NCBI GenBank assembly: GCA_945861875.1
Contig: CAMAWC010000032.1
Location: forward strand, 1-39,909
From: Bordetella parapertussis
Lineage (GTDB): Bacteria; Pseudomonadota; Gammaproteobacteria; Burkholderiales; SG8-39
Length of the DNA stretch: 39,909 nt
Direction of reading: 5' to 3'
The notes under the pieces: model-generated
The model's input: only the letters and a program-made list of their open reading frames with translations
Told to the model about the DNA's origin: nothing
Database searches by the model: none
Shown: positions 1 to 39,909 of the stretch, one piece after another
Position numbering within the stretch: position 1 is the stretch's first letter
Layout of the letters: each line of letters begins with the position of its first letter
Program-made: the position numbers and the translations under genes

Positions 1-1820
1 GGCCCGAACACATTGTCCTGCGCCACGCCGAGCAGGAGTTCGCGCGCGCCTTTGCGCTGGATCATCGGCTCAATACTGACCCCCGCAATGCGTGCCCCGG
101 GGTGGGCAGCCGCGGCGTCTTCCATCATCGAGGCCCAGGCGCCGCGAACCGCACGGTCCGATTTCAGATTGAGGCGCACTCCGCCGACGTCGCTCTTGTG
201 GGTGATGTCGGGCGAGTCAATTTTCATTGCCACCGGCACGCCGGCCTGCGCGGCCAGCCGCACCGCCTCCTCGACTGTGGCGGCCTTGCTGCCGGTGTTG
301 ACCGGAATGCCGCAGATTTCGAGCAAGGCCTTGGATTCGTCGCTGGTGAGGACGTTGCGCCCCGCCGCAAGCGCGCCCTCCTTGATGCGCCGCGCCGCGT
401 CAACGTCTATGGACTCGGCCCTGGCGCGCGGCCCGGGAGCCTGCATCAGCAGGAAGCGGTTGCGCGTGTAGGCGGCAAGATAGGAAAACAATTCGACCGC
501 CGGCTCGGGGGTGCGAAAGCTCGGGATGCGCTTTTCGGCAAACAATTTGCGGCCGGCCGAGGCGAGTTGCTCGCCCATCCAGCAGGTGATGAGGGGTTTA
601 TCGCTGCCTTGCGCCGCTTCGATGACCGCGCGCGCCGCATCCGCGGTTTCGGTGACTGCGGTAGGCACCATCATCGCCAGCACCCCATCAACATTGCTAT
701 CGGCGAGCGCGGCGGCCACCGCCGTTTTATAACGCGCGGCATCCGCGTCACCGATCAGGTCGAGCGGATTGCCGTGCGACCAGTTGGGCGGCAGGGCCGC
801 GTCTAATGCGGCTAGCGTGTTGGGAGACAACTCGGCCAACGGCACACCGAGGTCGGCGGCGCGGTCGGCGGCCATGGCGCCGGGACCGCCGCCGTTGGTG
901 ATGATCGCGAGGCGGTTGCCGCGCGGACGTATTTGCGCCGTCAGCCCCTGTGCCACGGCAAACAGCTGGCCGATGGTGGTGACGCGCACCGCACCGGCAC
1001 GCGCCAGCGCCGAATCAAACACATCATCGGCGCCGACCAGCGCGCCGGTATGCGAAATCGCGGCGCGCATTCCGGCGGCATGACGCCCGACCTTGAGCAC
1101 GATCACCGGCTTGACGCGCGAGGCGGCGCGCAACGCGCTCATGAAACGGCGCGCATCGCGTATGCCCTCGACATAGAGCAGGATGTGCTCGGTGTGGTTG
1201 TCGGCCACCAGGTAATCGAGGATTTCGCCAAAATCAATGTCGGCGGAACCGCCGAGCGATATGACGCTGGAAAAACCCACACCGGCGGGCCCGGCCCAGT
1301 CGAGGATGGCGGTGGCGAGGGCGCCCGACTGCGATACCAGCGCAAGAGCGCCGTCTTGCGCGCCGCCGCGCGCAAAGGTCGCATTCAGGCCGATTTGCGG
1401 ACGCATGATGCCAAGGCAATTGGGGCCGATAATGCGCACGCCGTGGCGGCGTGCCATGGACAGCATCTGCTCCTGCAGGGCACGGCCGGCCTCCCCCGCC
1501 TCGCCGAACCCGGCCGTGATCACCACCGCGGCGCGAATGCCCGCCTTGCCGCAGGCCTCGATAACCGAGGGCAGCGTTTTCGCCGGCGTTGCCACCACCG
1601 CAAGGTCAACCCCCGCGGGCAATTGCGGCACGTCGCGATAACAGCGCACACCGCAAACGGAAGAATGCTTCGGATTGACCGCGTAAAGATTGCCGCGGAA
1701 ACCCGCTTCCAGCAGGTTGCGCAACACGATCCCGCCGATGGCACCGGGGCGCTCGGTGGCGCCGATCACGGCGACCGACTGCGGTTCGAACAGCGGGGTG
1801 AGGTAGTGCTTGTCGTACAT
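1..1820 (-). CDS. ADP-forming acyl-CoA synthetase (acetate--CoA ligase family), 3' end outside window
   Basis: I read 606 residues from the ATG at 1820; the gene runs off the left edge. The N-terminal CoA-binding Rossmann domain shows AVIGATERPGAIGG near residue 18. The succinyl-CoA-ligase-like part contains GPNCLGI and SHTGAL, whose His257 is at the position of the catalytic phosphohistidine. The start of the ATP-grasp part is visible as VAMKIDSPDITHKSDVGGV. Family members form acyl-CoA from an acid, CoA and ATP, giving ADP; many carry a C-terminal GNAT domain, which cannot be checked here. No convincing Shine-Dalgarno precedes the ATG. The gene lies downstream of the cytochrome gene on the same strand with a 273-bp gap, so it may have its own promoter. 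The acid used is unknown. Confidence 0.85.
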   Translation of the reverse strand, partial: MYDKHYLTPLFEPQSVAVIGATERPGAIGGIVLRNLLEAGFRGNLYAVNPKHSSVCGVRCYRDVPQLPAGVDLAVVATPAKTLPSVIEACGKAGIRAAVVITAGFGEAGEAGRALQEQMLSMARRHGVRIIGPNCLGIMRPQIGLNATFARGGAQDGALALVSQSGALATAILDWAGPAGVGFSSVISLGGSADIDFGEILDYLVADNHTEHILLYVEGIRDARRFMSALRAASRVKPVIVLKVGRHAAGMRAAISHTGALVGADDVFDSALARAGAVRVTTIGQLFAVAQGLTAQIRPRGNRLAIITNGGGPGAMAADRAADLGVPLAELSPNTLAALDAALPPNWSHGNPLDLIGDADAARYKTAVAAALADSNVDGVLAMMVPTAVTETADAARAVIEAAQGSDKPLITCWMGEQLASAGRKLFAEKRIPSFRTPEPAVELFSYLAAYTRNRFLLMQAPGPRARAESIDVDAARRIKEGALAAGRNVLTSDESKALLEICGIPVNTGSKAATVEEAVRLAAQAGVPVAMKIDSPDITHKSDVGGVRLNLKSDRAVRGAWASMMEDAAAAHPGARIAGVSIEPMIQRKGARELLLGVAQDNVFG

Positions 1821-2093
1821 GGTCTGCAAATCAGCTTAGGCAATGAGCCATCCATGTTGCTTGCCCAAGGTTGCAGCGAGACTACAAGATGGCAACGATT
1901 TTACGGCTATTGACAATGCAATACCCGCACATCATCAAGGCAGGCCACAACGACTCACAACCACCCTGCGTTATCGCGCCACGGGGTCCGCCAGGTGGCG
2001 CGGAAGCCTGTCGGACTCGGGAAACGCCTGCGAGAAAATCGGACTCAGCGGTCTGTTATTCACCGCTTTCTGCGTCCCGAGTCGAAGAGCTTG

Positions 2094-2954
2094 CTAGCGC
2101 TTTTTCGCCGTCTCGGTCAGGGCCTTGATGGAGAACAGGTAGCTGTCCTTGTCCAGCGGCTTGTGGCAGGCCAGGCATTCGGCCTGGTTGGCAGGGCGCA
2201 GCTGGCGGTCGGGCGAATAGGCCGCGTAATGCCAGTCTTCATTGCGCAGGTTTTCCGGAATTTCCTTGCCCCAGCCGTTGCCGCGCTCCATCACCGCGTA
2301 CGCGACGAACTTCTCCGCCACGTAGAAGCCGTCGCTGCCGGTGGCGGGCTTGCCGTCGGATCCCAGCCTGGCCGCATGCTGCTCCAGCACCAGCAGGGAG
2401 CCGTCCGGCAGGGACTTGCCATCGCGGGCGGCGCGCAGCGCGACATCGTTGGCGTACAGGTAGCGCACCTGGTTGATATCCGGGCGATTGACCGTCTGGT
2501 ACATGGTGAACGTGGTCTTGTAGTTCGCGGGCAGGGTCGCGTTGGTCTTTACGAGCGCCGGCAGGAACGCCGACTTTGTCGCCGCGCTGGATGCTCCGGG
2601 GAGCGATGCGAAGAACGCCGCCACGTTGGAAATTTCCTGCGGACTCAACTGGGTCGCGATCGCATTCATCACCGCGTTGCGCCGCGCGCCGCTTTTCAGC
2701 GCGCGCAACTGCGCTTCCAGGTAGGCCGCCTTCTGCCCCGCCAGGTTGGGAATGGTATCGGACACGCTCACCCCGTTGGCCCCGTGACAGGCGGCGCACG
2801 CGGCTTCCACCTTGGCGCGCCCCGCGGTGGCGTCGGCTTGCGCCAGGGCCAGGCCCGGGAACAGCAGTGACGCCGCCAGAGCCACGTCCAGCAGTCTGAC
2901 GTGCACCTTTGCGTGCGCCTTTGCGGCGCCGGGTGTATCGAATTCGAAACGCAT
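2094..2954 (-). CDS. Secreted cytochrome c / cytochrome P460-domain fusion protein
   Basis: The product has 286 residues from the ATG at 2954, chosen because GGGAG lies 6 nt upstream; an in-frame ATG at 3014 lacks this. A signal peptide ends near LALAQA (residues 33-40). The first heme site is CAACH (53-57) in a class I cytochrome c domain to about residue 130. The C-terminal half resembles cytochrome P460 and ends with a second heme motif, CLACH (260-264). P460 proteins carry a Lys-crosslinked heme and act on hydroxylamine or nitric oxide in some bacteria, but many homologues have no known substrate. The fusion suggests internal electron transfer from the P460 site to the cytochrome c in the periplasm. 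The substrate is inference only. Confidence 0.82.
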   Translation of the reverse strand: MRFEFDTPGAAKAHAKVHVRLLDVALAASLLFPGLALAQADATAGRAKVEAACAACHGANGVSVSDTIPNLAGQKAAYLEAQLRALKSGARRNAVMNAIATQLSPQEISNVAAFFASLPGASSAATKSAFLPALVKTNATLPANYKTTFTMYQTVNRPDINQVRYLYANDVALRAARDGKSLPDGSLLVLEQHAARLGSDGKPATGSDGFYVAEKFVAYAVMERGNGWGKEIPENLRNEDWHYAAYSPDRQLRPANQAECLACHKPLDKDSYLFSIKALTETAKKR

Positions 2955-3041
2955 GCGGTCTCCCTCGGGTATGGTCGCCGGAATCGAGCCGGCTCTCCTG
3001 TTGATCGTTACCAAAAACGTGACAGCTTCTTCTGATGCGTA

Positions 3042-3069
3042 TTTATATCACGCAATATGCAATTCTCAA
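3042..3069 (-). promoter_or_regulatory. Putative sigma70 promoter of the cytochrome c/P460 gene
   Basis: On the minus strand TTGAGA (3064-3069) and TATAAA (3042-3047) are separated by 16 bp, in an AT-rich stretch about 90 bp upstream of the chosen start at 2954. Pattern match only. Confidence 0.45.
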
Positions 3070-3130
3070 TGACTGCTGCGCAAAAGTGCGGATTCTGGCT
3101 GCAAGCCTCGAAATCGTTGCGCAAAAACAA

Positions 3131-3157
3131 AAACGCCCGGCAACAAGCCGGGCGTTT
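3131..3157 (-). terminator. Rho-independent terminator downstream of ssb
   Basis: A perfect 11-bp stem (AAACGCCCGGC with its complement) around a 5-nt loop lies 36 bp beyond the ssb stop. On the minus strand it is followed by TTTTTGTTTTTGC, a typical U-rich tail. It separates ssb from the cytochrome gene. Confidence 0.85.
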
Positions 3158-3192
3158 CAGGGTGCGGCCACGACCGGCCGGATACACCACTG

Positions 3193-3660
3193 CTAAAACG
3201 GAATATCGTCGTCCATGGCGTCAATCTTCCCGCCCGGCTTTTTCGCCGCCGGCTTGGAGGCCGACTCGGCACGCCCCGATTCGGACGGCGGTTCGCGCAT
3301 CGCGCTGTCGCCGCCGCCGCTGTCGCGCTTGCTGCCGAGCAACTGCATTGAGTCGGCGACGATCTCGGTGGTGTAACGGTCGTTGCCCTCCTTGTCGGTC
3401 CACTTGCGCGTACGCAGGCGTCCTTCGACGTAGCAGGGCGAGCCTTTTTTCAGGTATTCGCCGGCGATTTCAGCGAGGCGGCCGAAAAACGACACGCGGT
3501 GCCACTCGGTTTCCTCCTTTTTGTCGCCGCTCGTCTTGTCCTTCCAGGTGTGCGTGGTCGCCATGGTGATGTTGGTGATCGCGCCGCCCTCGGGCATGTA
3601 GCGCGTTTCCGGATCCTTGCCCAGGTTGCCCACCAGAATTACTTTATTGACTGAAGCCAT
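3193..3660 (-). CDS. ssb: Single-stranded DNA-binding protein
   Basis: A 155-residue protein with the OB fold in residues 1-110 ([20 protein letters not shown], then the WHRV and [11 protein letters not shown] segments). A Gly/Ser/Lys-rich linker follows, then the acidic tail DDDIPF that recruits repair and replication partners. Length and tail are standard for proteobacterial SSB. It coats single-stranded DNA in replication, recombination and repair. It sits beside an MFS gene and uvrA, a neighbourhood I recall from other betaproteobacteria. No LexA-type CTGT-N8-ACAG box was found around it. Confidence 0.97.
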
Positions 3661-3728
3661 GTCAGATTCCCCCGTTGATCAAATTGTTTGGCACCAACCC
3701 ACCCGGTTGCCCGGGCAGCATAATCGTT

Positions 3729-5000
3729 TCACGCAGGCCGGTTGTCGGCACCGGTCGCGGGCATCGCGTGCAGCGGCTCCGCGTCAAGCACGACAGTGCG
3801 GCTTACCACCTTGGGCGCCTTCATCGACAGCGCTCCCAATCCCCATAACGCAGTAAGGGCAAATCCGAATACAAACACCGCGCCCTCGCCATGGTGCTGC
3901 GCCAGCCAGCCGCCGGCGGCACCGCCGACGAAGAGGCCCAGCGCCTGCATGGTGTTATAGACGCCGATGGCGGTGCCCCGCGCCGATGCCGGAGCGATGC
4001 GCGTCACCAGCGAAGGCAGCGTTGCCTCGAGCACGTTGAAGACGGCAAAAAAACCGAACAGCAGCAGCACCAGCGCGGCGAAGTGCTCTATGCCCAGCCA
4101 CAATCCGAACTGGATCGCCGCCATCGCCCAGACGCAGGCGACAAAGGTCGGCTTTAACCGGCCCTTTTTTTCCATGAACTTTATCAGCGGCATCATCACC
4201 ACAAAAGACGCCAGCACCACCGGCAGGTAGACCTTCCAGTGCGCCGCGGCCGCAAGGCCGCCCACGCGCACCAGCGCCAGCGGGATCACCACAAAAATCG
4301 CCATCAACACCATGTGCAGGGCAAAAATACCGAGGTTGAGCCGCGCCAGTTCGGCATTGCGCAGCACCTTCCACAAATCACCGGCGCCGCCCTCCTTGGA
4401 AGGTGACACCGCGCCCGACTCGGGCGGCACCACACTGGTCACCACCCAGATGGCAGCAAGCGCCAGCAGGCCGGTGAGACCGAAGATTCCGGCCATGCCG
4501 ACCGCCTGGTAGAGCATCGGTGCGAGCACCAGCGACAGGGCAAAGGTCAGGCCGATGGATGCGCCGATCAGCGCCATCGCCTTGGTGCGGTGTTCTTCGC
4601 GCGTCAGGTCGGCGGTAAAGGCCACCACCGCTGAGGAAATCGCGCCCGCACCCTGGATGGCACGGCCCAAAATCGTTATCCAGATGTCGTCGGTGGCCGC
4701 GGCGACAAAGCTGCCGATGGCAAACAGCACCAGGCCGAATACGATCACCGGCTTCCTGCCAAAGCGATCCGAGGCCATGCCAAAGGGCAGTTGCAGTATG
4801 GCCTGGGTTAGGCCGTAGGTGCCCAGCGCAACACCGACCAGGGTCTGGCTGTCGCCGCCCTTGAGGTGGGTGGCGTGGATGGCGAACACCGGCAGTATGA
4901 GGAACAGGCCGAGCATGCGCAGGGCGAAAATCGAGGCCAGCGAGAGGCTTGCCCGGAGTTCCAAGGGGGACATCCGGCTGGATGAGGAGGAAAACTGCAT
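3729..5000 (-). CDS. Major facilitator superfamily transporter, probable drug or metabolite exporter
   Basis: About 423 residues with twelve predicted hydrophobic segments. The MFS signature between helices 2 and 3 is visible as GMASDRFGRKPV, and a helix-5-like segment begins GAGAISSAVVAF. The start at 5000 (MQFSSSSSRMSPLEL) is preferred over a longer frame that would translate the 12-bp tandem repeats into KAEG units; a second Met at 4973 is also possible. No clear Shine-Dalgarno is seen. A TATACT box on the minus strand (5028-5033) lies at a suitable distance for a -10 element, with no good -35. The substrate is unknown. Confidence 0.85.
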   Translation of the reverse strand: MQFSSSSSRMSPLELRASLSLASIFALRMLGLFLILPVFAIHATHLKGGDSQTLVGVALGTYGLTQAILQLPFGMASDRFGRKPVIVFGLVLFAIGSFVAAATDDIWITILGRAIQGAGAISSAVVAFTADLTREEHRTKAMALIGASIGLTFALSLVLAPMLYQAVGMAGIFGLTGLLALAAIWVVTSVVPPESGAVSPSKEGGAGDLWKVLRNAELARLNLGIFALHMVLMAIFVVIPLALVRVGGLAAAAHWKVYLPVVLASFVVMMPLIKFMEKKGRLKPTFVACVWAMAAIQFGLWLGIEHFAALVLLLFGFFAVFNVLEATLPSLVTRIAPASARGTAIGVYNTMQALGLFVGGAAGGWLAQHHGEGAVFVFGFALTALWGLGALSMKAPKVVSRTVVLDAEPLHAMPATGADNRPA

Positions 5001-5086
5001 GAAACTAGCGACTGGACACCCGAATTCAGTATAGTAGCAGGTTTGGCTCCCCGCCCGCCCGCAGACCCGCCCAGATTCACCTGCAG

Positions 5087-5194
5087 CCTTACCTTCAGCC
5101 TTACCTTCAGCCTTACCTTCAGCCTTACCTTCAGCCTTACCTTCAGCCTTACCTTCAGCCTTACCTTCAGCCTTACCATCAGCCCCACCATCAG
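5087..5194. repeat. 12-bp tandem repeat (minisatellite) between the MFS gene and uvrA
   Basis: Seven perfect units of CCTTACCTTCAG fill 5087-5170. Two degenerate units follow (CCTTACCATCAG and CCCCACCATCAG) up to 5194. The array ends 11 bp before the uvrA start codon and so lies in its leader. Both strands stay open through it because 12 is a multiple of three, which creates artificial reading frames (KAEG or VRLK on minus, SLTF on plus). The units are far too short for CRISPR. Confidence 0.95.
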
Positions 5195-5205
5195 GCCCTT
5201 CCAGA

Positions 5206-8046
<2,841 letters not shown>

Positions 8047-8074
8047 GACGCGCCTTGCCCGCGGGAGACGACCG

Positions 8075-9010
8075 ATGACCCTCACCGAACTGCGCTACAT
8101 CATCGCCGTGGCACGCGAGCGCCACTTCGGCCGCGCCGCCAGGGCCTGCTTTGTCAGCCAGCCCACCCTCTCGGTGGCGATCAAGAAGCTCGAGGAAGAA
8201 CTGGGTGTGAAGCTGTTCGAGCGCGCCAACAACGAGGTCACGCCGACGGCGGTCGGCGAGCAGGTGGTGGAGCAGGCACAACGTGTAATGGAACAGGCCA
8301 GCTCGATCAAGGACATTGCCAAAGCGGGCAAGGACCCGCTTGCGGGCCCCTTGCGCATCGGCATGATTTACACCATCGCGCCGTATTTGCTGCCCGGCGT
8401 GGTGCGGCTCTTGCACAAGCGTGCCCCCAACATGCCGCTGCACCTGCAGGAAAACTACACCCACCGCCTGCGCGAACTCCTGAAGCAGGGCGACATCGAC
8501 GCCGCGGTGCTGGCGCTGCCCTTCGAGGAGCCCGGCTTTGCCATCCAGCCCGTTTATGACGAGCCATTCCTGGTGGCGGTGCCGCGCGCTCACGAATGGG
8601 CGGAGCGCAAATCGGTTAAAAGCGCCGAACTGAAGACGCAAAGCATGGTGCTGCTCGGAACCGGCCACTGTTTTCGCGACCAGGTGCTGCTCGCCTCGCC
8701 CGAACTCAACCGCTTTTCCGCCGGCGAAGGTTTGCAGAAGACGTTTGAAAGCTCGTCGCTGGAAACCATACGCCAGATGGTCGCCTCCGGCGTCGGCCTG
8801 ACCGTGCTGCCCTCGACTTCGATACCGGGGCAGGTGCCGCGCGACAGCCTGTTGCGCTATGTGCCGTTTACCAAACCGGTGCCCGACCGGCGCGTCGTGC
8901 TGGTCTATCGCAAGTCGTTTCCGCGCCCCGCGGCGATCGAGGCCTTGCGCCAGGCCATTCTCGACTGCCCGCTGCAAGGCGTCACAAAGCTCGCCAAACC
9001 TGCGGCCTGA
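8075..9010 (+). CDS. LysR-type regulator, OxyR-like, lacking the resolving cysteine
   Basis: 311 residues; ATG at 8075 follows GGGAG by 8 nt. The N-terminal winged helix-turn-helix (FGRAARACFVSQPTLSVAIKKLEEELG) and the effector domain match OxyR of proteobacteria. The peroxidatic cysteine is present as Cys199 in GHCFRDQ, the same number as in E. coli OxyR. Position 208, the partner cysteine of the regulatory disulfide in E. coli, is Ser (VLLASPEL). Other cysteines are Cys25 in the DNA-binding domain and Cys298 near the C-terminus. It lies 29 bp after uvrA and upstream of rubrerythrin on the same strand. Peroxide sensing is likely, but by a one-cysteine or alternative-disulfide mechanism. The symbol is left open because a non-sensing paralogue cannot be excluded. 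Confidence 0.88.
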   Translation: MTLTELRYIIAVARERHFGRAARACFVSQPTLSVAIKKLEEELGVKLFERANNEVTPTAVGEQVVEQAQRVMEQASSIKDIAKAGKDPLAGPLRIGMIYTIAPYLLPGVVRLLHKRAPNMPLHLQENYTHRLRELLKQGDIDAAVLALPFEEPGFAIQPVYDEPFLVAVPRAHEWAERKSVKSAELKTQSMVLLGTGHCFRDQVLLASPELNRFSAGEGLQKTFESSSLETIRQMVASGVGLTVLPSTSIPGQVPRDSLLRYVPFTKPVPDRRVVLVYRKSFPRPAAIEALRQAILDCPLQGVTKLAKPAA

Positions 9011-9054
9011 CCGCCCCTCCTCCGGCAGAGGCTCCTCCAGCGCAGGTCGATATT

Positions 9055-9091
9055 TTAGTTTTTTACTATCAACAATATCGCAACAATCAAT
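9055..9091 (+). promoter_or_regulatory. Candidate OxyR-type binding site upstream of rubrerythrin
   Basis: Four tetrads with exact 7-bp spacing read TTAG-N7-CTAT-N7-ATCG-N7-CAAT. The E. coli OxyR consensus ATAG-N7-CTAT-N7-ATAG-N7-CTAT is matched at 13 of 16 positions. The site lies in an AT-rich patch and abuts the putative -35 box, as expected for an activator. Its proximity to an OxyR-like gene supports it; binding is inferred. Confidence 0.5.
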
Positions 9092-9120
9092 TGGATTAAA
9101 AAAGCGGCCGCCCCTACCAT
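9091..9120 (+). promoter_or_regulatory. Putative rubrerythrin promoter
   Basis: TTGGAT (9091-9096) and TACCAT (9115-9120) with an 18-bp spacer. The weak boxes fit an activator-dependent promoter beside the OxyR-like site. Confidence 0.35.
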
Positions 9121-9169
9121 TCGTTCCGTGCAGCGTTTGCTGCAAAGGAAAACAACCCAGGAGACGACC

Positions 9170-9652
<483 letters not shown>

Positions 9653-9660
9653 ATAAAGAC

Positions 9661-9772
9661 GTCATTCCCGCGAATACCCTCCGGGTACCAGAGCGGGAAT
9701 CCATGGGGTTATGTCGCCATGCACCAAGCGCCCCCATGGATTCCGGGTTCCGCTTTGCGGCCCCGGAATGAC
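9661..9772. repeat. Family A inverted-repeat element, copy 1
   Basis: Begins GTCATTCCCGCG and ends CCCCGGAATGAC, the imperfect complement. Inner arms (GGGAATCCATGGGG and CCCCCATGGATTCCGGG) also pair, so the 112 bp can fold into one long hairpin. It lies between rubrerythrin and rubredoxin, 8 bp after the former's stop. Other copies are at 19878-19963 and 30896-30977. Confidence 0.85.
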
Positions 9773-9847
9773 GGGGCAACAGGGAATACGGAAATTTTCC
9801 ACCACCAATTTATTGATACACCAAACAACACTAATCTGGAGATCAAC

Positions 9848-10015
9848 ATGAAAACATGGCAATGCATCGTATGCGGTTTTATCTATGACGAAGAAGCGGG
9901 CCTGCCCGAAGAGGGCATCAAGGCCGGCACACGCTGGGAAGACATTCCCGCCGACTGGGCCTGCCCCGAGTGCGGCGTGGCCAAGGCCGACTTCGAAATG
10001 GTCCAGTTCGCTTAA
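9848..10015 (+). CDS. Rubredoxin
   Basis: 55 residues with the two iron-binding knuckles CIVCG (6-10) and CPECG, the Fe(SCys)4 site of rubredoxin, plus the conserved YDEEAG and WEDIPADW segments. GGAG lies 7 nt before the ATG. It is a cytoplasmic one-electron carrier. Its position after a rubrerythrin that lacks this domain suggests it supplies electrons for peroxide reduction. The two genes are probably one transcript unless the intervening hairpin stops it. Confidence 0.96.
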
Positions 10016-10027
10016 CAAGTCAAAAGT

Positions 10028-10058
10028 CCCGGCAGGTTTCGCGATACGAAACGCCGGG
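10028..10058 (+). terminator. Hairpin after rubredoxin, possible terminator
   Basis: CCCGGC and GCCGGG pair around inner arms GTTTCG and CGAAAC, giving a strong two-part stem 12 bp after the stop. There is no T-run, so it is either a weak or factor-dependent terminator or an RNA-stabilising hairpin. Confidence 0.45.
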
Positions 10059-10203
10059 CATCGGGCATTACTTGACGCACTTCATTGAAGAGGCAGCGCC
10101 AAGGTGGTAAAACACCGACTCCCGGGCCAGACTGCGCGCTGAGTGCGCCATCAGAACGCCTTCAGAACACCATCCCGTTCAAGCTTTCCGAGGAGTCCAG
10201 ACC

Positions 10204-11169
10204 ATGAAACGTTTCCTGCTTGCCGCACTTGGCATACTCACCCTTTGCACCAGCCTTAGCGGCCACGCCCAGACTTACCCGGCAAAGGCGGTCAGGATCA
10301 TCGTGCCCTTCGCCGCCGGCGGACCGGCCGACATTTACGCGCGCTTCATCGGCCAGCGCCTGTCCGAGGCGCTGGGCCAGCCTTTTGTCATTGAAGACCG
10401 TCCCGGCGCCGGCTCGGTCATCGGCACCGATGCGGTGGCCAAGGCACCGGCGGACGGCTACACCCTGCTGATGATGTCCAATACCCACACCGTCAACGAG
10501 TCGCTGATCCCGAACAAGCCCTTCGAACTGATGCGCGACTTCGTCGCGGTGGCGCCGATCAATTATTCCGACCTGGTGCTGGTGGTCCACCCGTCGGTGA
10601 AGGCCAACAACCTCAAGGAACTCATCGCCCTTGCCAAAGCCAATCCAAAGGGCATGAATTACGCCTCCTCCGGCCCGGGTACCCCGTATCACATGGCCGG
10701 CGAATTGTTCAAGGTGATGGCCGGTATCGATGTGGTGCACGTGCCCTACAAGGGCAGTTCGGGCGCCCGCACCGATATCCTCGGCGGACAGGTGCAAATG
10801 ATGTTCGATGCCATCACCACCATGGCACCCAATGTGCGCGCCGGCAAGCTCAAGGCCTTCGGCACCACCGGCACGGTGCGCTCCTCGGTCTTGCCCGACG
10901 TACCGACGGTGTCCGAGGCGGGCGTAACCGGCTACGAGGCGACCATCTGGCTGGGCATCATGGCCCCGATGGGCACGCCCAAGGCCGTCGTCGACAAGCT
11001 CAACGCCGAGATCGCCAAGATCGTCAGCCGGCCGGAGGTTAAAAAAACCTGGCAGGAGCAGGGCGCCGAGCCGATGGTGATGTCGCCCGAGCAATTCACC
11101 CAGTTCATGCGCGAGGACATCACCAAGTGGGCGCGCGTCGTCAAGATTTCCGGCGCGAAGGTGGACTGA
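10204..11169 (+). CDS. Bug-family tripartite tricarboxylate transporter substrate-binding protein (1)
   Basis: 321 residues with a signal peptide (MKRFLLAALGILTLCTSLSGHAQ, cleavage near residue 22) and a Shine-Dalgarno GAGGAG upstream. Bug hallmarks are VRIIVPFAAGG near the N-terminus, ADGYTLL and HVPYKGSSGA. Such periplasmic receptors bind carboxylates or other small polar compounds and feed a TctAB-type carrier or a sensor; no TctA/B genes are in the window, the usual state for orphan Bug genes. Its TGA overlaps the ATG of the next gene (TGATG), so it is co-translated with the molybdenum hydroxylase. Its ligand may be that enzyme's substrate. Confidence 0.93.
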   Translation: MKRFLLAALGILTLCTSLSGHAQTYPAKAVRIIVPFAAGGPADIYARFIGQRLSEALGQPFVIEDRPGAGSVIGTDAVAKAPADGYTLLMMSNTHTVNESLIPNKPFELMRDFVAVAPINYSDLVLVVHPSVKANNLKELIALAKANPKGMNYASSGPGTPYHMAGELFKVMAGIDVVHVPYKGSSGARTDILGGQVQMMFDAITTMAPNVRAGKLKAFGTTGTVRSSVLPDVPTVSEAGVTGYEATIWLGIMAPMGTPKAVVDKLNAEIAKIVSRPEVKKTWQEQGAEPMVMSPEQFTQFMREDITKWARVVKISGAKVD

Positions 11170-11648
11170 TGGCCGCACGTTCTTTCAAGTTCTCGGTCAA
11201 CGGCGTCGCGCGCGAACTGCAGTCCGAGGAAGACACCCCGCTCGTCTACGTACTGCGCAACGACATCGACCTGAAAGGCACGCGCTTCGGCTGCGGCGTC
11301 AACCAGTGCGGCGCCTGCCATGTGCTCATCGACGGTCATTCGGTGCCGTCCTGCGACACCCCGGTATGGGCGGCGGAGGGAAAAAATGTCGTCACCGTCG
11401 AAGGGCTGGCAAAGGACAACGTCCTGCACCCGCTGCAACAGGCGTTCATAGACGAGCAGGCGGCGCAGTGCGGCTATTGCATTTCGGGCATCCTCATCAC
11501 CGCCTCGGCGCTGCTGGACAAGAATCCGCAACCGAGCGAAGCCGAGGTGCGCGCAGCCCTCGACAAGCACCTGTGCCGTTGCGGCAGCCACAACCGCATC
11601 GTGCGCGCGGTGTTGCGCGCGGCGGAAAACATGGGGGTGGCGGCATGA
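11169..11648 (+). CDS. (2Fe-2S)-binding small subunit of a xanthine-dehydrogenase-family hydroxylase
   Basis: 159 residues. The N-terminal plant-type ferredoxin cluster is CGVNQCGACHVLIDGHSVPSC; the second cluster is CGYC plus CRC in the helical domain. This matches the electron-transfer subunit of isoquinoline 1-oxidoreductase or nicotinate dehydrogenase type enzymes. The start overlaps the Bug stop codon by one base. Electrons pass from the Mo centre through the two clusters. No FAD subunit or cytochrome c subunit gene is adjacent, so the acceptor is not encoded here. Confidence 0.93.
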   Translation: MAARSFKFSVNGVARELQSEEDTPLVYVLRNDIDLKGTRFGCGVNQCGACHVLIDGHSVPSCDTPVWAAEGKNVVTVEGLAKDNVLHPLQQAFIDEQAAQCGYCISGILITASALLDKNPQPSEAEVRAALDKHLCRCGSHNRIVRAVLRAAENMGVAA

Positions 11649-11866
11649 GCCACCCGGCGAGGGCTGCCGTAGGGCGGAAGAGGGGGCCCGGCCCCAGCCG
11701 GGGATCTGACCCCGCAGGCAGCCATGGGCGGCCTGCAGCCCTTTGCGGCCGAACTCGGGTCGCATCCCCATCCTTCGGCTGGGGGCCCTGCTCCGCCTCA
11801 TCGGCCGCCCCGCGCAGCGGGATCGACGGAAAGGCAAATGCCGCCAGACGCCGACAGGAACACACT
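11649..11866. repeat. Structured non-coding insertion between the two hydroxylase subunit genes
   Basis: About 220 bp of nested inverted repeats. The arms GGGCCCGGCCCCAGCCG (11685-11701) and CGGCTGGGGGCCC (11776-11788) pair, with GCAGGC/GCCTGC inside and GGGCGG/CCGCCCC outside. Partner subunit genes of this family normally abut. The block is bounded by near-identical gene edges, GTGGCGGCATGA ending the small subunit and GCGGCGGCATGA at the large-subunit start (11 of 12 identical). No family A-D motif is recognised. It looks like an insertion that left both genes intact. Confidence 0.6.
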
Positions 11867-11902
11867 ATGAACAAGTTCGCACGTTCGGAGGCGGCGGCAT
11901 GA
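11867..11902 (+). CDS. Possible leader mini-ORF overlapping the large-subunit start
   Basis: Eleven codons (MNKFARSEAAA) preceded by AGGA. The TGA overlaps the ATG of the large subunit in the arrangement ATGA. It may deliver ribosomes to the hydroxylase gene across the insertion. Its end (EAAA then stop) resembles the end of the small subunit (GVAA then stop), so it could be a remnant of the original gene junction. Expression is unproven. Confidence 0.35.
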   Translation: MNKFARSEAAA

Positions 11903-14067
11903 ACCTCGCATTCAAACTGGCGCAAATGGATCCCAGCATCCCCAAGCTGCCCGGCAGCCTGCACGTCAACCGCCGCCTCGGGCAATGGCTCAAATTCCAC
12001 GCCGACGGCCGCGTGTCTGTGTACTCCGGCAAGGTCGAAATCGGCCAGGGCATCGTCACCGCCCTGGCGCAAATCGCCGCCGAAGAACTCGACCTGACCC
12101 TTGCACGCGTGCGCATGGTGCCCGCCTGCACCGCCACCAGCCCGGACGAGCAGGTCACCTCGGGCAGCATGTCGGTGCAGGAATCGGGCACCGCGCTGCG
12201 CCACGCCTGCGCCGAGGCGCGGGCGATTTATCTCGAAGCCGCGGCGACGCGGCTGGAAGTGCCGCTGGCCGACCTCGAGGTGGAAGACGGCGTGATACGC
12301 GTACGCGGCACCGACAAGCAAACCAGCTACTGGGACCTCGCCGACGACGACTTGCTCGATCGTGAAGCGACCGGCCTGGTGGCACCAAAAATCGCCGGTG
12401 CGCACCATATCGTCGGCAGCGCGGTTCAGCGCTTCGACATTCCGGACAAGGTGACAGGCAAGCCGCGCTTTGTGCACGACATGGTGCTGCCCGGCATGCT
12501 CTACGGCCGCGTGGCAAGGCCACCGTCGCCCGACGCGGAACTGATCGATGTCGATCTTGCCGCGGTCAATGCGCTGCCAGGCGTGGTCGCCACGGTGCGC
12601 GACGGGCGCTTTCTCGGTGTCATCGCCGAGCGCGAAGAGCTGGTCGTCAAGGCGCTGAAAAAACTCATCGCCGCAGCGCGCTGGCGCGAAACGGCCTCGC
12701 TGCCCGACATGCACGACTTGCCGGCCTTTCTCAAATCACAGCCGGTACAGACCACGCTGGTCGCCGAGAAAAAATCGGAGACCCCGCCGCCCCCTGCGGC
12801 GAAAACCTTCGCCGCGGCCTACGCGCGCCCCTTCCTCGCCCACGCCTCCATCGGCCCGTCCTGCGCCATCGCAAAATGGAATGTCGAAACCGTGGAAGTG
12901 TGGACGCACAGCCAGGGCATTTACAACCTGCGCACCGACCTTGCCATGGCGCTCTCGCGCCCGGCCGAGAGTATCGTCGTGCAACACGTCGAGGGTTCGG
13001 GCTGCTACGGCCACAACCCGGCCGACGACGTCGCCTACGACGCGGTGCTGCTGGCGCGCGCCGTGCCAGGCAAGCCGGTGCAAATGCAATGGACGCGCGA
13101 GGACGAACTGGGCTGGGCGCCCTTTGGCGCGGCGATGGCGGTGGAACTCAAGGCCGAAATCGCCGCCGACGGGCGCGTCAGCAACTGGCACCACGAAATA
13201 TGGTCCAACGGCCACGGCACCCGACCCGGCCGCGCCAAAACACCGGCCATGCTCGCCGCCTCGCACCTGGAAAAGCCCTTTGAGCGCCTGATCGCCGTCA
13301 ATGCCGCGCTGGCGGCCGGCGGCGGTTCGGAGCGCAATTCGGTGCCGCTGTACAACTTCGACAACTGGGAGGCGGTCAACCACCGCCTGCTCACCATGCC
13401 GATACGCACCTCGGCGCTGCGCTCGCTAGGCGGCCATTGCAATGTCTTTGCCATCGAGTCCTTTCTCGACGAAATCGCGCTGGAGCTGGGCGTCGATCCG
13501 CTCGAGTACCGCCTGCGCCACCTCGAAGACCCGCGCGGCTGCGCCGTGCTCGAAGCGGCGGCAAAAATGTCCGGCTGGGCCCGGCGTAACGAGGGTAAAA
13601 AAACCGAAGGCCGCGGCATGGGCATCGCCTTCGCCAAATACAAAAACAGCAGCGCCTACTGTGCGGTGGTGGCGCAAATCGACGCCGGTCGCGAAGTGCG
13701 TGTTGAAAAACTCTGGATCGCGGTGGACGTAGGCCTGGTCATCAACCCGGACGGCGTGCGCAACCAGATCGAAGGCGGCGCCATCCAGACGGTAAGCTGG
13801 ACGCTCAAGGAAGCGGTGCGCTTCGACCGCACCCGCGTTGAGAGCAACACCTGGGAAACCTATCCGATACTGAAATTCTCGGAAGTGCCCAAGGTGGAAG
13901 TCGAGCTCATCAACCGCACTGACGAAAAATCCGTCGGCGCCGGCGAAGCCACCCACGGACCGGTGGCCGCCGCCATTGGCAACGCCGTGTTTGACGCGCT
14001 GGGTGTGCGCGTGCGCAGCATGCCGCTCACCGCCGAAGCCATCACCAAGGCGGCGCTGGCCGAGTAG
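11899..14067 (+). CDS. Molybdopterin-binding large subunit, isoquinoline 1-oxidoreductase/nicotinate dehydrogenase type
   Basis: 722 residues from the ATG at 11899, preceded by GGAGG 8 nt upstream; longer frames would translate the insertion. Family features are KVEIGQGIVTALAQIAAEEL, the Moco-contact region SGCYGHNPADD, and VGAGEATHGPVAAAI, whose Glu683 corresponds to the catalytic base of xanthine dehydrogenase. The enzyme hydroxylates a C-H next to a ring nitrogen, or an aldehyde, using water oxygen. With the 2Fe-2S subunit it forms a two-component enzyme. No Tat signal is visible, so it appears cytoplasmic. The linked Bug receptor implies an imported small acid or N-heteroaromatic compound; the precise substrate is unknown. 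Confidence 0.9.
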   Translation: MNLAFKLAQMDPSIPKLPGSLHVNRRLGQWLKFHADGRVSVYSGKVEIGQGIVTALAQIAAEELDLTLARVRMVPACTATSPDEQVTSGSMSVQESGTALRHACAEARAIYLEAAATRLEVPLADLEVEDGVIRVRGTDKQTSYWDLADDDLLDREATGLVAPKIAGAHHIVGSAVQRFDIPDKVTGKPRFVHDMVLPGMLYGRVARPPSPDAELIDVDLAAVNALPGVVATVRDGRFLGVIAEREELVVKALKKLIAAARWRETASLPDMHDLPAFLKSQPVQTTLVAEKKSETPPPPAAKTFAAAYARPFLAHASIGPSCAIAKWNVETVEVWTHSQGIYNLRTDLAMALSRPAESIVVQHVEGSGCYGHNPADDVAYDAVLLARAVPGKPVQMQWTREDELGWAPFGAAMAVELKAEIAADGRVSNWHHEIWSNGHGTRPGRAKTPAMLAASHLEKPFERLIAVNAALAAGGGSERNSVPLYNFDNWEAVNHRLLTMPIRTSALRSLGGHCNVFAIESFLDEIALELGVDPLEYRLRHLEDPRGCAVLEAAAKMSGWARRNEGKKTEGRGMGIAFAKYKNSSAYCAVVAQIDAGREVRVEKLWIAVDVGLVINPDGVRNQIEGGAIQTVSWTLKEAVRFDRTRVESNTWETYPILKFSEVPKVEVELINRTDEKSVGAGEATHGPVAAAIGNAVFDALGVRVRSMPLTAEAITKAALAE

Positions 14068-14082
14068 CTCATCAGGTCAATT

Positions 14083-14117
14083 GGCTGGAAAGCCGCACCA
14101 GACGGGCATTTCCAGCC
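14083..14117. repeat. Family D hairpin repeat, copy 1
   Basis: Begins GGCTGGAAAGCC and ends TTTCCAGCC, with CCAGACGGGC inside. It lies 15 bp after the hydroxylase stop and 7 bp before a family B repeat. Confidence 0.8.
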
Positions 14118-14124
14118 ATTGCCT

Positions 14125-14153
14125 GTCATTGCGAGCGCAGCGAAGCAATCTCG
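14125..14153. repeat. Family B repeat, half element
   Basis: Begins GTCATTGCGAGCGCAGCGAA and continues to AATCTCG. Only one arm is present, unlike the paired copies at 17939 and 25014. It follows a family D copy, forming a D-B composite. Confidence 0.8.
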
Positions 14154-14186
14154 TCGTCTCCATGAAGGCGCCAGAACCAACCGGAG

Positions 14187-15041
14187 TCAGGCGAGCTTTA
14201 GCGCCTTAAGCCAAGCACTTACCTGACGGAATGCATCGGTTCGGATTTGATCGGGGGTCATCTCACCTAGCGCATCAGAGCCTTCAACAAAAAGTCTTAC
14301 CGTCTCTGGTCCAAAGGCATTCTCACTATTGAATTTGCCTGCGATATTGGCGTAGCCCTCGCGCGCAACAGGATCTTCAAGCAATTTAGCGCATTCCGCC
14401 GCCAACGCGTCGATACCTTCTTTGTAGTTCCGAATGCAGAAATAGATGTCATAGGCATCTTTTTTCTTGTCGCGCTGAACCAGCGCATAGCCCTTCATGA
14501 CCAGTAACGCCGGAATGGAGGCAACCAGCATTTCGACTTGGTTTTTGCGTCCGTCGGGCATTGTGCCAGCAATCATCATCTTGAGATTGTTGTGCAGTGC
14601 GATTGCCCCGCCGTCAATTTCCTGTACGCGCAGGCCTTCAACCAGTTGGGGTCTATTTTTGACCGTTCTTGCCCCTTTTGGCATAAGCAAATCTACGACC
14701 ACGGCGATAGGCGCGGCACCGTCATTAAGATCGACTGTTCGCCTGAGTTGAAATGGCTTAAGTCCCTCGACATTTCGCTGAAAACCAGCAGCGTCCAGCT
14801 TTTCGATGAGTTCGGCATACCCATGAGCCGCGAGCTTTTCCGTATCCAGATCAAGATCAATGTCCAGCGACCCGATGTGCCCGGGATTCGCCCCCGGCAA
14901 CAACAAAGCAGGTACGGAACCACCAATCACGACGATGGCATCGCGATGCGTGCCAAGAACCTGTCCAATCTCCAAAAGCACAGCATGGGCGGCGCGCGCA
15001 CCGCGATCATCGTAATCCGTGGCGACTGAGGGCTCGCTCAT
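14187..15041 (-). CDS. AbiEii-like nucleotidyltransferase toxin
   Basis: 284 residues. The N-terminal nucleotidyltransferase motif GGS (40-42) is followed by a D-x-D pair (Asp60, Asp62), typical of the AbiEii/AbiGii toxin group of the DNA polymerase beta superfamily. These type IV toxins modify nucleic-acid targets (tRNA in studied cases) and cause growth arrest or phage abortive infection. The ATG overlaps the stop of the upstream gene by 4 bp, the usual antitoxin-toxin coupling. Sequence around it is less GC-rich than the metabolic genes, which fits transfer. Target and activity are inferred. Confidence 0.8.
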   Translation of the reverse strand: MSEPSVATDYDDRGARAAHAVLLEIGQVLGTHRDAIVVIGGSVPALLLPGANPGHIGSLDIDLDLDTEKLAAHGYAELIEKLDAAGFQRNVEGLKPFQLRRTVDLNDGAAPIAVVVDLLMPKGARTVKNRPQLVEGLRVQEIDGGAIALHNNLKMMIAGTMPDGRKNQVEMLVASIPALLVMKGYALVQRDKKKDAYDIYFCIRNYKEGIDALAAECAKLLEDPVAREGYANIAGKFNSENAFGPETVRLFVEGSDALGEMTPDQIRTDAFRQVSAWLKALKLA

Positions 15042-16168
15042 TGCAGGCCTCTAAAAATCGGATCGATTTTCTGCTCACGCAAAAAATCAGCCGCCTCGCT
15101 CCCGCGCTCACCCGACACAGCAAGATCAAGATAGGTTTGTACCAGACCGGTGCAGCGCAGTCCCTCCTTAGGCTCAAGCGCCTCCTGGAATACGCCTTCA
15201 TCTTTCACCAGATCTATGGTCACGTTTTCACCCTTGGTGGCAGGCTCGAGCTTAAGGTGATTTTTTAGGAGTTCTTCACCATACGCATTAGCGTAAAAAT
15301 ACTCACCCGCAACTCGTGCGAAGGGGGCAATCCATCTCGCAGCGGAATACGAACTCAACAAAATACGTGCTCTCTGGTCGATCAACGCATTGTTCAGATT
15401 CGCCATAGCCAGAACCCCATGTAGGGCTTCCTGCAGTTCGTTACCGTGCAGCACGGTGTAATAACGATTGCGCACACCTTTCGGTGGTTTGTACGCGAGT
15501 TTCCAGGCATCGAGTAGCGTGTACGGCCTGGCAAGACGCACTCCTCCCCAGCTGCCCGACCCCCACTCGCGATCGAGCAAGCCTTTGCGCACATTGCTAA
15601 CCAGACCATAGCTAACTCCCGAGCGCTCGGCGAGTTCCGCGACCTTCCACTCACGCAAAGGATCGGCAAACATCACATGCAACACCCGTGCCGCTTTAGG
15701 GGCAAAAAGCGAGCGTTGTTCCCGCTTTACCCGGAACGGGTTTTTCGCGACGCTCTTTTCGATATACGCCGTGCCGAACGCCAAACGGCAATTCCCAGCG
15801 AGGTCAGCGTAGCCGACACCCAACTCCTTGCAGATTTCACCCGAGTCAGATGAAATGAACGGCGCAATCACCACCGCGTAGGTATGCCCGGCCGAGTTTA
15901 ATTGCTTAGCGTATTCCTTGGCCTGCAAAGCCGCCATACGGATGTTCCGCGGTTGACCATTGGACTTGACCTCGCAGACCAAGGTCCAACTCTGATCTCC
16001 AACCCCAAGTTGGATTACAAAATCGGTGCGTCGACCTGCTACGTTCTTTTCAACCGCCCGGCTTTCGACGAGCAATTGCAGCGGTGACAGCAAATCACGT
16101 ATTTGCTGTTCAGCATGCATTTCCAGATCGCTGTCAAAATTTCTCATTAAATTAGTAATTTTCAGCAT
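15038..16168 (-). CDS. AbiEi-like antitoxin with an N-terminal PD-(D/E)xK-like domain
   Basis: 376 residues. Residues 17-100 read like a restriction-endonuclease fold, with Asp49 (RRTDFVI), Glu66 and Lys68 (VCEVKSN) in the D...ExK order and Gln82 in the next helix. Residues 118-128 contain GYADLAGNCRL. A winged helix-turn-helix follows at about 158-200 (WKVAELAERSGVSYGLVSNV). The C-terminal part resembles the AbiEi antitoxin region. It probably represses its own promoter: a perfect palindrome covers the start codon and a second lies 66 bp upstream. No Shine-Dalgarno is visible; an in-frame Met at 16147 is an alternative start. Whether the nuclease-like part cuts DNA is unknown. Confidence 0.75.
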   Translation of the reverse strand: MLKITNLMRNFDSDLEMHAEQQIRDLLSPLQLLVESRAVEKNVAGRRTDFVIQLGVGDQSWTLVCEVKSNGQPRNIRMAALQAKEYAKQLNSAGHTYAVVIAPFISSDSGEICKELGVGYADLAGNCRLAFGTAYIEKSVAKNPFRVKREQRSLFAPKAARVLHVMFADPLREWKVAELAERSGVSYGLVSNVRKGLLDREWGSGSWGGVRLARPYTLLDAWKLAYKPPKGVRNRYYTVLHGNELQEALHGVLAMANLNNALIDQRARILLSSYSAARWIAPFARVAGEYFYANAYGEELLKNHLKLEPATKGENVTIDLVKDEGVFQEALEPKEGLRCTGLVQTYLDLAVSGERGSEAADFLREQKIDPIFRGLQ

Positions 16169-16243
16169 TTGCTGAAAATACTACTTATATTGCCAATTGG
16201 CAACAATTAATACTAAAACTATCTATTTCAGCAACTGCTGAAA
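16159..16243 (-). promoter_or_regulatory. Twin palindromic operators of the AbiE-like locus
   Basis: TTTTCAGCATTTGCTGAAAA (16159-16178) is a perfect palindrome across the antitoxin start codon. TTTCAGCA-AC-TGCTGAAA (16226-16243) repeats the same arms. Between them is a different perfect palindrome, TTGCCAATTGGCAA (16190-16203). Centres of the two like sites are 66 bp apart, about six helical turns. Such twin sites are typical of autoregulated antitoxins. Confidence 0.7.
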
Positions 16244-16723
16244 ATTGATTAACTGCTATTAATTGAGCTAGTAATTAGTAGAATCAGAAATTTAACCCAT
16301 AAAATACAATCAATTATGATAAGTAGTAGTTCACCAATGCTTCCAGCCAGCACCAATCAGACACAAACTAGCTACTGCTAAAAACCAGCCTATTAGCAAG
16401 CCTCAAGCTAACAACGAAACTACCAGGACTAGACAAAGACCCCCGCTTGACTCAAACACGCTTGGGATTTGTGGCTAAACGCACTAGGGGCAAAAAGCCG
16501 AATATTCGCCCTCAATCGAGCACTATCAGCCCCCGTACAATCTGCGTCCGAAGTAGCACATTTCCGCCGCACCGCTCACCACTGGGGCCGTTATCAGAAC
16601 GGTTCCGGCAAGACATCCGACGGGATCAATCGGCTGAAAACCCGCGCCAGACGGGCGTTTCCAGTCGATGTACCCGGTGCGATCGCGTGCCAGGGAAAGT
16701 AGGTAGAACATCAACCGGCCCTA
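16244..16723. other. Gene-free, partly AT-rich spacer between the two toxin-antitoxin loci
   Basis: To about 16440 the sequence is clearly AT-rich, rich in TAGTA/ATTAAT motifs, with no convincing gene. From 16440 to 16723 it returns to high GC and includes a family D repeat (16632-16666, beginning GGCTGAAAA and ending TTTCCAGTC). Short frames here have no recognisable protein features. It may be remnant sequence of an acquired island. Confidence 0.6.
16632..16666. repeat. Family D hairpin repeat, copy 2 (diverged)
   Basis: Shares the inner CCCGCGCCAGACGGGC block with the copy at 17894 and the TTTCCAG terminal arm with the copy at 14083. It has no adjacent family B element. Confidence 0.7.
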
Positions 16724-16775
16724 TTGCTTTAATAGAAATAAAGATGATATATTGTTTCTATAGAAATATTTCTAT
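16724..16775 (+). promoter_or_regulatory. Promoter and operator half-sites of the Xre/RES locus
   Basis: TTGCTT (16724-16729) and TATATT (16748-16753) are 18 bp apart. The perfect palindrome TTTCTATAGAAA (16755-16766) is flanked by further half-sites, ATAGAAAT (16732-16739) and ATTTCTAT (16768-16775). Repeated half-sites across the -10 and start region fit cooperative autorepression by the Xre antitoxin. Confidence 0.6.
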
Positions 16776-16806
16776 CTACCCAGGATCTACCCAGGATCTA
16801 CCCAGG
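16774..16806 (+). repeat. Three perfect 11-bp tandem repeats in the Xre leader
   Basis: The unit ATCTACCCAGG occurs three times without change, between the operator and the antitoxin start codon. The period is close to one DNA turn. Copy-number change would alter the leader by 11-nt steps. Confidence 0.95.
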
Positions 16807-16822
16807 AACCATATTCATTGCC

Positions 16823-17212
16823 ATGAACGGCACCCGCACCAAACCCGCCCCGCTCCCAGCCGCTTCGGCCGAGCGCGCCGTATTGTCCAAGGCCGTGATC
16901 AGGGTGGCCGGCCTGATGGAAATAAGCCAGGGTTTGGTTGCCGACACGCTTGGGGTCAGCCGCCCCACCGCCTCGCGCCTGTTTGGCGGCAAATACCTGC
17001 TCGACCCGGCGCGCAAGGAATGGGAGATGGGTGCGCTGCTGGTGCGCGTGTTCCGCTCGCTCAATTCCATTGTCGGCTCGGACGACAAGGCGCGCGACTG
17101 GCTCAACAGCCCCAATCTTGCGTTGGGCAAGCGACCGATCGAACTGCTCCCCAGCGCCGAAGGGCTGGTACGTGTCCTCCACTACCTGGACACCGCGCGC
17201 GGTCGCATCTAA
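16823..17212 (+). CDS. Xre/MbcA/ParS-type antitoxin (DUF2384)
   Basis: 129 residues with a helix-turn-helix (GLVADTLGVSRPTASRLFGG, near 36-55) and a C-terminal toxin-binding region: DKARDWLNSPNLALGKRPIELLPS is the DUF2384 signature. It pairs with the RES-domain gene that begins inside its 3' end. It neutralises the toxin and probably represses the promoter through the TTTCTATAGAAA sites. No standard Shine-Dalgarno stands before the ATG; the nearest AGGA is 15 nt upstream, at the end of the tandem repeats. Confidence 0.88.
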   Translation: MNGTRTKPAPLPAASAERAVLSKAVIRVAGLMEISQGLVADTLGVSRPTASRLFGGKYLLDPARKEWEMGALLVRVFRSLNSIVGSDDKARDWLNSPNLALGKRPIELLPSAEGLVRVLHYLDTARGRI

Positions 17213-17879
17213 GGCGGCGTCCTGCACGCTACCACTGTGGCGTGCGGTGGAAGCGCAGCACGTCGTCTCTACCATGCGCCTCGTTGATGGCCTCGCCGAG
17301 CAGGAAGTGCTGGAAGGTATTCTTGAGCGGACCAAACCCGCCCTGCCCGCTGAAGCGAAAGGAATCGACTACCTGCTAATCACGCCCTTTCGTTACCCGC
17401 CCACCGGGTCTGGTTCGCGCTTTCGTGCCGTAACGGACGCTGGCGTCTTCTATGGTGCTGAAGAACGCCGAACCGCCTGCGCCGAAGTGGGTTACTGGCG
17501 CTGGCGCTTTTTGATGGACAGCCCGGGCCTCGCCGACCTGGGGTCGGTGCCACATACCCTGTTCAAAGTGAAGGCAGAGACGACCGCCATAGATTTACGG
17601 GCAAAGCCTTTTGCCGCGCAGTCGCGTCGCTGGACAGCGCTGAACGACTATCGCTCAACGCAGCATATTGCGCAGCTTGCCCGCCAAGCCGGCGTGGGCA
17701 TGATCCGCTACCAGTCGGTACGCGACCCGGGCAAGGGTGGCTGCGCGGCCCTGCTCACACCTGAAGCCTTCGTGTCACCACGCCGGCCGCTGGACAAACA
17801 GACCTGGCTGCTCACGGTGACGCGCGCCTTCTCGACGTGGCAGCGCGACGACGAAAATTTCGAGTTCGTCTGGACTTAG
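17172..17879 (+). CDS. RES-domain toxin
   Basis: No ATG exists in the right place. A GTG at 17172, with GAAGGG 7 nt upstream, is the best start (235 residues) and overlaps the antitoxin gene by 41 bp. RES features are LWRAVEAQHVVST near the N-terminus and FRAVTDAGVFYGAEE followed by ACAEVGYWRWRF. Characterised RES toxins degrade or ADP-ribosylate NAD-related targets and halt growth. The pairing with an Xre/DUF2384 antitoxin is the standard arrangement. The start is the main uncertainty; the first internal Met (17273) would remove the conserved LWR segment. Confidence 0.82.
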   Translation: MSSTTWTPRAVASKAASCTLPLWRAVEAQHVVSTMRLVDGLAEQEVLEGILERTKPALPAEAKGIDYLLITPFRYPPTGSGSRFRAVTDAGVFYGAEERRTACAEVGYWRWRFLMDSPGLADLGSVPHTLFKVKAETTAIDLRAKPFAAQSRRWTALNDYRSTQHIAQLARQAGVGMIRYQSVRDPGKGGCAALLTPEAFVSPRRPLDKQTWLLTVTRAFSTWQRDDENFEFVWT

Positions 17880-17893
17880 TCACGCCCCGAGCC

Positions 17894-17928
17894 GGCTGGA
17901 AACCCGCGCCAGACGGGCATCTCCAGCC
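17894..17928. repeat. Family D hairpin repeat, copy 3
   Basis: Begins GGCTGGAAACCC and ends ATCTCCAGCC with inner CCAGACGGGC. It lies 10 bp before a paired family B element, repeating the D-B composite seen at 14083-14153. Confidence 0.8.
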
Positions 17929-17938
17929 ATATATGGCC

Positions 17939-18025
17939 GTCATTGCGAGCGCAGCGAAGCAATCTCGCAACCTTGCGGAGTACGTCGCGAGAACGACAAG
18001 ATTGCTTCGCTGCGCTCGCAATGAC
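17939..18025. repeat. Family B inverted-repeat element, paired copy
   Basis: Left arm begins GTCATTGCGAGCGCAGCGAA; the right arm is its near-perfect complement, ending GCGCTCGCAATGAC. The inner region also pairs (CTCGCAACC, GTCGCGAG). It ends 40 bp before the gamma-glutamyltransferase start and occupies much of its upstream region. Confidence 0.9.
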
Positions 18026-18065
18026 AGGCTTCGATGCAATAGCGGTTGCAGATAGAATCGGACGC

Positions 18066-19802
18066 ATGACGCTGCGCTTGACCACACTGTTTATCGCCGC
18101 GCTGGCACTATGCTCGCCGGCGCTAGCGCAATCCGACTTGGGCGCGCCACCCGAGATCGCCTCCGGCCAGACCGAGCGGAAACTAGTTCACGCCAAGCGC
18201 TTCATGATTGCGACGGCAAATCCGCACGCCACGCGCGCCGGCTACGACATGTTGCGCGCCGGTGGCAGCGCCGTCGATGCCGCGATAGCGGCGCAACTGG
18301 TGTTGAACCTGGTCGAGCCGCAGTCCTCGGGCATAGGCGGCGGCGCCTTCATCGTCCACTTTGACGCCGGCAAGAAGGCACTTGCCGCCTACGACGGCCG
18401 CGAGACCGCGCCCGCCGCAGCCCGACCCGACCGTTTCATCGGCGCCGACGGCAGGCCTATCGGTTTTGGCGCCACCATCAACAACGGCAAGTCCGTCGGC
18501 GTACCCGGACTGTTGCGCGTGCTGGAGCTGGCGCACCGCCGCCACGGCCGTCTGCCCTGGGCGCAATTGTTCGAACCGGCGATTCGCTTGGCCGAAAGCG
18601 GGTTCGCCATTTCGCCGCGACTGGCATTGCAAATTGCCGGCGACCCCTTCCTCAAATTGAATGCGGGTTCACGCGCTTATTTTTTTGATGCCGCAGGCCG
18701 TCCGCTGGCCGCCGGCACCGTGCTGCGCAATCCGGCGCTAGCAGAGGTGCTGCGTGAGGTTGCCGCGCACGGCGCCGACGCCTTTTATACCGGGGCAATC
18801 GTCCGCGACATTGTCGGCGCGGTGCGAAATCATCCGCGGCCCGGCGATATCACCGAAGCGGACATCGCCGGCTATCAAGCCAAGCCGCGGATGGCGCTGT
18901 GCGGGGCGTATCGCAGCTACACACTTTGCGGCATGCCACCGCCCTCATCCGGTGCCATCGCGGTGCTGGCACTGCTGGGCACGCTCGAGCGCTTTGACAT
19001 GGCCGGCCTCAAACCCGACTCGGTGGCCGCAGTGCATTTGTTCGCGGAGGCAGGGCGCCTCGCCTATGCAGACAGGGATGCTTACGTGGCCGATCCGGAT
19101 TTCATCACGGTGCCGGTTGCCGGCATGATTGATCGCGCCTACCTGGCGCGGCGCAGCGCGCTGATCCGGCCCGATGCCAGCATGGGGCGTGCGGCGCCGG
19201 GCGTGCCTGCCGGCGCCATCACCCTCGCCCCCGACGAAAGCTCGGAACTGGCCGCCACCAGCCATTTGTCGGTGGTCGATGCCGATGGCAATGCAGTCGC
19301 CATGACCACCACCATCGAGTCGCAGTTTGGCAGCCGCATCATGGTGCGCGGCTTTTTGCTCAACAACCAGATGACCGACTTTTCCTTCATTGCTGCGGAA
19401 AACGGGCGGCCGGTGGCCAATCGCATCGAGGGTGGCAAACGGCCCAGGAGCTCGATGGCGCCGACGCTGGTGTTCGGCGCCGATGGCAGGCTCAACATGG
19501 TGGTGGGTTCGCCCGGCGGCAACGCCATCATCAACCATGTCGCCAAGACCCTGGTCGGCGTGCTCGACTGGCGGCTCGACATGCAGCAGGCGGCGGCGCT
19601 GCCCAATAGGGGCAGCCGCAACCGCGCCACCGAACTCGAACGCGGCAGCGCCGTCGAAAGCCTTGCCGCGCCGCTGCGCGCCATGGGCCACGAAGTTTCG
19701 ATCGGCGATGCGACCAGCGGCATTCACGGTATTGTCGTTTCGCCCGACGGCCTATCCGGTGGTGCCGATCCAAGGCGCGAGGGTTTGGCGATGGGCGACT
19801 GA
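18066..19802 (+). CDS. ggt: Gamma-glutamyltransferase, periplasmic
   Basis: 578 residues from the ATG at 18066, which begins a clear signal peptide (MTLRLTTLFIAALALCSPALAQ). Only a weak GGAC precedes it. The family core is AGGSAVDAAIAAQLVLNLVEPQSSGIGGG. The autoprocessing and catalytic threonine is Thr398 (AATSHLSVVDADGNAVAMTT), which becomes the N-terminus of the small subunit. The loop GGKRPRSSMAPTLVF and GSPGGNAIINHV are also typical. The enzyme cleaves glutathione and other gamma-glutamyl peptides in the periplasm. Downstream aspA and glutamate-uptake genes suggest the released glutamate is used as nutrient. Confidence 0.93.
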   Translation: MTLRLTTLFIAALALCSPALAQSDLGAPPEIASGQTERKLVHAKRFMIATANPHATRAGYDMLRAGGSAVDAAIAAQLVLNLVEPQSSGIGGGAFIVHFDAGKKALAAYDGRETAPAAARPDRFIGADGRPIGFGATINNGKSVGVPGLLRVLELAHRRHGRLPWAQLFEPAIRLAESGFAISPRLALQIAGDPFLKLNAGSRAYFFDAAGRPLAAGTVLRNPALAEVLREVAAHGADAFYTGAIVRDIVGAVRNHPRPGDITEADIAGYQAKPRMALCGAYRSYTLCGMPPPSSGAIAVLALLGTLERFDMAGLKPDSVAAVHLFAEAGRLAYADRDAYVADPDFITVPVAGMIDRAYLARRSALIRPDASMGRAAPGVPAGAITLAPDESSELAATSHLSVVDADGNAVAMTTTIESQFGSRIMVRGFLLNNQMTDFSFIAAENGRPVANRIEGGKRPRSSMAPTLVFGADGRLNMVVGSPGGNAIINHVAKTLVGVLDWRLDMQQAAALPNRGSRNRATELERGSAVESLAAPLRAMGHEVSIGDATSGIHGIVVSPDGLSGGADPRREGLAMGD

Positions 19803-19854
19803 GGATGAGGCGTTCGTCAAAAACACGATTAGGCGAAAAAGGACAGAATCAGGG

Positions 19855-19870
19855 TTAAGAAAATTCTTAA
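19855..19870. other. Perfect 16-bp palindrome upstream of aspA
   Basis: TTAAGAAAATTCTTAA lies in a short AT-rich patch after ggt. It could be a regulator site for aspA or part of a promoter. No T-run follows, so a terminator is unlikely. Confidence 0.35.
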
Positions 19871-19877
19871 TTTATCC

Positions 19878-19963
19878 GTCATTCCCGCGAAAGCGGGAAT
19901 CCATTTTGAATTCACAAATCCACCCTTTAGATCAAGGTGGATTCCCGCTTTCGCGGGAATGAC
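19878..19963. repeat. Family A inverted-repeat element, copy 2
   Basis: Outer arms GTCATTCCCGCGAAAGCGGG and its perfect complement at the right end. Each arm can also fold on itself (CCCGCGAAAGCGGG). GGATTCCCGC/GCGGGAATCC extend the pairing. It sits between ggt and aspA, 43 bp before the aspA start. Confidence 0.92.
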
Positions 19964-20006
19964 GACGCGGTGCTTTTTCGCACTGACCATCAACCCGGAG
20001 ACTGCA

Positions 20007-21446
20007 ATGCCCAAACCCACCACCCGGCTCGAACACGACCTGCTCGGTGAACGAAAAATTCCCGCCACCGCCTACTGGGGCGTGCACACCTTGCGGGCAG
20101 TCGAGAATTTTTCCATCAGCGGCACGCCGATAGCGATTTATCCGGACCTTGTGAACGCGCTTGCCTGCGTCAAGGAAGCAGCGGCACGCGCCAACCTTGA
20201 GCTCGGCATGCTCGACGCGAAACGCGCCCGCGCCATCATCAAGGCCTGCGGGGAGGTGCGCGCCGGCAAATTGCACGGCGAATTCGTCGTCGACGTCATC
20301 CAGGGCGGCGCCGGCACCTCGAGCAACATGAACGCCAACGAGGTGATCGCCAACCGCGCCCTTGAGCACCTGGGCAAAAAGCGCGGTGACTACAAAGCGC
20401 TGCACCCGGCCGACCACGTCAACATGAGCCAGAGCACCAACGACGTCTACCCGACGGCGATCAAGGTCGGACTGCACTTTGCCATCGGTCGCCTGCACCA
20501 GGCCATGGACGAATTGCGGCTGAGTTTCGAAAAAAAGGCGCGCGAGTTCGACAAACTGCTCAAGATGGGCCGCACGCAACTGCAGGATGCCGTGCCGATG
20601 ACATTGGGACAGGAGTTTTCCACCTACGCCGTGATGCTGGCCGAGGATCAGGCGCGCCTGCTCGAAGCGGGCAAGCTGATCATGGAAATCAACCTTGGCG
20701 CCACCGCCATCGGTACCGGCATCAATACCGACCGGCGCTACGCCAGGCTCGCCTGCAAGCACCTGCGCGCAATCACCGGCATCCCGCTTGTCACCGCCGG
20801 CAACCTGATCGAGGCGACGCAGGACGCCGGCGCCTTTGTGCAATTGTCCGGTGTGCTCAAGCGCATCGCCGTAAAACTGTCGAAAACCTGCAACGACCTG
20901 CGCCTGCTCTCGTCGGGCCCGCGCGCCGGTTTTGGCGAAATCAACCTGCCGGCGATGCAGGCGGGCTCCTCCATCATGCCCGGCAAGGTCAATCCGGTGA
21001 TCCCCGAAGTGGTCAACCAGGTCGCGTTCGAAGTCATCGGCAACGACGTGACGGTGTCCTTTGCCGCCGAAGGCGGGCAGTTGCAGCTCAATGCCTTCGA
21101 GCCGATCATCGCCCACAGCCTGTTCAAGAGTCTGTTGCACCTGCAACAGGCCTGCCTCACCCTGGACCGGCGCTGCGTGCGCGGCATTACCGCCAACAAG
21201 GCGCACATGGCCACTACCGTCAAGCACTCCATCGGCATTGTCACCGCCCTGAATCCCTATATCGGCTACGAAAATGCCAGCGCCATCGCCAAGGAGGCCC
21301 ATGCCACGGGTAAAAGCGTTTATGACCTCGTATTGAGCAGGGGATTGCTGTCGCGCACCGAATTGGAGCGCATCCTGCGTCCGGAAAACCTCACCCGTCC
21401 GGGGACGCTCGCCACGCGCACCCGCGGCAAGAAGCGGGAACGCTAA
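20007..21446 (+). CDS. aspA: Aspartate ammonia-lyase
   Basis: 479 residues; the ATG at 20007 has GGAG 6 nt upstream, and the usual N-terminus (RLEHDLLGERKIPATAYWGVHT) supports it. Superfamily signatures are TSSNMNANEVIANRAL and GSSIMPGKVNPVIPE, which carries the catalytic Ser loop. The C-terminal segment ITANKAHMATTVKHSIGIVTALNPYIG matches aspartases better than fumarases. It converts aspartate to fumarate and ammonia in the cytoplasm. A Glt-type acidic amino acid transporter follows on the same strand, so imported aspartate would be fed to the TCA cycle. Confidence 0.9.
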   Translation: MPKPTTRLEHDLLGERKIPATAYWGVHTLRAVENFSISGTPIAIYPDLVNALACVKEAAARANLELGMLDAKRARAIIKACGEVRAGKLHGEFVVDVIQGGAGTSSNMNANEVIANRALEHLGKKRGDYKALHPADHVNMSQSTNDVYPTAIKVGLHFAIGRLHQAMDELRLSFEKKAREFDKLLKMGRTQLQDAVPMTLGQEFSTYAVMLAEDQARLLEAGKLIMEINLGATAIGTGINTDRRYARLACKHLRAITGIPLVTAGNLIEATQDAGAFVQLSGVLKRIAVKLSKTCNDLRLLSSGPRAGFGEINLPAMQAGSSIMPGKVNPVIPEVVNQVAFEVIGNDVTVSFAAEGGQLQLNAFEPIIAHSLFKSLLHLQQACLTLDRRCVRGITANKAHMATTVKHSIGIVTALNPYIGYENASAIAKEAHATGKSVYDLVLSRGLLSRTELERILRPENLTRPGTLATRTRGKKRER

Positions 21447-21522
21447 TTGCTCATGACTACCTGCACCAGCCGGTGGTGGTGCTTGTCCCGGATAATCACC
21501 AGAACACCACTTTTAGGGCCTT

Positions 21523-21552
21523 TTGGACAAACACCGGTTTGCTAAGTAGAAT
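21523..21552 (+). promoter_or_regulatory. Putative promoter of the glt operon
   Basis: TTGGAC (21523-21528) and TAGAAT (21547-21552) with an 18-bp spacer, about 100 bp upstream of the receptor gene. Pattern match only. Confidence 0.4.
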
Positions 21553-21651
21553 CAATAAGTCAGGTTCAAGACACAGGCCAATCCCAGGAGGGGGCGGGCC
21601 TGCCACCATGAATACGAACACCAATACGCAATCAACCCGAGGAGTCTTTAC

Positions 21652-22566
21652 ATGAAACGCACTTCCATTTTGTTCGCCGGCCTGATGGCCAGCGCCGGAC
21701 TGGTCATTGCCGGCGCCGCCAGCGCCCAGGAACTGACCGGTACGCTGAAAAAAATCAAGGACAGCGGCAGCATTTCGGTCGGCCACCGCGACGCGTCCAT
21801 CCCCTTTTCCTATCTTGACGACAAGCAGCAGCCCATCGGCTATTCGATGGACTTGTGCATGAAAATCGTCGACGCCGTAAAAGCCAACCTGAAAATGCCC
21901 AATCTCAAGATTGTGCTAACACCGGTCACCTCGGCCACGCGCATCCCGCTGCTGGCCAACGGCACGGTCGACATGGAGTGCGGTTCGACCACCAACAACC
22001 TCGACCGCCAGAAACAGATTTCCTACGTCGTCACCACCTTCGTCACCGCCAACCGCGTGATGGCGAAAAAATCAAGCAAGGTGGCCAAGCTTGACGACCT
22101 CAAGGGCAAGGCGCTGGTTTCCACTTCCGGCACCACCAACCTGAAACAGGTCACCGAACTCAATGCATCGCGCAACCTGGGCATGAACATCATGGCCGCC
22201 AAGGACCACGCCGAGGCCTTCCTGATGGTCGAGACCGACCGCGTCACCGCCTTTGCCATGGACGACATCCTGCTCTACGGCCTTGTCGCCAGCGCCAAGA
22301 CCCCGGGGGACTTCATGGTGTCGAACGAGGCCCTGTCGGTCGAGCCCTACGGCATCATGGTGCGTAAAGACGACCCGGCGTTCAAGAAAGTCGCCGACGA
22401 CGCCGTTGTCGCACTGTTCAAGTCGGGCGAAATCAACAAGATCTACTCCAAGTGGTTCCAGTCGGCCATCCCGCCGAAGAACGTCAACCTGAACCTGCCG
22501 ATGAGCGACCAGCTGAAAAAAGTGATCGCCAAGCCGACCGACTCGGGTGATCCGGCCGCTTACTAA
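21652..22566 (+). CDS. gltI: Glutamate/aspartate ABC transporter, periplasmic binding protein
   Basis: 304 residues with a signal peptide (cleavage near AASAQE, residue 25) and GAGGAG before the ATG. The class-3 solute-binding fold reads SISVGHRDASIPFSYLDDKQQPIGYSMDLC, then VDMECGSTTNNLDRQKQISY and FAMDDILLYGLVA, close to GltI of enteric bacteria. It captures glutamate or aspartate in the periplasm and delivers it to the permease pair encoded next. Permease and ATPase genes follow in the standard order I-J-K-L. Confidence 0.93.
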   Translation: MKRTSILFAGLMASAGLVIAGAASAQELTGTLKKIKDSGSISVGHRDASIPFSYLDDKQQPIGYSMDLCMKIVDAVKANLKMPNLKIVLTPVTSATRIPLLANGTVDMECGSTTNNLDRQKQISYVVTTFVTANRVMAKKSSKVAKLDDLKGKALVSTSGTTNLKQVTELNASRNLGMNIMAAKDHAEAFLMVETDRVTAFAMDDILLYGLVASAKTPGDFMVSNEALSVEPYGIMVRKDDPAFKKVADDAVVALFKSGEINKIYSKWFQSAIPPKNVNLNLPMSDQLKKVIAKPTDSGDPAAY

Positions 22567-22604
22567 GCGCCGCAGAGCGGTAACAAATGCCTTAGTACCG
22601 CAAC

Positions 22605-22635
22605 AACGGGGGATGCCATGCATCCCCCGTTTTGC
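22605..22635 (+). terminator. Intra-operon terminator or attenuator between gltI and gltJ
   Basis: A perfect 12-bp stem (AACGGGGGATGC with GCATCCCCCGTT) around a 3-nt loop, followed by TTGCTTT. It would stop most transcripts after the receptor gene or protect its 3' end, giving more binding protein than permease. Confidence 0.75.
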
Positions 22636-22686
22636 TTTCAGGGATTCTTGTCGTAGCGCGCCGCAAACCGGCGCGGGGGAGAAGCA

Positions 22687-23442
22687 GTGAACTACAACTG
22701 GAACTGGAAAATTTTCTGGGAACTTTCTCCCGACGCGACGAGTACCTATATGGGCACGCTGCTCAACGGCCTCGCCTGGTCGATGACGACCGCCCTCGCA
22801 GCCTGGGTGATCGCGCTGCTGTTTGGCTCCATTATCGGCACCATACGCACGACTGAAGCAAAATGGCTGGTACGCCTGGGCGATGCCTATGTCGAGCTGT
22901 TTCGCAACATCCCCCTGCTGGTGCAGATGTTCCTGTGGTATTTCGTGCTGCCCGAACTGCTGCCCAAAGATATGGGCACGGCGCTCAAGCAACTGCCCAA
23001 CGCCCCCTTCATCACCGCGGTCTTGTGCCTCGGCTTTTTCACCTCGGCGCGTGTGGCCGAGCAGGTCAAGGCGGGCATCGGATCGCTCTCAAAAGGCCAG
23101 CGCATGGCCGGCACCGCGCTGGGGCTGACCCAGCCGCAGACCTATCGCTATGTACTGCTGCCGATGGCTTTTCGCATTGTCATGCCGCCACTCACCTCGG
23201 AGTTCATGAACATCATCAAGAACAGCTCGGTGGCACTGACCATAGGCCTGATGGAGCTCACGGCACGAACGCGCGCCATGCAGGAGTTCACCTTCCAGGT
23301 GTTCGAAGCGTTCACCGCGGCAACGTTGATTTATCTTTTCGTCAACGTCATTGTCGTGCTGCTAATGCGTGTGCTGGAGAAAAAAATCGCCGTTCCGGGC
23401 ATGCTCGGCTCGGCCGCCGCCACACCGCTGGCCGGCCACTAA
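22687..23442 (+). CDS. gltJ: Glutamate/aspartate ABC transporter permease GltJ
   Basis: 251 residues starting at GTG 22687, with GGGGAG 5 nt upstream. It has several membrane segments and the amino-acid permease EAA loop region (GIGSLSKGQRMAGTALGLTQPQTYRYVLLPMAFRIVMPP), which contacts the ATPase. ELFRNIPLLVQMFLWYF is typical of GltJ. It forms an inner-membrane heterodimer with GltK. Confidence 0.92.
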   Translation: MNYNWNWKIFWELSPDATSTYMGTLLNGLAWSMTTALAAWVIALLFGSIIGTIRTTEAKWLVRLGDAYVELFRNIPLLVQMFLWYFVLPELLPKDMGTALKQLPNAPFITAVLCLGFFTSARVAEQVKAGIGSLSKGQRMAGTALGLTQPQTYRYVLLPMAFRIVMPPLTSEFMNIIKNSSVALTIGLMELTARTRAMQEFTFQVFEAFTAATLIYLFVNVIVVLLMRVLEKKIAVPGMLGSAAATPLAGH

Positions 23443-23454
23443 GGAGCGACGATC

Positions 23455-24147
23455 ATGTTCAGCACATTCGATTTTGACGTCATCCAGCGCTCCTGGAAGT
23501 ACCTGTTTTTCGACGGCATGGCCTTCACCGTCTACCTCACCCTGCTGGCCATGGTCGGGGGCATCCTCTTCGGCACCCTGCTGGCGATGATGCGCCTGTC
23601 CTCGATCAAGCCGCTGTCCTTTGCCGCCGGCACCTACGTCAACATGCTGCGTTCGGTGCCCTTGCTGCTGGTGATCTTCTGGTTTTATTTTCTGGTTCCC
23701 TACATCGGCGCCTGGATCATCGGTTCGCCGACCCCAGTCAAGGTCGGGGCGTTCACCTCCTCGCTCATCACCTTCATCCTGTTCGAGGCCTGCTATTACT
23801 GCGAAATCATGCGCGCCGGCATCCAGTCTATTCCGCGCGGCCAGGTGTCGGCCGGATACGCGCTGGGCCTCAATTACTGGCAGACAATGCAACAAATCGT
23901 GCTGCCGCAGGCGTTCCGCAACATGCTGCCGGTGCTGCTGACACAGACCATCATCCTTTTCCAGGACGTGTCGCTGGTTTATGTGCTGTCGATCACCGAC
24001 TTTGTCGGCGCGGCCTCCAAGGTGGCGCAACGCGACGGCCGCCTGGTAGAGATGTACCTGTTTGTCGCGCTGGTCTATTTCATCATTTGCTACGGCCTGT
24101 CACTGCTGGTGAAAAGACTGCAAAATAAAATCGCCATTGTTCGTTGA
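23455..24147 (+). CDS. gltK: Glutamate/aspartate ABC transporter permease GltK
   Basis: 230 residues, AAGGAG upstream, 12 bp after gltJ. Membrane segments and the EAA loop GIQSIPRGQVSAGYALGLNYWQTMQQIVLPQAFRNMLP are visible; LRSVPLLLVIFWFYF matches GltK. It is the second half of the permease channel. Confidence 0.92.
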   Translation: MFSTFDFDVIQRSWKYLFFDGMAFTVYLTLLAMVGGILFGTLLAMMRLSSIKPLSFAAGTYVNMLRSVPLLLVIFWFYFLVPYIGAWIIGSPTPVKVGAFTSSLITFILFEACYYCEIMRAGIQSIPRGQVSAGYALGLNYWQTMQQIVLPQAFRNMLPVLLTQTIILFQDVSLVYVLSITDFVGAASKVAQRDGRLVEMYLFVALVYFIICYGLSLLVKRLQNKIAIVR

Positions 24148-24176
24148 ACTGAAACACGCATCCCAAGGGAATCCAC

Positions 24177-24272
24177 ATGATTGAGATGAAAGATGACCTA
24201 ATCGAACAAGGGGGCGACGCCCCCTTGTATATCCCCCAATCTAGAATTATCGAAGGTGTCGGCCATGATTGA
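24177..24272 (+). CDS. Upstream ORF made from the duplicated start of the gltL-like gene
   Basis: The first 19 bp of gltL (ATGATTGAGATGAAAGATG) occur at 24177-24195 as well as at 24265-24283. The upstream copy has its own Shine-Dalgarno (AAGGGA, 7 nt) and opens a 31-codon frame through the family C hairpin. It stops at TGA 24270-24272, inside the first codons of gltL, an 8-bp overlap. It was probably the original gltL start, separated from the gene by the insertion. Ribosomes ending here could restart on gltL. Whether the peptide has a function is unknown. Confidence 0.5.
   Translation: MIEMKDDLIEQGGDAPLYIPQSRIIEGVGHD
24202..24237 (-). repeat. Family C hairpin repeat, copy 1
   Basis: A 36-bp block whose core is the palindrome AAGGGGGCGACGCCCCCTT, flanked by TCGAAC and GTATATCCCCC. 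Read on the minus strand it matches the copy at 28595-28630 at 35 of 36 positions. It sits between the duplicated gltL start sequences. Confidence 0.9.
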
Positions 24273-24993
24273 GATGAAAGATGTATCGAAGTGGTACGGC
24301 AGCTTCCAGGTGCTGACCCACTGCAGCACACACGTTGCCAAGGGCGAGGTCGTGGTAGTGTGCGGCCCCTCGGGCTCGGGCAAATCGACGCTGATCAAAT
24401 GCGTCAACGCGCTCGAACCCTTCCAGCAGGGCGAGATTACCGTCGATGGCATCTCGGTCGGTGATCCGAAGACCAATCTGCCGAAACTGCGCGCGCGCAT
24501 CGGCATGGTGTTCCAGAACTTTGAGCTGTTCCCGCACCTGTCGATCCGCGAAAACCTCAGCCTCGCGCAGGTCAAGGTGCTCGGTCGCTCGCAGGACGAA
24601 GCCAACGAGCGCGGTCTCAAATACCTTGACCGTGTCGGGCTGATCGAGCAAAAAGACAAATTTCCGGGGCAGTTGTCCGGCGGCCAGCAGCAACGCGTCG
24701 CCATCGCCCGCGCGTTGTCGATGGACCCGATCGCCATGCTGTTCGACGAACCGACCTCGGCCCTGGATCCGGAAATGATCAACGAGGTGCTCGATGTGAT
24801 GGTCGGCCTCGCCAAGGACGGCATGACCATGATGTGCGTCACCCACGAGATGGGATTCGCCCGCACCGTGGCCAACCGCGTAATTTTCATGGACCGCGGC
24901 GAAATCGTTGAAGACGCGCAAAAGGACGACTTTTTCGGCAAGCCGCGCTCGGAGCGCGCGGTGCAGTTCCTGTCCAAGATCCTGCATCACTAA
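24265..24993 (+). CDS. gltL: Glutamate/aspartate ABC transporter ATP-binding protein GltL
   Basis: 242 residues from the ATG at 24265 (GAAGG 9 nt upstream). All ABC ATPase motifs are present: Walker A GPSGSGKST, Q-loop QNFELFPHL, signature LSGGQQQRVAIARAL, Walker B AMLFDEPTSALDPE and the switch histidine in CVTHEMGF. It energises uptake through GltJK. Its 5' end is unusual: the first 19 bp are duplicated 88 bp upstream, with a family C hairpin in between, and an upstream ORF ends over its start codon. A GTG three codons earlier (24256) is a less likely start. Confidence 0.92.
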   Translation: MIEMKDVSKWYGSFQVLTHCSTHVAKGEVVVVCGPSGSGKSTLIKCVNALEPFQQGEITVDGISVGDPKTNLPKLRARIGMVFQNFELFPHLSIRENLSLAQVKVLGRSQDEANERGLKYLDRVGLIEQKDKFPGQLSGGQQQRVAIARALSMDPIAMLFDEPTSALDPEMINEVLDVMVGLAKDGMTMMCVTHEMGFARTVANRVIFMDRGEIVEDAQKDDFFGKPRSERAVQFLSKILHH

Positions 24994-25013
24994 AACCGAA
25001 GCCAATACACGCC

Positions 25014-25108
25014 GTCATTGCGAGCGCAGCGAAGCAATCTCGCCGGTCTTGTGACTGCCGTCGCAATGCCGCCAGATTGCCGCGTCGGCTTCGCCTCCTC
25101 GCAATGAC
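25014..25108. repeat. Family B inverted-repeat element, diverged pair
   Basis: Left arm begins GTCATTGCGAGCGCAGCGAA; the right end reads CTTCGCCTCCTCGCAATGAC and pairs imperfectly. It lies between the convergent ends of gltL and the ThDP-enzyme gene, where it may help stop transcription from both sides. Confidence 0.85.
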
Positions 25109-25181
25109 AACTGCGGCGACTGCTCCACCGGGGTCCCGCTGAACAGCCCGGACACATGAGTCCCCGGGGACTCCCGATAGG

Positions 25182-26864
25182 TCAGCGCGCCTGTTTCGCC
25201 TTGCTGCGAATGGCATCCAGCGTTGTCGTGGTGGTGATCGCCTGCGGATCAATCTTCACTTCGATCAGCGCCGGTTTGCCCGCCGCCAGCGCGCGTTCAA
25301 AGGCCGGTGCGAACTGCGCCGTCTCTTCCACGGTTTCGCCATGCAGCCCGAAAGACCGCGCGAAAGCGGCGAAATCCGGATTGACCAGGGCGGTACCGTG
25401 AACGCGCTCGGGGTAGTCACGCTCCTGGTGCATGCGGATGGTGCCGTACATGCTGTTGTTGACGACGACAAAAATCACATTGGCACCGAACTGCACCGCC
25501 GTGGCGATTTCCTGGCCGTTCATCAAAAAATCGCCGTCGCCGTTAAATGACACCACCACACGCTCCGGGTGGGCAATCTTCGCCGCCACACCCGCCGGCA
25601 CGCCGTAACCCATCGAACCATTGGTCGGCGCCACCTGCGTGCGCAATCCGGTGAAGCGGTAATAACGCTGCACAAAGCCGCTGAAGTTGCCCGCGCCGGT
25701 GGTGAGTATGCTGTCGGCCGGAAGGCGTTCGCGCAGCCAGGCGATGATCTCGCCCATTTGCACCTTGCCGGGGATGGCCGCAGGCTTGTCATTCCAGCCC
25801 AGGTAGTCGGCGCGCGCCGCAAGCAACCAGTCGCGCCAGGCACCACCGTCTATTTTCAGTTGGGCGGCGGCGGCGGCAAATTGCGGCATGCCTGAATTGA
25901 CCAGCAACTCGCCCTGGTAGACGCGGCCCAGTTCTTCGGCACCGGCGTGCACATGGATCAGGCGTTGCTTCGGGCGGGGCGATTCGAGCAGGGTGTAGCC
26001 GCTGGTGGTCATCTCGCCCAGGCGCGCCCCCACCACCAGCAGGAGGTCGGCGTCGCGCACGCGCTGCGCCAGTTTCGGATTAACGCCTATGCCGACATCG
26101 CCGATGTAGTGATCGCGACGGTTGTCATACAAATCCTGGAAGCGAAAGGCACAGCTGACCGGCAGCCCGGCGCCCTCGGCAAAGCGCGCGATGTCGGCAC
26201 AGGCCTGCGCCGTCCATACCGTACCGCCGAGCATCAACAGCGGGCGTTTCGCTCCCTGTAGCGCAACGCGCAGCCGCTCCATGTCGGCGGGCGCCGGCGC
26301 CGCCTGCACCACCTGGTAGGCGGCGGTGTCGGCCACGGCGGCGGTCTGTATCAGCATGTCCTCGGGCAGGGCCAGCACCACCGGCCCGGGGCGGCCGGAG
26401 GTGGCGACCTGGAAGGCGTGGTTGACGTATTCGGGTATCCGGTCCGCGCGATCGATCTGCGCCACCCACTTGGCCATCTCGCCAAACATGCGGCGGTAGT
26501 CCATTTCCTGGAAGGCTTCGCGTTCGACAAAATCACCGCCCACCTGGCCGATAAAGAGGATCATCGGCGTGGAGTCCTGGTAGGCCGTGTGCACGCCGAT
26601 GGAAGCGTTGGTCGCACCCGGTCCGCGTGTGACAAAGCAAATCCCCGGGCGACCGGTGGTCTTGGCCCAGGCCTCGGCCATGTAGGACGCGCCGCCATCC
26701 TGGCGCGCCACGACCAGCTTGATCGCATCGCGCGCATCGTAGAGCGCGTCGAGGACGGCAAGATAGCTTTCACCGGGCACGCAAAACGCGGTATCGACGC
26801 CGTGCACGCGCAGGGCATCGACAATCAGTTGCCCGCCAGTGCGGGGCTTGAGGGTGCTGTTCAT
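25182..26864 (-). CDS. ThDP-dependent enzyme of the acetolactate synthase/benzoylformate decarboxylase group
   Basis: 560 residues. The N-terminal Pyr domain has CVPGESYLAVLDAL and the C-terminal PP domain has FNGDGDFLMNGQE...VVVNN, the GDG-N ThDP/Mg motif. In the Pyr domain the residue expected to be the cofactor-activating Glu is Asp56 (ARQDGGASYMAEA). Family members decarboxylate or ligate 2-keto acids, or handle oxalyl-CoA or sulfo compounds; no feature here fixes the substrate, and it is not proposed as a biosynthetic IlvB because no small subunit is linked. The ATG overlaps the stop of the bicupin gene (ATGA), so the three genes from 27886 down form one operon. Confidence 0.85.
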   Translation of the reverse strand: MNSTLKPRTGGQLIVDALRVHGVDTAFCVPGESYLAVLDALYDARDAIKLVVARQDGGASYMAEAWAKTTGRPGICFVTRGPGATNASIGVHTAYQDSTPMILFIGQVGGDFVEREAFQEMDYRRMFGEMAKWVAQIDRADRIPEYVNHAFQVATSGRPGPVVLALPEDMLIQTAAVADTAAYQVVQAAPAPADMERLRVALQGAKRPLLMLGGTVWTAQACADIARFAEGAGLPVSCAFRFQDLYDNRRDHYIGDVGIGVNPKLAQRVRDADLLLVVGARLGEMTTSGYTLLESPRPKQRLIHVHAGAEELGRVYQGELLVNSGMPQFAAAAAQLKIDGGAWRDWLLAARADYLGWNDKPAAIPGKVQMGEIIAWLRERLPADSILTTGAGNFSGFVQRYYRFTGLRTQVAPTNGSMGYGVPAGVAAKIAHPERVVVSFNGDGDFLMNGQEIATAVQFGANVIFVVVNNSMYGTIRMHQERDYPERVHGTALVNPDFAAFARSFGLHGETVEETAQFAPAFERALAAGKPALIEVKIDPQAITTTTTLDAIRSKAKQAR

Positions 26865-27526
26865 GGATCAATAAACTCGTCGACAAAAATTTGGTACTGC
26901 TGGGGCTTGGGCTTTTGCTGGTCTTCCGGCTTGACATAGCGAATCGAACTCTTGCCCTTGAGCGCGCGCGGCAGCACCATGACGCGGACAAATCCGGTTG
27001 CCGATTCGTTCCAGGCGGTGGCCAGCACCGGATCGGCGCCGGCCTCGAACCAGGCTTCGCCCGGGGCGATGGCCGTGGCGTGCCCCGTGGTCTCCACCGT
27101 CAGCCCCCCTGCAAGCAGGCAACGGATGCCCGGGCCCTGATGGGTATGCGTATAGGCGATGCCGCCGGGCGGAAAATCGACGCGGTCGCAGCGAAACAGC
27201 AGGCCGTCGGGGAAATCCAGGTCAAGCTTTGCCTCGTTGAGCAGGCGCGATTGCACGCCTTCCCCGGTGACAACCGCACCCGCTCCGGCCGCGGCATCGA
27301 GTTCCCAGCGCAGCAGTTGCGCACCGGCGCCGCCGGCGAGCACCACGCAGGGCGTCGGCGCGGACCACGCACTGTTCGCGGCAAGTGTCATGACCTGTCC
27401 GGTCGAGCGCAGGGTCGCGCTGCCTTCCCGAACATAGATAATGCGCCTGCCCCCCGGCAAGGCTGCGGGCAAGGCGGTCTTGGCGGCCAGCGTATCGGCG
27501 TACAGACGTAAAACGTAGCGGCTCAT
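26861..27526 (-). CDS. Bicupin-type protein
   Basis: 221 residues with two cupin-like halves. The second shows GGIAYTHTHQGPGIRCLLAGGL, containing the HxH metal pair of cupin motif 1, while motif 2 (PGEAWFEAGADPVLATAW) lacks the usual His. The first half (GRRIIYVREGSATL) has no metal ligands. It may bind one metal weakly or act as a sensor or isomerase-like subunit; function is unknown. It is translated between the NIPSNAP and ThDP-enzyme genes, 15 bp after the former and overlapping the latter by 4 bp. Confidence 0.75.
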   Translation of the reverse strand: MSRYVLRLYADTLAAKTALPAALPGGRRIIYVREGSATLRSTGQVMTLAANSAWSAPTPCVVLAGGAGAQLLRWELDAAAGAGAVVTGEGVQSRLLNEAKLDLDFPDGLLFRCDRVDFPPGGIAYTHTHQGPGIRCLLAGGLTVETTGHATAIAPGEAWFEAGADPVLATAWNESATGFVRVMVLPRALKGKSSIRYVKPEDQQKPKPQQYQIFVDEFIDP

Positions 27527-27541
27527 GGCGTTGGCGCTGCG

Positions 27542-27886
27542 TCAGCGCTGCGCTACTTGCGCAATCGCGTCCAGCGTCGCGGCAAAAAACGGCGCCGGCT
27601 TGAGAATGCGGTTTTCCTGCTGCAGCAGAAACGGCTGGACCTTCTTGATATAGGCCTGCCAGCGGGCATCGGCCACCAGCACGGCACGCCTTGCATCGCG
27701 CTCGGCGAGGTCCTCGTAGGCCCACATGTGAATGAGCAGGTTGAGCGCGCCGATCTCGGTGAAGTAGTAACCGACCATGCGCCCGAGGATGGGTTTCTGA
27801 ATCGCCAACCCCTCCTGCTCGTAGGTCTTGATGTACTCACCTGTTTTTCCGGGTTGCAGGGTGTAGATGCGCTCCTCGACTATCAT
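27542..27886 (-). CDS. NIPSNAP-family protein
   Basis: 114 residues, GGAG 7 nt before the ATG. The ferredoxin-like alpha+beta fold is typical: MIVEERIYTLQPGKTGEYIK at the start, then LGRMVGYYFTEIGALNLLIHMWAYEDLAER. Bacterial NIPSNAP proteins often sit in catabolic operons, but their biochemical role is undefined. It is the first gene of the minus-strand operon with the bicupin and the ThDP enzyme, and is divergent from the CoA-binding gene. Confidence 0.88.
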   Translation of the reverse strand: MIVEERIYTLQPGKTGEYIKTYEQEGLAIQKPILGRMVGYYFTEIGALNLLIHMWAYEDLAERDARRAVLVADARWQAYIKKVQPFLLQQENRILKPAPFFAATLDAIAQVAQR

Positions 27887-28104
27887 CGCGCCGCTCCGGC
27901 CACGGGCATACGGGCATTTTCTATGCAGAGAATCATTGGTCTGTTCCTGTCAGGGTTGATGCGCGGGAAAATGACCCCGAGCTTCAGGTTGTTCTTGTAT
28001 CCGCGAATTGCGCATTATGCCCAATTCCCGGAGGCGGCAGGCGCGGACGGGACGGCAGTCTATGCTCTATCATTGATACCTGCGCATTCATCCTGCCGGC
28101 AACC

Positions 28105-28575
28105 ATGTCAGACATCCCCACGCTGCGCCGCATCCTCGGGCAAAACCGCACCATCGCCGTGGTCGGCCTGTCCGCCGACTGGTTCCGGCCCAGCTACTTT
28201 GTCGCCAAATACCTGATCGAGCACGGCTACACCGTGATTCCGGTCAATCCGCGTTATCCGGAAATACTCGGCCAGAAATCCTTTAAGTCCTTGCGCGACA
28301 TTCCCGTCAAGGTTGATATCGTCGACTGCTTTCGCAAGACCGCCGACATCGTTCCCATCGCCGAGGACGCCATTGCCATCGGCGCCAGGGTGCTGTGGCA
28401 GCAAATCGGCGTGCTCAACCACGAAGCCGATGCCCTTGCACGTGCGGCCGGCCTTGATTCGGTGATGGACCGTTGCGTGAAAATAGAACACGGGCGGCTG
28501 TTCGGCGGCCTAAATTGGTGCGGCGTTAATACCGGCGTGATATCGGCCAAACGTCCGCAATGGCCGTCCCATTGA
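28105..28575 (+). CDS. CoA-binding (YccU-like) protein with a rebuilt 3' end
   Basis: 156 residues. The Rossmann-like CoA-binding fold starts IAVVGLSADWFRPSYFVAKYL and includes VIPVNPRYPEILGQ and VDIVDCFRKTADI; members bind CoA or small nucleotides and have no settled role. The ending is odd. After GLNWCGVNTGVISAKRP the frame continues QWPSH and stops at 28575. A second copy of the last 14 codons (encoding CGVNTGVISAKRPH, then TAA) lies at 28638-28682 beyond a family C hairpin. The second copy probably shows the original ending. No strong Shine-Dalgarno precedes the ATG. Confidence 0.88.
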   Translation: MSDIPTLRRILGQNRTIAVVGLSADWFRPSYFVAKYLIEHGYTVIPVNPRYPEILGQKSFKSLRDIPVKVDIVDCFRKTADIVPIAEDAIAIGARVLWQQIGVLNHEADALARAAGLDSVMDRCVKIEHGRLFGGLNWCGVNTGVISAKRPQWPSH

Positions 28576-28594
28576 CCATGCGTGCCGCATACCC

Positions 28595-28630
28595 GGGGGA
28601 TATGCAAGGGGGCGTCGCCCCCTTGTTCGA
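28595..28630 (+). repeat. Family C hairpin repeat, copy 2
   Basis: Palindromic core AAGGGGGCGTCGCCCCCTT, flanked by GGGGGATATGC and GTTCGA. Nearly identical to copy 1 (35 of 36) and related to copy 3 at 36443. It lies 20 bp after the CoA-binding stop and 7 bp before the duplicated gene end. Confidence 0.9.
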
Positions 28631-28637
28631 CCAGACA

Positions 28638-28682
28638 TGCGGCGTTAATACTGGCGTCATCTCGGCCAAGCGGCCGCACTAA
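28638..28682 (+). pseudogene. Detached duplicate of the CoA-binding gene's last 14 codons plus stop
   Basis: It encodes CGVNTGVISAKRPH followed by TAA. Compared with 28519-28560, 36 of 42 bases match. Five of the six changes are synonymous (ACC/ACT, GTG/GTC, ATA/ATC, AAA/AAG, CGT/CGG) and one is CAA/CAC. It has no start codon and is separated from the gene by a stop and the family C element. Confidence 0.85.
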
Positions 28683-28710
28683 TCCCCTCTTCCCTTATCC
28701 CCCCCATGCC

Positions 28711-29535
28711 ATGAACGACACCGTCAACCTTGACGCCTACTCGCCGCGCGAAATCGCCGAACGCATCGAAAATATCGGCGTTGCCAAGGCGCGCCTGCCG
28801 CTGCTCTCAATCGTGATGCTGGGCATGCTCGCGGGCGCCTTTATCGGCCTGGGGGCGCTGTACTTCACGCTGGTAACCAGCGACGCATCGCTCGGTTTTG
28901 CCGCGAGCCGCGTGCTCGGCGGCGTGTGCTTTTCCCTCGGCCTGCTGCTGGTGGTGGTGGCCGGCGCGGAACTGTTTACCGGCAACAACCTGCTGGTCAT
29001 GGCCTGGGCGGAAAACAAGCTGACCACCGCCGAAGTGATGCAGAACTGGGCGATCGTCTGCCTTGCCAATTGCGCCGGTGCGGCCGGGCTCGCGCTGCTG
29101 GTGTACTTGTCCGGGCACCTGGGCATGAACGGCGGCGGCGTGGCGCAGCAGGCGGTAAAAATCGCCGCAATCAAGGCCGGCCTGCCGACGATGCAGGCGT
29201 TTTTCAGCGGCATACTGTGCAACATCCTGGTGTGCATGGCGGTGTGGATGTCCTTCGCCTGCCGCAGCGTGGTGGACAAGATGGTCGCGGTGATATTCCC
29301 GATTTCCGCCTTTGTCGCGGCAGGCTTTGAACACAGCATCGCCAACATGTACTTTTTCCCGCTCGCGATGCTGCAGCAGGCGCACATGCCGCTGGCCCTG
29401 CCCGGCGCCGCGTTGATAGACCTGCCGCACGTGCTCGCCAACCTCGGTGCGGTCATCGCCGGAAACATTGTCGGTGGCAGCGTGGTGGTGGCGCTGGTCT
29501 ATCACGTCATCTACCGCCGCGGCACAAAAACCTGA
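28711..29535 (+). CDS. Formate/nitrite/hydrosulfide (FNT) family channel
   Basis: 274 residues and six hydrophobic segments. Family signatures are GAELFTGNNLL and GFEHSIANMYFFPLAM, whose His is the central pore histidine of FocA. FNT pentamers conduct small monovalent anions (formate, nitrite, hydrosulfide) across the inner membrane. The next gene, 42 bp downstream, is an O-acetylhomoserine sulfhydrylase, which uses sulfide, so hydrosulfide is a plausible substrate. No Shine-Dalgarno precedes the ATG at 28711, perhaps because the upstream region was replaced during the family C event. The frame is open back to a GTG at 28582, but that would translate the hairpin. Confidence 0.9.
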   Translation: MNDTVNLDAYSPREIAERIENIGVAKARLPLLSIVMLGMLAGAFIGLGALYFTLVTSDASLGFAASRVLGGVCFSLGLLLVVVAGAELFTGNNLLVMAWAENKLTTAEVMQNWAIVCLANCAGAAGLALLVYLSGHLGMNGGGVAQQAVKIAAIKAGLPTMQAFFSGILCNILVCMAVWMSFACRSVVDKMVAVIFPISAFVAAGFEHSIANMYFFPLAMLQQAHMPLALPGAALIDLPHVLANLGAVIAGNIVGGSVVVALVYHVIYRRGTKT

Positions 29536-29564
29536 TTGGCAAACCCTGGATTGGCAAACCCTGA
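29535..29564 (+). repeat. 15-bp tandem duplication between the FNT and sulfhydrylase genes
   Basis: ATTGGCAAACCCTGG is followed directly by ATTGGCAAACCCTGA. It begins at the last base of the FNT stop codon. It may be a recent slippage event; no regulatory role is evident. Confidence 0.9.
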
Positions 29565-29577
29565 ATGGGACCGAAGC

Positions 29578-30879
29578 ATGGCTGACCGCAAATTCGGCAT
29601 AGAGACCCTCACCCTGCACGCCGGCCAGGTCCCCGACCCGGCGACCGGCGCACGCGCCGTGCCCCTGTACCAGACCACGTCTTTTGTCTTTGACTCGGCC
29701 GATCATGCGGCAAGCCTGTTTAACCTGCAGACCTTTGGCAACGTCTACACCCGCCTGTCCAATCCCACCACGGCCGTATTCGAGGAACGCATGGCGGCGC
29801 TCGAAGGTGGACGCGCGGCCCTCGCCGCCGCCACCGGCCAGGCGGCCGAGATGACGGCACTGCTCGCGCTGTGCCAGCAGGGCGATGAAATCGTTTCCGC
29901 CGCCACGCTCTACGGCGGCACCTACTCGCTGTTTGATGTCAATTTCCGCAAGCTGGGCATCAACACCACCTTTGTCAATCCAGATGACCCGGAAAACTTT
30001 CGCCGCGCCATCACGAAAAAAACCAAGGTCGTTTACGCCGAAACCATCGGCAACCCGCTGATGAACGTGGCCGACATCGAGGCTATCGCCGCCATCGCGC
30101 ATGAGGCCGGCCTGCCGCTGGTGATCGACAACACCGTCGCTTCGCCCTATCTTTGCCGCCCGATCGAGTTCGGTGCCGATATTGTCGTGCACTCGGCGAC
30201 CAAGTACATCGGCGGCCACGGCACCAGCATGGGCGGGGTCATCGTCGAGTCGGGAAAATTTCCCTGGGACAATGGCAAGTTCCCCGACATGACCGAGCCC
30301 TCGCGCGGCTACCACGGCGTGCGTTTTTACGAGACCTTCGGCGACTTTGGCTACACCATGAAAGCGCGCATGGAAACCATGCGCACCTTCGGCGCGACGC
30401 TGTCGCCGTTCAACGCCTGGATGCTGCTGCAAGGCCTGGAAACGCTGCATGTGCGCATGGACCGGCACTGCAGCAACGCCCTTGCCGTGGCGCAATTCCT
30501 CGAGGCCCATCCGCTGGTGGGCTGGGTCAAATACCCTGGGCTGCCGGGCAACCAATACCATGCACTGGCGCAAAAATACCTCGCCAAGGGCGCCAGTGGC
30601 CTGATGACCTTTGGTGTGAAGGGTGGCGCCCAAGGCGCAAAAGCAGCCGGGGAAAAATTCATCGAGGCCGCCACCTTCATGAGCCATCTGGCCAACATCG
30701 GCGACGCGCGCACCCTGATCATCCATCCGGCCTCGACCACACACCGCCAGCTAGACGACGAAGAGCAACTCAAGGCCGGCGTGACACCCGACATGATCCG
30801 CATTTCGGTCGGCCTCGAGACACTGGATGACATCCTCTGGGATATCGACCAGGCTTTGCAGAAATCGCAGGAGAAATGA
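29578..30879 (+). CDS. metY: O-acetylhomoserine sulfhydrylase
   Basis: 433 residues from the ATG at 29578 (GGGA upstream). This is a Cys/Met-metabolism PLP enzyme: the cofactor lysine is Lys209 in [11 protein letters not shown], with [25 protein letters not shown] and the typical insert [16 protein letters not shown] of MetY, longer than MetB/MetC. It makes homocysteine from O-acetylhomoserine and sulfide. It is downstream of the FNT channel and upstream of a second gamma-glutamyltransferase-like gene, fitting a sulfur-assimilation cluster. Confidence 0.93.
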
Positions 30880-30895
30880 CACAATAACCGAGTCC

Positions 30896-30977
30896 GTCAT
30901 TACCGCGATAGCGGGAATCCAGTGACTTATTTACTTTAAAACCCACGACACTGGATCCCCGCTTTCGCGGGGATGAC
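30896..30977. repeat. Family A inverted-repeat element, copy 3
   Basis: Begins GTCATTACCGCGATAGCGGG and ends CCCCGCTTTCGCGGGGATGAC. Inner arms GGGAATCCAGTG and CACTGGATCCCC pair. It lies between metY and the second gamma-glutamyltransferase gene, 41 bp before the latter's start. Confidence 0.9.
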
Positions 30978-31017
30978 GAAAAAAGAGACTGTTCAGTGTT
31001 GCTCTAATAGGAATAGC

Positions 31018-32604
31018 ATGCCCCTTCCCTCGTTCGACAATCCCTATCTCACCCTGCGCCGCCCGACACTGGCTAAAAATGTCGTCTCGACCTCGCAGCC
31101 GCTCGCCTCGGTCGCCGGCCTCTCCGCGCTGGCTGCGGGCGGCAATGCCATCGATGCGGCGCTCACCACCGCAATAACCCTCACCGTGGTGGAGCCCATT
31201 TCCAACGGCGCCGGCAGCGATGCCTTTGCGCTGATCTGGGATGGCAAGAAACTGCACGGCCTTAACGCCTCGGGACGTTCACCCGCGGCCTGGACGCCGG
31301 ACTACTTCAAGGGCCAGAAAAGCATACCAGCGCGCGGCTGGAACTCGGTGAGCGTTCCCGGCGCGGTATCGGCCTGGGTGGAAATGTCCAGCCGCTTCGG
31401 CAAACTGCCGTTTGAAAAACTGTTTGAGCCGGCGATACGCTATGCGCGCGAGGGCTATCTTGTCTCGCCCTTTGTCGCGGCGCGCTGGGCGCTGCAAGTG
31501 CCCGAACTCAAGGTGCAGCCGGGCTTTGCCCAGGCCTTCATGCCGGGCGGACGGGCACCCAACGCCGGAGAGAAATTCGTTTTTCCGGAACTGGGCAATA
31601 CGCTGGAAAAAATCGCCGCCACCCGCGGCAAGGCGTTTTACGAGGGCGAACTCGCGGAAATGATCACCGCGCATTCGGCGGCCTGCGGCGGTGTGATGAC
31701 GCGCGAAGACCTTGCCGCGCACACCCTCGACTGGGTCGAACCGATCAGCCAGGACTACCGCGGCCTCACCATCCACGAGATCCCGCCCAACGGCCAGGGC
31801 ATCGTCTGCCTGATTGCGCTGGGCATCCTTCAGCACTTTGACGTCGCCTCCTACCCTGTCGATTCGGCCGACAGCGTGCACCTGCAAATCGAGGCGGTGA
31901 AGCTTGCCTTCGCCGACGCATACCGATTTGTCGCCGACCCGAAATTCATGGACACCACGGCGGCCGCGCTGCTCGACCCGGATTACCTCAAGGGCCGCGC
32001 CAAGCTCATTGACATGAAGCGCGCGCAAAACTTCGGCCACGGCAAGCCACCGGGCGGCGGCACCATCTACCTCACCACCGCCGACGCGGGCGGCATGATG
32101 GTATCGATGATCCAGTCCAATTTTTCCGGCTTCGGCTCGGGCGTGGTGGTGCCAGGTACCGGCATCAGCCTGCAAAACCGCGGCTCAGGTCTGGTGCTCA
32201 CGCCCGGACACCCGAATGAAGTCGGTCCGCGCAAGCGCCCATTCCACACCATTATTCCCGGCTTTGTCACCCAGGGCGGGAAAGCGCTGATGAGCTTCGG
32301 CCTGATGGGCGGCAGCATGCAACCGCAAGGCCACACCCAGCTGATGGTGCGCATGGCCGACTATGGCCAGGGTCCGCAGGCGGCGATAGACGGCCCGCGT
32401 TTTCGCATCGTTCAGGGCATGGAAATCAACTTCGAGGACTTTCCCAAGGCCACGCTGGAAGAACTCGCGCGTCGCGGCCACAAGGTCATCGAACTGGAGC
32501 CCGGCTACATGGACTTTGGCTGCTCTCAGATTGCCTACAAGCTCGACGACGGCTATCTCGCCGCCAGCGATGCGCGGCGCGACAGCCTGCCGGTGGGATT
32601 TTAA
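31018..32604 (+). CDS. Gamma-glutamyltransferase-like Ntn hydrolase, cytoplasmic
   Basis: 528 residues from the ATG at 31018 (AGGA 6 nt upstream). Unlike the copy at 18066 it has no signal peptide (MPLPSFDNPYLTLRRPTLAK). Core motifs are AAGGNAIDAALTTAITLTVVEPISNGAGSD and GKRPFHT-like RKRPFHTIIPGF. The expected catalytic threonine is Thr349 in GGGTIYLTTADAGG, where the residue after Thr is Ile rather than His, as in YwrD-type homologues from memory. It may hydrolyse gamma-glutamyl compounds or another amide in the cytoplasm. The neighbouring metY suggests glutathione or thiol turnover. Confidence 0.87.
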   Translation: MPLPSFDNPYLTLRRPTLAKNVVSTSQPLASVAGLSALAAGGNAIDAALTTAITLTVVEPISNGAGSDAFALIWDGKKLHGLNASGRSPAAWTPDYFKGQKSIPARGWNSVSVPGAVSAWVEMSSRFGKLPFEKLFEPAIRYAREGYLVSPFVAARWALQVPELKVQPGFAQAFMPGGRAPNAGEKFVFPELGNTLEKIAATRGKAFYEGELAEMITAHSAACGGVMTREDLAAHTLDWVEPISQDYRGLTIHEIPPNGQGIVCLIALGILQHFDVASYPVDSADSVHLQIEAVKLAFADAYRFVADPKFMDTTAAALLDPDYLKGRAKLIDMKRAQNFGHGKPPGGGTIYLTTADAGGMMVSMIQSNFSGFGSGVVVPGTGISLQNRGSGLVLTPGHPNEVGPRKRPFHTIIPGFVTQGGKALMSFGLMGGSMQPQGHTQLMVRMADYGQGPQAAIDGPRFRIVQGMEINFEDFPKATLEELARRGHKVIELEPGYMDFGCSQIAYKLDDGYLAASDARRDSLPVGF

Positions 32605-32678
32605 GAATCAGTTTGTATTCGCTCAGGGTTAAGTTTCGAGCCCTTTGTAGTCAGAGACCTCGCGCATATACCTCAATA

Positions 32679-32712
32679 TTGACATTCGTAGCTCATGGGC
32701 TACAATACGCGC
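32679..32712 (+). promoter_or_regulatory. Promoter and operator of the HigBA-like locus, predicting a leaderless mRNA
   Basis: TTGACA (32679-32684) and TACAAT (32701-32706) are 16 bp apart, a near-consensus promoter. A near-perfect palindrome, GTAGCTCATGGGCTAC (32688-32703), fills the spacer and enters the -10, suiting autorepression. Only six bases separate the -10 box from the ATG at 32713, so the predicted first transcribed base is the A of the start codon. Confidence 0.7.
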
Positions 32713-33006
32713 ATGCGCGTCGAGGAAACTGAAACCTATCGCGACTGGATCAACGCCCTAAAGGATGGCGCCGGCAGAGCCCGCATTCAGGTTCGTGTTG
32801 ACCGATTGGTTCACGGCAATCCGGGCAATCACCGGAATCTGACAGAAGGTGTATCTGAACTCAAGATCGATTTCGGGCCAGGGTACCGTGTCTATTACAC
32901 CCAACGTGGAGACAGGCTGTTATTGCTGCTCGCAGGCGGGGACAAGTCAACGCAGCAAAAGGATATCGATATGGCCATCCACCTCGCCAGGAACTTTCAG
33001 GAGTAG
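32713..33006 (+). CDS. RelE/HigB-like toxin (addiction module killer protein)
   Basis: 97 residues from the ATG at 32713. An in-frame ATG at 32695 lies upstream of the predicted transcript start and is rejected. The RelE/ParE fold shows YRDWINALKDGAGRARIQVRVDRLVHGNPG, then ELKIDFGPGYRVYYTQRGDRLLLLLAGGDKSTQQKDI, the hallmark of the killer-protein subgroup. Members usually act as ribosome-dependent mRNases. The antitoxin gene follows 6 bp downstream, the toxin-first order of HigBA. Its mRNA is probably leaderless. Confidence 0.9.
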   Translation: MRVEETETYRDWINALKDGAGRARIQVRVDRLVHGNPGNHRNLTEGVSELKIDFGPGYRVYYTQRGDRLLLLLAGGDKSTQQKDIDMAIHLARNFQE

Positions 33007-33012
33007 CACCCC

Positions 33013-33330
33013 ATGCGCAAGCCCGCCGTAAAAAAGTCCGCCAAGACCAAAACCATTCCCTACGATGTTGCGCAACAGCTTCGCACGCCGGAAGAAATGG
33101 CCGCTTACCTCGATGCATGGCTGGAAGAAGCGCCCGACGATGCGGCAGGCATTGCCAGAGCGCTTGGGGACATTGCACGCGCCAAGGGAATGACACAGGT
33201 CGCCAAGGATGCCGGTCTCAGCCGGGAAAGCCTTTATCGCGCACTAAGCGCGAACGGTAATCCGAGTTTTGCGACCGTGCTCAAGGTCGCACGCGCGCTC
33301 GGCGTAAAACTGCACGCCGAGGCGGCATAG
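33013..33330 (+). CDS. HigA-like antitoxin (addiction module antidote protein)
   Basis: 105 residues, with AGGAG upstream inside the end of the toxin gene. The helix-turn-helix is MTQVAKDAGLSRESLYRALSANGNPSFATVLKVARALG, and DDAAGIARALGDIARAKG precedes it, as in this antidote family. It should bind the toxin and repress the promoter at 32679. Unlike the toxin it has a standard ribosome-binding site, which would favour antitoxin synthesis from longer transcripts. Confidence 0.92.
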   Translation: MRKPAVKKSAKTKTIPYDVAQQLRTPEEMAAYLDAWLEEAPDDAAGIARALGDIARAKGMTQVAKDAGLSRESLYRALSANGNPSFATVLKVARALGVKLHAEAA

Positions 33331-33353
33331 CACGATACCGATGCTCCACCCGG

Positions 33354-34244
33354 TCAGGCGAGATTCGTCTTGAAAAATGCGACGGTGCGTTCCCACGACA
33401 GCTTGGCCGCCGCTTCGTTGTAGCGCGGCGTCGAGTTGTTGTGAAAGCCGTGCTGGGTACTCGGGTAGATATACGCCTGGTGCGCAACACCGGCGCTTTT
33501 CAAGGCGGTCTCATAGGCCGGCCACATGCCGTTGATGCCAGGATCATTCTCGGCCATCTGTATCAGCAGGGGCGCCTTGATTTTCGGCACGCCGGCGGTC
33601 GCCGCCGCCGCGCCGTAATAAGGCACGCCCGCTTGCAAATCAGCGCCCATCTCGACGGCAAGGTAATTGGTAGTGCCGCCGCCCCAGCAAAATCCGGTCG
33701 CGCCGAGCTTTCCGGTCGAGAGCTTGTGTGACTTGAGAAAACGCGCGCTGTTGAGCATGTCGGTGCGCAGTTTCGCCTGGTCGAGGCCGGCCTGCAGCGC
33801 GCGGCCGTCGTCATCATTGCCCGGGTAGCCGCCGGCCGGGAACAAACCGTCGGGGGCCAGCGCGAGAAAGCCCTCTACCGCAGCGCGGCGCGCCACGTCC
33901 TCGATATACGGGTTGAGGCCGCGGTTCTCGTGTATCACCAGCACCGCCGGGAAGGGCCCCGCCCCCGCCGGCTGCACCAGGTAGCCGCGCATCTGCCCGG
34001 AGTTGCCGCCGAGCGAAGCATAGTTGACGTACTGCGCCTTGATGCGCGTGTCGGTAAAGGAAATGGTCTGTGCCTGGGCGTAGCGCGGCAGCAGGGCCTG
34101 CGCCATGATGAGGCCGCCGGCCACCAATGCGCTGGAACGGGCGAGAAACTCACGCCGGTTGATGCGGCCGTGGCAGTACTCGTCGTACAGGTCAAAAACG
34201 CGCTGGTCTATTTGCAGTTGGGTAACAGGCTCGTTCATGTTCAT
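33354..34244 (-). CDS. Dienelactone hydrolase family protein with Tat signal
   Basis: 296 residues; GGAGGAG upstream of the ATG at 34244 (Met3 at 34238 is also possible). An unusually long N-region precedes a Tat signal, NRREFLARSSALVAGGLIMAQALL, with the twin Arg at 30-31 and likely cleavage near AQAQ (56-59). The alpha/beta hydrolase core has the dienelactone-hydrolase nucleophile Cys186 (GFCWGG), Asp234 (AENDPG) and His265 (TQHGFH). It probably hydrolyses a lactone or ester in the periplasm. It converges with the HigBA-like genes and diverges from the methyltransferase gene. Confidence 0.88.
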   Translation of the reverse strand: MNMNEPVTQLQIDQRVFDLYDEYCHGRINRREFLARSSALVAGGLIMAQALLPRYAQAQTISFTDTRIKAQYVNYASLGGNSGQMRGYLVQPAGAGPFPAVLVIHENRGLNPYIEDVARRAAVEGFLALAPDGLFPAGGYPGNDDDGRALQAGLDQAKLRTDMLNSARFLKSHKLSTGKLGATGFCWGGGTTNYLAVEMGADLQAGVPYYGAAAATAGVPKIKAPLLIQMAENDPGINGMWPAYETALKSAGVAHQAYIYPSTQHGFHNNSTPRYNEAAAKLSWERTVAFFKTNLA

Positions 34245-34372
34245 GATGGTTGGCTCCTCCTGCGCCTAGTGTAGCAAACCAATGCGCCGCCAGCGGGGAG
34301 CCACGCCGGTGCCGGGAAAAGTTACACTGCACCTCGGCATGGCGCTGTCTTGCGCCCTGCGCCACCAGGGCA

Positions 34373-34487
34373 ATGGCTGGAAAGCCCCTTGCAGGGCGCG
34401 CTTCGGCCGGTAGGCCGAAGCCGTTCGACGGGCGCCGAGAATTCTCGGCGAAACACCCGTCTCACCTCCAGTCTTGGCTTTCCGGCC
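34373..34487. repeat. Multi-hairpin element, long relative of family D
   Basis: Outer arms GGCTGGAAAGCC (34373-34384) and GGCTTTCCGGCC (34476-34487) pair at 11 of 12 positions. Inside are a hairpin GCTTCGGCC-GGTA-GGCCGAAGC (34400-34421) and a perfect 18-bp palindrome CGCCGAGAATTCTCGGCG (34433-34450). GACGGG/CCCGTC arms flank the palindrome. The termini and the GACGGGC block are shared with short family D repeats, suggesting those are deletion derivatives. It occupies most of the gap upstream of the methyltransferase gene. Confidence 0.75.
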
Positions 34488-34543
34488 GGTTTGTTGTTTC
34501 CATGCGGCGTACTTTCTTGTCCGATTTTCTGGAGAAACTTGTG

Positions 34544-35164
34544 ATGGGGATTGCAAAGCCCGCCGGATCCGGAGCAAAGGGATCGCTGCTCAACGTCGGC
34601 GGCGGTGACCGTGGCGTGGCGATCCCGCCGCATTTCGACGGCTGGCAGCAGACCCTGCTTGACCTCAACCCGGCCGCCGACATTGTTTACGATGCACGCA
34701 AGCTGCGTGAGGTCGTGCCGGCGGCGAGCTGCGACGCGGTCTACTGCTCGCACAACCTGGAACACTATTACCCGCACGAGGTCCCGGGCCTGGTCCACGC
34801 ATTCGCCGAGGTGCTCAAACCCACCGGATTCGCCGAGATACGCGTACCGGATATCGGCGAACTCATCCGCCATATGGCGACAAACGATATCGACATCGGC
34901 GCGAAGCTCTATGACAGTCCCGCCGGCCCGATCAGCGCGCACGATGTGTTCTACGGCTTCGGTGCGGAAATTCGGGACAGCGGCAAGGACTATTACGCCC
35001 ACAAGACCGGCTTTTCACGCGCTTCCCTGTCGGCCGCGCTGTTTTCCGGTGGGTTTCCGGTGCTGTGCTTCGCGCCGCCGCTGTCGGACTGGGAGTTGCA
35101 TGTGTTCGCCTTCAAACAACAACCCGACGATGCGTTGTTGCAACGGCTGGGATTGAGCCCTTAG
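34544..35164 (+). CDS. Small class I SAM-dependent methyltransferase
   Basis: 206 residues from the ATG at 34544, chosen because GGAG lies 9 nt upstream; a GTG at 34541 and an ATG at 34502 are alternatives. The Rossmann methyltransferase region begins SLLNVGGGDRGVAIP (motif I, unusual GGGDRG), followed by TLLDLNPAADIVYDARKL, then CDAVYCSHNLEHYYPHEVPGLVHAFAEVLKPTGFAEIRVPD, the Met_biosynthesis/type-11-like motif IV region. Substrate is unknown. It stands alone between the hairpin element and a Bug receptor gene. Confidence 0.82.
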   Translation: MGIAKPAGSGAKGSLLNVGGGDRGVAIPPHFDGWQQTLLDLNPAADIVYDARKLREVVPAASCDAVYCSHNLEHYYPHEVPGLVHAFAEVLKPTGFAEIRVPDIGELIRHMATNDIDIGAKLYDSPAGPISAHDVFYGFGAEIRDSGKDYYAHKTGFSRASLSAALFSGGFPVLCFAPPLSDWELHVFAFKQQPDDALLQRLGLSP

Positions 35165-35250
35165 CCTGCCGGGAAGGCTCAGCCCGGTCGCAAGCCACGA
35201 TCAACGCAGCGCCGCCAAGACCTGTCCGGTCCTCACTTCCAGCCATGCAT

Positions 35251-35287
35251 CGACTGAAAAGCCGCACCTGACAAGCGTTTCCAGCCA
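35251..35287. repeat. Family D hairpin repeat, copy 4 (diverged)
   Basis: CGACTGAAAAGCCGCACC ... GCGTTTCCAGCC, matching the family D layout with several changes. It lies between the methyltransferase gene and the second Bug gene. Confidence 0.6.
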
Positions 35288-35330
35288 TCCGCCTCCTGCG
35301 GGGCAGCGCCGGGGCGACCGGGACAGGTCC

Positions 35331-35336
35331 TATAAT
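35331..35336 (+). promoter_or_regulatory. Consensus -10 box upstream of Bug receptor 2
   Basis: A perfect TATAAT lies 25 bp before the ATG at 35362. No good -35 hexamer is seen 16-18 bp upstream, so an activator or extended contacts may be needed. Confidence 0.45.
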
Positions 35337-35361
35337 AGGCGCGACAAACCGGAGGAAACCC

Positions 35362-36354
35362 ATGATTGCATCCAAGCTCGCTGCGACGCTCACGCTTGCC
35401 CTGTCATTTTGCGTCGCCCTGATAACGACGCACGGCCCTGCACACGCCCAGTCAAACTATCCCGACAAGCCGGTGCGCCTGGTGGTGCCCTTCCCGCCCG
35501 GCGGCGGCGCCGACAATCTTGCGCGCGCGGTGATTCCGCGGGCCTCGCAAATTCTCGGGCAACCCATAGTCATCGAAAACAAGCCCGGTGCCGGCGGTAA
35601 TGTCGGCGCGGAGTTTGTTGCGCGCGCGGCACCGGACGGCTACACCCTGCTCCACGGTACCAACGGCACCCACGGCATCAACCATGCGCTGTACGCCAAG
35701 ACCGGGTTTGACCCGGTCAAGGACTTCGCACCCATCACCCGCTTCACCACCATTCCGGCCATGCTGGTGATACACCCCAGCCTGCCCGCCAACAACGTCC
35801 GGGAGCTCATCGCCTACCTCAAGGCCAACCCGGGCAAGGTGTCGTTTGCCTCGGCCGGCAACGGCACCACCTCGCACATGGCCGGCATCCTGTTCAAGAA
35901 CATGGCCGGCGTGGACATCGTGCACGTGCCCTACAAGGGCGGCGGCGCGGCGCTCACCGGCATGCTCGGCGGCGAGGTGCAACTGATGATAGACCTGATG
36001 GTGAACGTCTATCCGCAGGCCAAGGCGGGCAGGCTCAAGGGCCTCGCCGTCACGACATTGACGCGGGTACCCACCGTGCCCGAGCTGCCAACCATGGACG
36101 AGTCCGGCCTGCCCGGCTTCGATATCGCCGCCACCGACGGCATTTATGCGCCGGCCGGCACGCCGCGCGCTATCATCGACAAGCTGAACGCGGTATTACG
36201 CCAGGCGCTGAACGACCCGCAGGTGCGCGAAAGCCTCGGCGCGCGCGGCGGTTTTCCATCGCCCGGCACGCCCGAGGGCCTCTCCCAGCACATCGCCGCC
36301 GAGCTACCGATGTGGGCGAAGCTGGTGAAGGATTCGGGCGCCAAGGTCGACTGA
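35362..36354 (+). CDS. Bug-family tripartite tricarboxylate transporter substrate-binding protein (2)
   Basis: 330 residues with GGAGG before the ATG and a signal peptide ending near AHAQ (residue 30). Bug features are VRLVVPFPPGGGADNLAR, PDGYTLLHGTNGTHG and HVPYKGGGAALTGMLGG. It differs clearly from receptor 1 in sequence and ligand loops. Such periplasmic receptors bind carboxylates or aromatic acids. The NicX-like gene is 142 bp downstream on the same strand, separated by a family C hairpin that may terminate its transcript. Confidence 0.94.
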   Translation: MIASKLAATLTLALSFCVALITTHGPAHAQSNYPDKPVRLVVPFPPGGGADNLARAVIPRASQILGQPIVIENKPGAGGNVGAEFVARAAPDGYTLLHGTNGTHGINHALYAKTGFDPVKDFAPITRFTTIPAMLVIHPSLPANNVRELIAYLKANPGKVSFASAGNGTTSHMAGILFKNMAGVDIVHVPYKGGGAALTGMLGGEVQLMIDLMVNVYPQAKAGRLKGLAVTTLTRVPTVPELPTMDESGLPGFDIAATDGIYAPAGTPRAIIDKLNAVLRQALNDPQVRESLGARGGFPSPGTPEGLSQHIAAELPMWAKLVKDSGAKVD

Positions 36355-36361
36355 GTCCATT

Positions 36362-36486
36362 AGCAGGCTGTTGAAAAACACAGATTCAAGATGAAAATAG
36401 AGTAACCGGGATGCACGCTTACCTCTCAGCAGCCTCTGATTCGGGGGATCTAAAGGGGGCGTCGCCCCCTTTTTCAACACCTGTTT
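36362..36486 (+). repeat. Family C copy 3 within an inverted-repeat-bounded element, also a likely terminator
   Basis: The core AAAGGGGGCGTCGCCCCCTT (36453-36472) is followed by TTTC and would terminate transcription after Bug receptor 2. The family C block spans about 36443-36478 and is more diverged than copies 1 and 2. Ends are inverted repeats: AGCAGGCTGTTGAAAAAC (36362-36379) against AAACAGGTGTTGAAAAA read on the minus strand from 36486. No gene-edge duplication was found here. Confidence 0.65.
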
Positions 36487-36496
36487 GGAGACAGAC

Positions 36497-37672
36497 ATGA
36501 ACATGCATGAAAAATCCGGCCAGGACCCGATCCGCTACGTCGGCTTGCCCCCTGCGCTCAAACCCTCGCTCACCGATACCAAACACTATTTCCAGGCGCT
36601 GGATAATTTTTTCAAGGTGTTCGCAATACGACCGGGCGAGCGCGTGCTGATGCTGACCGACCCGCTGCTCGACCCGCGCGTGGTCGACGCCGTCAGCGGA
36701 CTCGCCCGCGCGCGCGGCGCCACGCTCAGCCAGTACATGGCGCCCACCACCACACTGCCCGGCGTACCCGAGGAAGTGCAGCCGCTGATCAAGAACGCCG
36801 ACTTCGTCGTCTCGACCTGGTTTTGCTCCATCGAGGATCCGTTCAACGTGGCCATGCGCAAGGCCGGCCAGCGCTGGGTCAAGATCACTTATTTTCGCGA
36901 CCTCGATTTGCTGATGACGCCGCAGGCGCGCTTTCCGATCGAGCTGGTGGGCGAAATCCTGCGCGCCACCGAAAAACGCATTCCCAGGGGCGAGGATTTC
37001 GAGCTGCGCTTTTCGGACGAGCGCGGCAGCGACCTGCGCATCCCCTACACCCGGGCCATGCGCGACACCATGTTCGCCGGAAACCGATGGCGCGGCAAGA
37101 TGTTTGCCGACGAGCCGGGCTGCTACGTGCATTACCTGCCGACGCACGGCCCCAATTTCTGGGACAGCACGGCGATGAAAAGCGACCCGAATGCAAAAAT
37201 AAATATCGAGGGCGTGCTCTACCCGCAATGGGCCATCGGTTTTGCGCAGCCCTTTGCCGAGAAAATCGCCGTGGTGTTCAAGAACAACCTCGTCACCGAG
37301 GTGCGCGGTGAATCAGCCGACGCGGCCATCCTGCGCGACATGTTGATGGGCGGGAAAATCATCGAAGGCGGCGGTTGCGGCTTCAATCCCAAAGCGCCGC
37401 GCTACACCGTCTATCCGGCCGGCTCCAACTCACCGGGTGCGCTGCACTTTGGCGTGGACCTCGCCAAACCGAGCGATTACATCCGCCGCGTCATGCCCAA
37501 CTGGGAAGAGCCGCCGGTGCACCAGGACTTGATCGTCTATGACGCCACCGTCACTGCGGGAAAGTCCACGCTGATCGACAAGGGCTTTTTGCTCGCACTG
37601 CGCGACCCGGCGGTGATCGAAATGGCCAGCCGCTACGGCGACCCGGTCGAGTTGCTCGAGGCTTTCACCTAG
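36497..37672 (+). CDS. NicX/aminopeptidase-T-like metalloprotein
   Basis: 391 residues from the ATG at 36497 (GGAG 6 nt upstream). The fold resembles the leucyl aminopeptidase (aminopeptidase T) group, which also includes the 2,5-dihydroxypyridine 5,6-dioxygenase NicX: RVLMLTDPLLDPRVVDAVSGLARARGA, then IGFAQPFAEKIAVVFKNN. Candidate metal ligands are His317 (LHFGVD) and the His342-x-Asp344 pair (PPVHQDLIVYD), like the HxD pair of NicX. Ring-cleavage oxygenase or peptidase activity is possible; nearby flavin hydroxylase and Bug receptor genes favour the former. Its 3' end overlaps the convergent monooxygenase gene by 8 bp. Confidence 0.7.
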   Translation: MNMHEKSGQDPIRYVGLPPALKPSLTDTKHYFQALDNFFKVFAIRPGERVLMLTDPLLDPRVVDAVSGLARARGATLSQYMAPTTTLPGVPEEVQPLIKNADFVVSTWFCSIEDPFNVAMRKAGQRWVKITYFRDLDLLMTPQARFPIELVGEILRATEKRIPRGEDFELRFSDERGSDLRIPYTRAMRDTMFAGNRWRGKMFADEPGCYVHYLPTHGPNFWDSTAMKSDPNAKINIEGVLYPQWAIGFAQPFAEKIAVVFKNNLVTEVRGESADAAILRDMLMGGKIIEGGGCGFNPKAPRYTVYPAGSNSPGALHFGVDLAKPSDYIRRVMPNWEEPPVHQDLIVYDATVTAGKSTLIDKGFLLALRDPAVIEMASRYGDPVELLEAFT

Positions 37673-39260
37673 GCGCGGGCCGGCCGCAGGCCCGGGACAG
37701 CACCACGCCGGCATCGGCCGGCGCGCCATCGCCATCCCAGGCGACATACTGGTCGGGACGCACCAGCATCAGCGTTTTCCCGTAGGCCTCACGGCCGCCG
37801 GCACAAGTGTCGCGCACCACCTTGAGCGGAATACCCAGAGCGCACGCGGCGTCCTCGAAAGCGCGTACCGCGCCCTCGTCTGCGTTGAAAGCGAGCAGGG
37901 TGAAGCCCCCGCCCAGTTCCTCGAACACGTTGCGGCCCGAGGACAGCATTTGCGGCGGCAGGTGATGGCCGGCCCGCGACTTGAAGGTGTGCTCGCCGTG
38001 TGCGCTGCATTTCCCGCCCGGCGGCCCGAACACCACGGCCGAACCCTCGTAATGCGGTTCATAGACCTGGGCGCGCGCGCTGGTCTTGGCCATGCGTTCG
38101 TCCCAGGCCCGCTCGAACGCAGGCTTGTCGCGCTCCGGGCTGAAGTTCTCCAGAAACACCCGGTCCTGCTCGATGCGTGCGGCGATGAAGTCTTCGCCGG
38201 TTTCCCTGAAAACCGGCAGGCGCTCCGCGCCATAGGAGTCGAGCAGCGCATCGGTACCCCACCCCTGGAGGACGGCGGCGAGCTTCCAGCCAAGATTGGT
38301 GATGTCCTCGAGGCCATTGTTGAGGCCGAAACCGCCGTAGGGCGGATGGGTGTGGGCCGCATCACCGGCAATGAACACGCGCCCGGCGCGGTATTTTTCC
38401 GCCACCGCGACGCGCAAATCCCAGAAGCCAATGTAGTCGAACGCGCAGGCGAACTTGAAACCGGCCGCCTGGTGCAGCAAGCCCAGGAAGTCGAAATTCT
38501 CCGTGGTCGTGTCCAGCGGCACCGGCGCATGAAAAAACCAGCCCTCGCCGACGTCGATGCGGCCGAAAAACTGCCAATAGCCCCTCAGGTCGGGGTGCAG
38601 GACGGTATAGGTCGACTTCACCGGAAAGCGCGCCAGGCCCTCGTGCAATTCGCGCGAGCGAAACACCGCCAGCATCATTTTTTGCTCAAAGTCGGCGCCG
38701 CTGCGGGCAATGCCGGCCTGCTCGCGCACGATGGAACGGCCGCCGTCACAACCCACCACATAGTCGGCTTCAAGCACACGGCGTTCACCGCCCTCGCGCG
38801 AGGCAATGCTTACCCGTACCCCGCGCGCATCCTGCTCCACTTTTTCCGCGTCCCAGCCAAACAACGCGCTCACGCAGGGCAGCGCCGCCATCCGCTCGCG
38901 CAGCACCCGTTCGGTTTCATATTGCGGCAGGCGTTCATAGGCCTGGAAGTAATAGTCGTGCACCAGTTCGCGCTGCGCCGGCGCCGCCCAGTACTCGCCC
39001 ATCAGGCTGCCATAGGCACTGACGCCGCTGGTGGGAACGCCCTCGGGCATGATGCGCGCGGCGCGCAGCGCATCGACACAGCCCCAGAAGTAAAAATGCT
39101 CCAACGTGCGCTGCGTCAGGTTCTGCCCCTTGGGAATGCGCTGCGGCGCGAGGTGGCGCTCGACCAGGACACAATCGATGCCGCGCTGCCCCAACTCCAG
39201 CGCGAGCCCGACCCCAACCGGTCCGCCGCCGACGATGATGACCCGATACCGTTGTTTCAT
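37665..39260 (-). CDS. FAD-dependent aromatic-ring monooxygenase (MhpA/PheA/TfdB type)
   Basis: 531 residues. FAD-binding motifs appear in order: GGGPVG (11-16), the middle CDGGRS motif, and GDAAHTHPPYGGFGLNNGLED near residue 300. The length includes the C-terminal thioredoxin-like domain of the MhpA/phenol hydroxylase group. It hydroxylates an aromatic or N-heteroaromatic acid using NAD(P)H and O2. It begins 10 bp after the FMN oxidase gene and is probably in the same operon. The exact substrate cannot be read from sequence. Confidence 0.9.
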   Translation of the reverse strand: MKQRYRVIIVGGGPVGVGLALELGQRGIDCVLVERHLAPQRIPKGQNLTQRTLEHFYFWGCVDALRAARIMPEGVPTSGVSAYGSLMGEYWAAPAQRELVHDYYFQAYERLPQYETERVLRERMAALPCVSALFGWDAEKVEQDARGVRVSIASREGGERRVLEADYVVGCDGGRSIVREQAGIARSGADFEQKMMLAVFRSRELHEGLARFPVKSTYTVLHPDLRGYWQFFGRIDVGEGWFFHAPVPLDTTTENFDFLGLLHQAAGFKFACAFDYIGFWDLRVAVAEKYRAGRVFIAGDAAHTHPPYGGFGLNNGLEDITNLGWKLAAVLQGWGTDALLDSYGAERLPVFRETGEDFIAARIEQDRVFLENFSPERDKPAFERAWDERMAKTSARAQVYEPHYEGSAVVFGPPGGKCSAHGEHTFKSRAGHHLPPQMLSSGRNVFEELGGGFTLLAFNADEGAVRAFEDAACALGIPLKVVRDTCAGGREAYGKTLMLVRPDQYVAWDGDGAPADAGVVLSRACGRPAPR

Positions 39261-39270
39261 CGCGGGCGCG

Positions 39271-39909
39271 CTACATGCGCATGATGTGATCGGCGTTCAA
39301 CTCTGCCACAGAGCCGCAGCCAAGCAGCGTCATCACCCGGTCGGTTTCGTCGCGCAGGATCGCCAGCGCCCTTGCCGCGCCCTGCTGCCCTCCGGCGGCC
39401 ACACCGTAGAGCGTGGCGCGGCCAAGCAGCACGCCATCGGCCCCCAGTGCGAGCGCCTTGACGATGTCGCTGCCGCGGCGAAAACCACTGTCGATCAGGA
39501 TGGTCATCGAGCCGCCCACCGCCGCCGCCACTTCGGACAACACATCTATGCTCGCGGCTGCACCGTCGAGTTGCCGGCCACCGTGGTTGGACACCACCAC
39601 ACCGTCGCAGCCGGCTGCCTGGGCGCGTTTTGCGTCCTCGGCGGTAAGCAGGCCTTTTACCAGCAAGGGGCCGCGCCACTGCGTGCGCATCCAGGCGATA
39701 TCGGCCCAGTTGAGACTGAGGTTGCGCCGCGAACGGGTGAATTCGACCAGCTCATGCGCGCTTGCACCCTGCGGCAGGAAGGGCGCGATGTTCTCCATGC
39801 GCGGCATGCCGCGGCGCAACCACACCGAGGCGAGCCAGCGCGGATGGGTGAGCCCGTCCCAGACCACGCGCGGGGTGATTTTCACCTCGTGCGAAAACCG
39901 GTTGCGCAG
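39271..39909 (-). CDS. FMN-dependent alpha-hydroxyacid oxidase/dehydrogenase (LldD/mandelate family), 5' end outside window
   Basis: The last 212 codons and the stop are present; the frame is open to the right edge and begins mid-domain (LRNRFS), so the true start lies outside and an internal Met at 39885 is not a start. Motifs of the family TIM barrel are LLVKGLLTAEDAKRA, VVSNHGGRQLDG with the catalytic His and Arg, and DSGFRRGSDIVKALALGADGVLLGR for FMN phosphate. It oxidises an L-2-hydroxy acid to the 2-keto acid. It is upstream of the monooxygenase gene and probably in the same catabolic operon. Confidence 0.9.
   Translation of the reverse strand: MRNRFSHEVKITPRVVWDGLTHPRWLASVWLRRGMPRMENIAPFLPQGASAHELVEFTRSRRNLSLNWADIAWMRTQWRGPLLVKGLLTAEDAKRAQAAGCDGVVVSNHGGRQLDGAAASIDVLSEVAAAVGGSMTILIDSGFRRGSDIVKALALGADGVLLGRATLYGVAAGGQQGAARALAILRDETDRVMTLLGCGSVAELNADHIMRM

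Follow-up and report, generated by a model that had tools for sequence, protein, structure and literature searches.

Palindromic family C elements lie beside duplicated gene edges whose two copies differ mostly at silent sites

Phages and islands integrate into gene ends, as phage 21 and e14 do in icd, and the gene end supplied by the element is mostly silently different. The gene-end copies beside the family C elements analysed here also differ mostly silently. Unlike phage 21 and e14, family C has no integrase, its insert is about 60-110 bp long and it occurs in many unrelated genes. The 20-40 bp hairpins at gene borders recall REP/RAYT elements, but no Y1 transposase was found in five genomes searched and, unlike in REP/RAYT, gene edges are duplicated.

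The closest functional parallel is found among the mobile ORFs of fungal mitochondria (Allomyces atp6; Glomus atp6, atp9, cox2 and nad3), which encode homing endonucleases and bring a demonstrably foreign gene end (PMC3630166). In both systems a gene end is duplicated, the copies have diverged and the gene is intact. Family C, however, has no coding capacity, no homing endonuclease and mixed polarity, and therefore is not a member of that group. Bacterial MITEs (for example those of Coxiella and MITEAba12; comparators PMC5896051 and PMC6382973) are likewise short, non-coding, multi-copy and palindromic. One class of the present repeats shares terminal inverted repeats with MITEs, while the gene-edge class lacks them and duplicates tens of coding-edge bases rather than a short target site. 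IS1272 targets inverted repeats instead of sequences, replaces the target stem-loop and is reported without target duplication; its pathway b predicts that the whole stem-loop is duplicated around the element, with joining at one stem-loop foot (PMC5678879). Insertion of family C may likewise be guided by a stem-loop, and a whole stem-loop is duplicated at several loci, but, unlike in IS1272, the stem arm is often present on the insert side only. A literature search for long IS1549-like target duplications gave no direct link.

The window, i.e. the whole stretch of DNA analysed (39,909 nt, contig CAMAWC010000032.1), carries a family C element at the end of a CoA-binding protein gene. X_L denotes the in-gene copy of a duplicated edge and X_R the displaced one. 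Gene names throughout were given by sequence resemblance.

28105..28575, plus strand: CoA-binding protein gene (coaBP, L001), intact, ORF of 156 aa
28519..28575, plus strand: X_L, in-gene copy of the coaBP 3' edge, ending in KRPQWPSH and stop
28576..28594, plus strand: left arm, from the coaBP stop codon to the core, holding a small inverted repeat (ATGCG/CGCAT)
28595..28628, plus strand: family C core GGGGGATATGCAAGGGGGCGTCGCCCCCTTGTTC, 34 nt
28605-28625: perfect hairpin CAAGGGGGCGTCGCCCCCTTG within the core 28595-28628
28629..28637, plus strand: variable spacer between core and displaced edge, about 8 nt
28638..28682, plus strand: X_R, displaced copy of the coaBP 3' edge (CGVNTGVISAKRPH and stop)
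28578..28682, plus strand: mini-ORF (MRAAYPGDMQGGVAPLFDQTCGVNTGVISAKRPH and stop), starting 2 nt past the coaBP stop
28711..29535, plus strand: formate/nitrite-transporter-family (FNT) gene, directly 3' of the element, named by sequence resemblance

The hairpin is of the type CAAGGGGGC-GTC-GCCCCCTTG. We observed that the last 14 coaBP codons (28519-28560) recur 119 bp further on (28638-28679) with 6 of 42 bases different, five of them silent, exactly as the first-pass annotation had claimed. The silent differences between X_L, the upstream copy, and X_R are ACC/ACT, GTG/GTC, ATA/ATC, AAA/AAG and CGT/CGG, and the sole replacement is CAA/CAC (Q/H). As a direct repeat, 28519-28559 and 28638-28678 are identical at 36 of 41 positions (spacing 119), and local alignment of the left and right sides scored 31 against a shuffled maximum of 13. 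Complementarity of the arm to the start of X was not significant at this locus.

The best coaBP orthologues in relatives are about 66-82% identical, and their tails often read KRP(Q/R)WLPY and stop, or similar. X_R was closer to these relatives than X_L at three of the five silent sites, a weak signal, and the upstream ATA codon of X_L was absent among 58 distinct relative tails. X_R sits in the native position relative to the next gene, since the order coaBP-FNT-metY is native in relatives. The presence of this order in several relatives also ruled out the FNT gene as inserted cargo. The mini-ORF stays in frame through the core into X_R; as a putative translated unit it is only suggestive, because open frames through the core are common elsewhere. 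We infer that the window element is a gene-edge insertion old enough to have accumulated five silent differences.

A second family C copy of the window lies at a gene start, and here the two edge copies are identical.

24204..24237, minus strand: second family C core, at the start of a glnQ-like ABC ATPase gene (L002)
24176..24195, plus strand: displaced copy of the start edge (CATGATTGAGATGAAAGATG), with the same sequence as the in-gene one
24264..24283, plus strand: in-gene start-edge copy of the glnQ-like gene

The window also contains a family D element of about 115 nt (36366-36479), which is related to family C and has inverted repeats CAGGCTGTTGAAAAA / TTTTTCAACA around TCTGATTCGGGGGATCTAAAGGGGGCGTCGCCCCC. 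The genome has 8 family D copies, all of which lack a duplicated gene edge.

A core search of the same genome gave about 12 copies in which the hairpin is CAAGGGGGC..GCCCCCTTG. Another 8 copies belong to a related type that carries AAAGGGGGC..GCCCCCTTTTTCAACA and inverted repeats of its own, CAGGCTGTTGAAAAA. Edges were duplicated at nine to ten of the approximately 12 family C cores, with the second edge copy beginning about 8 nt past the core. Nine of these loci could be named.

Gene ends: coaBP (L001), iscS (L005), atpB (L007) and a further gene (L173)
Gene ends, continued: molybdopterin-type dehydrogenase subunit (L004) and thioesterase (L168)
Gene starts: fba (L006), hemL (L008) and the glnQ-like gene (L002)

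The atpB and dehydrogenase loci are the two weakest; they are short, not significant by nucleotides alone, and were accepted on register and reading frame. Two cores of this genome, L003 (C35:21026) and C81:14667, lacked an edge duplication.

The core was present in 28 of 98 genomes of the betaproteobacterial family, with up to 53 copies per genome, and reversed control patterns never gave a match. We distinguished two classes. Elements at gene edges share one anatomy, in which X_L is followed by a short arm, a core that comprises GGGGGAT and a GC hairpin, some 8 variable bases and X_R. The gene-edge class comprises 39 catalogued elements in 17 genomes (a count that takes in L242 and L244, which are really nested MITEs) and hits both gene ends and gene starts. 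Here a gene edge and the arm stand in place of the left half of the MITE, and the right end consists of the variable bases followed by the second edge. The spacer is near-constant in length across loci (4-11 nt) and variable in sequence, the insert is about 60-110 nt and contains no ORF other than the frame running through from the edge, and terminal inverted repeats are absent, also from the window copy. The MITE-like class is about 105 nt long, carries terminal inverted repeats of its own (TAGGGAA..CTGAACAAG / CTTGTTCAG..TTCCCTA; 49 copies listed) and shows no gene-edge duplication. Edge duplication proved to be general. Copies without it, which the first-pass annotation had named as a refuting finding, do exist but belong to a separate class. 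We regard family C as a MITE-like element variant whose gene-edge form duplicates coding edges.

Core genes with the element at their edge include iscS, atpB, fba, hemL, ychF, slmA and rph, and in slmA the identical codon was hit in four species. Tandem events were observed at slmA in G104 (X-core-X-core-X), at L358 in G003, and at L219 and L362. Orthologous insertions occurred in the independently assembled genomes G003 and G028. A search of Rfam with six loci gave two hits, both under the gathering score, so that a known Rfam RNA family was ruled out, and no core was found in IMG/VR, which was searched for viral carriage. The RAYT gene (PF01797) had no matches in G000, G003, G009, G028 and G050, which are five of the seven genomes searched and include the genome of the window; RAYT was therefore ruled out as the mover in these five. 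On inspection of the core for the GTAG or CGTC tag of REP palindromes, the foot reads GATATACAAG and lacks GTAG, and CGTC occurs in the loop only.

Some related arrangements were noted separately. At the slmA 3' end of G102 (L290), an unrelated-looking repeat, GGGGACAGACCACG..CGTGGTCTGTCCCC, accompanies a duplicated gene end (GGT TAG / GGC TGA), which suggests that gene-edge duplication may extend beyond family C. In G028 (L328) and G003 (L329) the rph start ACGTCCGCCCGAGCGGAC is repeated two to three times in tandem with no core between the copies. At L393, L399 and L400 (G050, G116) a gene end is followed by the arm, by CTGACTC or CCC, and by a G-rich hairpin that is variant or truncated, with a single edge copy; these are possibly collapsed or ancestral insertion states. 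An old core-like hairpin, now decayed, lies just upstream of ychF in most of the ten species of genus g15 (L414-L423), and newer insertions are present there in G103, G104 and G036. This region is a hot spot of repeated insertion in g15.

We compared X_L with X_R codon by codon, in reading frames taken from the host genes. There were 111 silent and 32 replacement differences over 36 comparisons, which are partly dependent because slmA, ychF and rph recur across species. The observed silent fraction was 78%, against 41% predicted for one constrained and one dead copy (p about 1e-18), and differences were mostly silent in 22 of the 24 comparisons with at least two of them. The small numbers at coaBP had raised the concern of chance; the pattern of the whole family lies far beyond it. 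When the most diverged loci, L168 and rph, were left out, 90 silent and 13 replacement differences remained. At rph and the thioesterase even the replacements partly resemble orthologues (D/E, F/Y, Q/N). This silent excess indicates that both copies diverged as coding sequence, as had been suspected from the window alone, and at the family level we regard such coding divergence, read from the codons, as strongly supported. One member has plainly decayed: the slmA copy in G014 has one nonsense and one replacement codon. Differences were rarer beside the junction in X (52/205 vs 79/205 codons, permutation p = 0.002).

The X copies are identical at L006, L173, L202, L216, L363, L364, L366 and L377, and since several pairs are identical, insertion itself duplicates the edge. 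In several of these pairs the entire stem-loop is duplicated, non-coding sequence included. Mainly at gene ends, the left arm tends to be reverse-complementary to the beginning of X; the mean complementarity was 7.7 to its own X compared with 5.1 across loci (p = 3e-8), and 19 of 37 loci showed it individually. The arm is missing at the empty congener sites of G116 and G009 (locus L367), which shows that it arrived with the insert there.

The question which copy is native had no uniform answer. The displaced copy is native-looking and the in-gene copy changed at ychF, rph and one gene of G009 (L361), while livH has the reverse polarity, with the in-gene copy native-looking and the displaced one changed. 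For ychF, the common congener sequence ATGTCTCTCAAATGCGG is found in the displaced start of both G103 and G104, and that of G036 has ATGTCTCTAAAATGCGG; the in-gene starts read ATGTCCCT. Over 11 comparisons X_L matched congeners at 31 sites and X_R at 28. Given this mixed polarity, neither a decay of X_R from X_L nor a generally foreign X_L holds as a rule; the counts fit best with both copies having drawn on one allele pool. In slmA of G014 and G110 species-specific changes are common to both copies, and this shows a local origin rather than one widespread foreign end. Spread between species was also assessed with a tree of the ychF body, in which monophyly of the occupied species was not rejected (AU p = 0.11-0.18); horizontal spread was thus not significant by this test.

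The best explanation, which we hold tentatively and at slightly less than even confidence, is an edge-duplicating insertion followed by recombination with related alleles. Family C would be a palindromic mobile element that is non-autonomous and whose sequence is related to the MITE-like repeat of approximately 105 nt. Its gene-edge form would insert near a gene start or end and duplicate some 15-100 bp around the edge, so that the gene is rebuilt intact, with X_L joined to the body, and X_R is pushed beyond the hairpin. The insertion would be IS-like, stem-loop-associated and, judging from the frequent complementarity of the arm to X, structure-guided. Later, homologous recombination may at times have overwritten both copies, reaching X_L by way of the gene body and X_R by way of the outer flank. 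Related cells would be the allele source, and both copies would thus keep a functional, silently differing look. The anatomy, its recurrence, the identical pairs, the tandem events and the silent-dominated divergence of the copies are directly seen. Against the recombination step, no recombination tract was demonstrated, and an exchange that refreshed the junction-proximal part of X_R would need to end near the core. The allele donors would also have to be rather distant, given the serine TCN/AGY switches and the near-saturated silent divergence at atpB, rph and L362b. Of the two origins proposed by the first-pass annotation, exchange with a related allele is therefore plausible and unproven; as to an element travelling with gene ends, a foreign end in every case was not borne out by the ratio of 31:28.

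The main rival, which we consider unlikely, is that translation of the displaced copy places it under selection. At gene starts X_R would keep the native ribosome-binding region and start, and an upstream ORF through the hairpin would be coupled to the real start. Among 16 start-type loci, 12 have the stop of this ORF within -35 to +12 of the true start, compared with 10 of 32 alternative frames, and ATGA/GTGA overlaps occur at rph (two species), livH and L253. In three species the displaced start of ychF retains the native first codons, with only silent differences among the three, but the upstream ORFs at ychF end 57-85 nt early. At gene ends a coupled mini-ORF may be read, and that of the window does begin 2 nt past the coaBP stop; the core is, however, usually open in all three frames, which makes end-type mini-ORFs uninformative, and the slmA insertions have an intervening stop codon. 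Coupling, moreover, would account for an open frame but not for conserved amino acids, and the G014 slmA copy contains a nonsense codon. A different possibility, to which we give a low probability, is that the element carries its own silently diverged edge, homes to the same gene in relatives and displaces the native edge, in the manner of the fungal mitochondrial mobile ORFs. The native-looking displaced copies and diverged in-gene copies at ychF (G103, G104, G036), rph (G102, G014) and the G009 gene agree with it, as do the single slmA codon struck in four species and an insert arm beside ychF common to species that the gene tree does not place as sisters. On the other hand, livH has the opposite polarity and the overall ratio is 31:28, the changes common to both slmA copies are species-specific, the ychF tree does not reject shared descent with loss, and more than 20 different genes would each require their own element lineage.

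Ordinary duplication with decay of a dead copy, the silent excess of the window being chance, appears very improbable: some pairs are identical and the G014 slmA copy has decayed, but the ratio of 111:32 (p about 1e-18) refutes this for the family and leaves it possible for single loci. An assembly artefact, in which hairpins caused contigs of two strains to be joined when the genomes were assembled from metagenomes, seems hardly credible. All element-bearing comparison genomes are apparently draft and multi-contig, and strong hairpins break assemblies; yet the near-constant spacer of 4-11 nt and the existence of identical and of tandem copies speak against it, as does the recurrence of insertions across independent assemblies (G003/G028; several species for slmA and ychF).

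In summary, mobile repeats are expected to break genes or to sit between them, while family C sits in the edges of core genes and leaves these genes intact. The paired edges are natural two-copy records from which decay, selection and allele exchange can be distinguished. They may account for odd silent hypervariability at gene termini, and they can mislead the annotation of gene starts and ends. A bolder and rather doubtful reading is that a gene-less hairpin element swaps in silently recoded gene starts and ends and spreads between species at fixed edges, the displaced edges being coding-constrained. If true, this would be a natural gene-sparing insertion system that resembles fungal mitochondrial homing elements yet lacks a homing enzyme in cis.
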